Source: Moraxellaceae bacterium
GTDB taxonomy: Bacteria; Pseudomonadota; Gammaproteobacteria; Pseudomonadales; Moraxellaceae
Direction of reading: 5' to 3'
NCBI GenBank assembly: GCA_004173455.1
Contig: SECL01000014.1
Location: 1 to 64,000 of the forward strand
DNA: 64,000 nt
The first letter of the stretch is position 1. Each line of letters starts with the position of its first letter. The notes under the pieces are model-generated. The model saw nothing but the letters and a program-made list of their open reading frames with translations. It was not told the DNA's origin and did not search any database. Below are positions 1 through 64,000 of this stretch, piece by piece. The translations under genes were made by a program, and so were the position numbers.

Positions 1-106
1 AGTTTAAGCTGATTGCAGCAGTCAGTGTGGTTTTACCATGGTCAACGTGACCAATGGTGCCGACGTTTACGTGCGGCTTGTTACGTTCAAACTTGGCCTT
101 TGCCAT
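1..106 (-). CDS. tuf: Elongation factor Tu, N-terminal fragment (truncated by window edge)
   Basis: Reverse complement reads [35 protein letters not shown] (EF-Tu N-terminus with P-loop GHVDHGKT); downstream of fusA. Confidence 0.95.
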
Positions 107-213
107 GATGTCATTCCTCATCAATCAGCCCACTGTCATTAATATGAACAATGGACTGGTAGGTTTTTAGTTTACTTTTAAATTATTGCTGTAAAGCACG
201 CCACAACAACGAA

Positions 214-2349
214 TTACTCGTCGTCGCCGCCTTTACCACCATTCTGGAACTTGGAAATGATGCCTTCAGCCACATTACGTGGAGTTTCAGCATACTTAAC
301 AAATTCCATGGAATAGGTTGCGCGACCTTGCGACATAGAACGCATGGAGGTTGCATAACCAAACATTTCGGACAATGGTACTTCAACACGGATCTGCTTG
401 GTACCGCCTGGCAGATCGTCCATACCCTGAATTACACCACGACGACGGTTTAAGTCGCCCATGATATCACCCATGTAGTCTTCCGGGGTTTCTACTTCAA
501 CCTTCATGATTGGCTCAAGCAGGATAGGATCAGCTTTCATGAAGCCCTGACGGAAAGCCATAGAGCCTGCCATCTTGAACGACAATTCATCAGAATCCAC
601 GTCGTGGTAAGAACCGTCAAACAGCACTGCTCTTACACCAACAACCGGATAGCCTGCCAGTACGCCATTTTTCATGCGTTCCTGAATCCCTTTGTCAACC
701 GCACCAAAGAATTCTTTTGGAACCGTACCACCAACCACTTCTTCAGCGAATTCGTAGTCTTTTTCACGGTCGTCGCCCAGTGGCTCCAGACGTAAATAAA
801 CATGACCGAATTTACCGCGACCACCAGTCTGGCGAACAAATTTGCCTTCCTGCTCAACCACTTTGCGGATCGTCTCGCGATAGGCAACCATTGGCTTACC
901 AATGTTTGCTTCAACGCCAAACTCACGCTTCATGCGGTCAACCAGAATCTCAAGGTGTAATTCACCCATCCCGGCAATAATAGTCTGTCCAGATTCTTCA
1001 TCAGTGTGAACACGGAATGACGGATCTTCTTTGGCCAGACGACCCAGCGCAATACCCATTTTTTCCTGATCGGCTTTGGTCTTCGGCTCAACAGCCAAGG
1101 AAATTACCGGATTCGGGAACACCATACGCTCAAGGGTAATGATGTTGTTTTCGTCACACAGGGTATCACCGGTGGTCACGTCTTTAAGACCGGCCACCGC
1201 TGCGATATCACCAGCACGGATTTCGTCAACGTCTTCACGGTCATTGGCATGCATCAATACGATACGGCCAACACGCTCTTTCTTGGCTTTAACCGGATTC
1301 CATACTGCAGAACCTGCTTTTAATACACCAGAATAAACGCGGATGAAGGTTAAGCTACCCACAAACTTGTCATTCATGATTTTAAATGCAAGGGCAGCAA
1401 ATGGCTCATCATCAGATGCAATACGCTCGCCAATGGTTTCGTCTCTGTCATCAAGGATACCCTTGATGGCTTCAACGTCGTTGGGCGCTGGCAAGTAACG
1501 AATAACCGCATCAAGCATCGCCTGAACGCCTTTATTCTTAAAAGCAGAACCACATAGCGTTGGCTGAATTTCACAAGCAATAGTACGAATACGCAATGCT
1601 TCATTAATCTGTTCTTCGGTTAAATCACCGTTTTCCAGATATTCATTCATCAGCTCTTCAGAGGCTTCAGCTGCTGATTCAACCATCTTCTCACGCCATT
1701 CGTTAGCGAGGTCTACCAGATGCTCTGGAATATCACCGTATTCGAATTTCATGCCCTGAGATGCTTCATCCCAGATGATGGCTTTCATTTTGATCAGATC
1801 GACAACGCCTTCAAATCCCTCTTCAGCACCAACCGGAATCACGATAGGTACAGGATTTGCGCCCAGACGGGTCTTCATTTGCTCAACGGCACGGAAGAAG
1901 TTGGCACCAGTACGATCCATCTTGTTCACAAATGCAATACGAGGCACTTTGTATTTATTTGCCTGACGCCATACGGTTTCAGACTGAGGCTGAACACCAC
2001 CTACAGCACAGTAAACCATGCAAGCACCATCAAGTACACGCATGGAACGCTCTACTTCAATCGTAAAGTCAACGTGTCCTGGGGTATCAATAATATTGAT
2101 ACGGTGTTTGGCAAAATTGTTTGCCATGCCAGACCAGAAACAGGTGGTTGCAGCCGAGGTAATGGTAATACCACGTTCCTGCTCTTGTTCCATCCAGTCC
2201 ATGGTCGCTGCACCTTCGTGCACTTCACCAATCTTGTGGCTTACGCCGGTATAATATAGAACACGCTCGGTAGTGGTGGTTTTACCGGCATCAATGTGCG
2301 CAGAAATACCAATATTACGATAGTTTTCTAGTGGGGTAGTACGAGCCAT
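214..2349 (-). CDS. fusA: Elongation factor G
   Basis: 711 aa [60 protein letters not shown]. Confidence 0.98.
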
Positions 2350-2558
2350 GATTGCTTGCTTTCCTAAAATTTAAGTCAAAACAGGACGCATTAAACGAAT
2401 GTCATTCATGTACTTTCGTTTAATGCGACTAAAAAGAAATGCGCTTGCCTCAAATTCCGGCAAATCCCCCGCTCGCAAGGAGCGCGATGTTAAAACGGGC
2501 AGCAATACGCATGATTCTTCTCCTGATTGTTTGTTCAACAACAGCCTGTTTTGTCCGC

Positions 2559-3029
2559 TTAGAAGCGGTAGTGAGAGAAGGCTTTGTTGGCTTCAGCCAT
2601 ACGATGCACATCTTCACGTTTCTTAATCGCTGAACCTTTACCTTCAGCAGCATCCAGCAACTCACCAGCCAGACGCAGTGCCATGGTTTTTTCGGAACGC
2701 TTAACAGCAGCATCTACCAACCAGCGCATAGCCAGGGCGGTACGACGGGAGGGGCGTACTTCCATTGGCACCTGATAAGTAGCACCGCCAACACGGCGAG
2801 CCTTAACTTCAACCATGGGGCGAACTTTTTCTAGCGTGTTTTCGAAAAACTCAACAGGTTCAACTTTCGCTTTTTCCTGTACACGCTCAAGGGCGCCATA
2901 AACGATCCCTTCAGCAACAGATTTTTTACCATCTTGCATGACGTGGTTCATGAATTTGGCAATAGTTTGGCTACCGAATTTTGGATCCGGTAGAATTTCA
3001 CGGGCGGCGACGACGCGACGTCTTGGCAT
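2559..3029 (-). CDS. rpsG: 30S ribosomal protein S7
   Basis: [40 protein letters not shown]; located between rpsL and fusA. Confidence 0.98.
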
Positions 3030-3193
3030 GATAACAACCTTTTATGACACTTCAGGGCGATCCAGCAGATTGTACAAGTGTCATCTGTACTGTACGCTGG
3101 CCTTACTATACAACGCCGCTAGGCTACAAAACTTTTGCTAAATAATTTAGTCAGTCTCAAGCATAAACGGTGTCAGTTTTTAAGACGGACGTC

Positions 3194-3568
3194 TTATTTC
3201 TTAGGACGCTTAGTACCGTACTTAGAACGGGACTGTTGACGACCTTTAACACCAGCGCAATCGAGTGAGCCACGAACGGTGTGATAACGTACACCGGGCA
3301 GATCTTTAACACGACCGCCACGGATTAACACAACACTGTGCTCTTGCAGGTTATGGCCTTCACCACCAATGTAGCTTGATACTTCAAAACCTGAAGTCAA
3401 ACGTACACGACAAACTTTGCGCATGGCAGAGTTTGGCTTTTTAGGGGTAGTGGTATAAACACGTGTACAAACGCCACGGCGCTGTGGACACGCTTTGAGT
3501 GCAGGAACTTTGGACTTTTCAACCAAAGTACTGCGACCCTTGCGGATCAATTGATTCGTAGTTGCCAT
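3194..3568 (-). CDS. rpsL: 30S ribosomal protein S12
   Basis: [13 protein letters not shown]...[58 protein letters not shown]; start chosen at MATTNQ rather than the longer ORF start. Confidence 0.98.
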
Positions 3569-3595
3569 GTGGCACTCTCTCCCGTAAACAAAAAA

Positions 3596-3624
3596 CCCCA
3601 AAAAGGTTCATCCCTTTTTGAGGG
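3596..3624 (-). promoter_or_regulatory. Terminator-like hairpin with T-tract in the rpsL leader (putative attenuator / 5' stem-loop)
   Basis: Minus strand CCC(T)CAAAAAGG GATGAA CCTTTTTGGGG followed by TTTTTTG, 28 bp upstream of the rpsL ATG. Confidence 0.6.
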
Positions 3625-3630
3625 CATCAA

Positions 3631-3659
3631 ATTGTAGAGTATAAGGCGGTAAGGGTCAA
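3631..3659 (-). promoter_or_regulatory. Putative sigma70 promoter of the str operon
   Basis: Minus strand TTGACC - 17 nt - TACAAT, upstream of rpsL and just ahead of the hairpin at 3596-3624. Confidence 0.7.
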
Positions 3660-3829
3660 GATTTCATCACTACTGGTTTTGCCAATAGTGTGTCGCTATA
3701 TCCTGAGACCAGCTCACGCTACAATAAGATAGACAAGCCAACAAAATGGGGGCTGTTTGAGCAATATCAAGACATATGCTGCCTCAAAGTAGTGATAACT
3801 CCACTTACTTGCAGTAGTCATAAAAAGAA

Positions 3830-3857
3830 GCCTGATTCAATCGTAATTGAATCAGGC
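3830..3857 (-). terminator. Intrinsic terminator downstream of the EcsC-family gene
   Basis: Perfect 12-bp stem gcctgattcaat / attgaatcaggc with 4-nt loop, followed by CTTCTTTTT on the minus strand. Confidence 0.8.
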
Positions 3858-3919
3858 TTTCTGGCATGCAAACCCTGTGGGGTTTGTACTGTCATCAATA
3901 TAATTGATGACAGTTTATA

Positions 3920-5569
3920 TTATGCGTTAGGTTTGGTATTTGCTTGCGCTTTGTCGGTACTGTTTGTTGAGTTATTGCCAGTTTTTGCGTTAGCACGACT
4001 TGTCGACTTGACTGCTTCTGCTTCGTCTTGTCCATTTACGCTACCTTCAGCTTTGCTACTGTTATTAGTGCTGGCTGAATCGGTTGCGGCTTTGGCTTTC
4101 GTTGCTGTGGCACGGCTGCGAGTGGGTTTCTTGGCTGTTGTATCCTTAGAATCTTGATCCTGAGCCACAGTATCTTGAGCAGCCTTATCTTTAGACGAAT
4201 CAGCCTGAGCAGCATTGCCCTGATCATCACTTGCAGTATCATCAATCATTTCATCGGCTAAGGCAGCCAGTTTGTCATGGATCTGCTCATCTTTGGTGGC
4301 GTCATCCACTTGCTGGGCATCATGCTCACGGCGGCTGCTTACCTCTACCTTGGCAATGTCGTCATTATGCAATACAGCGTCCTGAGCTTCTTTCTGAGCG
4401 GCTTTTTCTTCTTTACTGGCTGATTGTTTAGTATTAGGCAGTTTGTCTTCGATGGTCAACGGCTGTTGGTTTTCAGATTTCTGATCACTAGACTGTGCAA
4501 TACCTTGGCTTGCACCATGCTGACGCGCATGTTCAAAGACCTGCTTGGCACTCTCGGTCACTTCTTTTAATAAACGGCTGGTATACATGGCGCCAACAGC
4601 ACCACCAATCACTGGTGTTACTTTGTCGAGTAAAGCAGCACTAATACGCCACTTGAGCTGCCCATTGGAATCAGACAACAACTTAAATAAAGGTTCAAAA
4701 TCATTGCTAGAGCCCAGCATGGTTTGTAGACCTTGAATATTACCGCTTCCCAGCATAGCGCTTACACTATTCAAGCCAATTAAAATGGCCTGTTTTTCAG
4801 TAATCAGGCTAAGGTCAGCATTTGACAGTGCCTCAAAAATCATGGCACGGTCTTCAGGCTGATTAAGCTCAAAACCATAGGCACGGCCTGTTAAGTATAC
4901 CGCGCGTAATGCCAGAATCATGGACAGTGGAATATCAGCCGCAGCACCAGCCACACCAGTTGCACCACTAATCGCACCCTGCGCCATGCCGATATAACGG
5001 TTTTTTTCATTCAGGGCACGCGCTAAACGGCCAGAACGCGCTGTATCACCTTGCAGGTCGGCTAGTGTTTTCACCCCAGCTTCGTCAACAATATGATCAA
5101 TACCACTAACGGTTGAAGCAAAATCGGCCAGTAGTTCGAGCACCTGATCAGAAGCCTTATCAAAGCTACCGGCTGGCATTACCAGATTGGCCAGTTTATT
5201 AACGGTATTAAAGCGCTTACCCAGAATTTGCTTGGTAATTCCGGGCAATTGCTGGCGGAACAACTGATTGGCACGGTTTGGCATTGAAGAATTTTTACTT
5301 AAAGTTTGGTTATCGGTCGTCATATTAATCACACTATTAGCTGCAGGAATTTCGGATAAACGGCTTACTGAATTTTTAGCCAGTTGCTTGAGCAAGTTTT
5401 GCCCCAGATTTGATAGACTTTTACTGCCTGTGCGCAAATGATCAAACAAATCGGGTGAAGCTGTGGCGCTTGATGACGCTGTATTGTGCGTAACATCATT
5501 GGGTGTAACATCAGGCACAGATTCGGACGAAGCTTGTTTGTTTTGCGCACTACTCACTGAATCAGTCAT
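3920..5569 (-). CDS. EcsC family protein with long low-complexity C-terminal tail
   Basis: ORF 3920..5623; start taken at MTDSVSSAQN. Central region GAISGATGVAGAAADIPLSMILALRAVYLTGRAYGFEL resembles EcsC; C-terminal ~170 aa rich in D/S/K/A/T/Q. Confidence 0.75.
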   Translation of the reverse strand: MTDSVSSAQNKQASSESVPDVTPNDVTHNTASSSATASPDLFDHLRTGSKSLSNLGQNLLKQLAKNSVSRLSEIPAANSVINMTTDNQTLSKNSSMPNRANQLFRQQLPGITKQILGKRFNTVNKLANLVMPAGSFDKASDQVLELLADFASTVSGIDHIVDEAGVKTLADLQGDTARSGRLARALNEKNRYIGMAQGAISGATGVAGAAADIPLSMILALRAVYLTGRAYGFELNQPEDRAMIFEALSNADLSLITEKQAILIGLNSVSAMLGSGNIQGLQTMLGSSNDFEPLFKLLSDSNGQLKWRISAALLDKVTPVIGGAVGAMYTSRLLKEVTESAKQVFEHARQHGASQGIAQSSDQKSENQQPLTIEDKLPNTKQSASKEEKAAQKEAQDAVLHNDDIAKVEVSSRREHDAQQVDDATKDEQIHDKLAALADEMIDDTASDDQGNAAQADSSKDKAAQDTVAQDQDSKDTTAKKPTRSRATATKAKAATDSASTNNSSKAEGSVNGQDEAEAVKSTSRANAKTGNNSTNSTDKAQANTKPNA

Positions 5570-5900
5570 AGTGCATGTCCTCGTTGCTTGTGGTTTCCAA
5601 ATAGTTAGATATGCCATAAGCATTTAGAATCTAAACATTTGTTTTGCTTGAAGCCACAATAGCAAGGAGTTTCTTGGCATCGCAACCCTGCCCCATAGTG
5701 TTTGTGTCGTATTCTGTGCAAAATACGTTATTGCTGTGTTATTGCCGCCTCGTTACTATATCAATGCTTGTGCTTTATAAACACTTTTGGTTTATCGCAT
5801 TGATTTTTGTATGATAGCCCGCTTGCACCTGTAAACTGATGTACTGCCGCTTGGATACGCTGCACGTTGACTTCAATCATTGAACCCTGGGATTATAAAT

Positions 5901-7127
5901 ATGACTCGTGTTGTCATCACTGGATTAGGTATTTACTCTTGCTTAGGAAATGATCGTCAAACGGTTACGCATTCTCTCAAACAGGGCATTTCTGGTACGC
6001 GGTTTAATGAAAAATACGCCGAACTAGGCATGCGCAGTCAAGTCAGTGCTTCTGCCATAGCTGATTTTTCGCTGATTGATCGCAAGTTAAAACGCTTTAT
6101 GGGTGATGCTTCGGCGTTTGCGTATCTATCCGCACTGGCCGCCATTGCAGATGCTGGCCTTACACCCGAAGATGTGGGACAAAATCCACGCTATGGTGTG
6201 ACGGGTGGAACAGGTGGTGCATCTACAGCCACGATTGTTGAAGCCGCTGATGTGCTACGCGAAAAAGGTGCACGCAAGCTGGGTGCGACGCTGGTACCGC
6301 GCAATATGAGCAATACCATTACCGCCGCCATTGGTCTGGGTTTGAAGCTGCAAGGTATTAGCCACAGTATTTCTTCAGCCTGCGCCACTTCTGCTGATGC
6401 CATTGGCTATGCTGCACAGCTCATTCAGCTCGGCAAGCAGGATCTGATGCTGGCAGGTGGCGGTGAGGAAGATCACTGGACCCAGTCGATTTTGTTTGAT
6501 GGCATGGGCGCCATGAGCAGCCATTTTAATGACCAGCCTGAAACCGCTTCCCGTCCCTATTCGGTAGACCGTGATGGGTTTGTGATTGCGGGTGGCGGTG
6601 GTGTGGTGGTGGTTGAATCGCTGGAGCACGCGCAAAAACGTGGTGCGCGGATTCTGGCAGAATTGGTGGGCTATGGCGCCAGCAGTGACGGCTACGACAT
6701 GGTGGCGCCCAGTGGTGAAGGCGCTGCGCGTTGCATGCGTATGGCGCTGGATGAAGCACGCCAGCATGGCATTGAAAAAATTGATTACATCAATACCCAT
6801 GGCACCAGCACACCGATTGGCGACATTGCTGAGCTAAAAGCCATTCAGGAAGTATTTGGTGAAAACTGTCCGCCCATTAGCTCAACCAAATCCATGACAG
6901 GTCATAGCTTGGGAGCCGCCGGTGTACAGGAAATTATTTATTGCTTATTAATGCTGCAAGATCAATTTATTGCACCGTCCATTAATATCAAAGAGCTTGA
7001 TCCGCAAGCAGCAGGTTTTGATATTGTGCAACAAGCGCGCCCGGCTCGACTGAATACCGTAATGAGTAACAGTTTTGGTTTTGGTGGCACCAATGCCAGC
7101 CTGATTATCAAACGCTGGGAAGACTAA
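5901..7127 (+). CDS. fabB: Beta-ketoacyl-ACP synthase I
   Basis: [18 protein letters not shown]...[17 protein letters not shown] (active-site Cys), [23 protein letters not shown]. Confidence 0.93.
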
Positions 7128-7129
7128 TA

Positions 7130-7597
7130 ATGGCTCTGGAAACGCTGGTGATGCCACAAAGTTTTTTGTGGGTGAAGGCACTGCATATCATTGCGATTAT
7201 CTGCTGGTTTGCGGCACTGTTTTATTTACCACGCCTGTTTGTTTATCATGCCATGAGTGACGATACCGTAAGCCATCAGCGTTTTGAAGTGATGGAGCGT
7301 AAGCTATACCGCGGCATTATGTGGCCCTCACTGATTGGAGTGGCCATTACCGGCCATTTTCTGGTCGATATTGGTGATCCATATCGACACTATCATGAAG
7401 CGCTGTGGTTTTACCTAAAAATTAGTCTGGTGTTTTTTTTGGTGTTATATCACCTGCTATGTGGCTATTACCGCAAGCAACTGATTGGCAATCCGCACTA
7501 CAAAACCCATGTGTTCTGGCGCTACTTTAATGAAGTACCAACGCTTGCACTGATTGTTATTGTTATTTTGGTGGTGGTTAAACCAACCTTTGGTTAA
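7130..7597 (+). CDS. hemJ: Protoporphyrinogen oxidase HemJ family
   Basis: 155 aa membrane protein; MALETLVMPQSFLWVKALHIIAIICWFAALFYLPRLFVYHA, typical of the HemJ family. Confidence 0.88.
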   Translation: MALETLVMPQSFLWVKALHIIAIICWFAALFYLPRLFVYHAMSDDTVSHQRFEVMERKLYRGIMWPSLIGVAITGHFLVDIGDPYRHYHEALWFYLKISLVFFLVLYHLLCGYYRKQLIGNPHYKTHVFWRYFNEVPTLALIVIVILVVVKPTFG

Positions 7598-8401
<804 letters not shown>

Positions 8402-8426
8402 GTTGTTCCATTAGCTAAAAACAAAA

Positions 8427-8444
8427 GACTGCATAAAAGCAGCC
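8427..8444 (-). terminator. Putative terminator between convergent thiD and OsmC genes
   Basis: Minus strand GGCTGC TTTTAT GCAGTC followed by TTTTGTTTTT. Confidence 0.5.
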
Positions 8445-8577
8445 TTTTGACACTGATACCTAATTTTCGTTTGATGTTGATCACATTCTTATCAGCTAGT
8501 GCTCACGGCAGCGGATCATAAACTTCAAATATAGACAAGTCAGTCTAGTACACAATATTATTTAAAACTGTGAAAGA

Positions 8578-9000
8578 TTACTCGACTTCGATGACTTCGA
8601 AGTCATGGGTAATTTCCACACCGCCATCCATCAGCATTTTGCTAGCAGAGCAGTATTTTTCAGCCGATAAATGTACAGCTTTTTCCACCTGATTGGGCTT
8701 GATCTTACGCCCCGAAACCACAAAGTGCAGGTGAATCTTGGTGAATACCGCTGGAATGCTATCTGCCCGTTCTGCTTGAAGTTCACAGCGCACATCTGTG
8801 ATGTCCTGACGGGCTTTTTTGAGAATGGTGACAATATCAAATGAGGCACAACCACCTAGCCCCATCAGGATGAGCTCCATGGGACGCGCACCCCGGTTTT
8901 CACCACCGTATTCGGCTGAACCATCCATAATAATGGAATGACCACTTGCAGATTTGGCTTCAAAAGCAACATTTTCAAGCCAACAGACACTGGCGTGCAT
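8578..9000 (-). CDS. OsmC family protein
   Basis: GGENRGARPMELILMGLGGCASFDIVTILKKARQ...KYCSASKML. Confidence 0.9.
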   Translation of the reverse strand: MHASVCWLENVAFEAKSASGHSIIMDGSAEYGGENRGARPMELILMGLGGCASFDIVTILKKARQDITDVRCELQAERADSIPAVFTKIHLHFVVSGRKIKPNQVEKAVHLSAEKYCSASKMLMDGGVEITHDFEVIEVE

Positions 9001-9158
9001 TGCAACTCCTGCGTAAAGGTTTTAAAGTTAGGGATTGCCTCTACCCTAGCATAAATACTGCATGGATGATATTCAGTATGTATGCCAGTAAATCAACTTT
9101 TTAGTCAACATTGCATGACGGTAATGGTTTGAGGCATCAACTTTTGGGAATTTAAACT

Positions 9159-9836
9159 ATGTATGCGTCTTCCAACTCGTCGTTAAGCACCGATGTCTTT
9201 TCACCCATGCAGCTGCCAGCTTCGCTCAAGATGCTGCTTAAACACGCACAAATTCGTCGCTACCCGAACCGCACGACCATTGTGCAGGCAGGCGCTGAAT
9301 CGTCGTCGCTATATTTGATTTTAAAAGGCTCGGTTTCCATCATCATTGAAGAAGATGAAGAACGTGAAATTGTAGTAGCGTACCTGAATGCTGGCGACTT
9401 CTTTGGTGAGATGGGTTTGTTTGAAGAAAAATCACAGCGTTCCGCCGAAGTCCGTACCCGTGCCATGTGTGAAATTGCAGAAATTAGCTATGAAACTTTC
9501 CATGAGCTGGCCAAGATTTATCCTGATCTTAGTTACGCGGTGTTTGCCCAGCTGGTACGTCGTCTGCGCAATACCACGCGCAAAGTCACCGATCTGGCCT
9601 TCATTGATGTGACTGGCCGGATTGCACGCTGCCTGCTGGATCTGGCTTCACATCCTGAAGCCATGATTTTGCCCAATGGCCGCCAGATTCGCATTACCCG
9701 TCAGGAAATTGGTCGTCTGGTAGGTTGCTCACGTGAGATGGTTGGCCGCGTACTCAAGTCGCTAGAAGAACAAGGCATGATTGAAACCGAAGGCAAGGCG
9801 ATTTTGATTTATGATCCCAATACAGATACCGAATAA
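9159..9836 (+). CDS. crp: Crp/Vfr-type cAMP receptor transcription factor
   Basis: Cyclic-nucleotide domain GDFFGEMGLFEEKSQRSAEVRTRAMCEIAEI and HTH ITRQEIGRLVGCSREMVGRVLKSLEEQGMI. Confidence 0.9.
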   Translation: MYASSNSSLSTDVFSPMQLPASLKMLLKHAQIRRYPNRTTIVQAGAESSSLYLILKGSVSIIIEEDEEREIVVAYLNAGDFFGEMGLFEEKSQRSAEVRTRAMCEIAEISYETFHELAKIYPDLSYAVFAQLVRRLRNTTRKVTDLAFIDVTGRIARCLLDLASHPEAMILPNGRQIRITRQEIGRLVGCSREMVGRVLKSLEEQGMIETEGKAILIYDPNTDTE

Positions 9837-9996
9837 GGGTTAATCTCTCTTAGTCGAGAGTCTTCTTATTTGCTATTCGGCATCCTTGCCGAGGTGTAAA
9901 AAGACGCTTTAAAACACGGACTGCGCTTAATTTTTATTTTGAGCCTGCCTGATTGATGACTTCTCTTTAATCTAAAAACGATGAATCGAGAAACTA

Positions 9997-10626
9997 TTAA
10001 TCATTGGCAGGCTTTATTTTTTTCACATCGGGTTTGACATGGCGTGCTTGGCCATCAATCACTGTAGGGCGATGCGTTTGCCCTGATGCTGTATTACTCG
10101 AAGAACTGCCTTGCCCCTGCATTTCCTGCATCCGGCGCATCAGTTCAGCCATCATGTCGGGTTGGCCACTGGCATTACCGCTAAAACCACCACCTGCACT
10201 CATGCCGCCCATGCCTTTCATCATATTTTGCATCATGGCAGTCTGGCGTTTCATCATGATATTGGTCAGCGCCTTACGCACCACGTTTTGTACGGCTGGA
10301 ATCAGCACCAGCAGCGCCAGTACATCAGTAATCAAACCCGGCAGCAACAATAAAAATCCAGCTAGTGCCTTAGGCAGGCTTTGCTGGACTTGTGGTTCGC
10401 CGCTCAATTGGCCAGTCATTTGCATTTGCTGTAACTGTGGCATGATCCCGCCCACGCTACTGCGTAAAATGCTTAAACCCCAGACAAAACCAATGATAGT
10501 CCAGAGGAAAATCCACCAGCCACTGATCAACTGCGCCACACCAATGAAGACCATAATTTCAAGCACTAGGCCAGCTACTACAAATAACAGGGGTTTCAAC
10601 ATGTTTTTCTTCCAATATATAAACAA
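9997..10626 (-). CDS. fxsA: FxsA family membrane protein
   Basis: ISGWWIFLWTIIGFVWGLSILR...LAGFLLLLPGLITDVLALLVLIPAVQ. Confidence 0.85.
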   Translation of the reverse strand: MFIYWKKNMLKPLLFVVAGLVLEIMVFIGVAQLISGWWIFLWTIIGFVWGLSILRSSVGGIMPQLQQMQMTGQLSGEPQVQQSLPKALAGFLLLLPGLITDVLALLVLIPAVQNVVRKALTNIMMKRQTAMMQNMMKGMGGMSAGGGFSGNASGQPDMMAELMRRMQEMQGQGSSSSNTASGQTHRPTVIDGQARHVKPDVKKIKPAND

Positions 10627-10725
10627 CTGGTGTGCGCTTTATTGCAAACCTTAGCAGATTAGTGCAGCAATTCTTCAGCAATCTATGTAAAAATAAGGGC
10701 GAATTAAGTTTTTTAAAGGATCGCC

Positions 10726-11271
10726 ATGCCATTAATTATTGGAATTGACCCGGGTTCACGCCTGACAGGGTATGGCATTGTCGAAAAAGAGGGCTCCAAG
10801 CTGCTATTTGTGGATGCAGGCACCATTCGCACCGATACCATGGACATGCCTGAACGCCTGAAACGGATTTTTGATGGCATTAGCCGCATTGTGGATTTTT
10901 ACAAACCGACCGAATCTGCCGTAGAGCAGGTATTTATGGCGCAAAATCCTGATTCTGCGCTGAAACTGGGTCAAGCACGCGGCGCAGCAGTCACAGCGCT
11001 GGTCAATCAGGATTTGAGTGTGGCCGAGTATACCGCACGCCAGATCAAGCAATCGGTGGTGGGTTATGGCGCCGCGGAAAAAGAACAAGTGCAAATGATG
11101 GTGATGCGCCTGCTTAGCCTGAGTATCAAACCGCAAGCCGATGCAGCCGATGCGCTTGCCTGTGCGATCTGTCATGCGCACACGTCAGGAAGTCTGGATC
11201 GGCTGGCCGTGATGAACCTGATTGGTAGTGGCATGGCGCGTGGCAGAACGCGTGGGGCGAGAAGGCGTTAA
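10726..11271 (+). CDS. ruvC: Crossover junction endodeoxyribonuclease RuvC
   Basis: [20 protein letters not shown]...[24 protein letters not shown]...[16 protein letters not shown]. Confidence 0.95.
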
Positions 11272-11290
11272 AAGACGTTACACTCATTTA

Positions 11291-12847
11291 TCAATTCACC
11301 ACTTGCTTAATCACTTCAAACATTTCGGTAGCCTGCAATCCACGCTCACCGTTTTGCGCCAATAAATCGCCTGCTGCGGCATGCAAAGCCACAATGTCAT
11401 GTAGGGGTAAGTCTGGTAATTGTGCTAGCAGTCCACCCGCCATACCAGCCAATATGTCGCCCATGCCTGCCGTGGCCATGCCGGGATTACCCAGACCACA
11501 AATCGTTAAACCTGCATCATTAACGCTATCTAGGCTTAAACTACCTGCACCTTTAAGTAGCCAGTTACCACCAAATTTATCCTGTAACGCATAGATTGCC
11601 GCAATTCGATCCTGCTCTATCGCGGATACCGTCATATTCAGTAAACGAGCCGCTTCACCAGAATGCGGGGTTAAGTACCAATGTTGGTGCAACGCTGTGT
11701 TTATGTGCTGTTCATCAGCCAAGTGCCACAACGCATCGGCATCAATCACCACATGCTTAATGGTTTCAGCCTGCTCTAATACCGGTAAAAATGCTTGCCA
11801 GACTGCCTTGCCCCACTCATGCCGCCCTAGCCCCATTCCAATCACAATACAATCCATGGACTGGCTAATCTGCGCTGCAAACTCAGGCGTTATCTTGTCC
11901 ACAATAGGCAAAGCCAGTGTCATGACATTGGGGCAACGACTTATTGCAGCACTATGATGCTTTGCATGGGTGAGCAAGGTCACTTTACCAGCCCCACTCG
12001 CCAATGCTGCCTCAGCAGACATCATAGATGCACCACCCATATTTTCATCACCACCAATAATCAACACATGACCATACGTTCCTTTGTGTCCGGTTTTAGA
12101 ACGCTTGGGCAAAACAGGTGCTTGAAGATCAAGAAAGGCTAAGGGTGTTACCGTATAATTTGGCGGAATTAACTGAATCAGGCGCAGTTGTCCTGCATAG
12201 GCTTTGCCTTGACCAGTCAATAAACCGGCTTTATATGCCAAAACAGTGAGCGTTAAATCTACCTGACAGGCAACGCCGAGTACAGCACCCGTATTGGCTT
12301 CAATGCCGCTGGGAATATCTAATGCCACCTTGTAGCCGCTACATTGATTAAACTGTTGAATAGCAGCTTGATACACGGTGTTAATTTCCCGGTTTAAGCC
12401 AATACCAAACAGCGCATCAATCTGAATGCTCGTATGCTGCAAATGGATAGCTGACAGCGGATGGCACGCGCTATAGATCTCAACCTGCTGCGCCACGGCA
12501 TACGCTTTGGCCTGTTTTGCAGTATCAGTCTGTGGTGTCTCTACCTGATACACCCATACGCTAAATCCACTTTGTTTGAGATAAGCGGCCAGTAGCCAGC
12601 CATCACCGCCATTGTTGCCTGCACCGCACCAAACCCCAATGCTGACTGGTACGGTTAATTGTCCTGTTGTTGGTGCTTTAACTGGCAATGCACCCTGCGC
12701 TTGTTTTAATGTGCCGATATATTGCACAATATGTTGCATCATTTGCCATGCGGCCTGCTGCATGAGTCCATAACTGCTGTTTCCGGCAGCAAACCAGCGT
12801 TGCTCCCAAGCTTGCACCTGTTTACGGCTCAATACTTCTGGACGCAT
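11291..12847 (-). CDS. nnr: Bifunctional NAD(P)H-hydrate epimerase / ADP-dependent NAD(P)H-hydrate dehydratase
   Basis: N-terminal GVWCGAGNNGGDGWLLAAYL; C-terminal KGTYGHVLIIGGDENMGGASMMSAEAALASGAGKV, TPHSGEAARLL, GNPGMATAGMGDILAGM. Confidence 0.93.
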   Translation of the reverse strand: MRPEVLSRKQVQAWEQRWFAAGNSSYGLMQQAAWQMMQHIVQYIGTLKQAQGALPVKAPTTGQLTVPVSIGVWCGAGNNGGDGWLLAAYLKQSGFSVWVYQVETPQTDTAKQAKAYAVAQQVEIYSACHPLSAIHLQHTSIQIDALFGIGLNREINTVYQAAIQQFNQCSGYKVALDIPSGIEANTGAVLGVACQVDLTLTVLAYKAGLLTGQGKAYAGQLRLIQLIPPNYTVTPLAFLDLQAPVLPKRSKTGHKGTYGHVLIIGGDENMGGASMMSAEAALASGAGKVTLLTHAKHHSAAISRCPNVMTLALPIVDKITPEFAAQISQSMDCIVIGMGLGRHEWGKAVWQAFLPVLEQAETIKHVVIDADALWHLADEQHINTALHQHWYLTPHSGEAARLLNMTVSAIEQDRIAAIYALQDKFGGNWLLKGAGSLSLDSVNDAGLTICGLGNPGMATAGMGDILAGMAGGLLAQLPDLPLHDIVALHAAAGDLLAQNGERGLQATEMFEVIKQVVN

Positions 12848-12951
12848 GCCTCACTCCTTTTTGATGGTAATACTTCTATTTCAACTGGGTTGATCATGAC
12901 ATTTTTTCAAATGGCTTGTCATTGTTTCAGCCCTCCTCTTGGCTGGATTAT

Positions 12952-14049
12952 ATGAGCGGTAAAAAGGCCAATATCCCCTTGCTGGATGAGGCATTACAAC
13001 ACAATCCGCAAGCCCTCAAAGACTGGATTAAGGCACAGGCACGCCAGCTTGGTTTTTCAGATTGTGGCATTGCTCCACCAAACACCCAAGACCAAATGCC
13101 CCATTTGCAGCAATACCTTGCCGATGGCTTTCATGCCGACATGGATTATCTGGCCGCCAATCTTTCCATACGCGCCAATCCTGCGCTATTAGTATCCAAT
13201 ACCCGCAGTATTATTTGTGTGCGTATGGATTATCTGGCGGAAGCACCACCACACCGTTATGTACCGCATGAACCCAATCAGGCCATTGTCGCGCGTTATG
13301 CCCGCGGTCGTGATTATCATAAGGTCGTGCGTGGTCGCCTTAAGCAACTGGCACGTTTGATTGAAGAAAAAATTGGTTCATTTGAATCGCGGCCTTTTGC
13401 TGACTCTGCGCCCATTTTTGAGAAAGCCCTTGCTGAAAAAAGTGGCCTCGGCTGGACAGGCAAACACACCTTACTCATTAACAAAAAAGCCGGTTCATTC
13501 TTTTTTCTGGGTGAATTATTTACCAGTTTGGATTTGCCGTTTGACACGCCTGCCACAGCGCATTGTGGCAGTTGCTCAGCCTGTATTGATATTTGCCCGA
13601 CACAAGCGATCGTGGCACCTTACCGACTGGATGCGCGTAAATGTATTGCGTATCTGACCATTGAATATCAGGGTATTATTGCTGAGGAATTTCGCAAACC
13701 CATTGGTAATCGGGTCTTTGGCTGTGATGATTGCCAACTGATTTGTCCGTGGAATAGCTTTGCCCAACTGTCCAGAGAAGATGACTTCAAGGCACGCCAT
13801 AACTTAAATCAGGCCACTTTGCTGGAACTCTGGCAATGGAGTGAGCAGGAATTTTTAAGCAAAACTGAAGGCAGCGCTATCCGGCGTACTGGTTATCAGG
13901 GCTTTATGCGCAATGTGGCAATTGGCCTTGGCAATGCAGACTTTGACCCGGCTATTATTGCAGCACTACAGCGCAGCCAGCATGATGAGGTGGTTCAAGT
14001 TCATGTAGACTGGGCGCTTAAAGAGCAAAAATTAAAAAACCGAAATTAA
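12952..14049 (+). CDS. queG: Epoxyqueuosine reductase
   Basis: Two 4Fe-4S motifs CGSCSACIDICPT and CDDCQLICPWN; GWTGKHTLLINKKAGSFFFLGE; start at MSGKK. Confidence 0.93.
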   Translation: MSGKKANIPLLDEALQHNPQALKDWIKAQARQLGFSDCGIAPPNTQDQMPHLQQYLADGFHADMDYLAANLSIRANPALLVSNTRSIICVRMDYLAEAPPHRYVPHEPNQAIVARYARGRDYHKVVRGRLKQLARLIEEKIGSFESRPFADSAPIFEKALAEKSGLGWTGKHTLLINKKAGSFFFLGELFTSLDLPFDTPATAHCGSCSACIDICPTQAIVAPYRLDARKCIAYLTIEYQGIIAEEFRKPIGNRVFGCDDCQLICPWNSFAQLSREDDFKARHNLNQATLLELWQWSEQEFLSKTEGSAIRRTGYQGFMRNVAIGLGNADFDPAIIAALQRSQHDEVVQVHVDWALKEQKLKNRN

Positions 14050-14066
14050 AAAAACAAAAGTAAAAA

Positions 14067-14085
14067 CCCCAGTCATAGACTGAGG
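14067..14085 (-). terminator. Putative terminator of the LysM/BON gene
   Basis: Minus strand CCTCAGTC TAT GACTGGGG followed by TTTTTACTTTTG. Confidence 0.55.
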
Positions 14086-14155
14086 TCATCAGTATTTAAA
14101 AGCCACATTGTATGCGCAATGTATACACTTAGGCTTTTAAATTATTCTTAAACCC

Positions 14156-14692
14156 TTAGCTTGGAATGCGCAGCACCTGACCCGGATAAATCTTGTCAGG
14201 ACTGCTTAACATGGGCTGATTGGCTTCAAAAATTTTCTGGTATTGATTGGCATCGCCATACACTTCTTTGGAAATCTTGGATAAATTGTCACCGGATTTT
14301 ACGGTATACATTTTACTTTCTGGTGCAGGGGTTTGCACCATAATATGATCCACTACTTTGGCCACATGATCTACATTTCCGGCCGCCAGAATGACTTTTT
14401 CACGGTCAGCCTGAGTTTTTGCGGTTCCGCTGATTTCAGCAGTATCTGTATTGCCTTCGTAATGAATATTTAAGCCATCAATACCTAGACCCAAACCGTT
14501 AATGCGATTGAGCAGCAGATTGGCAATCACTTGAGGATTAGGCTCGGCAGGGGCTGCCGGACGTGGGGTTGCTTGTTGCGGTGCGGTAGGGACTGCCTGA
14601 TGCGTGGTATTTGGATTAGCCGCAGGGGTTGCCTCCTGCTTGTGACCTGTCAGTTTCTCACCAATGCCTTTTGTAAAATTAAAAATGCCCAT
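14156..14692 (-). CDS. BON + LysM domain protein (Kbp/YgaU-like)
   Basis: BON region VIANLLLNRINGLGLGIDGLNIHYEGNTDTAEISGTAKTQADREKVILAAGNV; LysM YTVKSGDNLSKISKEVYGDANQYQKIFEANQPMLSSPDKIYPGQVLRIP. Confidence 0.9.
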   Translation of the reverse strand: MGIFNFTKGIGEKLTGHKQEATPAANPNTTHQAVPTAPQQATPRPAAPAEPNPQVIANLLLNRINGLGLGIDGLNIHYEGNTDTAEISGTAKTQADREKVILAAGNVDHVAKVVDHIMVQTPAPESKMYTVKSGDNLSKISKEVYGDANQYQKIFEANQPMLSSPDKIYPGQVLRIPS

Positions 14693-14961
14693 GCTGTGTT
14701 CTCCATCTTTTATTGCCTAAACCCCTATCAATCAAAACCTGTATCAATTGGGTTTGGGCTTTTGCAGAAAATTTATGAATATCCAGCCTAAAAGGTTTTG
14801 AACCCTCGTGTGTGTAAGTCGCGTTGTAGTCCGTAGCGTATTGTTTTAATACTTGTGCGCAAATTGATATGAATATGCATCCCAGTGTATGGCGTGTAAG
14901 ACTTAGGTCGTTTATGACTCCATTTACTTTCCAATACTTTTTTAAAAATGCTAGGCAACAA

Positions 14962-14984
14962 AAAACCGCGACGAGCGCGGTTTT
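14962..14984 (-). terminator. Intrinsic terminator of acpP
   Basis: Minus strand AAAACCGCG CTCGT CGCGGTTTT TTG. Confidence 0.8.
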
Positions 14985-15014
14985 AATGCAAGCCTTATTA
15001 CCTTAAAGCAGTAA

Positions 15015-15257
15015 TCAGGCTTCGCCTACTTTCGCACCGACATAATCAATGGCGGATTGAACGGTAGTAATGGCATTAGAATCTTCATCAGGAATGGTAA
15101 TGCCAAAGTCATTCTCAAATGACATGACCAGCTCTACCAAATCCAATGAATCTGCACCCAGATCGTCCATGAAAGATGCTTCATTCTTGATGTCTTCAGC
15201 ACGCATACCGAGCTGTTCAGCCACAGCTTTTTTAATGCGTTGTTCGATATCGCTCAC
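15015..15257 (-). CDS. acpP: Acyl carrier protein
   Basis: [17 protein letters not shown]...[31 protein letters not shown] start preferred because the upstream ATG in the ORF track overlaps the GAGGAG Shine-Dalgarno. Confidence 0.95.
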
Positions 15258-15345
15258 AGGAATTCTCCTCATGCATGTGGCGTTATTAAATGTACCGGCC
15301 TAGTTTAGACTAAACTGCAACAATTACAAAGAACCAAAATGATTT

Positions 15346-16119
15346 TTAATGCATGTATAAGCCGCCATTGACGGGCAAAACAGTACCGGTTATGTAACCA
15401 GAATTTTCACTGGCCAGAAAACTAACGGCATTAGCGATGTCTTGCGGCGTTCCTAGCCGGTTGACTGCAATCTGTGTGAGCATCTTTGCGGTAGATTCTG
15501 TACTGAGTTTTTCGGTCATATCAGTGGCAATAAAACCTGGCGCCACGCAGTTGACCGTAATGTTGCGACTGCCCATTTCACGCGCCAAACTGCGGCTAAA
15601 GCCTTCCATGCCTGCTTTTGCTGCCGCATAGTTGGCCTGCCCACCATTGCCCATTTGTGCGATGACCGAACTGATATTAATGATGCGGCCAAAACGCATT
15701 TTGGTCATGCCGCGCAGCACGCGCTTGGACAACTGAAATACTGCACCTAAATGAATGGATAAAATATCGCTCCAGTCCTCATTGCTCATGCGCAATAACA
15801 GGTTATCACGGGTAATGCCAGCATTGTTGACCAATACAGCAACAGGGCCAAACTGCACCTCAACCTGCGCAACCAACTGGTCAATGGCAGTGCTATCACG
15901 TACATCCAGCACCATACCCATACCCTGATCAGCCAGTTTTTCACGGATTTGAGCCGCACCTTCAGCAGTAGTGGCTGTTCCAATGACAAACATGCCATCC
16001 TGTGCCAGTTGCTGAGCAATGGCAGCGCCAATCCCCCGCGTTGCACCCGTCACCAAGGCTACTTTTTTGCTATTTTTCGCGCTTGTTTGAGGATTCAATG
16101 TATGACTATCGGTACTCAT
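15346..16119 (-). CDS. fabG: 3-oxoacyl-ACP reductase
   Basis: KVALVTGATRGIGAAIAQQLA; NNAGITRDNLLLRM; YAAAKAGMEGFSRSLARE; in operon with acpP and fabD. Confidence 0.93.
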   Translation of the reverse strand: MSTDSHTLNPQTSAKNSKKVALVTGATRGIGAAIAQQLAQDGMFVIGTATTAEGAAQIREKLADQGMGMVLDVRDSTAIDQLVAQVEVQFGPVAVLVNNAGITRDNLLLRMSNEDWSDILSIHLGAVFQLSKRVLRGMTKMRFGRIINISSVIAQMGNGGQANYAAAKAGMEGFSRSLAREMGSRNITVNCVAPGFIATDMTEKLSTESTAKMLTQIAVNRLGTPQDIANAVSFLASENSGYITGTVLPVNGGLYMH

Positions 16120-17099
16120 GCCAGTTTTCCTTCTGCCAGAGAAATTGCACTCAAGGCATCTTCCAGACGGGTACGCGTATCGGTTGCATAAGCAGCTTTG
16201 ACGCTTGGTAGCCGCTTGGCCAGATTGGCCAGCACATTACCAGCCCCGCACTCCACCACATATTCGGTACCCAGACTAGCCAGCATTTGCATGCTTTGCG
16301 TCCAGCGTACCGGCCGATACAACTGGTGAATCAGTACCGTTTTGATGCTATCGACATCAGCCTCAATCTGGGCATTGACGTTTTGCACGACTGGAATAAT
16401 CGGCGCATTGAATTGGGTATTGGCTAAAGCTTGTGCCAGTTTTTCGGCCGCAGGCTGCATGAGCGCGCAATGTGAAGGCACGCTCACCGGCAATACAATG
16501 GCTTTGGCACCCTGCTCCTTGGCCTGCACAATAGCTTGAGTTACCGCTTCTTTAGTGCCGGCAATAACCACTTGGCCAGCAGCGTTATAATTGGCCGCTT
16601 CTACCACCTGTCCGGTTTGCCCAGCGATCAGCGCGCACAAGTTTTCAATTTCACGATCAGTCTTGCCCAGTAGAGCAGCCATCGCGCCCTGACCTTCTGC
16701 GACCGCATCCTGCATAAGCTGCCCACGTAAATGAACCAGCTTGACTGCATCACTGAGACTAAGGCTACCTGCCGCCACCAAGGCGCTATATTCACCCAAG
16801 GAATGACCGGCCATGACTACAGGCATAACGCCGCCCAGCTCCTGCCATAAGCGCCAGATCGCGATACTGGCGGTCAGCAATACCGGCTGAGTATAGGCAG
16901 TTTGATCCAGTTGCTCGCCACTTTGGGCTATTTGCCATAGGTCAAAACCCAGTGCTGTACTGCTTTCATCAAAGGTTTGCCTAATCAGGCTAAACTGTTC
17001 AGCCAGCTCGGCCAGCATGCCTGCCTTTTGCGAACCTTGACCCGGAAAAACAAAGGCAGTATATCCCTGAAGCTTAGGGAGACTGATGGACGCTGTCAT
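16116..17099 (-). CDS. fabD: Malonyl CoA-ACP transacylase
   Basis: YTAFVFPGQGSQKAGML; MAGHSLGEYSALVAAG; 4-bp overlap with fabG; AAGGA upstream of the ATG at 17099. Confidence 0.94.
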   Translation of the reverse strand: MTASISLPKLQGYTAFVFPGQGSQKAGMLAELAEQFSLIRQTFDESSTALGFDLWQIAQSGEQLDQTAYTQPVLLTASIAIWRLWQELGGVMPVVMAGHSLGEYSALVAAGSLSLSDAVKLVHLRGQLMQDAVAEGQGAMAALLGKTDREIENLCALIAGQTGQVVEAANYNAAGQVVIAGTKEAVTQAIVQAKEQGAKAIVLPVSVPSHCALMQPAAEKLAQALANTQFNAPIIPVVQNVNAQIEADVDSIKTVLIHQLYRPVRWTQSMQMLASLGTEYVVECGAGNVLANLAKRLPSVKAAYATDTRTRLEDALSAISLAEGKLA

Positions 17100-17195
17100 G
17101 TGCAAGATTCCTTAAGACCTCTTGTCGTGTTGCCCTGATATACCATACGGCCAGATCAGGGCTTGAAGTCAACATCAATAAAAAGTCAATAAAAA

Positions 17196-17213
17196 TGGGA
17201 GCCTAAGCTCCCA
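17196..17213 (-). terminator. Intrinsic terminator downstream of rpmF
   Basis: Minus strand TGGGAGC TTAG GCTCCCA TTTTTATTG. Confidence 0.75.
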
Positions 17214-17256
17214 CTCGGTTGATCAATGGCGGCATAAAATGCGCACCCCAGATCAA

Positions 17257-17442
17257 TTATTCTGCTGTAGCGGGTGTAGCAAACAGTTGACGACCACGAT
17301 AGAAACCATCTTTGGTCACATGGTGACGCAAGTGGGTTTCACCGGTGGTTTGATCCACGGATACAGTGTTGGCAGTAAGTGCATCGTGCGAACGGCGCAT
17401 GTCACGGCGAGCACGGCTTTTACGGTTTTGCTGAACGGCCAT
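17257..17442 (-). CDS. rpmF: 50S ribosomal protein L32
   Basis: [22 protein letters not shown]...[20 protein letters not shown]. Confidence 0.95.
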
Positions 17443-17511
17443 GAGAGGCTCCTTAATAACTGATCAAATATGATCGACAATAACTTAAATCTGTGCTGAA
17501 TCCTGAAAATA

Positions 17512-18135
17512 TCAGGAATCCAGTTTACCCTTAAGATTGGCCAGCGCCTCAAACGGATTATCACGCTTGATCTGCTCTGGTTCATCTTCCACTACCGGCT
17601 GATGTCTGTTTTCGCACTCATCATGACGTGGAGAAATAGGCACCGACAATAATAACTCGTCTTCTAGCAGCTCGATCAGGTCAATCATCTGGGCATCATC
17701 TACCCCATGGACCACCTGCTCTTCGCTTAAAATCACGAAATCAGCATCTTCATCCAGACGCGCGATCTGTTTTTCAGCAGTCAGCAATGCCAGATGCACT
17801 TCAGTCGCCACCGGAACCTCAACCAGCTCCAGACAACGCTGACAAGTCATGGGCACGATGGCAACAAGTGTTCCATCAAGCCATGCAATGCGTTGATACT
17901 CATCCATATACAGACGACAATCAACCTGCACCGTCAGCGCATCAGTGTCAGACTGACCCGCAGGTACAGTGGCTTCACTGGCAATACGCGCAAAACGGCT
18001 TAATGGCACCAGACCAGACCAGCTAAAGCCCTGCTCCGCCCACTTAAAGGGCTCAATGCGAGACGGTAACTGGGATGCACTCGATGAAGCGTGCATTGAT
18101 GATCCGTTATTTGATGAAAAATTATTTACTGACAT
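17512..18135 (-). CDS. yceD: YceD/DUF177 family (23S rRNA accumulation protein)
   Basis: MTCQRCLELVEVPVATEVHLALL, DADFVILSEEQVVHGVDDAQMIDLIELLEDELLLSVPISPRHDEC; immediately upstream of rpmF. Confidence 0.88.
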   Translation of the reverse strand: MSVNNFSSNNGSSMHASSSASQLPSRIEPFKWAEQGFSWSGLVPLSRFARIASEATVPAGQSDTDALTVQVDCRLYMDEYQRIAWLDGTLVAIVPMTCQRCLELVEVPVATEVHLALLTAEKQIARLDEDADFVILSEEQVVHGVDDAQMIDLIELLEDELLLSVPISPRHDECENRHQPVVEDEPEQIKRDNPFEALANLKGKLDS

Positions 18136-18287
18136 GATTTGCTAACATATACAGGGCGGCAATTCTACAAAGTTGTGAACGCGCTGTCAAAGAATAAGAT
18201 GCTATTTTATACGCTAGGGGGAAATTTTCATAGCCATAGCAGACAAAAACCAACTTGGCTGGCTACACCAACAGTTTAGGACGATGA

Positions 18288-18413
18288 GGATCATATAGCA
18301 AAACAGCTACTATTTACTGGGCTGCGCATCGCTGTAAGCTTGGATACACCCCATCTTTAGTATTTATCCTAGCAGCTATATTCTTTATCGTTGTACTGAC
18401 GGCCATAGTGTGA
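18288..18413 (+). other. Start-less 41-codon open frame with a hydrophobic C-terminal helix (possible gene remnant)
   Basis: Between two TGA stops: GSYSKTATIYWAAHRCKLGYTPSLVFILAAIFFIVVLTAIV*. Confidence 0.2.
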
Positions 18414-18534
18414 AACCTGCTGTTTTACATTTTTTAAAGTGAACGCCATCAAAATCAACTAAACTCAACGCCACTAGCAGTTAAAGTCATAAAATACCAC
18501 TTCATGGGATTGCTTTTAATATATTGAAAGGAAC

Positions 18535-19158
18535 ATGAACATGCTGCATTTACGTATTCATCCAGAAAATCCACAACCGCGTTTGATCCAGCAGGCTGTG
18601 GACCGGTTTTGCGCTGGTGATGTGGCGGTTTATCCAACTGATGCCTGCTATGCCATTGGCTGCCACATTGGCGATAAGGCGGCAATGGAAAAAATTGGTC
18701 AGATTCGGCGTTTACCCGTACAGCACCAATATGCCATTTTGTGTCGGGATTTGTCCGATATTGCCACTTATGCCAAAGTTGACAACAGTACCTACCGTTT
18801 ATTGAAGGCCAATACCCCCAGTATTTGTACTTTTATCCTGCCAGCCACCAGCGAAGTGCCGCGCCGCCTGTTACACCCCAAGAAAAAAACCATTGGCATT
18901 CGCATTCCAACCAATCCCATTTGTCAGGCACTGCTTGAAGAACTTAATGAACCTCTGCTGACCAGTACGCTGATTTTGCCGGGTCAAGATATGCCTTTTG
19001 ATGATCCTTACGATATTGAAATGCAATTGGGCAAGCAAATTGATGTGTTTATTGATGGCGGCGTGAGTAGTCGTGGTGTGACCAGTATTATTGACTTATC
19101 CGGCGATTATCCAGTAGTGGTACGCGAAGGCATGGGAAATGTTAGCGCATTCGCATAA
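18535..19158 (+). CDS. yciO: YciO-type L-threonylcarbamoyladenylate synthase family protein
   Basis: YrdC-like fold: AVYPTDACYAIGCHIGDKAAMEKIGQIRRLPVQHQYAILCRDLSDIATYA...KKKTIGIRIP. Confidence 0.85.
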   Translation: MNMLHLRIHPENPQPRLIQQAVDRFCAGDVAVYPTDACYAIGCHIGDKAAMEKIGQIRRLPVQHQYAILCRDLSDIATYAKVDNSTYRLLKANTPSICTFILPATSEVPRRLLHPKKKTIGIRIPTNPICQALLEELNEPLLTSTLILPGQDMPFDDPYDIEMQLGKQIDVFIDGGVSSRGVTSIIDLSGDYPVVVREGMGNVSAFA

Positions 19159-19529
19159 TTACCTATAACAATAAATCACTTGGTCTATTTTTTTATTCGG
19201 TTTTAGCCTGTTTAGCGTTACCAAAGCAACGGGCTAAGCTGTTCTTTTCTTAAAATAAGATAGTTTATAAACTGACTGATCGTTCACACTTAAGCTTGTT
19301 GTTTGTTGTACAATCTACGAATTAACAATGCAAAACTGTCAAATTTTGTAAATCCGTAGAGTTGGCATAGAAAGTGCTCACTAAACGCGCCTGTTTCTTT
19401 TTAGTAAAAATTCCTGTTTTTTTAAAACTATGGGCTTTTGCTAAAGTCAGCGCGTTTGAGTGCTGATATTGCCCAGACGACGATAACTATTTTTCATGCC
19501 TTTTGTATAAATTCGCGTGGCCTAATTAT

Positions 19530-20336
19530 ATGAACCAACAACAAATTGCTGGTGTGCCTGCTCAGACTACGGTTGCCCGTATTCATGATGAGTGGTTCTC
19601 CCAGATACCCGACGACCTATATATCCCGCCTGAGGCGTTTCAGATATTACTGGAATACTTTGAAGGACCGCTGGATTTCTTACTGTATCTTGTGCATAAA
19701 AACGGCCTAAATCTGCTTGAGCTGGACATTGCGCCCATTGCCACCCAGTACCTGCATTATATTCAGGGCATGAAAGCCTTGAATATTGAGTTGGCGGCTG
19801 ACTATATGGTCATGGCGGCGTCATTGGCCGATATCAAGTCACGCCTGCTGTTGCCCAAACCCCAGATTGCCAAGCCCGAAGATGACCCACGTCAGGATTT
19901 GCTAAGCCGCCTGCAAAACTATGCCAAGGTCAAGCAGGGCGCGATGTGGCTGAGTGCCTGCCAGATTCTGGAGCGTGATGTGTTTGAGGCCAATAGCACC
20001 GTGGCGGCTGTTTATTGCCACGATGATGAGCATTTTGACGCCAGCCTGCTGCATGAGGCTATGGCACTACTACTCAAGCGTCCACGTCTGCAAACCCATC
20101 AGGTTGAGGTTGAGCCGGTACAACTGGAAGAACGTATTGGTTTTATCCGTAAAATGACCGCTCAGGGTGGCGTGCTGTCGTTTCACCAGCTGATTAATCC
20201 ACTGCAAGGTCACATGGGCATTGTAGTGACGTTTATGGCCGTGCTGGAGCTGGTGCGTCTGGGCGAGCTTGACATTCGGGGCTGTGGGATTGAACAGCCA
20301 TTGGCAGTTGAAGGACGGCAAAGCCATGCAGCCTGA
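19530..20336 (+). CDS. scpA: Segregation and condensation protein A
   Basis: YFEGPLDFLLYLVHKNGLNLLELDIAPIATQYLHYI...AADYMVMAASLADIKSRLLLP; start at MNQQQ. Confidence 0.92.
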   Translation: MNQQQIAGVPAQTTVARIHDEWFSQIPDDLYIPPEAFQILLEYFEGPLDFLLYLVHKNGLNLLELDIAPIATQYLHYIQGMKALNIELAADYMVMAASLADIKSRLLLPKPQIAKPEDDPRQDLLSRLQNYAKVKQGAMWLSACQILERDVFEANSTVAAVYCHDDEHFDASLLHEAMALLLKRPRLQTHQVEVEPVQLEERIGFIRKMTAQGGVLSFHQLINPLQGHMGIVVTFMAVLELVRLGELDIRGCGIEQPLAVEGRQSHAA

Positions 20337-20937
20337 TTCTGCCTTGTCGCATCCAGCACCGTCTAGTATTGCATCGCATCATCCAGTCAATATTATTGAT
20401 GATGCCTTGCTGCGGCTGGAAGCGCTGATTTTTGCCAGTGAAGGGCCAGTGAGCCTAAACCAGCTAAAGCATGCCTTTGACGACAGTATAAGTAACACGC
20501 AAATCAGGCAATGGCTGGAGTTGCTGGCTGCCCGCCAGAACAACCGTGCCATTGAGCTGATTGAAACGGCACAGGGCTATCGCTTTCAGGTGCGTGAACA
20601 TTACAGCAGCCTGATTGCCAAAGTCTGGCCTGAACGTCCGGTGCGGCTGTCCAGCGCATTGCTCGAAACGCTGGCCGTGATTGCCTACCATCAGTCGGTG
20701 ACTCGCGCTGATATTGAACATATTCGTGGTGTATCCGTAAACAGTCAGATTTTGAGAACATTATTTGACCGTCAATGGATTACCGAATCCGGTTTTCGTG
20801 AGATTCCAGGGCGGCCTGCCCTGCTGGTGACCACGAAACATTTTTTAAATGCTTTTGGCCTCGTGTCATTAAATGCTTTACCACCGCTAGAAGATGTCAA
20901 GGAAGTACTGGATACTTTTAACGATAGTTTATCGTGA
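20326..20937 (+). CDS. scpB: Segregation and condensation protein B
   Basis: LRLEALIFASEGPVSLNQLKHAF...LLETLAVIAYHQSVTRADIEHIRGVSVNSQILRTLFDRQWI; overlaps scpA by 11 bp. Confidence 0.92.
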   Translation: MQPDSALSHPAPSSIASHHPVNIIDDALLRLEALIFASEGPVSLNQLKHAFDDSISNTQIRQWLELLAARQNNRAIELIETAQGYRFQVREHYSSLIAKVWPERPVRLSSALLETLAVIAYHQSVTRADIEHIRGVSVNSQILRTLFDRQWITESGFREIPGRPALLVTTKHFLNAFGLVSLNALPPLEDVKEVLDTFNDSLS

Positions 20938-20998
20938 CAGACCCAGACGGATGCACCAGCGTGGTTAAGGCGGTTTTTTTATTAAGGTTGTGTTTGCT

Positions 20999-21859
20999 AT
21001 GAGTGAAAAGTTACAAAAAGTGCTGGCCAGAGTGGGTCTGGGCTCACGCCGCTATATGGAAGAAGTGATTGCTGCCGGACGTGTCAGCGTGAATGGTCGT
21101 ATTGCCCAAGTGGGTGAACGTATTGAGCCGGGTGATGAGTTGCGTATTGATGGCCGCAAGGTTCAGTTCCAGCTGGAAGATGAAGTGCGCCGCCGTGTGT
21201 TGGTGTATTACAAGCCGGAAGGTGAAATCTGTTCACGCAACGACCCCGAAGGCCGTACTACTGTGTTTGAACACCTGCCACAAATTGCCAATGATCGCTG
21301 GGTGATGGTGGGACGTCTGGACATTAATAGTACGGGTTTGTTGCTGTTTACCAATGATGGTGAGCTGGCCAATCGCCTGATGCATCCGTCCAATGAAGTG
21401 GAACGTGAATATGCCGTGCGCGTGATGGGTGAAGTCACTGCCGAAGCGCGTAAAAACCTATTGGCTGGTGTAGAGCTGGAAGATGGCCCGGCCAAGTTTG
21501 AATCGTTTAGTGAAATTGGTGGCGAAGGCATTAACCGCTGGTATCAGGTGGTGGTGAAAGAAGGCCGTAACCGCGAGGTGCGTCGCCTGTTTGAATCACA
21601 AGGTCTTAAGGTAAGTCGCTTGCTGCGTACCCGCTATGGTTCGGTGATTTTGCCGCGTGAGCTGCGTACTGGCCGCTGGGTCGAGCTGGACAAGCATGAC
21701 ATTGATAATCTGGTGAAATCGGTTGAACTAAAACCCCGCATTGGCACAGGCTTATATGGTATGGCCAAGCGTCGCGCCGAGCGTCAGGTGGAAAATCCAC
21801 TGCCAGCGCGTCGTGGTGGTTTCCTGCGTCAGCAAAAACGCGATACCAGTGTGAAATAA
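20999..21859 (+). CDS. rluB: 23S rRNA pseudouridine(2605) synthase RluB
   Basis: S4 domain [52 protein letters not shown]; downstream of scpAB. Confidence 0.92.
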
Positions 21860-21881
21860 CTTTTTGCGCTGAATCAAAAAA

Positions 21882-21904
21882 GCCTGTTTAGCGATTAAAC
21901 AGGC
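21882..21904. terminator. Bidirectional terminator between rluB and bfr
   Basis: aaaaaa GCCTGTTTA gcgat TAAACAGGC tttttt. Confidence 0.85.
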
Positions 21905-21978
21905 TTTTTTGTGGTCTGTATTGCGAATATCTTTATGGTCGTGATTGATCCGCTTGTTAGCCTATCTGTGACTGTAAG

Positions 21979-22446
21979 TTAACCCATCTGCGACTGTAAA
22001 TAATTCGGCAAACCTATTTTCTTGATCAGACCCAGCTGTTTTTCCAGCCAGTAGGTATGGTCTTCTTCGGTATCGGCCATTTGCGCACGTAGCATATCAC
22101 GACTCACATAATCAGCCTTTTGCTCACACAGTTGCACGCCTTTGGCTAAATCTGCACGCACTTTATATTCCAGCGCCAGATCCGCTTCAAGGCAGGAAAT
22201 CACATCGGTGCCGATATTCAGACTGTCACGCGACATATCCGGCGTGCCATCCAGAAATAGCACGCGGCGAATCAGCGCATCGGCATGACCACCCTCTTCC
22301 TGCGACTCATGATCCAGCCTTTCATACAGCTTATGCAGCCCCCAATCCTCATACATACGGGAATGGATCAGGTACTGGTCACGCGCAGCAAGCTCACCGC
22401 CAATCAGCATATTTAGGTAATTAATAACGTCGGTATCGCCACGCAT
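21979..22446 (-). CDS. bfr: Bacterioferritin
   Basis: [71 protein letters not shown]. Confidence 0.93.
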
Positions 22447-22965
22447 GATGTTTCTCCTCAAAACTGAGGTGATTATGCCGCACGCACTTGTTTTTTAAAA
22501 GTGAATAATTGTGTAAGTTTATGATTTTTAACAACTAAAAATGAGAAGCATACGCATTTGCACTATTTTTTGAGCACATAACACCTTGTTTTCAAGCTAC
22601 ATTTTGCAGCGTGCGTCCTTTAACCAAAGCTGTTTATGCGCAAGCTGTTTTTACAAAAAGTGGTTAAATAGAACTGCTGGCATATTGCGTCAGAACTTAA
22701 AGATAATTTTTTGAATATTTTGCCCCACTTTCAGCACACTTTAAAAAGCTTAACACTGGGTTAGTCCCGCACTCAAAATCAGTCTCCAATGGTTTAAATA
22801 TTGGCCATATTTTTGATTAAATTGAGCAAAATCTTCAGGGGCATTAATATGCGTAATATTGTGAAAAATTTATGTGTAAAACCTTAATATTATGTATTGC
22901 AAATAATAACTTTCAACCAAAACATGAATTTTGGTGCTAAAAAAGGCCTAGCCAAGGAAACCACA

Positions 22966-23889
22966 ATGTCTAGCCAATTCACCAAAAATCACCCTGAAAA
23001 TCCTATTAATCATAATGCGCAGTCTCAACCTCAGACGCTAGCCAGTCACAAGCATGTTTCCAGCCAGCCAATAATTAATGAACCAGCCGAACTCATACAG
23101 CACCTTAAAACAGCCCATGCTGGATATTGCCTGTTTCTGGATATTGATGGCACGCTGGCTGAGTTTTGTGATAATCCCCAGCATAGCGTTATTCCCGAAG
23201 CCACGCTGGCCACTATTCAGGCCATTCAGCAAAAACAGGTGCCAGTAATTGCGGTCACCGGTCGAGAGATCGACATGGCACAACGATTATTCAAGCCATT
23301 GCAATTGCCTATAGCGGGCCTGCATGGTCTGGAAATTGTACTGGATCAAACCACCTGTTTAAGCCCCGATTTAAGCCATATTGATTATGTGCAGTTAAGA
23401 CAGCAGATTGAGCACGCCTGCTCTGAATATCCCCGCTTATTGCTCGAAGACAAGCAACACTCTTTTGCCCTGCATTATCGCCAGTGTCCCGAGATGGAAC
23501 CGGTTGCCCATGACATCATGCAGCAATTGCAAAAAAGTTATCCGCAGATGAAACTTAACCATGGCAAGTGTGTGGTAGAAATTTTGCCAGAGCAGGCTGA
23601 CAAGGGTTACGCCATTGAAATCATTTTAAATCATCTTGAATTGGGCACTATAACGCCACTGTTTATTGGCGACGACATTACCGATGAATCCGGCTTTAGG
23701 GCGGTGAATGCCCAGCAGGGTATCAGCATCAAGGTGGGTTCAGGCTTTACTGATGCACTATATCGCTTAAAAGATATTACGGCTGTTGCGGAATTTTTAA
23801 ACCAGTTTCACCAGTTTTTGCATTGCGGTGCTGCGAACAATGAGGTGCCAGTCGCACCCCCGCCCAAGATGGAGAATCAACATGTCTAA
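22966..23889 (+). CDS. otsB: Trehalose-6-phosphate phosphatase
   Basis: HAD motif LFLDIDGTLAEF; LHGLEIV; PLFIGDDITDESGFRAVN. Confidence 0.92.
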   Translation: MSSQFTKNHPENPINHNAQSQPQTLASHKHVSSQPIINEPAELIQHLKTAHAGYCLFLDIDGTLAEFCDNPQHSVIPEATLATIQAIQQKQVPVIAVTGREIDMAQRLFKPLQLPIAGLHGLEIVLDQTTCLSPDLSHIDYVQLRQQIEHACSEYPRLLLEDKQHSFALHYRQCPEMEPVAHDIMQQLQKSYPQMKLNHGKCVVEILPEQADKGYAIEIILNHLELGTITPLFIGDDITDESGFRAVNAQQGISIKVGSGFTDALYRLKDITAVAEFLNQFHQFLHCGAANNEVPVAPPPKMENQHV

Positions 23890-25354
23890 ATTAATTGTTT
23901 TGTCCAATCGGGTAAGCCTGCCCAATCCTGACAAACCAGCAGCAGGCGGACTTGCGGTAGCCCTACAGGATGCCCTGACCGAAACAGGGGGTATCTGGAT
24001 AGGCTGGAATGGTGAGGTTATCTCGAATAATACGGATTATGACAGTACAAAACAAAGCACGGTGCATCCGGCACAACCTCAATTTGACAAAATAATAGAC
24101 GGCAAGATTGAATACCTGACTTGTCCACTTACCCAAAACCAATATGACCAGTATTACTCCGGTTTTGCCAACAACACGCTATGGCCTGCCATGCATGAGC
24201 GGCAGGATCTAATCACCTATAATCAGGACGAATTTGACACCTATCAGCAGGTTAATGCGCTATTTGCCCGGCAGCTTAAAGCCATTGTCCAGCCTGATGA
24301 TGTGATCTGGGTACATGACTATCATTTTTTTAGTGTGGCGCGCTATTGCCGTGAACTGGGCATGGACAACCAGATTGGATTTTTCCTGCATATTCCCTTT
24401 GCACCACTTTCCATTTGGCAGTGCATTCCAACGGCTGAGCGTCTGGTACAGGATCTGTGCCATTATGATCTGGTGGGTCTGCAAACTGATCATGACCAAA
24501 GCCTGTGTATGCAGGCCTGTACCACATTGCTCAAAGCCCAAAAAATCCAGCATTCACTGGTCAGCTACCAGCAACGGATTACCACCATTAAGTGCTACCC
24601 GATTGGGATTAATCCTGCCCAGATTCAGCAAATGGCAAAAAAACATGCCAACGACCGGCAGGATGTGTTTGACCTCAAAGCCCTAAAACATCAGAAAACC
24701 ATTATTGGCGTGGATCGCATTGATTATTCCAAGGGAATTCTGGAGCGTTTTGATGCCTTTGCCGAATTTCTACAACAGTATCCGCAATATCACCAACGCA
24801 TTACCGAGCTACAAATTGCCTGTCCTTGCCGCATGGATGTGCTGGCTTACCAACGCTTATTTAAACAGGTCAATCAGACCGTTGAGAAAATTAACGCCAA
24901 GTTTGCCCAGCATGACTGGTTGCCGATTGACTGCACCCATGACGTGGTGCCGCACGAAACCCTGATGGGGCTATACCGTCTGACCGATATTTGCTGGATT
25001 AGCTCACTGCGCGACGGCATGAATCTGGTGGCCAAGGAATACATTGCAGCGCAAGACCCAGACAATCCCGGCGTGCTGATTTTATCCAAATATGCTGGTG
25101 CCGCCGAACAAATGCAGCAGGCGCTGATTGTTGATCCTACCGATACACAGGATATGGTGAATGCGCTAAAAACTGCGGTTGAAATGCCCCTGCAAGAACG
25201 TATCCAACGCTATCAGCAACTGATGCAGGGCTTAACCAACTTTGATATTAATGACTGGCGTAATCAGTTTTTAAATGACTTACGCCAGAATCATCAACTG
25301 GAAAATTTTAAGCAGCCGATGCGGGCGGTGAACGCAACTTATCAGTTGTTATAA
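23882..25354 (+). CDS. otsA: Alpha,alpha-trehalose-phosphate synthase
   Basis: MSKLIVLSNRVSLP; VIWVHDYHFFSVARYCRELGMDNQIGFFLHIPF; GVDRIDYSKGILERFDAF; SSLRDGMNLVAKEYIAAQ; 8-bp overlap with otsB. Confidence 0.95.
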   Translation: MSKLIVLSNRVSLPNPDKPAAGGLAVALQDALTETGGIWIGWNGEVISNNTDYDSTKQSTVHPAQPQFDKIIDGKIEYLTCPLTQNQYDQYYSGFANNTLWPAMHERQDLITYNQDEFDTYQQVNALFARQLKAIVQPDDVIWVHDYHFFSVARYCRELGMDNQIGFFLHIPFAPLSIWQCIPTAERLVQDLCHYDLVGLQTDHDQSLCMQACTTLLKAQKIQHSLVSYQQRITTIKCYPIGINPAQIQQMAKKHANDRQDVFDLKALKHQKTIIGVDRIDYSKGILERFDAFAEFLQQYPQYHQRITELQIACPCRMDVLAYQRLFKQVNQTVEKINAKFAQHDWLPIDCTHDVVPHETLMGLYRLTDICWISSLRDGMNLVAKEYIAAQDPDNPGVLILSKYAGAAEQMQQALIVDPTDTQDMVNALKTAVEMPLQERIQRYQQLMQGLTNFDINDWRNQFLNDLRQNHQLENFKQPMRAVNATYQLL

Positions 25355-25515
25355 GAACTTATTTTTTCTATCAATACACTGATCTTGCAAAGTATTAATA
25401 CTTTGGCCAACACTGGCTTTGAGGGACTTTAAAATACAGGCCAAAAAATAAAGGTCAAACCAGTTACTCTAACTGAGCAAGCTGGTTTGAGCTGTTTTGA
25501 TTGTTGCGGGTTAAT

Positions 25516-26715
25516 TTAGGCGTGGTTTGAAGCCGGATCAACCCGGGTAAATTTGTTGAAAAAAGCAATCATTAACAACATGGCCGCCACAAAGCCAAAC
25601 ATAATCGTTAAGCTGGTGGCCTGCCCAACAATGCCAATTAATGCCGGGCCAGTGAGTGAGCCGGTATAGGCCATGGTAGACACACAGGATAACGCCGCAG
25701 CCTTGGGCATGAGCGACTGGCGGCCAACTCGGGAAAACATGACCGGGACAATATTGGAACAGCCAAAACCCACCAGTGCATATCCCAGCAGTACCACAAA
25801 CCAGTGCGGTGCGGTAATCACCACCACCAGACCCAGCGCCGCACAAGCTGCGCTATAGGACACAATATTTTTTTCGCCCAGTGACTTGAGCAGGTAACGG
25901 CCAGCAAAACGACCCAGCGTCATGGCAATGGCAAAAAAGGTATAGGCCAAACCGGCATAAGTGGTGCTGACCTGATATTTGGAAGTCAGGTAAATGCCGC
26001 TCCAATCCATGGCCGCACCTTCGGACAAAAAGGCAATAAAACACATGGCACCAATCATTAAAATGATGGGACTGGGTAATTTCCAGCCGGATTTTTGCTG
26101 AGCAATTGGCGCTTGTTCTTTTTCAATTTCTGCCAGACAGGCAGGCACCGCCATTACACTAATGGCTAATAACAAAATACTAATCGCAACCGCACTTACC
26201 AGTGGCGACACACCGGTAGCCAGCAAACAAGTGACTGTCATCACGCCAGCCAGACCGCCAAGACTACACATGCCATGAAAGCTGGACATCAGCGCGCGCA
26301 GGCTATTTTTTTCAACAATAACGGCTTGCAAGTTTAACGCAACCCCGAAACTGCCTGCCGCCACACCAAACAGGAAAAGTGAAATCGCCATCATGAGTGA
26401 AGTGTTCCAGATGGCCAGACCCGGTAGCACTGCCAGCAACAACAGCAACGCAAAGCCAATCAGCACACGGCAACCCACCCGCTGTACCAAAGCGCCAGTA
26501 GCAGGCATCGCCACCATCGAGCCAATACCGGCACACAGCAATAGCAGGCCAAAGTCCGCATGGTTTAAGTGCAGGCGTTGCTGGGCAAACGGCACTAAAG
26601 GCGCCCACGCTGCGGTGCCAAAGCCCAGTGCAAAAAAATTCAGACGGGTTGAAATCCGCTGTGCGCTTAAGCGCGTCGTGCTGTCCGCACCAGCAGTTTT
26701 GAAAAGTAACATCAT
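25516..26715 (-). CDS. MFS transporter (FucP/YbjJ-like)
   Basis: About 12 hydrophobic segments; NFFALGFGTAAWAPLVPFAQQRLHLNHADFGLLLLCAGIGSMVAMPATG. Confidence 0.85.
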   Translation of the reverse strand: MMLLFKTAGADSTTRLSAQRISTRLNFFALGFGTAAWAPLVPFAQQRLHLNHADFGLLLLCAGIGSMVAMPATGALVQRVGCRVLIGFALLLLLAVLPGLAIWNTSLMMAISLFLFGVAAGSFGVALNLQAVIVEKNSLRALMSSFHGMCSLGGLAGVMTVTCLLATGVSPLVSAVAISILLLAISVMAVPACLAEIEKEQAPIAQQKSGWKLPSPIILMIGAMCFIAFLSEGAAMDWSGIYLTSKYQVSTTYAGLAYTFFAIAMTLGRFAGRYLLKSLGEKNIVSYSAACAALGLVVVITAPHWFVVLLGYALVGFGCSNIVPVMFSRVGRQSLMPKAAALSCVSTMAYTGSLTGPALIGIVGQATSLTIMFGFVAAMLLMIAFFNKFTRVDPASNHA

Positions 26716-27059
26716 TGCGTGTCACCACCATTAACAAAGACTTTTGCCCAGCTGATCGGTAGTACGCCTACTCGCTTAGCCAATAGAAAAACCCCTGCTG
26801 ATGCGTAGAAAAAGTTACTGTATTTACAGTCCGGTTCTACAGTTCAGCAAGGGCTTCCCAATTGGCGAGATTATATCCAATTACAAGATTAATATATCCA
26901 GATTTTACAATTTATCCAGCCATTTTTGTAACGATGAAAGCCTTTAATACCAGTGTTTCTACTAGATTTATCCATCATGCTCCAATCATGAATATTAGGG
27001 CTGAAATCTCTAAATATGTATCTACTTTGTAAGTAAATATCAGTCCTAAAAGTTCCTGC

Positions 27060-29150
<2,091 letters not shown>

Positions 29151-29261
29151 CTATCAAAAATTAATGCTTCAATCGGAAACGGTAAAACAAAAATGCCATC
29201 ATTGCAGCGCAACAATGGCAAGGCCTTTTTAATCCGTAAAACACCAGCTAACCCATTTTGT

Positions 29262-30491
29262 TTAAGCGGGTGTGCGGTATTCCATCACAAAATGGCGATA
29301 ATGTTCGCGCAATTGCGGACTGAGCTGGTTCATGTGCTCATCATACACCTGTCCATGAATTTCACGTGCCAGCAGGGTAGAAATACTCACCATGGTGTCA
29401 TAGCCTGCCACCGCATGGGTGCTGGGCAATGCCAGAAAAAACGCCAAACCCTCTACCTGCTCGTTCGGTAGGGTTTCCAGATCAAAACCAGATGGACCTT
29501 CACTGGTATAGCGCAGCACACTAAACATCAGTGGGCCAGTACCATCTGCATCGGAAAAGCGATGAAATAGCGACATTTCGCCATAACGCAGGCCAAACTG
29601 GCGTAATAAATGAATAGTTTGCTCGCCTGATAGCGCACGCGCGGCATTGGGCATGACATACAGCGCTAAAATATGCTCGGCCTGTGCCAGTGCGCTTTCA
29701 TCGTCACGGCGTTCCTGATCTTCAAGGTGGGCATCCAGCAGCGCACTTTCACCCTGCCATTCCTCTACATCACCCGTCGCCAACTTATCGGCACGCTCGG
29801 CATTTGACGTATTGGCTGGCTTGGCCGATGCTGCCGTTTCGGTACTTTGCTCAAGCAGTGAGTCATCGGCTGAGGTGACTGCTTCAAGTTGTGCCAGTGC
29901 CTGATCAAAGGTGTCTTCAACTGGATCCTGATCTGGCTTGCTGCTTTCTGCCAGCGCTTGTACCTGTATCTCTGCTGGGGTCTGAGCCTGTTGCACGCTC
30001 AGCGTGTTGTCGGCTGACTTGCTATTCTGGTGATGATTCTGATTTTCATCGTTTAGGGCTTCATCGAAGCTATCATTCCTTGCATCTGCCAGTGCATCTG
30101 CGTTGCGGTCTGCCTTGATCGCCGGTGCTTCGGCCAGTAGATCATCATAAGCTGAGTCGTTAATGTGGGTTGTGTTAGTAACTGATTGGCTAACTGACTG
30201 GCTAACAGGTTGGGTAGCTGGCTGCGATGCATTGCTAACTGTGGGGCTAACTGATGCGGTAGCACTTTGAGCAGGCGTGATCTGGTCACGCACATGGCGC
30301 GGCACCACCGGAATACGGCCATTATCCAGCTCATTAAGGATATCGCTATCGTCATCGTCCAGTAATGCAGTTTCGGTAGCCGTGGTTATATTGTCATGTT
30401 CATCGGTTGCATTTTTTCTAAGCATTAAATACAGACCCAGGGCAATGGCCAAGGCAGCAAAGACATAACCAACGATGGTTAAAAAATCCAT
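29262..30491 (-). CDS. zipA: Cell division protein ZipA homolog
   Basis: N-terminal TM MDFLTIVGYVFAALAIALGLYLMLRKN, disordered middle, C-terminal domain LHRFSDADGTGPLMFSVLRYTSEGPSGFDLETLPNEQVEGLAFFLALP; between smc and ligA. Confidence 0.85.
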   Translation of the reverse strand: MDFLTIVGYVFAALAIALGLYLMLRKNATDEHDNITTATETALLDDDDSDILNELDNGRIPVVPRHVRDQITPAQSATASVSPTVSNASQPATQPVSQSVSQSVTNTTHINDSAYDDLLAEAPAIKADRNADALADARNDSFDEALNDENQNHHQNSKSADNTLSVQQAQTPAEIQVQALAESSKPDQDPVEDTFDQALAQLEAVTSADDSLLEQSTETAASAKPANTSNAERADKLATGDVEEWQGESALLDAHLEDQERRDDESALAQAEHILALYVMPNAARALSGEQTIHLLRQFGLRYGEMSLFHRFSDADGTGPLMFSVLRYTSEGPSGFDLETLPNEQVEGLAFFLALPSTHAVAGYDTMVSISTLLAREIHGQVYDEHMNQLSPQLREHYRHFVMEYRTPA

Positions 30492-30496
30492 GAGTA

Positions 30497-33400
30497 CTAC
30501 TCCGAAGTTGCACTATATGTTGCAGCTTGCTCAATATTGACGGCTACCAGCCGTGAAGCGCCGGGTTCCGGCATGGTTACACCCAACAAATCCGTTGCCA
30601 TGGTCATCGCAAGTTTATTATGGGTAATGTAAATGAATTGAACCTGTTGTGATAGCTCTTTTACCAAATGACAAAACCTTTGTACGTTGGCATCATCGAG
30701 CGGTGCATCCACTTCATCCAGCACACAAAATGGCGCAGGATTTAAGCGAAAAATGGCAAACACCAGCGCCAGCGCAGTCAGGGCTTTTTCACCACCGGAC
30801 AATAGCGCCAGACTGCTGTTGCGCTTGCCCGGTGGTCGTGCCATGAGTTTTACCCCCGACTGCCAGTCATCCTCAAGGCTTAAAGAAGCTTCCCCACCAC
30901 CAAACACCTTGGGAAACAGGATTTTTAGCTCGGCATTGACCTGATCAAAAGTGCTCATGAATAGGCTGCGGGTTTCCTGATCAATGCTTTTCATGGCCTG
31001 TTCCAATTGCTCTACCGCCTGTTGCAAGTCATGCATCTGGTGTGCCAGTTCTTCGTGGCGCTGGGTTACGTCCTGCAATGCCTCAGGTGCGGCCAAATTC
31101 AGGTGTCCTAACTTGTGGATCTGCTGCTGTACTGTTTCCAGTTGCTGCTGCCAATCACCCAACTGACTAATATCCACCTGCTCCGGCCTCATTTGCCCTA
31201 AATTTACTGACTCAGCCGGCAATGACTCAGTTTCTAAAGACTCAGTTTGCAAGGCTGCAAGCTGCTCCAGTGCCTGTTCCATTTTATTCTTGCAGTCCTG
31301 CCAGTGCAGTCGGGTTTGTTCAAGGTTGTCCCGTAGCTGATCCTCATGGGTTTGGCCTTGCTGGCGCAACTGGCTTAAGCGCTGCTGTTCGTGCTGGCGC
31401 GCTTCGAGTTGCTGCTGCCAGCCACTCCAATTGACATGTGCCTGTGCTGCTTTTTCCTGATGCTGTTCTAGCTGCTTTAGCTGTTCAGGATGCAATGCCT
31501 GCGCCTGTAGCGCCGCTTGTTGCAGTTGTGCCAGTTGAGTCATCATTTGCTGTTGTTGCGGTTCGGCACGTTGTAATGCCTGTGCTGTGGCCTGTAGCTG
31601 CACGCTGATACTGTGCTGGCTGGCTTGCAGTTGCTGGTGTTGTTGCTGAATGACCTGATGGGCAATGCGGGCATCCTGCACGCCCTGTTGTAGCTGGCTG
31701 CGGCTGTCCTGCTTGGCTTGCAGATGCGGATTTAACTGGTTTAAGCGTACGTTTAGGCTGGCCAGCTCCATGTGCCATTCGCTCACCTGTTCCTGATCAT
31801 CCTGCTGGCTGTGCTGTAACGCTTGCAGTTGACGCATGAGCTGTGTCGTTTGCTGTTGTGCAGCCTGCACGCTGCTTTCTAGTCGCGCGCGCTGTAACTC
31901 AAGCTGACGCTGATACTGCTGGGCGTGTGCGAGCTTGTGTTCAATTGGCTTGAGGTAATCCTGCTGCAAGGCTATTTGTTGTAAAAGTTCCTGCTGCTGA
32001 CATTCTAATGGCGCGATGTGTTGTTGCAGGCCATCAAGCAGTTGCTGTAATTCCTGCTGCCGCACTTGCTGCTGCAATATGCCTTGCTGGCGGGCAGCCT
32101 GTTCGTCAATATTTAGGTTAATGTGCCAGTTTTGTCCCAGCCAAAAACCATCCAGACTCAGCAGGCTTTGATGGCTATTGAGTTGCGCTTGTAATGCTAA
32201 TGCGGTCGGATAATCCGGCACAATCCCCACGGCCTGCCAGCAGCTTAAACAGGGCGTAACCCAACTGGCTAAAGGAGTCACTTGGTCATGCTGTAGGCAC
32301 TGGCTTAAGGATGAATTGTCTGTTGGCACACCATTCGTCAGATAAGCCCGCGCTGACGGCGCTGACTCAGTAAAACTGTCCTGCAAATCGGCATTCAGCC
32401 AATCGGCCAAAAAATTTTCAATCACGGCCAAATGCGGCTGCGCTTGCGGCTGAAGCTGTAATTGCTGCAACAGTTGGGTCGTCACGCTTGGACTGGACGT
32501 TTCAGTCTGATTTTTGGCCGCTTTAGTATTTTTTTCAGGCTTAGATTGTCCGGCTTTATGGGCTTGTAGCTTTTGGATAGCTTGCAGCTCGGTATTATAT
32601 TGCTGGTATATCGTCTGCTGGTGCTGGAGTGCCTGCTGGGTTTGCGCCAGTTGCTGCTGGTGCTGGCTCAGTACTGCCTGTGCTTGCTGTTGTTGCTGCT
32701 GAAGTTGGACTTTTTCCAGTTGTAGCTCGTCCAACTCCAACAGAAGGTCATCCAGCTCAGCTTGTTGTGCGCGATTGTTGAGTTGCTCCAGTTGTGCGCT
32801 GGCCTGCTGGATTTGCTGTGCCAGTCGTAACTGGGCGCGTGTCGTGCTGTCAATTTGCTGTTGCAGGCGTTGTTGGTTCTGGCTGAGGTGCTGTACCTGT
32901 TGCTGGCTGGTTTGCCATTCGGCTTCCACCTGCTGGTAGTGCTGTTCTATCTGCTGCAAGTGCGTCAGTTTTTGCTGGAGCAACGTGTCGACATCCAGCC
33001 ATTGTTGCTGACCTAATTCCAGTTGCTGCTGCAAGCTGGCCAGTCGTTCCTGATCCTGCGCCATCTGGCTAGACAAGGTTTTTAGGTTATCCTGCCACTG
33101 CTGGATTTGGGTGTCGCGTTGCGCTTGCTCCTGCTGGTACTGCTGCACCCGTGCTTCAAGCTGGCTCACCTCACGCTCGGCCTGTTGCCATGCCTGCTGA
33201 ATCGGTTCGGCGCGTGCTAACAATTCGGATAACTGCTGGCTGCCGCTTTCCCAGTCTGCCTCAGCCTGATTACGCTGGCTACGCAGCTCGCGGTATTGTT
33301 CACCCAGTTGAGTCAGTTGTTCGGTATAACGCTGCTGGTTTTGTTCGGCCTGCCAGTAATGCGCCGAACTTACTTTCACTTTCAGGTCAAGCTGCTGCTG

Positions 33401-34066
33401 TTCCAGCTCATGGTATTTGATAGCGGCCTGACTTTGGCGCTTGAGGCTGCGCATCTGGCTTTGCAGCTCATCATTAATATCTTCTAGGCGGCTCAGGTTC
33501 TGGCGGGTATGTTCAAGATGGTTTAGCGTTTCACGACGACGCGCCTGATAACGTGATACGCCGGCGGCTTCCTCAATAAAAACCCGCATTTCCTCTGGCT
33601 TGGCATCCACCAGTCGGTTAATCATGCCCTGTTCGATAATGGCATAAGAGCGCGGGCCTAAGCCGGTGCCCAAAAAGATATCGGTAATATCGCGGCGGCG
33701 GCAACGGGTGCCATTTAAAAAATAATCCGAACGGCCATCGCGGGTGACCTGCCGCCGTACCGATAGCTCGCTATAGGCGTTATATTCGCCACCCAGCTTG
33801 CCCAGCGTGTTTTCAAAACGTAGCTCGACACTGGCTTGCCCCACCGGTTTACGCTGTGCAGTGCCGGCAAAAATCACATCACTCATGGCGCCACCACGCA
33901 ACTGCCGCGCAGAAGATTCGCCCATCACCCAGCGAATGGCATCAATCACATTGGACTTGCCGCAGCCATTAGGGCCAACCACTGCCGTTCGGCTGTCCGG
34001 GAATACCAGCGTGGTACTGTCCACAAAGGACTTAAAACCTGCCAGTTTTAAACTAATTAACCGCAT
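30497..34066 (-). CDS. smc: Chromosome segregation protein SMC
   Basis: MRLISLKLAGFKSFVDSTTLVFPDSRTAVVGPNGCGKSNVIDAIRWVMGESSARQLRGG; ALLSGGEKALTALALVFAIF; FCVLDEVDAPLDDANV. Confidence 0.97.
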   Translation of the reverse strand: MRLISLKLAGFKSFVDSTTLVFPDSRTAVVGPNGCGKSNVIDAIRWVMGESSARQLRGGAMSDVIFAGTAQRKPVGQASVELRFENTLGKLGGEYNAYSELSVRRQVTRDGRSDYFLNGTRCRRRDITDIFLGTGLGPRSYAIIEQGMINRLVDAKPEEMRVFIEEAAGVSRYQARRRETLNHLEHTRQNLSRLEDINDELQSQMRSLKRQSQAAIKYHELEQQQLDLKVKVSSAHYWQAEQNQQRYTEQLTQLGEQYRELRSQRNQAEADWESGSQQLSELLARAEPIQQAWQQAEREVSQLEARVQQYQQEQAQRDTQIQQWQDNLKTLSSQMAQDQERLASLQQQLELGQQQWLDVDTLLQQKLTHLQQIEQHYQQVEAEWQTSQQQVQHLSQNQQRLQQQIDSTTRAQLRLAQQIQQASAQLEQLNNRAQQAELDDLLLELDELQLEKVQLQQQQQQAQAVLSQHQQQLAQTQQALQHQQTIYQQYNTELQAIQKLQAHKAGQSKPEKNTKAAKNQTETSSPSVTTQLLQQLQLQPQAQPHLAVIENFLADWLNADLQDSFTESAPSARAYLTNGVPTDNSSLSQCLQHDQVTPLASWVTPCLSCWQAVGIVPDYPTALALQAQLNSHQSLLSLDGFWLGQNWHINLNIDEQAARQQGILQQQVRQQELQQLLDGLQQHIAPLECQQQELLQQIALQQDYLKPIEHKLAHAQQYQRQLELQRARLESSVQAAQQQTTQLMRQLQALQHSQQDDQEQVSEWHMELASLNVRLNQLNPHLQAKQDSRSQLQQGVQDARIAHQVIQQQHQQLQASQHSISVQLQATAQALQRAEPQQQQMMTQLAQLQQAALQAQALHPEQLKQLEQHQEKAAQAHVNWSGWQQQLEARQHEQQRLSQLRQQGQTHEDQLRDNLEQTRLHWQDCKNKMEQALEQLAALQTESLETESLPAESVNLGQMRPEQVDISQLGDWQQQLETVQQQIHKLGHLNLAAPEALQDVTQRHEELAHQMHDLQQAVEQLEQAMKSIDQETRSLFMSTFDQVNAELKILFPKVFGGGEASLSLEDDWQSGVKLMARPPGKRNSSLALLSGGEKALTALALVFAIFRLNPAPFCVLDEVDAPLDDANVQRFCHLVKELSQQVQFIYITHNKLAMTMATDLLGVTMPEPGASRLVAVNIEQAATYSATSE

Positions 34067-34156
34067 ATCTTAAAATCGCATCACTTCTGTTTACCGCATC
34101 TCTTACGCGAAATCGATCTGTTTATGGCACACTTGTGAACCACCATCATTGTACTG

Positions 34157-34852
34157 CTAGCGCCGTGAACGCTGCGCCCACGCCAGCTCAATTTGCTTCA
34201 TGCGTGCCAGAGAATCCAGCACCAGATTACGCAAATGACGGCAAAAATCTTCCATAAACAAGGCCGCTTGCTCGCCCTTGCGGATCAGGATGGCATCAAT
34301 CACTGGACGAAACAGCACAAAGGCTTCCTGCAATTCGCGCCGTGAGGTATTTAAGGTTAAAAAATAACTGCGGCGCAGTGACGGCAGCAGATTGGCAAAA
34401 ATATCAGTCAGATAGGGATTGGCCACAATGTCATTGCAGGTTTGTAAAAACAAAAACACATGATCATAAAATTTTTCAATATCACCTTGTCGTACTTGCT
34501 CATCGAGTTGCTGCATCAGTTCATTCATGCGTTCACTGTCATGCTGGCGCCAGCGTTCACTACTGCGCTGCACCAACGCGCCCAGAATCATCATGCTGGT
34601 ATCAAACAGGTTTTGTACCTGTTGTGCTGACATCTCCGACACCACCGCCCCGCGCCGTGGATAAATTTCAATCAGGTAGGTGCGCTGTAAAATTAGCAAT
34701 GCTTCACGCACCGATCCCCGGCTGACATCCAGTTCTTTGGCAATGCGCAATTCCTGAATGCGCTCCCCTTCAACCAGCTCGCCGGTAATAATTTGTTCAC
34801 TAATATGCTGTGCAATTTGCTCAGATAGACTGATCGACGCCTGAAATGCCAT
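34157..34852 (-). CDS. GntR family (FCD domain) transcriptional regulator
   Basis: HTH LSEQIAQHISEQIITGELVEGERIQELRIAKELDVSRGSVREALLILQRTYLIEIYPRRGAVV plus helical C-terminal domain. Confidence 0.88.
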   Translation of the reverse strand: MAFQASISLSEQIAQHISEQIITGELVEGERIQELRIAKELDVSRGSVREALLILQRTYLIEIYPRRGAVVSEMSAQQVQNLFDTSMMILGALVQRSSERWRQHDSERMNELMQQLDEQVRQGDIEKFYDHVFLFLQTCNDIVANPYLTDIFANLLPSLRRSYFLTLNTSRRELQEAFVLFRPVIDAILIRKGEQAALFMEDFCRHLRNLVLDSLARMKQIELAWAQRSRR

Positions 34853-35233
34853 TATGATACCTGTGGTCTTGTTATCAATTAAAAAACGCCCAGATTATAG
34901 CCACGACAACATTGTGTTTATACAGCAGAGTTTACACCTGTACTCTGTTATATTGTCGGACATTTTTACATTATTTTGGACAAATGGGCAGACTTAACCC
35001 GATAAAAACGCTATATTTTTGAACAATACCGGATGGCTTGACAGGAATGCCGCGCTGATCAAACCTATCACTCATGCGTTTAACCCTGAATTTTAATAAA
35101 CTAGTTTTTTAAAAGCCATTTTTTTAATACGCTGTATTTACCAGCCCATTGTTCATAAAACCGTTTTAATTTCGCAGTAACATTAAAGCTTGGCTTTGCC
35201 CAATACATCCCTTAAGCCGAATGAGTACGTGCC

Positions 35234-36022
35234 ATGACCAAACCTGCTGATTCAATTCCTGTCACGCCTGACGAACAGGACCCGCGCGTCAATGCCCTGT
35301 GCTATGGCCTCAAGCTGCATGGGGTTAGCAGCCTTGAACGTATCATGTGGCTAAGCACTACTACCTCTACCAATGATATGGCCAAACAAGGTGACACGGG
35401 TGCTGCACTGGTGATCAGCAACCAGCAACAGGCCGGGCGCGGACAGGCTGGTCGTAGCTGGCAATCGCCCAAAGGCAACCTGTACCTGTCACTGCGCTGG
35501 ACACTGCAACATCCGGTCAGTGGCCGTCTGGCGCTGGAAGTGGCACTGGCATTGGTCAACATGCCCATTCTGGCGCATCATGCTGGCCTGCAAATCAAAT
35601 GGCCGAATGACCTGTATTTTAAGGATGCCAAATGGGGCGGGATTTTAATTGAACCGCTACATGACAATCAGGTGGTGATTGGTGTCGGTCTAAACCTGCA
35701 ACCCATGCAGGTACAGGTGAGCGACCAGCAAGTGACTGACTTAACGGCCATTATCGGGCAGGCGCTGGATGTGACCGAACTGGCAGTGCAAACCACGCAG
35801 GCACTGATTCAGGCTTGCCAGCAATTTGACCATGGCAGTTTGGAATTGCCTGTCCGCTTTGCAGGTTTTGATGCCTTGATGGATCGCGCCGTGGTGATTC
35901 ATAGCGCGGCACAGCCGGATATTCAAGGCAAAATGCTGGGTATTCAGCCGGATGGCGCACTGATTGTCAGCACAGCTGAAGGCACCAAGATTATTTATAG
36001 TGGGCAAGTACGCGCCGTATAA
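35234..36022 (+). CDS. birA: Biotin--[acetyl-CoA-carboxylase] ligase lacking an N-terminal HTH
   Basis: STTTSTNDMAK; NQQQAGRGQAGRSWQSPKGNLYLSLRW; KWPNDLYFKDAKWGGILIE; GVGLNL. Confidence 0.9.
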   Translation: MTKPADSIPVTPDEQDPRVNALCYGLKLHGVSSLERIMWLSTTTSTNDMAKQGDTGAALVISNQQQAGRGQAGRSWQSPKGNLYLSLRWTLQHPVSGRLALEVALALVNMPILAHHAGLQIKWPNDLYFKDAKWGGILIEPLHDNQVVIGVGLNLQPMQVQVSDQQVTDLTAIIGQALDVTELAVQTTQALIQACQQFDHGSLELPVRFAGFDALMDRAVVIHSAAQPDIQGKMLGIQPDGALIVSTAEGTKIIYSGQVRAV

Positions 36023-36109
36023 TTCTTGATCTTTTATACATACGGCCAAACGCATACGCTGCGCTTCTTGCCTATTTTTTGTGCTTTTATCATCAAGGAA
36101 ACCGATTCA

Positions 36110-36874
36110 ATGCGTCAGCTCTGGCTTGATATTGGCAACACCCGGCTTAAATATTGGCTCACCGTTCATGGAGAAATGCAGGCCAACGGTGCCGAGCTAC
36201 ACCTGCAATCACCAGCGGATTTGCTGCTGGGGCTGGTCGATCGCTTTGCTCAGTTTAGTCCGCATGAAATTGGTATCTCCTCAGTGCTCGATGCCACCTC
36301 ACACCAGCGCGTACAGCAGATTTTATCGCGCCTGAATATTCCGGTACGCTTTGCCAGTGTGCAGGCGCAGCACCAAGGACTAATTACAGGCTACGATAAT
36401 CCCCAACAACTGGGCATTGATCGCTGGCTACAAGTGCTGGCACTGGCTGGACAACCGCAGCCCGCACAGCAACAGACCAGCCAGCACAATCAGTATTGTA
36501 TTGTCGGTTGCGGCACGGCACTGACCATTGATCTGCTAGACGACAACCAGCACTTGGGCGGTTATATTTTGCCCAGCCTATATTTGCAGCGCGATTCACT
36601 GACCCAAGGCACCAAAGGCATCAAAATTCCGGATCAGGCTTTTAGCGACCTGTATCCCGGCCGTAACACCAGCGATGCAGTGCATCATGGGATTTTGCTG
36701 GGTTTGCTGGGTGCGATTGAAAAGATCATCGCACATAACCCTGAGCGTAAAATCGTGCTCACCGGCGGCGATGCCCCGGTATTTGCCTGCTTCTTGCAAC
36801 ACAAAACCGAGCTGATTTTGGAGCCGGATTTATTGCTTAAAGGCCTCATGCGTTTTTTTGAGCCACCAAAATAG
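36110..36874 (+). CDS. coaX: Type III pantothenate kinase
   Basis: [55 protein letters not shown]; downstream of birA. Confidence 0.9.
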
Positions 36875-36959
36875 CAATCGATTGATCTCCGTCTAAATCT
36901 ATGGATGACATCTTTTAAAATCATACAAACTGATCCAGATAATTTTAAAACCAACCAAG

Positions 36960-37814
36960 ATGAGTATAAAAATGATGACCCGAACGGCAACCAAAACCAT
37001 AATTAAAACACAGCCGGTACACCTGCTTGGTCTACTCAGTATGCTGTTGAGCCTCAGTGCTTTAGCCACCACAACGCAAGCAACAGATACAACGCAAGAA
37101 CAACAGCAAATTGCCGACTGCAAGAAAATAACCCGTTACGCGCGAGCTGGTCAAAAAGCCTATAACGCCGGCCACCACACTCAAGCAAGGGCTTTTTTTG
37201 AAGATCAAGCGGCTTGGAGTCATGCTTGTCGGGTATTGTTTCAAGGTGAGCAAGCTGGCTTTTCCATTTCTGACAGTGCCGTCGCCACAGCGGACAACAA
37301 TGTGGCACTGACTTACATCAGGCAAAAGGATTATCTCAAAGCCCGTGCATGGCTGATGATTAACGCGGATGATAAAAAGTCACAGTACAACCTGAACCTG
37401 ATTAAGGACGAATTAGCCAAGCTGGATGCATCCAGACCAAGCAAAAGTCCGGTGGGTGAATACTGGCAATATGCGGGCAATGGCGCATGGAATATCGTTG
37501 GGGTGAAGCAAAAAGGCACGCAATATCAGATTTCATTTTCCGGCTTGTATATGGGCATGATGAGTATGTATTACGGCCCGAATATGGGCGAATTCACCAC
37601 GCTGAGTCCGATTAAAAATGGCCGCGCCGTATGGAAAGAAAGTGAAACCGAAGGGCTGGCAGCTGGTGAAGGCTGTATAGTGGAAATGGCGTTTAAACCG
37701 GAACGTGTGACCCTAAAAACCACGCAAGGCGAATGTGGCTTTGGCCATAATGTAAGGGCGGATGGTGAGTTTTTAAGGGCGAGTTATCACTATACGCCGG
37801 ATGATTTGCATTAA
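36960..37814 (+). CDS. Secreted protein with TPR-like N-terminal part and beta-rich C-terminal domain
   Basis: Signal-peptide-like LLGLLSMLLSLSALATTTQA; then AYNAGHHTQARAFFEDQAAWSHACRVLFQ and CIVEMAFKPERVTLKTTQGECGFGHNVRADGEF. Confidence 0.65.
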   Translation: MSIKMMTRTATKTIIKTQPVHLLGLLSMLLSLSALATTTQATDTTQEQQQIADCKKITRYARAGQKAYNAGHHTQARAFFEDQAAWSHACRVLFQGEQAGFSISDSAVATADNNVALTYIRQKDYLKARAWLMINADDKKSQYNLNLIKDELAKLDASRPSKSPVGEYWQYAGNGAWNIVGVKQKGTQYQISFSGLYMGMMSMYYGPNMGEFTTLSPIKNGRAVWKESETEGLAAGEGCIVEMAFKPERVTLKTTQGECGFGHNVRADGEFLRASYHYTPDDLH

Positions 37815-37877
37815 GCCTTAGCTTATACGCACTTGTTTGAATAAAGATAATGGGTCATGGATAGAGATAAAAATTAG

Positions 37878-39656
37878 ATGAAAGATAAGTTAAAACAGTT
37901 TTGGAATGAACCTGTTAACCGCTTTTGGTTAACTTGCGCTTTTGGAACCTTATTTGCTTTGTGCTTTGGTATCTATAGCTTTTTCGAGAAATCACTTAAT
38001 CCAGTTATTTCTTTAGGGTTAATTAGTATTGCCCTAATCTTTGAAATACTTTTTCTCATTGCACTAATCATTAATACCTTGGCTGATACCACACGTGAAT
38101 ATTTAGAAGCATTTCAGGAAATTAATCGTGACTTGCGCTATGCACAATATCAGAAGAAAAATAAGAAGAAAGATTATAAAGGCTCAGAATGGAATGATGA
38201 AGAATTTGCAAAAATCACTGATTTAAAAGAGCGTGTTGATGCCTTTGTAAAAGCTAGTATTGAGTATCAGCAAGTAGATTTTAAGCGCTGGAAAAAGCGC
38301 AATGTGGGCATTAACTTAGATACACGTGATGAAACACTTGTTCGCAGCTTTTTAATTATTCTGGCTGGTGCATTCTCGGTTTCAATTCTGGCTTATTTAG
38401 GCTGGTTTAATTATTTGTCGGCAAGCAAACTTGCTGCACTTACCGATACCTCACGCAGTTTTTTTACTATTCCTGCTGCCTTGATTGGCACACTGGTCGC
38501 TTCACCCGTCATTTTTATGGTGTGGATGTTCCGGGATAAAAATAACCGCATCCAAATTGAAAATGCCCGGAAGGATACCAACCTAAAAGACTTTCAAAAG
38601 CTAAGTGAATGGGCTAGCGGTTTTCATCTGCCAGAAATCAAGCAAACCACGACCACTAAAATTACAAATAAAACGACTAAAGACATTCAGGAAAATACTG
38701 AAGAAACGACCACTAGCCAAGAGGATTTTCTTGCTCCAGAAGGCAGTAATAGTATTAGCCGACGTCAAGGCGCCGAAGCCTTGCAAGCTAGCGCGATTGC
38801 TCAACTAGAAGCCTTTATGTTTGGTAAGTATGGCGAACAGTTTATGCAACCTGCTTTTTTACTGATTCATGCAATTTGGGAATCTATTCTTACTCAGCAG
38901 CAGACGCGCTTTCCTGATGAGCAAAAATTTAAAAGATCTTTAGAATACCTTTATAGAAATCCAATTTTTTCAGCCCTTAATAAAGCATTAGTATCAGCCA
39001 ATGGAGCACATTTGAAATTATTTGAAGAAAGCTTAAGAGGTTTAAATTTATCAGGAATAAATAGTGAACAGCCTACTCTACAACAATGGCAACATGCGGG
39101 AAGTAATTTAGAAAATATTAATTTATCTTATGGTATTTTAACCCACGCTCAACTACAAGGTATCAATTTGAACTATGCTGAACTACACAATACAAAATTT
39201 AGTTATTCTGATTTGCATGGTGCAAGATTAAATAGTTCAAACCTTAAAAAAGCTATACTAAATTATTCTTATATGCGTTGTGTCGATTTAGAAAGTAGTG
39301 ATTTAACAAATGCTAGTTTTAATGGAGCTGATCTACAGCTCTCCATCTTAGATGAATGTTGTTTAACAAACACGAACTTTAGCTTTGCGAATTTGAAAGG
39401 CGTAAGTTTGCAAGGCTCAAATGTTGAACAAGCTATTTTTAAAAATGCTTGTATTAACAGATATACTTTATTTAGCGAAGGTAATGCAGTAGATGATTTT
39501 ATTGCGTATGGGGAAAATGAAATCCGTGAAAATGTCCTTTCTCGTGGTGCAATATGGGACGATGATCCAAGCTGGTTAATTGGTAAAATTAAAGATAAGG
39601 AGTTACTGAAAAAAATATTTCAGGATTGCCAAGAAAGAATGGAATATCCATATTGA
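37878..39656 (+). CDS. Multi-TM pentapeptide-repeat protein
   Basis: 592 aa; four hydrophobic segments in residues ~15-220; C-terminal repeats (LRGLNLSGINSEQ, LHGARLNSSNLKKAILNYSYM, LTNASFNGADLQLSILDECCLTNTNFSFANLKGVSLQGSNVEQA). Confidence 0.85.
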   Translation: MKDKLKQFWNEPVNRFWLTCAFGTLFALCFGIYSFFEKSLNPVISLGLISIALIFEILFLIALIINTLADTTREYLEAFQEINRDLRYAQYQKKNKKKDYKGSEWNDEEFAKITDLKERVDAFVKASIEYQQVDFKRWKKRNVGINLDTRDETLVRSFLIILAGAFSVSILAYLGWFNYLSASKLAALTDTSRSFFTIPAALIGTLVASPVIFMVWMFRDKNNRIQIENARKDTNLKDFQKLSEWASGFHLPEIKQTTTTKITNKTTKDIQENTEETTTSQEDFLAPEGSNSISRRQGAEALQASAIAQLEAFMFGKYGEQFMQPAFLLIHAIWESILTQQQTRFPDEQKFKRSLEYLYRNPIFSALNKALVSANGAHLKLFEESLRGLNLSGINSEQPTLQQWQHAGSNLENINLSYGILTHAQLQGINLNYAELHNTKFSYSDLHGARLNSSNLKKAILNYSYMRCVDLESSDLTNASFNGADLQLSILDECCLTNTNFSFANLKGVSLQGSNVEQAIFKNACINRYTLFSEGNAVDDFIAYGENEIRENVLSRGAIWDDDPSWLIGKIKDKELLKKIFQDCQERMEYPY

Positions 39657-39669
39657 CTCTCCAATAAAA

Positions 39670-39689
39670 AACGACCCCTTAAGGCCGTT
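39670..39689 (-). terminator. Intrinsic terminator of ffh
   Basis: Minus strand AACGGCC TTAAGG GGTCGTT TTTTATT (one G-U pair). Confidence 0.7.
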
Positions 39690-39712
39690 TTTTACTTACT
39701 ACTATTTCAAAC

Positions 39713-41182
39713 TTAGCGCTTCTTGCCACCAAAACCCGGTGGTAATGGCATACTGCCGGGCATTCTACCCTGCCCGCCATCTGCACCCTCGCCACCGCCA
39801 CCAAACAGGGGGCCTAAACCACCGCCGCCGCCACCCTGCATCTCTTTCATACCACGCATCATCTTGGCAATACCACCCGGACTGGAAAACTTGCGCATCA
39901 TCTTGGCCATCTGGCTGTGCTGCTTAAGCAAGCGATTAATGTCCTGAATTTCCATGCCACAACCGGCAGCAATACGGCGCTTGCGGCTCGGGTTGATAAT
40001 ATCCGGATTACGGCGCTCCTTAATGGTCATGGAGCGGATAATGGCTTCCATCTTGCCCACTTCCTTTTCCGGCTTGGCCTGTTCCAGCGCCTGCTGAATG
40101 CCACTGCCGCTCATGCCCGGCAATTTGTCCAGAAAACCGGCCATACCACCCATGTTTTTCATTTGTTCAAACTGGGTCAGCATGTCCTCAAGGTTAAACG
40201 CACCGCCTTTTTGCAGTTTCTTCGCCATCTTTTCCGCTTTTTCGCGGTCAATCTTGCGTTCAACTTCTTCCACCAAGGACAGCACGTCACCCATGCCCAA
40301 AATACGCTGGGCAATCCGCTCAGGGTGGAACGGCTCTAAGGCATCGAGCTTCTCGCCCATGCCCAGAAACTTGATCGGCTTGCCGGTAATAGCACGCACT
40401 GACAGCGCCGCGCCACCGCGTGCATCACCGTCAGTTTTGGTCAGGATCACACCGGTTAACGGTAAGGCATCATTAAACGCCTTGGCGGTATTGGCGGCAT
40501 CCTGACCGGTCATGGAATCGACCACAAACAGGGTTTCGGTGGGGTTAATCGCCGCATGCAGCGCCTTGATTTCATCCATCATGGATTCATCAATGTGCAA
40601 ACGCCCGGCAGTATCGACAATCAGCACATCGGCAAACTTGATCTTGGCCTGCTCAATGGCGCGCTGCACAATCACAATCGGATTTTCATCCGCAGACGAT
40701 GGAATAAAATCCACGCCCACATCGTGCGATACACTGCGCAACTGCTCAATGGCTGCGGGACGGTACACGTCGGCAGAAACAGTCACTACTTTTTTCTTTT
40801 GGCGGTCTTTTAAAAACTTGGCCAGCTTGCCGGCAGTGGTGGTTTTACCCGCGCCCTGCAAACCCGCCAGCAAAATCACTACAGGCGGCTTGGCAGTCAG
40901 GTTCAGGCTCTGGTTGGCCTCGCCCATCATTTCAGTGAGCTGGTCGTAGACAATTTTGACAAAAGCCTGACCGGGCGATAGCTGCTTGAGTACTTCCTGC
41001 CCCAGTGCTTCAGCTTTTACTTTTTCAATAAACTCACGGGTTACTGGCAATGCCACGTCTGCTTCGAGCAGTGCCATGCGCACTTCCCGCAAGGTATCCT
41101 TGATGTTATCTTCGTTAAGCTGTCCGGTGCCTGTGACATTGCGCAGGCTTTGCGTCAAACGATCGGTTAAAGTATCAAACAT
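39713..41182 (-). CDS. ffh: Signal recognition particle protein
   Basis: MFDTLTDRLTQSLRNVTGTGQLNEDNI; LAGLQGAGKTTTAGKLAKFL; C-terminal Met-rich M domain. Confidence 0.97.
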   Translation of the reverse strand: MFDTLTDRLTQSLRNVTGTGQLNEDNIKDTLREVRMALLEADVALPVTREFIEKVKAEALGQEVLKQLSPGQAFVKIVYDQLTEMMGEANQSLNLTAKPPVVILLAGLQGAGKTTTAGKLAKFLKDRQKKKVVTVSADVYRPAAIEQLRSVSHDVGVDFIPSSADENPIVIVQRAIEQAKIKFADVLIVDTAGRLHIDESMMDEIKALHAAINPTETLFVVDSMTGQDAANTAKAFNDALPLTGVILTKTDGDARGGAALSVRAITGKPIKFLGMGEKLDALEPFHPERIAQRILGMGDVLSLVEEVERKIDREKAEKMAKKLQKGGAFNLEDMLTQFEQMKNMGGMAGFLDKLPGMSGSGIQQALEQAKPEKEVGKMEAIIRSMTIKERRNPDIINPSRKRRIAAGCGMEIQDINRLLKQHSQMAKMMRKFSSPGGIAKMMRGMKEMQGGGGGGLGPLFGGGGEGADGGQGRMPGSMPLPPGFGGKKR

Positions 41183-41323
41183 TGCGAATTCCGCTTATAG
41201 CTTTGCAAAAAATATTGCCTAGAATAGAAAATTACCGCCCTAGATGCTATAGGATATTACACACCAGACGGTTGAATATGGTCGAATCGTTCATAATGAA
41301 AATCCAAACCATCAGAATCAGGG

Positions 41324-42148
41324 TTGAATGGCATGACTAGCCTGCCCGTGATTATAGCACTGCTTGCGACGGCTGCGTATGCCAGTACGTTTTGGTATTT
41401 GCTGATTCATTTGTTGCAAAAAACCCCGCCTAGTAAGCTGGTTACATTGGTATTGCTGAGCCTTGGGTTGGTACTGCATGCTGCAGTTCTGTTTCCGGCG
41501 CTCATTAGCCCAACCGGTATTAATTACAATATTTTCAACCTGATTTCGCTCACTTGCTGGCTGATGCTGGCGTTTAGCTTTTTGTTTAGTACCTATCGTC
41601 CTATTTTGGGGCTAAACCTGCTGGCCACGCCAGTGGCCTGTGTTGGCCTGCTGATCAGTACGATCTGGAAAGGGCCACTGGTCTCACTCACCGAGGGTGG
41701 CGTATGGCTGGATGTGCATATTTTTCTGTCACTGGCGGCCTATTGTGTGTTGTGGATGGCCAGTATTCAGGCCATTTTACTGTGGGCGCAAAACCGCGAG
41801 CTAAAACAAAAGACCGATAAACGCATCTGGGTGGCGTTGCTGCCGTCGCTGCAAACCATGGAAAAACTGCTGTTTGATATGATTGCACTGGGCTTTGGCC
41901 TGCTCACTTTGGCTTTGTGTTTTGGGCTGTTTACCATTGACAGCTTTTTTGCCCAGCATCTGGCCCACAAAACCGTGTTTAGCATTTTGTCGTGGCTGGT
42001 GTTTGGTGCGCTATTGATTGGCCATTGGCGCTTGGGTTGGCGCGGTCAGCGCGCGATTAGTTTTACCTTGTGGGGTTTTGGCCTGCTGCTGGTGGGTTTT
42101 ATTGGCAGCAAAATGGTACTGGAACTTATTTTGCATATTCCGGCTTAA
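41324..42148 (+). CDS. ypjD: CcsA/YpjD-family cytochrome c assembly-like inner membrane protein
   Basis: ~8 TM; GGVWLDVHIFLSLAAYCVLWMASIQAILLWAQNRELKQK; HKTVFSILSWLVFGALLIGHWRLGWRGQRA; opposite strand to ffh. Confidence 0.85.
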   Translation: MNGMTSLPVIIALLATAAYASTFWYLLIHLLQKTPPSKLVTLVLLSLGLVLHAAVLFPALISPTGINYNIFNLISLTCWLMLAFSFLFSTYRPILGLNLLATPVACVGLLISTIWKGPLVSLTEGGVWLDVHIFLSLAAYCVLWMASIQAILLWAQNRELKQKTDKRIWVALLPSLQTMEKLLFDMIALGFGLLTLALCFGLFTIDSFFAQHLAHKTVFSILSWLVFGALLIGHWRLGWRGQRAISFTLWGFGLLLVGFIGSKMVLELILHIPA

Positions 42149-42212
42149 ACCACTTGGCTTGCACTTCCTCATTTGATCAGCGGTTATAAGGCAGCGTTTT
42201 GGCACTGTTTTT

Positions 42213-42863
42213 TTACTCAACATTCACTCTTTGTGTACTGGTAATCAGCATGCCAAACTGGCTTTGTCTACCTGTTATTTTAAGGTCAAAAGAACCTTCT
42301 GGTAGTTGTTTATATAAGCCTTCATTAATGCACATTGCACCACTCAATTGCTGTCCATTCATTAAAATTTTGTAATAACAATTGCTATCCCTACCAGGGT
42401 GTTGATCAAAGAACTTTTTTGCATGAGCAGTCAACTGTGCTGGTTTTCCAAATATCTGTGTGATTGATTTTGGGACTGTCAGCATAATCAACATGCTCAA
42501 AAGACAGCCGATTGCAAAAAATAGTATAACCTGCACGAGCAATACGCCAAGCGTATACTCACTAAGGAATTCAGAGAAATCTGGAATCGCTAGCCTGACT
42601 ACGGTGTAGCCTAATAACAATGCCAAAATTATGCTGGGAAATTTAGAGATTTCGTCCCAATATTCATCGGTCAAAAATGGCTCTGCTATCGTAAATATTG
42701 TATATAACCATATCAGGATAAAGGGCGAAATAATGATAATTTGAATCATTAAAAACAATAAATTTAGACCTATACTTTTTTTCTTTTGCTTTAAATTTTT
42801 AATTTTTTTAGCCTTTTTTTTATTTTGAATTGAGTGCGCGCTACGTTGTTGTTCAAAAGTCAT
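42213..42863 (-). CDS. Small multi-TM membrane protein with C-terminal two-Cys domain (paralog of the adjacent gene)
   Basis: C-terminus FGKPAQLTAHAKKFFDQHPGRDSNCYYKILMNGQQLSGAMCINEG...FDLKITGRQSQFGMLITSTQRV. Confidence 0.75.
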   Translation of the reverse strand: MTFEQQRSAHSIQNKKKAKKIKNLKQKKKSIGLNLLFLMIQIIIISPFILIWLYTIFTIAEPFLTDEYWDEISKFPSIILALLLGYTVVRLAIPDFSEFLSEYTLGVLLVQVILFFAIGCLLSMLIMLTVPKSITQIFGKPAQLTAHAKKFFDQHPGRDSNCYYKILMNGQQLSGAMCINEGLYKQLPEGSFDLKITGRQSQFGMLITSTQRVNVE

Positions 42864-43432
42864 GGTTGTTCTGCTACCTGAATAGATTGCACCAAAAATC
42901 CTAATTTGCTTTGTTTCCCAATGAGTTTTGCCTTAAATTCAGTATCTGGATATTTTTCTTTACTTCTTGCCGCACAAATTTTATTGTCTTTTTCCTTAAA
43001 ATATAAAAATGTCTGACATCCCTTACCACCAATAAAAGACTTTTTTTGTGCAAGTAAAATTAATTCTGCCGGCTGCCCGCTCACTTTTGTATACAACCAA
43101 GGCAAGGTCTTATTAACTATCGAATAACTTGCTAAAGAACTCATTAAAAATGCCATAACGACAAAAAACAATCTCGTCAAAAATTCACTAAATCTTGACG
43201 ATAGTTGTCGTTTCCAGCGCCATATTCCCACTAACCGTAAATAACAAAATGTAATCAGGAATGCTAGAACAATGAGACTATAAATAGAATTTTCTTGCCA
43301 AAAATTACTTGATATAAAATCAATAAAAACCCAGCTTAAACTGGCTATCATGGCAAATATCAATAGATATGTGCCCGATAAGATACTTTCTAACGGATTT
43401 ATTAATCTACCTTTACTATTAATTTTACTCAT
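42860..43432 (-). CDS. Small multi-TM membrane protein with C-terminal two-Cys domain (paralog of the adjacent gene)
   Basis: C-terminus SGQPAELILLAQKKSFIGGKGCQTFLYFKEKDNKICAARSKEKYPDTEFKAKLIGKQSKLGFLVQSIQV; start at MSKINSKG; ATGA overlap with the next gene. Confidence 0.75.
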   Translation of the reverse strand: MSKINSKGRLINPLESILSGTYLLIFAMIASLSWVFIDFISSNFWQENSIYSLIVLAFLITFCYLRLVGIWRWKRQLSSRFSEFLTRLFFVVMAFLMSSLASYSIVNKTLPWLYTKVSGQPAELILLAQKKSFIGGKGCQTFLYFKEKDNKICAARSKEKYPDTEFKAKLIGKQSKLGFLVQSIQVAEQP

Positions 43433-43440
43433 TATTACTC

Positions 43441-44778
43441 TCAAATTTCTCCATCTCTAATCAATTTACGCCACCGCAAAATAGGCCACACACAAAACAC
43501 CGCCAACAGCGCACAAAAAGCAAAGTGAATGCTATAGCCCCAATAATCGGCCAGCACACCACTAACAATATGCACGCCGCCACCCGTTACCGCCAGCACT
43601 GACACCTGAAAGGTAAAGTCACTACCCGCCTGCTGCTTGCGGGAATAATCCATAATCAGGGTCAGCATGGCAACCAGCGCCATGGCACCAGCAAATTGCT
43701 CGATAGCATTGACGCTATACACCTGCCACGCCAGCACCTTATGGCTGTGTTCAAATTGCCAAGCGAGAAAGGTATACAGCATAAAGCTCAAAATTTGAAA
43801 TAAATTAAACCACCACAATGCTGTACTACGCGAGATATGCTTCATCCACCATGCCGCCAGCACCGCACCCAGCACAGATGCCACCGAACCCAGCATACTG
43901 GCCATCAAACCAATATTGGCCAGACTAAAGCCCATATCCACCATCATCGGCTTAACCATAGCGCCGCTTAAACTATCGCCCAGCTTAAAGGTCACTAACA
44001 CCAGCAACCATGCACGCATTTGTGGGTTATGCCAGAAATAGGCAAATTCAGTTGCAAAGAATTTGCGCCATTGTTTAAGCTGGAAAACCGGCTTGGAAGC
44101 GCCATGCGTCACAGGGTTTGTTATTTGCTGCGACCAAACAGGCTCCCGAAAAAGTAAAATGGGTAAACTGTTGAGCAACACTAGCCCAGTGAGCAGCAGG
44201 AATACCACTTGCCACGACCAGAGATCCAGCAGCAAAAGTACTGCCCCGCCACCAAAGATAAAGCCCAGCCGCGACCCCAATACCTGTACCGCATTACCCC
44301 AGTGTTGCTGTTGTTTTTGCAGTAAACGCACCGCAAGCCCATCGGTAGCAATGTCCTGTGTGGCACCCATCAGGTTAATTAAAAACAGCACAATAAAAAA
44401 ACTCAGCAGCATAACCGGACTGGCCAGCGCGTTAGGTTCCAAAAAACTAATTACTACCAGTAACAGCAAGCTGAATAACTGGGTCGGAATAATCCAGCTG
44501 CGGCTTTGTCCCCATTGGGCGGAAAAATAGCGATCAACGATGGGTGCCCACAAAAACTTGAGTGCCCATGGCGCCATGAGCAAACCAAAGCCTCCAATTG
44601 CAGCCAGTGATACATGGTTTTGACGCAAGATGGCAGGCAGTGCCTGTGTTAAAAACCCCACGGGCAAGCCCTGCGCCAGATACAGGCTCAGCAACAGGCC
44701 AATGCTGTAAGCTGGTGCTATTTTTATGGCGTTATTATTAAGGTTTTGCTGGGGCGGGGCTAACAAAACGGCATTCAT
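43441..44778 (-). CDS. MFS transporter, AmpG / RhtX-FptX-like
   Basis: YLAQGLPVGFLTQALPAILRQNHVSLAAIGGFGLLMAPWALKFLWAPIVDRY; GATQDIATDGLAVRLL. Confidence 0.83.
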   Translation of the reverse strand: MNAVLLAPPQQNLNNNAIKIAPAYSIGLLLSLYLAQGLPVGFLTQALPAILRQNHVSLAAIGGFGLLMAPWALKFLWAPIVDRYFSAQWGQSRSWIIPTQLFSLLLLVVISFLEPNALASPVMLLSFFIVLFLINLMGATQDIATDGLAVRLLQKQQQHWGNAVQVLGSRLGFIFGGGAVLLLLDLWSWQVVFLLLTGLVLLNSLPILLFREPVWSQQITNPVTHGASKPVFQLKQWRKFFATEFAYFWHNPQMRAWLLVLVTFKLGDSLSGAMVKPMMVDMGFSLANIGLMASMLGSVASVLGAVLAAWWMKHISRSTALWWFNLFQILSFMLYTFLAWQFEHSHKVLAWQVYSVNAIEQFAGAMALVAMLTLIMDYSRKQQAGSDFTFQVSVLAVTGGGVHIVSGVLADYWGYSIHFAFCALLAVFCVWPILRWRKLIRDGEI

Positions 44779-44965
44779 CCAGTAGTTGACTGCGCCGATT
44801 ATGCCGTTTGTGCTGCCAAATTACGATGATGCTTACTGACGATGACACTTACTCTAGGTATTGTTATGACTGCAAGCTCTCGCCATTAGAGAGACATGAT
44901 ATGAATGTAGGTCTATAAAGCTGCTGGCATGACTTTATGGTTGAATGATACTGCTTTGCTACAAC

Positions 44966-45301
44966 CTACTGAGGCTGCAAGGCCACACGTGCCCGAAGCT
45001 GTTTGACTTCATCGAGCAAATCCAGCATCACCGCCACCGCAGTCAGGCTGGCATCAAAGTCACGCTGCAAACGCCATGCGCGGCGTGCCCGAGCCAGTTC
45101 TTCGCCCACAAACTGCCAGTGTTCTGGCTGGCTTTCATGTTTTTCCAGAATACTATGCTCCACCAGTGCAATCACCCAGTCATGCGGCTGGCCACAGGCA
45201 TGCGCAAAGGCACTCAAATCCAGTAATGCCTGATGATCCATCAGGGTGTAATCTAGTGCGGCTTGATCCAGTGTGATGTCACGAATAATTAATTGTCGCA
45301 T
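44966..45301 (-). CDS. cbpM: Chaperone modulator CbpM
   Basis: Small MerR-like protein directly downstream of a CbpA-type DnaJ gene; LSAFAHACGQPHDWVIALVEHSILE. Confidence 0.82.
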   Translation of the reverse strand: MRQLIIRDITLDQAALDYTLMDHQALLDLSAFAHACGQPHDWVIALVEHSILEKHESQPEHWQFVGEELARARRAWRLQRDFDASLTAVAVMLDLLDEVKQLRARVALQPQ

Positions 45302-45361
45302 GTTGTTCTCCCACTCATTCTGTAAACCAGTCTATGCATTTAATCGTTCTGTACATTCCAT

Positions 45362-46405
45362 TCAGGAGGCACGTGGATTAAATGCCATCGTTTCTGCCAT
45401 TTGCCGATAGAGCGCTTTGGCCGCATCATTGTTGGCTGGCGGTAAGACTACCTGTAATATCAGCTGTAAGTTGCCCGGTTCTTTGGCAGGAATCCCTTTG
45501 CCTTTTAGGCGCAACTGGCGCCCAGTTTGCGAGCCTTCAGGAATTTTAACCGATACGGTTCCTGCGGGTGTATTCACGTCAATGCTGTCGCCCAGCGCGG
45601 CTTCCCACGGGGCAATAGCAACCGTCATATACACATCGCTGCCCTCTACCCGAAGCTGTTCGGTATTACGGTACTGGATTTCAATATACAGATCACCCTG
45701 CGCCCCGCCATTAAAGCCAGCCTGCCCTTGCCCAGATAGCCGGATTTGCTGTCCCGGTTTCATGCCTTTGGGAATTTTAACCTGTAGGGTTTTGCGCTGG
45801 ATTTCCTGCTGACCACTGGCATTCATCACTGGCATTTGTAGGGTGAATTGCTGGGTCGCGCCTTCATAGGCCACGCGAATATCCACCTCAATGCTGGCAT
45901 GCTGGTCTTCACCGCGATAACTTTGCTGAGCGCTGCCCTGATAGCCACTCTGGCCACGTCCACCGCGCGCATTGCCACCAAATCCTGTACCAAACTGACC
46001 AAACAGGTCTTCAAAGTTGCCTGAAAATCCGCCGCCTGCGCCTGTCGCTCCGCCAAAGCCACCACCCCCAGAGCCAAAGCCGCCACCAAAGGCACGACGC
46101 AGGTCTTCTTCGCTAAACTGCTGGCCAGCCCCATCCTGTCCACGATAATACTGGTACTGGTTACCCGCGTTGCCAGCGCCCGCAAATCCCTGCGGATGAT
46201 CCAGCATCTGGTTATATTCGTTACGTTTGCTGTCATCAGTGAGGGTTTCATAAGCAAGATTAATTTGCTGCATCTGGTCGGCAGCATCCGCCTCCTTACT
46301 GACATCAGGATGATACTTGCGCACCAGCTTGCGGTAACTTTTTTTAATTTCATCGGTACTGGCGCCACGTTGTACGCCCAGTACCTCGTAATAGTTTTTA
46401 TCCAT
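45362..46405 (-). CDS. cbpA: Curved DNA-binding protein / DnaJ-class co-chaperone CbpA
   Basis: J domain [38 protein letters not shown] (HPD), G/F-rich region, C-terminal [21 protein letters not shown]. Confidence 0.9.
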
Positions 46406-46869
46406 TGTTAGGCCTCATGGTTACATCTCAAAATAACTGCATTTCAAAATGGTTGCATCTCAAAATGATTAAATCTTAAAGTTACGCTTCAAAAAATGTT
46501 AGGTCGCCAAACCATCCAAGGATAAGGATGACGCTGATCAATGTCTGGGTGATCCCTTGATTTTAAACAGCATCGCAAAAGTTACGCGCAGGTTTTGTAT
46601 AAGAACGTATGTAGTTCAATAAATTGAGTATAAAAAACAACTAAAACCGAGCTGACTTACCAGAACTGAACGACTTGTCACGGATTTTTATAAAGCAGAC
46701 AAGGTTTAAAGGTTACATTGATGCAGCGGCATACTTGGTCTGGCATTTACTGAACATGCAACACGCCTGTATTACTTAGGCATTTTTATCCTATTGGTTT
46801 TGTTTGTCTTTTTGTCTTGATTCTCAGGCAAAAAGCAAAATGGTTTAATTATCTTGAGGCAGCTAAACT

Positions 46870-47619
46870 ATGGCACATACACTCATCAATCTGGGGCAAG
46901 GTTTCTGGAATATTCGTGGCGCGTTTCGAATTGGCGGCGTTATTGATGTGGGCACCCAGTGTTCACTGGTACAGCTCGATACAGGCCGGTTTATTTTTCT
47001 GGACAGTTATGAGTTAAGTGATGACGTGCGTGATCAAGTCATGGCATTAACCGATCAGGGACAAGCCGTGGAAGCGATTTTAAACTTGCATCCATTCCAT
47101 ACCCTGCACTGTGAAGCAATGGCGCGCGACTTTCCACAGGCGACATTGTATGGCTCAGTGCGGCATCAACGGCAATTGCCCGAGTTGCCTTGGTCACCAG
47201 ATCGGGTCGAAAGTGATGCCGTTGCGGCACGCTATCCAGAGCTTGAGTTTTCACTAACCCAAGGCATCGAATATATTTCGGCCAAACCTGCTGTGCATGC
47301 GGGTTCACTACTGGCCTATCATCCTGCCAGTAAAAGCCTGCATGTCGATGATACCTTTGCTGCTCCACCGCAAGGCGGCCTCATGGAAAAATTACTCCCC
47401 GAAATTTTTATCAGTCCAGCCACACGCCGCGCCTTAAAACCCGAAGCTGATGCTGCCGAGACCTACTGCAACTGGGTGACGCATATCGCGCATCAATGGC
47501 AGGATACCCAAAATTTTTGTGCTGCCCATTCTGGATTGGTACAGTTTAAATCAGGCGAGTTTCAACCCACGTTGCTGGCTGCCATTGAGCGTGCCCGACC
47601 CAAACTGCTGGCTAAATAA
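46870..47619 (+). CDS. Degenerate metallo-beta-lactamase-fold-like protein
   Basis: LVQLDTGRFIFLDSYELSDD...AILNLHPFHTLHCEAMARDFPQATLYGS...KSLHVDDTFAAP...CAAHSGLVQF; His/Asp positions resemble an MBL core but without canonical HxHxDH. Confidence 0.5.
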   Translation: MAHTLINLGQGFWNIRGAFRIGGVIDVGTQCSLVQLDTGRFIFLDSYELSDDVRDQVMALTDQGQAVEAILNLHPFHTLHCEAMARDFPQATLYGSVRHQRQLPELPWSPDRVESDAVAARYPELEFSLTQGIEYISAKPAVHAGSLLAYHPASKSLHVDDTFAAPPQGGLMEKLLPEIFISPATRRALKPEADAAETYCNWVTHIAHQWQDTQNFCAAHSGLVQFKSGEFQPTLLAAIERARPKLLAK

Positions 47620-47790
47620 AGCTGCTCTCCAAGCTACAGGCCATGACTTTGCTCAGCAGTTCATATTTAGCCTATAAATAATGAATATCACTAAATCATG
47701 CTTATGCTGTAGCCGGCAGCGTGCTAAAACAGGTTAATCGCATGAGCTTATCAATAGCTGTTGCCACCCTTGATGTAGAGAGTATTTGCC

Positions 47791-48906
47791 ATGAATCATC
47801 CATCCGGCGCTGCGCATTATTCCCCTAAAACCCAGCAGTTCTTACAGCGGCTCGGCATTCAGCATCCTATTTTTTTAGCACCGATGGCTGGCACCAGCAC
47901 ACCTGAATTGGCAGCAGCCGTGAGTAACGCCGGCGGTCTGGGTTCACTGGGTCTTGCAACCTCCAGCGTGGCACAGGCACAGCAAGCTATTCAGCGCACC
48001 CGAGAACTGACCAGCCAGCCGTTTAATTGCAATTTCTTTTGTCATCAGCCGCCACAAGCCGATCCAGCCACCGAACAGGCATGGATCACCTATATGACGC
48101 CTTTTTTTAGCGCACTGGGTGGCACAGCGCCACACACATTAAAACCCGTCAATTTTACCTTTATTGATAATCAACCCTTGCTAGACATGCTGCTGCATGA
48201 AAAACCTGCCGTGGTGAGTTTTCATTTTGGCATTCCGACACCGGACGCAATCAGGCAATTGCAGCAGGCTGGTATTATTTTGCTGGCCTGCGCCACCAGC
48301 TTAGCCGAAGCGCAAATTATTCAAGCGGCGGGTCTCGATGCCATTGTGGCACAAGGCATAGAAGCGGGCGGACATCGCGGTATGTTTAATCGCGACTTTG
48401 ATCCGGCCATTAGCACGCATGATCTGGTGCGTCTGTTCACGGCGCATACCCATTTACCGATCATTGCCGCAGGCGGGATTATGGATGGTGCGGATATTCA
48501 GCAAGTATTGGCACTGGGTGCGTATGCCGCGCAACTGGGCACGGCTTTTGTGATTTGTGACGAATCTGCCGCCAATCCTACCTATCGAGAACGCCTGCAA
48601 GATCCAACGTTGCAAACCACCTATATTACCGCCAGCATTTCTGGGCGGCCGGCACGCGGCTTGATGAGCGCTTGGCACAGTCAGGTTGACCGGCCGGAAC
48701 GCCCTGCCTTAAGCAGTTATTCGTATATGTATGATCTGGCCAAGCAACTCAACGCGCTGGCAACAGGTCAAGGCAATCACGACTTTGCTGCTTACTGGGC
48801 AGGCAGCAATGTGGCACGCATCCGCAACCTTAATGCGACCGATCTTATGCAAACCCTGATTGATGAACTGCAAAGTGCCATCGCAACACGCTTTGATAAA
48901 ACCTAA
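47791..48906 (+). CDS. Nitronate monooxygenase-like flavin oxidoreductase
   Basis: LGIQHPIFLAPMAGTSTPELAAAVSNAGGLGSLG; DAIVAQGIEAGGHRG; PIIAAGGIMDGADIQQVLALGAYAAQLGTAFV. Confidence 0.88.
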   Translation: MNHPSGAAHYSPKTQQFLQRLGIQHPIFLAPMAGTSTPELAAAVSNAGGLGSLGLATSSVAQAQQAIQRTRELTSQPFNCNFFCHQPPQADPATEQAWITYMTPFFSALGGTAPHTLKPVNFTFIDNQPLLDMLLHEKPAVVSFHFGIPTPDAIRQLQQAGIILLACATSLAEAQIIQAAGLDAIVAQGIEAGGHRGMFNRDFDPAISTHDLVRLFTAHTHLPIIAAGGIMDGADIQQVLALGAYAAQLGTAFVICDESAANPTYRERLQDPTLQTTYITASISGRPARGLMSAWHSQVDRPERPALSSYSYMYDLAKQLNALATGQGNHDFAAYWAGSNVARIRNLNATDLMQTLIDELQSAIATRFDKT

Positions 48907-48983
48907 ATAAACAACAGGCTTTATTTGAGAATCCAAGCAACAATAAATTCATGTAAGCCACTGGCTTAAACGAAAAAATCGGC

Positions 48984-49349
48984 TTAATAAATGGCGGCAG
49001 TAATCACTATTTCTAGCTTCCAGTCCGGATTGGCAAGCTGTGCTTGTACCGTGGCGCGTGGTGGTGGACTTTTTGGAGATACCCAAGCTCGCCACGCCTG
49101 ATTAAAACCCACATAATCCGCCATGTCCGCCAAAAAAATCTGACAGGATAAGATCCGGTGCTTGTCAGAGCCTGCTTCGGTCAGTAACTCATCAATCTGG
49201 GCAAATACGTCCTGTGCCTGCGCGGCAATATCGCCAACCTGCTGTCCTGTGGTATGACGAGGAACTTGTCCCGCCAGATAGACCACATCCTTATAAATGG
49301 TGACTTCGCAATAGCATTGACCCACATGCAGCCGTTTGATCTCTGACAT
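48984..49349 (-). CDS. RidA/YjgF family protein
   Basis: VVYLAGQVPRHTTGQQVGDIAAQAQDVFAQIDELLTEAGSDKHRILSCQIFLADMADYVGFNQAW. Confidence 0.88.
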   Translation of the reverse strand: MSEIKRLHVGQCYCEVTIYKDVVYLAGQVPRHTTGQQVGDIAAQAQDVFAQIDELLTEAGSDKHRILSCQIFLADMADYVGFNQAWRAWVSPKSPPPRATVQAQLANPDWKLEIVITAAIY

Positions 49350-49536
49350 TTTTCTTTCCTTGATCGTTCAATTGACAAGCAATCCGTTACTTATTAATTA
49401 GACATAGCAGGATTGATATTGCAAGCGCTGGATAACAAAACCATACATGCTTTTTTGGCAAACTATTGGCATAAACCTTGATGACCAATTAGGCTGAGTT
49501 GCCGCAACTTTATGGCCAAAACATACCCAACAAAAA

Positions 49537-49559
49537 GGCCAGCTTATTCAAAGCCAGCC
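49537..49559 (-). terminator. Intrinsic terminator of purU
   Basis: Minus strand GGCTGGCTT TGAAT AAGCTGGCC TTTTTG with two G-U pairs. Confidence 0.75.
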
Positions 49560-49581
49560 TTTTTAAACCCATGACTCAATA

Positions 49582-50442
49582 TCAATCAAATACAATGGTC
49601 TTGTTGCCATGCACAATCACACGATCTTCCAGATGCCAGCGCACGGCACGCGCCAGTACATTACGCTCGACATCTTCACCCAGCTCACGCAAATCCGCCA
49701 CACTGTAGCGATGGCTTACCCGCTCAACATCCTGCTCAATAATTGGCCCCTGATCCAGCTCTGCCGTCACATAGTGCGCGGTAGCCCCAATCAGCTTAAC
49801 GCCCTTGTCATACGCCTGACGGTACGGATCTGCACCCACAAACGCAGGCAGGAATGAATGATGAATATTAATCACTTTCATCGGCCACTTTTCTACAAAG
49901 TCACTACTTAAAATCTGCATATAGCGCGCCAGCACCAGCAGATCGTTGCCTGCCATAATTTCATGGATTTGGGCTTCGGCTTCAGCCTTGTTGTCCTTGG
50001 TGACCTTAATCACGGTAAACGGAATACCAAAGCCCTCAACCGCCGCGCGCAAGTCTTCATGGTTGCTGACCACATGGGTGATCTCACACGGTAACAAGCC
50101 ACGCGCATGCCGCCACAGCAACTCCAGCATGGCATGATCATACTTGGACACCAAAATACCTACTTTTTTGATGTCACTCACCGCACTTAACTGCCATGTC
50201 ATCTCATAACGATCAGCCACGGTATCGGCAAAGGACTGGCTTAAACTGTCACGGCGCGCGGCCAGTTGATTGATTTCAAACTCAACCCGCATAAAATACG
50301 TGCCGCCCTGTGCTTCAGTCGCATATTGATCCAGCGCAGTAATATTGGCACCCTGATGATACAAAAATCCGGACACTGCCTGAACAATACCAGAGCGGTC
50401 AGCACAAGTGATCAAAAGGCGCGCGGTATTGGCCGTGGTCAT
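49582..50442 (-). CDS. purU: Formyltetrahydrofolate deformylase
   Basis: N-terminal ACT domain; LARYMQILSSDFVEKWPMKVINIHHSFLPAFVGADPYRQAYDKGVKLIGATAHYVTAELDQGPIIEQDV. Confidence 0.95.
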   Translation of the reverse strand: MTTANTARLLITCADRSGIVQAVSGFLYHQGANITALDQYATEAQGGTYFMRVEFEINQLAARRDSLSQSFADTVADRYEMTWQLSAVSDIKKVGILVSKYDHAMLELLWRHARGLLPCEITHVVSNHEDLRAAVEGFGIPFTVIKVTKDNKAEAEAQIHEIMAGNDLLVLARYMQILSSDFVEKWPMKVINIHHSFLPAFVGADPYRQAYDKGVKLIGATAHYVTAELDQGPIIEQDVERVSHRYSVADLRELGEDVERNVLARAVRWHLEDRVIVHGNKTIVFD

Positions 50443-50551
50443 GTTAAAAATCCCATTTTGTGTTGTAGATCAATGCAAGCCAGCAAAAATAGCTGGCATT
50501 CTATCTGCTTTTAGGCAGGGCTTAAATATTTTTATGCCAGTTTGTTGCAAG

Positions 50552-51268
50552 TTATAATCCGGTACTGTTGTCTTTGCTGTCGTGCTGAACTCTGGTATGC
50601 GTAAACAGGCTTTCAAACAGTTCAGACTTGCCAATACTGTCCAGCAGCGTGTCATAAGCCTGCCGACTGTCACCAATCAGATATGGCCCTTCCAAAAACA
50701 CCATCTGGCGTAAGCCTTGCCAGATCCAGCGTTCATCCATGACACTGGCATGCGAAATATGCCCCGACATGTATAAAAAATTGCTCCAGTTGGTCAGCAC
50801 AATCCAGATATTGATAATCAGTGCTTCAATTTCAGACGGCGCAATTTTCATCAAACCGGCATCCACAAAGCCCTGATAAATCTGCTTGCCCTTTTCCATA
50901 ATCTGGCCGGCAAACTCTGGATACATTTGCTTGAAGTCTTCATTGGAATCCATCAGGTGATGAATATCACGGTGCAAAAACCGATACTTCCAGAGTTGCT
51001 GGCTTAACGACTGAAAATACTGAATCTTGTCCGCCACAGTGAGCTGACGATCATCCGGCATGCTCAATAGTGCAATAGTTTCTGCCTGATAGGTATCCAT
51101 CAACTCCTTGATAATCTCGGTTTTATTTCTAAAATGATAATACAAATTGCCGGGACTAATACCCATTTCAGCAGCAATATGATTGGTCGTGACGATACGT
51201 TCACCACGCTGGTTAAACAGCCCTAAACTGATCTGTAAAATCCGGTCTCGTGTCTTTAATGGCTTCAA
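50552..51268 (-). CDS. TetR family transcriptional regulator
   Basis: TRDRILQISLGLFNQRGERIVTTNHIAAEMGISPGNLYYHFRNKTEIIKELM; divergent from an aldehyde dehydrogenase. Confidence 0.9.
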   Translation of the reverse strand: MKPLKTRDRILQISLGLFNQRGERIVTTNHIAAEMGISPGNLYYHFRNKTEIIKELMDTYQAETIALLSMPDDRQLTVADKIQYFQSLSQQLWKYRFLHRDIHHLMDSNEDFKQMYPEFAGQIMEKGKQIYQGFVDAGLMKIAPSEIEALIINIWIVLTNWSNFLYMSGHISHASVMDERWIWQGLRQMVFLEGPYLIGDSRQAYDTLLDSIGKSELFESLFTHTRVQHDSKDNSTGL

Positions 51269-51329
51269 AATAGCTCATCCTGATTGCAATTGAATAACCT
51301 TTAAACCTGACGGTTCATCAAAAACCTAT

Positions 51330-51358
51330 TGACACTTTAGAGCAATTACTCTAAAAAT
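51330..51358 (+). promoter_or_regulatory. Putative sigma70 promoter with palindromic operator in its spacer
   Basis: TTGACA - 17 nt - TAAAAA; perfect palindrome TTTAGAG CAATTA CTCTAAA at 51337-51356. Confidence 0.7.
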
Positions 51359-51396
51359 CAACTTATCTTAAATAATATCTGGCTTCACGTCCTATT

Positions 51397-52848
51397 ATGA
51401 ATAGCTTGTCCTCTCCTGTCAGCGTACAAAGCAGCTTGCCACCCGAAATTCAACATATGCATGATGCACTGGCCGCCCAAAAGACTGCCTACGCCCAAAA
51501 TCCTGTGCCTTCTGCGCATGAGCGCATTGAGCGTCTTGCCCGCTTGCGCCGTACGCTGGTGAAATATCAGGACGAAATGGCCAATGCTATTTCCGAAGAT
51601 TTTGGCAATCGCTCCATTCATGAAACCAAAATTGGCGAAATCATGACCTGCCTTGAGCAGTGTACCTATTACAGCAAACACCTGACCAGCTGGATGAAAC
51701 CCTCCAAGCGCCATGTGTCTGCTATTCACCAGCCTGCCAAAGCGTGGGTACAATACCAGCCGCTGGGCGTGATTGGTATTATGGCACCGTGGAATTATCC
51801 ATTGATTTTGTCAGTAGGCCCGCTGATTTGTGCATTGGCTTCCGGTAATCACGCCATGCTCAAAATCTCCAGCGCCTCCAAAGCCTTTGGCAAAGTGCTG
51901 GAACGTGCACTGGCCGAAGTATTCCCCAATGATCTGGTGACTGTCATTAATGGCGGCGGTGCAATTTCCGATGCGTTTTGTCGTTTGCCGTTTAACCAGA
52001 TTATTTTTACCGGTTCCATTCCGGTCGGCAAAACGGTGATGGCGGCTGCGGCTGAAAATCTGGTGCCGGTTATTCTGGAACTGGGCGGCAAGTCTCCTGC
52101 GATTGTGCATCCGTCCATGTCACTTAAAGATGCGGCCGAACGTCTTGCGGCTGGCAAATTCTGGAACGCTGGCCAGACCTGCGTGGCACCGGATTACTTG
52201 TTCCTGCCGCGTGGCCGTACCCGTGAATTTGTGGCACACATGCGCCATTTTGCCACGCACATGTATCCTAGCCTGCGCAACAACCCGGATTACACCAGCA
52301 TCGTTAATGACAAGCAGTATAATCGCATTCAGGGTTATCTGGACGATGCACGCGAGCAAGGTGCCGAGTTTTTTGAATTCAACCCGGCCAATGAAGAATT
52401 AAGCAGCGTACGCAAGATTGCCCCAACGCTGGTGACCAATGTAACCCCTGATATGGACTTGTGCCAGCAGGAAATATTTGGCCCTATACTGCCGATCATT
52501 GAATACGATGACATTGATGAAACCATTAGCTATATCAATGCCCGTCCGCGTCCATTAGCCCTGTATTATTTTGATTATGATGCCGACCGTGCCGAATACA
52601 TGGCGCGTCGTACCCATTCTGGCCACTTTGGGATTAACCAAGTGCTCACGCATGTGGCACAGGATGACCTGCCCTTTGGTGGTGTGGGTGCATCCGGCAT
52701 GGGCAAATATCATGGTGAAGAAGGCTTTTACAACATGAGCAATGCACGCTCAGTCATGGTCAAACCGCGTTTTTATGCGCTAAAAATGATTTTGCCGCCA
52801 TTTGGTAAGCCAATTCACAAAATCCTGTTCAAGACTATGCTGCGCTAA
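51397..52848 (+). CDS. Coniferyl-aldehyde-dehydrogenase-type aldehyde dehydrogenase
   Basis: PLGVIGIMAPWNYPLILSVGPLICALASGN; VILELGGKSPAIVHP; FWNAGQTCVAPDYLF. Confidence 0.9.
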   Translation: MNSLSSPVSVQSSLPPEIQHMHDALAAQKTAYAQNPVPSAHERIERLARLRRTLVKYQDEMANAISEDFGNRSIHETKIGEIMTCLEQCTYYSKHLTSWMKPSKRHVSAIHQPAKAWVQYQPLGVIGIMAPWNYPLILSVGPLICALASGNHAMLKISSASKAFGKVLERALAEVFPNDLVTVINGGGAISDAFCRLPFNQIIFTGSIPVGKTVMAAAAENLVPVILELGGKSPAIVHPSMSLKDAAERLAAGKFWNAGQTCVAPDYLFLPRGRTREFVAHMRHFATHMYPSLRNNPDYTSIVNDKQYNRIQGYLDDAREQGAEFFEFNPANEELSSVRKIAPTLVTNVTPDMDLCQQEIFGPILPIIEYDDIDETISYINARPRPLALYYFDYDADRAEYMARRTHSGHFGINQVLTHVAQDDLPFGGVGASGMGKYHGEEGFYNMSNARSVMVKPRFYALKMILPPFGKPIHKILFKTMLR

Positions 52849-52910
52849 ACAACTGGCCTACAAGGACTACAGAATTAAAAATGGTTTTTGTCGGCTTTTG
52901 ACTTGTGCTG

Positions 52911-52938
52911 GGGGCGTTTTTTTGATATAAAACGCCCC
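52911..52938 (+). promoter_or_regulatory. Strong hairpin upstream of rpmB (leader structure or terminator of the upstream gene)
   Basis: GGGGCGTTTT tttgatat AAAACGCCCC, perfect 10-bp stem, weak T-tract. Confidence 0.55.
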
Positions 52939-53008
52939 TTGAATTTAATCAACCACTTTTTTGATATGAAAGGCCTCCGACATTGTGGCCTGATCAATGG
53001 AGTTTACC

Positions 53009-53245
53009 ATGTCTAAGGTTTGCCAAGTTACCGGCAAGCGTCCAGTCGTTGGCAACAACGTCTCGCACGCCAACAACAAAACCAAACGCCGGTTCGAGCC
53101 GAACCTGCATCACCACCGTTTTTGGGTTGAAAGCGAAAAGCGTTTTGTACGCCTACGTTTAACCCCTAAAGGTATGCGTATTATCGACAAATTGGGCATC
53201 GACAAGGTTCTTGTTAACCTGCGTGCTCAAGGTCAAAAGATCTAA
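53009..53245 (+). CDS. rpmB: 50S ribosomal protein L28
   Basis: [51 protein letters not shown]. Confidence 0.97.
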
Positions 53246-53257
53246 GGAGCCCTAGTC

Positions 53258-53413
53258 ATGCGCGATAAGATTCGTCTCGTGTCTTCTGCTGGTACTGGTT
53301 ATTTTTACACTACCACCAAAAACAAACGTACTATGCCTGAGAAAATGGAGATCAAAAAATTTGATCCGAAAATTCGTCAGCACGTTATTTTCAAAGAAGC
53401 TAAAATCAAATAA
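53258..53413 (+). CDS. rpmG: 50S ribosomal protein L33 (not in the supplied ORF track)
   Basis: Hand translation: [51 protein letters not shown]; directly after rpmB. Confidence 0.97.
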
Positions 53414-53433
53414 TTGGTTTTTGCCTCAAAAAA

Positions 53434-53455
53434 AACGGTTCTTCATTGAACCGTT
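53434..53455 (+). terminator. Intrinsic terminator of rpmBG
   Basis: AACGGTTC ttcatt GAACCGTT tttttttt. Confidence 0.85.
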
Positions 53456-53621
53456 TTTTTTTACATTTTTTTTAGCTAATTTCGGCTGCTTTGCTACAAT
53501 TTTTGCATGCTTTTATTACTATCAAAATAAGTACTGATTGATCACAGTGTGATTGCAGATTATTAATTTTTTTAAATGGGTTTGAGCCATTTTTTCGGGC
53601 TGTCTTTTTTGGGAGAAACTG

Positions 53622-55358
53622 GTGCCGCATGAAGTTGATCTGATTATTTTACTGGCTGTGGGTTTTGGACTGGCGCTGGTGTTTGGCTATCTGGCGGCAC
53701 GATTGCGCCTGCCACCCTTGATTGGCTACCTGATTGCCGGAATTATCATTAGCCCCAATACACCCGGCGTGGTGGGTGACATTGCTTTGGCCAACCAGCT
53801 TGCTGAACTCGGCGTGATGTTCTTGATGTTTGGCGTCGGTATGCATTTTTCGTTATCAGATTTACTGGCGGTACGCCGCATTGCCCTACCCGGTGCCATG
53901 CTGCAAATCGCTGTGGCTACCCTAATGGGGATGGGTGTCACCCTGTGGTGGGGCTGGAGCTTTGGGGCGGCACTGGTGTTTGGTTTGAGCCTATCGTGCG
54001 CCAGTACCGTAGTGCTATTGCGGGCACTGGGTGATCGTGGACTGCTGGAATCCGTCAATGGCAAGATTGCAGTCGGCTGGTTGCTGGTAGAAGATCTGGT
54101 CATGGTGCTGGTGCTGGTGTTGCTGCCAGCGACGGCTACGTTACTTGGAGGTGTTGCCCCTGTACAAGCTGGCCATGCAGCCGGTGAACAAAATATCTGG
54201 CTCACCCTGTTGTTGACCCTGCTCAAGGTATCGGCATTTATTGCCTTTATGCTCATCGTGGGTAAACGGCTGATTCCCAAGATCATGCTGCTGGTGGCGC
54301 GGATTGGCTCACGGGAGCTGTTTACCCTAACGGTGGTAGCATCTGCCGTTACCATTGCTTATGGCTCATATGTGCTGTTTGGTGTGTCCATGGCGCTGGG
54401 TGCATTCTTTGCCGGCATGGTGGTGAAAGAGTCTGACTTTAGCCATCGCGCCGAGGAAGAAACCCTACCGCTGCGTGAAATTTTTTCGATCCTGTTTTTT
54501 GTGTCGGTTGGTATGCTGTTTAATCCCAGTATTGTGCTCGAACAGCCGCTACAGATTCTGGCAGTGGTAGCCATTATTATGCTGGGTAAAACACTGGCAG
54601 CCATGGCACTGGTGCTGTTTTTTCGCTATCCCCTCAATACCGCACTTACGGTTGGTGCGTCTTTGGCTCAAATTGGCGAGTTTTCATTTATTCTGGCCAC
54701 ACTGGGTCTATCGCTTAAATTGATTACCCCAGAAGCACAAAACCTGATTCTGGCGGGCGCGCTGATTTCCATTACGTTAAATGCGTTTATGTTTACTGCC
54801 ATTGAACCAGTACAACGTTGGGTACGCGCCCGCTCACATCTGGCACGCCTGCTGGAACGCAGTGGTGATCCGCTGGCCATGCTACCCGATGAGGTAGATC
54901 AATCCTACCTGAAAAATCAGGTGGTGATGGTGGGTTATGGTGAGGTCGGTCGCCGTATTGCCAAATCGCTCTATCAGCAAAATATCCGCGTGGTAATAGC
55001 CGAAGAAAACCGTGAAATTGTCGAAAAGCTGCGTCAAAAAGGTGTTGCCGCCGTTTCCGGTAACGCCACTGAACCTGCCGTGCTGATTCAGGCGCATATC
55101 ATGCATGCTCGCCTGCTGGTAGTATCGCCCATGGATATTTTGTATGTGCGCCGCATGGCCGAAATTGCGCGCCAGCTCAATCCCAATATTGAAATTATGC
55201 TGTGTGCTGAAAGTATTGAGGAAGCCAAGATACTGGAACAGGAAAATATTGGTCGTGTGTATTATGCCAAGCAGGAAATGGCCAGCAATATGACCCATCA
55301 TATTATGGTACAAATGGGTTTTGATGAACGTGAAAATGCGTCAAAAACCGCCCATTAA
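53622..55358 (+). CDS. CPA2-type cation:proton antiporter with TrkA-N domain (YbaL/KefB-like)
   Basis: GTG start; LRLPPLIGYLIAGIIISPNTPGVVGDIALANQLAELGVMFLMFGVGMHFS; QVVMVGYGEVGRRIAKSLYQQNIRVVIAEENREIVEKLRQKG. Confidence 0.9.
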   Translation: MPHEVDLIILLAVGFGLALVFGYLAARLRLPPLIGYLIAGIIISPNTPGVVGDIALANQLAELGVMFLMFGVGMHFSLSDLLAVRRIALPGAMLQIAVATLMGMGVTLWWGWSFGAALVFGLSLSCASTVVLLRALGDRGLLESVNGKIAVGWLLVEDLVMVLVLVLLPATATLLGGVAPVQAGHAAGEQNIWLTLLLTLLKVSAFIAFMLIVGKRLIPKIMLLVARIGSRELFTLTVVASAVTIAYGSYVLFGVSMALGAFFAGMVVKESDFSHRAEEETLPLREIFSILFFVSVGMLFNPSIVLEQPLQILAVVAIIMLGKTLAAMALVLFFRYPLNTALTVGASLAQIGEFSFILATLGLSLKLITPEAQNLILAGALISITLNAFMFTAIEPVQRWVRARSHLARLLERSGDPLAMLPDEVDQSYLKNQVVMVGYGEVGRRIAKSLYQQNIRVVIAEENREIVEKLRQKGVAAVSGNATEPAVLIQAHIMHARLLVVSPMDILYVRRMAEIARQLNPNIEIMLCAESIEEAKILEQENIGRVYYAKQEMASNMTHHIMVQMGFDERENASKTAH

Positions 55359-55433
55359 ATCAGGGTAAATATGGGCTGCCATGCAGTCCTTTATGGTCGT
55401 TTAAAAACCCCTAAACAATGGGTGGCTATAAAA

Positions 55434-55464
55434 AAGAGCGCCTCCATAACCGAGAAGCGCTCTT
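55434..55464. terminator. Terminator between convergent antiporter and hypothetical gene
   Basis: AAGAGCGC ... GCGCTCTT TTTT with A-tract on the other side. Confidence 0.75.
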
Positions 55465-55563
55465 TTTTATATTGCTAATAACTTTTAATTTATCTTTCTA
55501 CTCGGATCTTATCCTAAGCAATAAGACCTGAGCATAAGCTCATATCAATTGAGCTAAAGACTC

Positions 55564-55845
55564 TTAACTGTGATGGGCAGGCTCGACATCAAACACCTCA
55601 GCATGCCAACGTGCAGCCTGTTGTTCCATCAGCATATGAATTGCAGACTGAATCATGTGCTGTCCCAGTGCCTGAGTGCTATCACCTAGCGCTGCTTGCA
55701 CCTGATCTGAAAACTTAATGCTGACTAATGGCTCACTGTCACTACCAGACGGCCGCAGCACCAGCTCACCATCGGCCTGCTGTACCAGTTCCAGCACGGT
55801 TTCGGTTGATTTCAGCAAATCTTTCATTTTTTCAATTGAAGCCAT
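55564..55845 (-). CDS. Hypothetical protein, 93 aa
   Basis: MASIEKMKDLLKSTETVLELVQQADGELVLRPSGSDSEPLVSIKFSDQVQAALGD; no overlapping better ORF. Confidence 0.55.
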   Translation of the reverse strand: MASIEKMKDLLKSTETVLELVQQADGELVLRPSGSDSEPLVSIKFSDQVQAALGDSTQALGQHMIQSAIHMLMEQQAARWHAEVFDVEPAHHS

Positions 55846-56172
55846 TATCTTTTCCCCTACGACAGTCGCAATTGGTATTTATTAATGCAAACATAAGCAC
55901 ATCAGACGAGATGCCTACATTGGGTCCAGGATTGAGATGGGAATATTGAGACTGAAATATTGAGTTGAAATGAGGATTCACTCTCATTGATGCGCTGGTT
56001 AACCACGCTTTCCATTGTCAGCTTTCCATTACCACAACTCATTGACACAACCGTCACAACCCTCATTTTAACAATCGCGTTTAAAACCCATTTGACCGCT
56101 TTACGTTTAATTAAAATGCGATCAATGACCACTTTTTTCAAGGGCTAAAGCGGCTTTTTTATAAAAAACCGC

Positions 56173-56676
56173 CTAAAACTCTACCATTTCATCACGAAAA
56201 CCTTCAATGAGTTGCAATAATTCACGATGCCATTCGCGCAGGATTTGTACATCCGGTAACCAGGCCTGTGGGCTTTGCGTGACCTTGATAATCAGCATGG
56301 ATGAGCTTTCTTGTTCTGGTGCAGGTTCAGGCGGCTCTGGCGCATACTGGCAAAAGTTGTAAGCCCGCTTGAGTTCGGCCAGAAAACCTTGTTGTGACAG
56401 TTGCTCCAAAATACTGATTTCTGGAGAAACCTGCTCCCGTGTGGCCATTTTTTCCTTAATACTGTGTAAGGTTGGGCGTGGGTCATCCAGTCGGTAGTAA
56501 CGCGCCAGTTCCTGTAAAAATGCCACTACGGCACCTTGCAAATGAAATACCGCCGATTCGCGCGCGCCTTGTGCCTGCTGTACCTTGTCGGTTTGCTCCG
56601 CTTGCTGGCAGGCCAGTCGGGCAAAATACAGTTTCTGGTTGGTACGGTCAGCATGGTAGCGGGCAACACGTGACAT
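56173..56676 (-). CDS. Hypothetical helical protein, 167 aa (DUF6586-like by recollection)
   Basis: MSRVARYHADRTNQKLYFARLACQQAEQTDKVQQAQGARESAVFHLQGAVVAFLQELARYYRL. Confidence 0.6.
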   Translation of the reverse strand: MSRVARYHADRTNQKLYFARLACQQAEQTDKVQQAQGARESAVFHLQGAVVAFLQELARYYRLDDPRPTLHSIKEKMATREQVSPEISILEQLSQQGFLAELKRAYNFCQYAPEPPEPAPEQESSSMLIIKVTQSPQAWLPDVQILREWHRELLQLIEGFRDEMVEF

Positions 56677-56698
56677 GATTTCTCTCGGCGCTAAATTG

Positions 56699-56720
56699 GC
56701 TATAATGATTTTATTATAGC
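56699..56720. promoter_or_regulatory. Divergent overlapping -10 elements within a perfect inverted repeat
   Basis: GCTATAAT gatttt ATTATAGC; TATAAT on both strands between divergent genes. Confidence 0.5.
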
Positions 56721-56878
56721 GTGACTATCCGTGCTTTTCATGGTTCAGTGCTTTTCATTTTTGGCCGTTAGTGCTTTGCTGATGTTTTTGGTGATGGCTA
56801 GTTTCAGTGAGTGCTGTTTAAAGCAGCTCATATTTTACGTTTTATATTTTAAGTGCTTCGTTGTTTAGGAAAGTTGAC

Positions 56879-57931
56879 ATGCAAACCCGTTTGACCACAT
56901 TACTGGGTATTGAATATCCCCTTGTTTTATCAGGCATGAGCTGGATTTCTACGCCAGAGCTGGTCGCAGCCGTGAGTGAAGCCGGTGGACTGGGTGTGCT
57001 GGCGCTGGGACCGTTAAGTCCTGAGGAAACTCGCGTGGCCATTCTCAAAATCCGCAGCCTAACCACTAAGCCCTTTGGCGTGGGCTGTACGTTGCTGATG
57101 CCCGGTGCCAAGGAAAATGCTGACGTCGCGCTGGAATTGCAGGTGCCGGTGATTAATTTTTCGCTGGGTAAAGGGGACTGGCTGATTGAGCGTTGTCATG
57201 CTTATGGCGGCAAGGTTATTGCCACCGTGACCACTGCCAAACATGCGCTGGCAGCGCAAGCACAGGGCGCGGATGCTATTATGGCCACCGGTCACGAAGC
57301 CGCAGCGCACGGGGGTGATGTCACGTCATTGGTACTGGTGCCTGCATTGGTCGATGCGATCACAGTACCGGTGATTGCCTGTGGTGGTTTTGCCGATGGC
57401 CGTGGCTTACTGGCGGCTTTAGCGCTGGGTGCATCCGGCATTGCGATGGGATCGCGCTTTGCCACGTGCTTTGAAAGTCCGGTACACCAGCATACCAAGC
57501 AGGCAGTACTGAAAAAGGATCAGCACGCCACCATTTATTCCTCCAACTTTGATGGTCTGCCTGCACGCTATATGCAAACCCCGACGGCGCAGCGCCTGAC
57601 CCGCAAGCCCATGAACTTTTTTGTGGCGGCGTGGCAAGCCATGTTGGCCGCAAGACAACTCAATATTTCACTGTGGAAAATTATGGCAGGGCTGGTGGTA
57701 GAACCGACCAAAATTCGTTTGCTGGCGTGCTTTGGCGCTGCCACCCCACGCCTTAAAGCCGCCACCGAACAAGGTGACTTAAACGCTGGCATGCAGTTTA
57801 TTGGCCAGTCGCAAGGATTAATCCATGACATTCCCACTGCGCAAATTTTGATTGAACGGATTATTGATGAAGCGCGACAGCAAAGCCTTAAGGTCAATGC
57901 CGCGCTGACCCCCGGTGCTATAAAGGGCTAA
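56879..57931 (+). CDS. Nitronate monooxygenase-like flavin oxidoreductase
   Basis: MQTRLTTLLGIEYPLVLSGMSWISTPELVAAVSEAGGLGVLALG; ATGHEAAAHGGDV; VPVIACGGFADGRGLLAALALGASGIAMGSRFA. Confidence 0.88.
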   Translation: MQTRLTTLLGIEYPLVLSGMSWISTPELVAAVSEAGGLGVLALGPLSPEETRVAILKIRSLTTKPFGVGCTLLMPGAKENADVALELQVPVINFSLGKGDWLIERCHAYGGKVIATVTTAKHALAAQAQGADAIMATGHEAAAHGGDVTSLVLVPALVDAITVPVIACGGFADGRGLLAALALGASGIAMGSRFATCFESPVHQHTKQAVLKKDQHATIYSSNFDGLPARYMQTPTAQRLTRKPMNFFVAAWQAMLAARQLNISLWKIMAGLVVEPTKIRLLACFGAATPRLKAATEQGDLNAGMQFIGQSQGLIHDIPTAQILIERIIDEARQQSLKVNAALTPGAIKG

Positions 57932-58053
57932 TTACTCGTGATAACTGCTGAACGGGATGCTGAACAATCTCACACACGAGCACCTTTAAAAACATGGCGT
58001 TTCAAAACAGTGCTTTTCAAAACTAGGCTTTTTAACCCTTAATATAAAGCACA

Positions 58054-58218
58054 TTAGATTTCTTTCATTAGTAGCGCCAAATTGCCTTCGATAAGCTCAG
58101 AAACCATGTCGAAACCACACTTGTGAAAGAAGTCTATTAAGATCAAGTAGCCATAAAGAGGTGGCTTGATCCGTTTTTGCCCAATAAGTGCTGCTATGAC
58201 AATTCCTATCCTAATGGG
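58054..58218 (-). pseudogene. Possible C-terminal gene remnant (GNAT-like tail)
   Basis: Start-less frame PIRIGIVIAALIGQKRIKPPLYGYLILIDFFHKCGFDMVSELIEGNLALLMKEI*; FFHKCGF resembles the GNAT C-terminal FYEKxGF motif. Confidence 0.3.
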
Positions 58219-58492
58219 CTAAACCCACGACTATTGTTACACTTTTTACTTGTAGACTAGAAAAGCTCACAATTTAAACAAAAACGCATAACTATAAATT
58301 TAACAAAATATTGCATGATCAACTAACCAGACCAATACCCTTGCAGGCACGGTTCAACAAGTACGTTAAAAACCATCTGCTTACGAACTGTACCATCCCG
58401 ACCGGTAGTGTTTGACAAAAAATTTGACAAAAACAGGGCTGGCCAACACCGCAATATTAGCGATCTGGCCGCCCGCAACTGGAGAATAACAA

Positions 58493-60043
58493 ATGGCGAT
58501 TAATCCGATTGACCTGCTCAGGGAACGTGTCACGCCCCAAGTCATCCAGCCTGACCCGATTACTGATGCCAGTCAGCATCAGTTTGATAGCAAGGCAGCG
58601 CTGCTGGATCAGTTTTATCCTATTTTACTGGGCATCTTTGCCTATCAGCACAATGCCTTTAATTATGCACTGGAAACCCCCAGCGCCGGATTTGCAGATA
58701 TTTTTCCACAACAGGCCACTAGTGCTTCGTTTAACCAGTTGCTTGAAGAATTTTCAAGACATCATAATTTGCCGGTAGAGACCATTGCGCCGTTACTGGA
58801 CAGTGCGGTTTATCCGAGCGCGCAGGCACTCCGCGATGATATTGCACCAGCAGATGTGGTGGGTTATCTGCACACTTATCTGCCTGTGATTGTCAGTAGT
58901 ATTCCCGCATGGTCTATGGCGGTGTTGGGCAGTCTGGGGCTGGCGGGGTTATTTAAGCCAGAAGCTGATATTCCACCTGCCGCTGAAACGGTGTCTGCGA
59001 CAGAAACCGCACATCATATGCCGGTTGAACCTGCCAACAAAACCTTTCGTGACCAGTTGCCGTGGTGGCTAGGTCTGGCCGCTTTGCTATTGCTGGCGTT
59101 ATTGGCACTTAGAGCTTGCCAGCGTGAAGAAGTCCCACCACCCATGAATACCGCCACGACCACACCTGGTACCAATACCAGCAGCAGTGCTTATCCTGCC
59201 AGTATCAACCTGACTGTGGGCAGCAGTAGTAACCTGCTGGCCTGTAATGCCAATATTGGTGATGCCGTGCTGAATAACCTGATTGGTGGTGCTATTAACC
59301 GTGTGTTTGGTACGCAGTATTCGTGCAATACGCTGGTCAATCCTGCCTATAGCACAACATTACCCGGACAGGACAAAATGGAAACCATCCTTAAACTGGT
59401 GAAGCCTTATCCCAATGCCAGCCTGACCTGGAGTGGTAATCAACTGGTGATCAATGCACCAGATAGCGCTACCATCACTCAACTGGTCGACCAAATCAAG
59501 GCCATTGCACCAGAATTGAGTGTTGCTGCGATTTCACCGCTGGATGTGAATCAGTCTGTCAACAGTAGTATTGAGGCTTCACGCACTGCCTTGAGCAACC
59601 TGTCTAGTCCTGCCCCTGCGGAAGATGTCGCACGCGCACTTAACTTGCAAATCATTAACTTTGCCAGTGATTCAGCGGTGATTCCGGCGGACAACAAGGC
59701 CATTTTGGACATTGCGGCTACCTTGATGAAGCAATCACCAGCCATTGTTCTCATGATTGAAGGCTATACCGATTCAACTGGTGATGCGGTTTATAACAAG
59801 CGTTTGTCTGAACAGCGGGCGCGTGCAGTGGTGGATTATCTGATGAGTCAGGGTGTCGCTGCCAACCAGCTCAGCGCCATGGGCTATGGTCAGGAAAATC
59901 CGGTGGCTGACAACGTGACCGAGCAAGGTAAATTCCGTAACCGTCGTATTGAGTTTAAAGTAGTGAATACCCAAACGGGTAATACCGAGCAAGTGGACGA
60001 ATCTACCGCAGTGACCACTACTGCCGAGCAAGCCAGCCGTTAA
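58493..60043 (+). CDS. Membrane-anchored protein with N-terminal helical domain, one TM, BON-like region and OmpA C-terminal domain
   Basis: TM WWLGLAALLLLALLALRAC; LTWSGNQLVINAPDSATITQLVDQIKAI; OmpA INFASDSAVIPADNKAILDIAATLMKQSPAIVLMIEGYTDSTGDAVYNKRLSEQRARAVVDYLMSQGV. Confidence 0.85.
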   Translation: MAINPIDLLRERVTPQVIQPDPITDASQHQFDSKAALLDQFYPILLGIFAYQHNAFNYALETPSAGFADIFPQQATSASFNQLLEEFSRHHNLPVETIAPLLDSAVYPSAQALRDDIAPADVVGYLHTYLPVIVSSIPAWSMAVLGSLGLAGLFKPEADIPPAAETVSATETAHHMPVEPANKTFRDQLPWWLGLAALLLLALLALRACQREEVPPPMNTATTTPGTNTSSSAYPASINLTVGSSSNLLACNANIGDAVLNNLIGGAINRVFGTQYSCNTLVNPAYSTTLPGQDKMETILKLVKPYPNASLTWSGNQLVINAPDSATITQLVDQIKAIAPELSVAAISPLDVNQSVNSSIEASRTALSNLSSPAPAEDVARALNLQIINFASDSAVIPADNKAILDIAATLMKQSPAIVLMIEGYTDSTGDAVYNKRLSEQRARAVVDYLMSQGVAANQLSAMGYGQENPVADNVTEQGKFRNRRIEFKVVNTQTGNTEQVDESTAVTTTAEQASR

Positions 60044-60068
60044 ATACAAAAAATTGAATGTTTACCCA

Positions 60069-60094
60069 CTCAACCCCCAAAACAGGGGGTTGAG
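60069..60094 (+). terminator. Terminator of the OmpA-domain gene
   Basis: CTCAACCCCC aaaaca GGGGGTTGAG tttttt. Confidence 0.9.
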
Positions 60095-60149
60095 TTTTTT
60101 GGGGCTTAAAAAGATGCTGTGGGTATACTGACCGTTAAGGATAATACCC

Positions 60150-62051
60150 ATGCACCCCACCAAAATAACTACTTCTAAAACCCTGCTCAAAACACTGGCA
60201 TTGTGTACAGCCATCAGCTCCGTGGGTCTAAGCGCCTGCCATGATGACAGTGACGACAGCAACGCCCCCAACAATGCTAATGGCATGGTGACCTTGTCGG
60301 GTACAGCCGCCACTGGCGCAGCCCTTAAAAACGCCAGCGTGACAGCAAACTGCAACAATAATACGGGATTTAGCCAGCCGGTCAGTACGGATAACAATGG
60401 CCAATGGTCTGGGCAAATAATTGCTGCCAATCTTCCGTGTGCCTTGCAAGCCAAAACTGCTGATTTAGCGTTGCATAGCTATGCCGTAGCGGCTGGCAAC
60501 GTCAACATTACACCGCTCACTGATCTCACCATTGCCAAGATTAGCAGGAAAAGACCAACAGACTGGTTCAAGCAATATCAGGTACTGCTGGACACCCAGC
60601 TTAAAACTGCCCTTGCTGAACTCAATCAACAGCTGGCCAGCAAAAACTATTCACTTCCAAATCAGTTCAACCTGTTTACCACGCCATTCAAGATTGGCGA
60701 TGCATTTGATCAGTTACTCGATACGTTTATGGCCGCGATCAGTGCCAGTAGCCTTAAAACCTACAGCACCCTGCTGGATCAAGTGGTGGCCAGTGGCAGT
60801 GTGGCCAGCATTCCCATGGCCATGCCCGTTACTCCGCCAGATAGCAGCAGGTCTTGTGCCAGCAAAAAACTGCCTGTGACCTCCTTAAGCAGCATTACTG
60901 ACTATAGCGGTGAGTACAAGGATAAAGGATTGACGGTATTCAATCTGGATACTGCCACTGGCAAAATTATAGCTGGCAGCAGTACTGCAATGATCAAGGA
61001 AGTGTGCGGCCCCAATGTACAAGCCAATGGCACCAATCATGTGCTGGTCACTGACAAGGGCTATGTCACACTGTTTAAAGACACCGCCGGTAAATACAGT
61101 GCTGAAACAGCCGATTTTGGCGGGTTTTATGGCACAAAAGCCAATACCACCCCAGCGTTATGCGACTCAAATGGCGCAGATGACCGTTTAGGCTTTAAAA
61201 ATGCGCCGCAGGATTTTTGTGGCTTTAGCAAGGCTTCATCAGTGGCCATTACCTCACCTGATATTTATACCTTTTTCAATACGGACAAAACCCAGAACGT
61301 CAAAATCACCGTTGAGAATAAAGTGGTTAAAAGTGTTCAGCTGGAAGACAACAATTATGCCTGGGCATGTGGTGTCGGTACACTGGCCGCCTGTACTGGG
61401 GTGACCTTTGACCAGCGCAATGCCAGTTTTGTCCAGTTTCCTTTTAATTCCACCGTATTAACCCCCATCAATGGCACCCAGAAGCCACTTACTGTGAATG
61501 GCCTGCTGATGCATTTTGGCAATAGTCCAGCGACCCTGACCCCAAATCCAACCAGTTCTGGTTCATGTAAGGGCAACAACAATCCATTGGGTTGTATCAG
61601 CATTACGGGAAACAAAGCGCCTGCCACCAAGTTTGAATTTTTGGGTAAAGCAGATGCCAGTACGACGCCAGTTAAATGCTCAACTCAGCCTGTGGCTTCA
61701 ATTACTGCCAAGTCAACACAACTCCAATACGACGCGGTTAAAACTGCAAACTGCTTTCCAGTAGCAGGTGCAGAAGGCGGTTTATTGCTGGTAGGATCGG
61801 TGGATAATGCAGGCAAAGTGCAGAACAATGTGATCTATCGTTTGGCTCATTACAACCAGAATCTGGGGCTTGCCGATATGATTGAATTCCGATGTGCAGA
61901 TTATAGTCCAACCCCCTCACTGACCTGCGCTGGAATGACAGTTGATGCCGCAACCAGAACCATTAAGTTTGCTGATGTAAAACTGTCGTTAGTGGCGAAT
62001 GGCGGATTAACCAATGAGAATATTAATTTCAATGGCACTCTGAGATATTAA
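60150..62051 (+). CDS. Large predicted lipoprotein of unknown function
   Basis: Signal with lipobox ...SSVGLSAC; VTLSGTAATGAALKNASVTANCNNNTGF; 633 aa. Confidence 0.7.
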   Translation: MHPTKITTSKTLLKTLALCTAISSVGLSACHDDSDDSNAPNNANGMVTLSGTAATGAALKNASVTANCNNNTGFSQPVSTDNNGQWSGQIIAANLPCALQAKTADLALHSYAVAAGNVNITPLTDLTIAKISRKRPTDWFKQYQVLLDTQLKTALAELNQQLASKNYSLPNQFNLFTTPFKIGDAFDQLLDTFMAAISASSLKTYSTLLDQVVASGSVASIPMAMPVTPPDSSRSCASKKLPVTSLSSITDYSGEYKDKGLTVFNLDTATGKIIAGSSTAMIKEVCGPNVQANGTNHVLVTDKGYVTLFKDTAGKYSAETADFGGFYGTKANTTPALCDSNGADDRLGFKNAPQDFCGFSKASSVAITSPDIYTFFNTDKTQNVKITVENKVVKSVQLEDNNYAWACGVGTLAACTGVTFDQRNASFVQFPFNSTVLTPINGTQKPLTVNGLLMHFGNSPATLTPNPTSSGSCKGNNNPLGCISITGNKAPATKFEFLGKADASTTPVKCSTQPVASITAKSTQLQYDAVKTANCFPVAGAEGGLLLVGSVDNAGKVQNNVIYRLAHYNQNLGLADMIEFRCADYSPTPSLTCAGMTVDAATRTIKFADVKLSLVANGGLTNENINFNGTLRY

Positions 62052-62102
62052 TCAACTCACTCATAAGCAAATAATAACGGGACATTTTCGGATGTCCTTG
62101 TA

Positions 62103-63236
<1,134 letters not shown>

Positions 63237-63251
63237 TTACCTGATAACCCC

Positions 63252-63872
63252 TTAAAATAAATGGCGCATGCGCTGTTGCTTGGTAGCCAGATAGCCTGCA
63301 TTCAATGGATTTTGACCCACCATCAGCGGCACACGTTCCACCACATCAATACCCAGTTGCTGTAATGCCTCAACCTTGGCCGGATTATTGGTGACCAGTT
63401 TGAGCTGGCGAATGCCCAGATGATCCAGCATTACTTTGCACATCTCATAAGTTCGCGCATCGGCAGGCAGGTTCAGTAGCAAATTGGCATCTACCGTATC
63501 GTGACCCTGATCCTGTAAGGCATAGGCACGAATCTTGTTGGGCAGGCCAATCCCGCGTCCCTCCTGACGCAAATACAACAAGGCGCCTTTACCAGCTTCT
63601 TCAATCATTTTTAAGGTGGCATTGAGCTGCGGGCCACAATCACAACGCAAGGACGCAAAAGCATCCCCGGTCAGGCACTCAGAATGTAAACGCACCAACA
63701 CGGCATCCGCCTGCACGCCCAGCTGGTTATGCAACAGGCCTTTGGAAAGTGCCACATGTTCCTCACCGGTTGTCGGGTCTTCAAACACCGAAATATCAAA
63801 TTCACCATGGACCGTAGGAAGTTTAGAGGTGGCAACAAATTGTATGGGCACTACATTTTCATCCACAAACAT
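63252..63872 (-). CDS. ribA: GTP cyclohydrolase II
   Basis: [71 protein letters not shown]. Confidence 0.95.
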
Positions 63873-64000
63873 TCAATTGCCCTAGTATAACGAAAATAAA
63901 CGCTGGATAAACCAAGCTTCTGATTGTTCAGTTACCTTTAACACTACAAAATATTCCAGCCGTTAAATGGCATAATCTGCTAAATTAACAGACAATTAAT

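Follow-up and report, generated by a model that had tools for sequence, protein, structure and literature searches.

P1 and P2, a tandemly duplicated pair from an accessory family of small membrane proteins in Moraxellaceae

The closest described systems to the locus presented here belong to two different contexts. Among MFS transporters, AmpG and RhtX/FptX are represented in NCBIfam by the models TIGR00901 and TIGR02718, with curated cut-offs of 350 and 356 bits, respectively. Among small protein domains, DUF2500 (PF10694; PDB 3q6c) and the BOF domain (YgiW, 1nnx) have a five-strand OB-like beta domain, a feature that is also predicted for the proteins of this locus. The locus lies in a contig of a Moraxellaceae bacterium (GenBank assembly GCA_004173455.1, contig SECL01000014.1, positions 1 to 64,000), and this whole stretch of 64,000 nucleotides is referred to as the window. 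On its minus strand, an MFS gene is followed by two small genes, P2 and then P1 (Table 1), for which the original prediction offered, as one reading, a transporter with two accessory subunits. Both small ORFs and the MFS gene were found where that prediction had located them, and the ATGA overlap between P2 and P1 and the gap of 8 bp between the MFS stop and the ATG of P2 are also seen in the window DNA. An alternative TTG start of P2, located 12 bases 5' of the ATG, would overlap the MFS stop. The GC content is 0.35 in P1 and 0.32 in P2, compared with 0.49 in the MFS gene and 0.48 in the window.

Table 1. Features of the P2-P1 locus in the window (G001 and G002 are congeners of the window genome)
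Feature	Positions	Strand	Description
P1	42213-42863	minus	ORF of 216 aa
P1, predicted parts			K-rich cytoplasmic N-terminus, three TM helices, OB-like periplasmic domain at the C-terminus (from about residue 139 to 212), cysteine pair C-x16-C
ATGA overlap, P2 stop / P1 start	42860-42863	minus	4-bp overlap, also in G001 and G002
P2	42860-43432	minus	190 aa counted from the first ATG (ATG at 43432, stop at 42860)
P2, predicted parts			three TM helices, C-terminal domain with C-x13-C; paralog of P1
AT-rich accessory segment (P1 and P2)	42213-43432	minus	variable site 3' of the MFS gene
MFS gene, AmpG/RhtX-like	43441-44778	minus	445 aa, full length, 5' of the P2-P1 pair

P1 and P2 arose by tandem duplication from a single member of a family of small integral membrane proteins that has not been described before. 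When P1 was searched against its own genome, P2 was recovered with 28% identity (E 2.8e-9 over 172 residues), and the two are the only family copies in the window genome. Their paralogy is thus real, although the similarity, which had been noticed in the C-termini, spans most of both proteins. In a maximum-likelihood tree, the three P1 sequences available form one clade (support 100/97), the three P2 sequences form another (99-100/97) and these clades are sisters (99/98), which points to a single tandem duplication before the congeners split, in line with the duplication proposed at the outset; the deeper family tree is unsure because of long branches. The family had not been recognised from the sequence and, indeed, P1 and P2 have no match above cut-off in Pfam or NCBIfam, and literature searches found no paper on the family.

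Members of the family are about 190-215 aa long. Hydropathy indicates three TM segments, and the AlphaFold2 model of P1 places helices at residues 3-58, 66-92 and 102-138, which bears out the N-terminal TM segments noted before in both proteins. This model (pLDDT 73, pTM 0.45) and that of an Acinetobacter member (16-row alignment; pLDDT 81, pTM 0.71) both combine three TM helices with a C-terminal beta domain, whose strand order in P1, b-b-b-a-b-b, is that of an OB fold. The top Foldseek matches were almost all OB folds, with YgiW among them and DUF2500 lower, but they were weak (best E 1.7e-3) and, since none reached E 0.001, the term OB-like is to be read as a statement on topology. Sequence searches of solved structures returned designed or unrelated TM proteins only. 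A cytoplasmic N-terminus and an external C-terminus are predicted from the positive charges, as 11 K/R residues are found in the N-terminus of P1 and five in the TM2-TM3 loop of P2; the same loop of P1 carries little charge. Both C-terminal cysteines are present in 13 of the 34 sequences, neither is present in 21, and no sequence has a single one. As the cysteines are kept or lost together, the extracytoplasmic disulfide that had been suggested gains support, with a Fisher p of 1e-9 that is overstated given the few independent co-losses (a 20-member Acinetobacter clade and the P2 of G002). The topology, the OB-like domain and the disulfide are all predicted.

The relatives of the pair were reached through successive profiles. 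Profile A1, which contains only the six proteins of the window's genus (three P1 and three P2), matched the proteins of the Acinetobacter rnr-prlC interval with E values from 1e-10 to 1e-3, with several weak relatives matched over their full length, and it is this profile similarity across the TM region and the C-terminal domain that places them in one family with P1 and P2. In the round with profile A2, composed of the genus and the Acinetobacter-type members, family proteins were detected in 40 of 347 Moraxellaceae genomes, mostly of Acinetobacter (37 beyond the three congeners that carry the pair). The query for the collection scan was a narrower alignment, and the named loci recovered with it identify Acinetobacter as the main group; the full family alignment, A3, has no conserved stretch. 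Members in other families are scattered among Pseudomonadales and other Gammaproteobacteria (G607, G432, G878 and G919), and a match in G876 that covered the TM region only was set aside as spurious.

Nearly all Acinetobacter loci have the family gene between rnr and prlC, and in G239, G014 and the loci outside Moraxellaceae it is found at other sites, among unrelated neighbours. Inspection of 30 prlC loci revealed that the rnr-prlC interval is mostly short and empty, and that it otherwise holds a family member, small ORFs, a VanW-like gene, a DHFR-like gene (both names assigned by eye) or transposases. This interval is therefore a permissive site with variable cargo in Acinetobacter. In two Acinetobacter genomes, the family member is followed by a gene for a protein of some 205 aa that is predicted to be secreted (L079 5433-6044 and L128 6814-7455) and for which no Pfam match was found.

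The window genome (G000) was compared with three congeners, G001, G002 and G003. The order MFS-P2-P1 is common to G000, G001 and G002, to which the pair is confined, and all of them retain the 4-bp overlap. In G003 the surroundings are alike and the MFS gene is intact, and the pair is absent. The spacing between the MFS gene and P2 is 8 bp in G000 and G002, whereas the gap of G001 contains a repeat element and measures 136 bp, so that coupling of the pair to the MFS gene is not conserved. With the overlap kept and this spacing variable, P1 and P2 are tied to each other, and their tie to the MFS gene is loose. The translational coupling initially suggested for the three genes is thus upheld for P2-P1, whose overlap is conserved in three species, but not for MFS-P2. 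Identity between congeners is 77-99% for the flanking genes measured, 32-84% for P1 and 45-64% for P2.

Several other traits of this region were recorded in the same comparison. Behind the MFS gene of G003, where the pair would be, the DNA reads as a 75-aa ORF (L049 8940-9167) with one TM segment and C-x14-C, for which no family match was found. In G001 (L047), inverted copies of a repeat of about 100 bp (9371-9480 and about 10640-10740) flank the P2-P1 pair and carry the palindrome TTCGACAAGCTCA...TGAGCCTGTCGAA; G001 contains 36 occurrences of the repeat core and G002 a single one, the core is absent from G000 and G003, and it appears to be a recent, species-specific expansion of REPIN/MITE-like type. 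Two genes, one for a GDPD-like lipoprotein and one permease-like, lie between the P2-P1 site and a CcmC-like gene in the other three congeners, and both are missing at the site in the window genome (42149-42212). Elsewhere in the window (37878-39656, plus strand), an AT-rich gene encodes a protein of 592 aa that starts with membrane segments and has pentapeptide repeats in its C-terminal part, and which is only 50-61% identical between congeners, other genes being far more alike.

The rates of divergence of the family members and of their neighbours show horizontal exchange between species. The members of G198 and G180, two Acinetobacter species, have identical DNA, yet the dS of their rnr and prlC genes is 1.5 and 1.9, respectively; conversely, G180 and G233 have an rnr dS of 0.25 and their members are merely 59% identical. 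Between G000 and G002, dS is 0.36 for P1 and 0.87 for P2; the CcmC-like gene and the MFS gene, both nearby, have values of 0.60-0.78. Wherever it could be measured in family members, omega was 0.16-0.48, which indicates that the proteins are functional and kept by purifying selection. Several genomes have copies disrupted by a frameshift, a stop or an inserted IS element. Taken at the level of sequence, the family is accessory, as it occupies permissive intergenic sites, undergoes horizontal exchange that includes allele replacement in place, evolves fast under purifying selection and decays frequently. Gain, replacement and loss of these genes are frequent among bacteria of the Moraxellaceae, and this exchange pattern is of the kind that is usual for genes under conflict.

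The explanation that we favour, and in which our confidence is about even, is that the family members are dispensable, exchangeable proteins of the inner membrane, and that their OB domain binds some target of the envelope from the periplasmic side, perhaps to protect the cell itself. P1 and P2 would have their N-terminus in the cytoplasm, and the OB-like domain, closed by the disulfide, would be held by the inner membrane on its periplasmic side, where it could bind a periplasmic or inner-membrane partner. P1 and P2, with their overlapping reading frames, probably act together as a hetero-oligomer. Any benefit would be conditional, envelope self-protection of an immunity- or exclusion-like type being the most plausible one, and in the window's genus the pair probably shares a transcript with the MFS gene without being part of the transporter. 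The partnership of P1 and P2, the binding to an envelope target and the self-protection are inferred. It counts against this explanation that, within the genus, each of the three species with the pair has it behind the MFS gene. Among the neighbours of family members, which were partly scanned against family libraries, no toxin gene was recognised. Searches by tblastn against phages and plasmids, together with scans of viral contigs, gave no copies of the family, and carriage as phage or plasmid cargo was discarded. PADLOC gave no meaningful match, only one at the level of the TM segments for an Acinetobacter member (E 0.023), and with PHROGs equally negative the known defence and phage families were rejected. 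Since no toxin gene, phage or plasmid copy or PADLOC match was found, it is the evolutionary pattern by itself that suggests the self-protection step.

A more specific form of the favoured explanation is that these are orphan immunity or exclusion proteins, whose periplasmic domain would bind and neutralise a toxin of a rival that acts in the periplasm or on the membrane (T6SS, CDI or bacteriocin), or would block the entry of phage DNA. This is possible, if somewhat doubtful: the swapping of alleles at a fixed site, the AT-rich and patchy nature of the genes, their frequent decay and the tandem duplication with divergence all speak for it, but no cognate toxin was recognised among the neighbours scanned and the searches against PADLOC, PHROGs, phages and plasmids argue in the opposite direction. 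In addition, the relative in G607 adjoins a protein with a weak match to SUKH, an immunity superfamily (E 0.005), although this is a single case and below the cut-off. It has also been considered that the proteins could be housekeeping-like modulators of envelope stress or of metal or redox status, akin to DUF2500, BOF domain proteins and NfeD. The resemblance of the fold to YgiW (BOF) and DUF2500 structures (TMt 0.40-0.50) and the lack of any link to toxins or phages would fit such a role, which is nevertheless unlikely for genes that are patchy, exchanged and often broken, and that have no sequence match to the Pfam families of DUF2500, BOF or NfeD.

As for the MFS gene, its product matches the AmpG and RhtX/FptX models end to end, with 219.9 and 177.6 bits, respectively, but it falls below both cut-offs, so that its description as AmpG/RhtX-like holds as a resemblance and not as membership, and its assignment to either AmpG or FptX was rejected. 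The true AmpG of the window genome is encoded elsewhere (G000:C46:18917-20365, 518 bits), and a separate AmpG over the cut-off is present in each of the six genomes checked (the four congeners and two genomes of the Acinetobacter group); the MFS gene in the window is therefore a second paralog and not the AmpG ortholog. Homologs of it occur in 34 of 58 relatives and, as in G003, they are present without the pair in many other genera; at 31 loci of family members in genomes of other genera, none was found within about 6 kb. The original prediction had named unlinked paralogs in other genomes as the observation that would speak against accessory subunits, and this is what those genomes revealed, linkage being limited to three congeners; as a main reading, transporter subunits are rejected on these data. 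That a P1/P2 hetero-oligomer docks on the MFS protein, so that its periplasmic OB domains present a siderophore or muropeptide substrate, is highly unlikely. The shared strand, the short spacing and the common gene order favour it, but the strand and the spacing are accounted for if the pair was inserted downstream of a gene that is transcribed; in addition, the MFS gene persists intact without the pair in most relatives, the spacer is enlarged in G001, none of the relatives from other genera is close to an MFS gene, and P1 and P2 evolve faster (dN 0.08-0.66) than the MFS gene (dN 0.05-0.11). The place of the pair behind this gene thus appears to be a peculiarity of one genus, and not a mark of transporter subunits.

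A guessed transporter complex is in this way replaced by a defined, undescribed protein family with a clear anatomy. If self-protection is its role, the alleles found in the rnr-prlC interval of Acinetobacter, and those that follow the MFS gene of the window, would mark a contest in the envelope that has so far gone unseen; if it is not, an annotation trap is still corrected, as operon proximity here does not equal shared function. It is even conceivable, as an improbable conjecture, that these proteins form a class of self-protection proteins of a new kind, anchored in the membrane with an OB fold that faces the periplasm. Their alleles would be exchanged at fixed chromosomal sites across the Moraxellaceae, and in the window's genus duplication would have given rise to a form with two components. 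DUF2500 and BOF domain proteins resemble P1 and P2 in their small beta domain through Foldseek matches of low significance, but they have no sequence match to them and the three-TM architecture does not occur in the matched structures. The uncharacterised rnr-prlC proteins of Acinetobacter (for example, of A. higginsii, A. schindleri, A. haemolyticus and A. venetianus) differ from P1 and P2 in that they are encoded by a single copy at another site, have no MFS neighbour and mostly lack the cysteine pair, but they share with them the three TM segments followed by a C-terminal domain.
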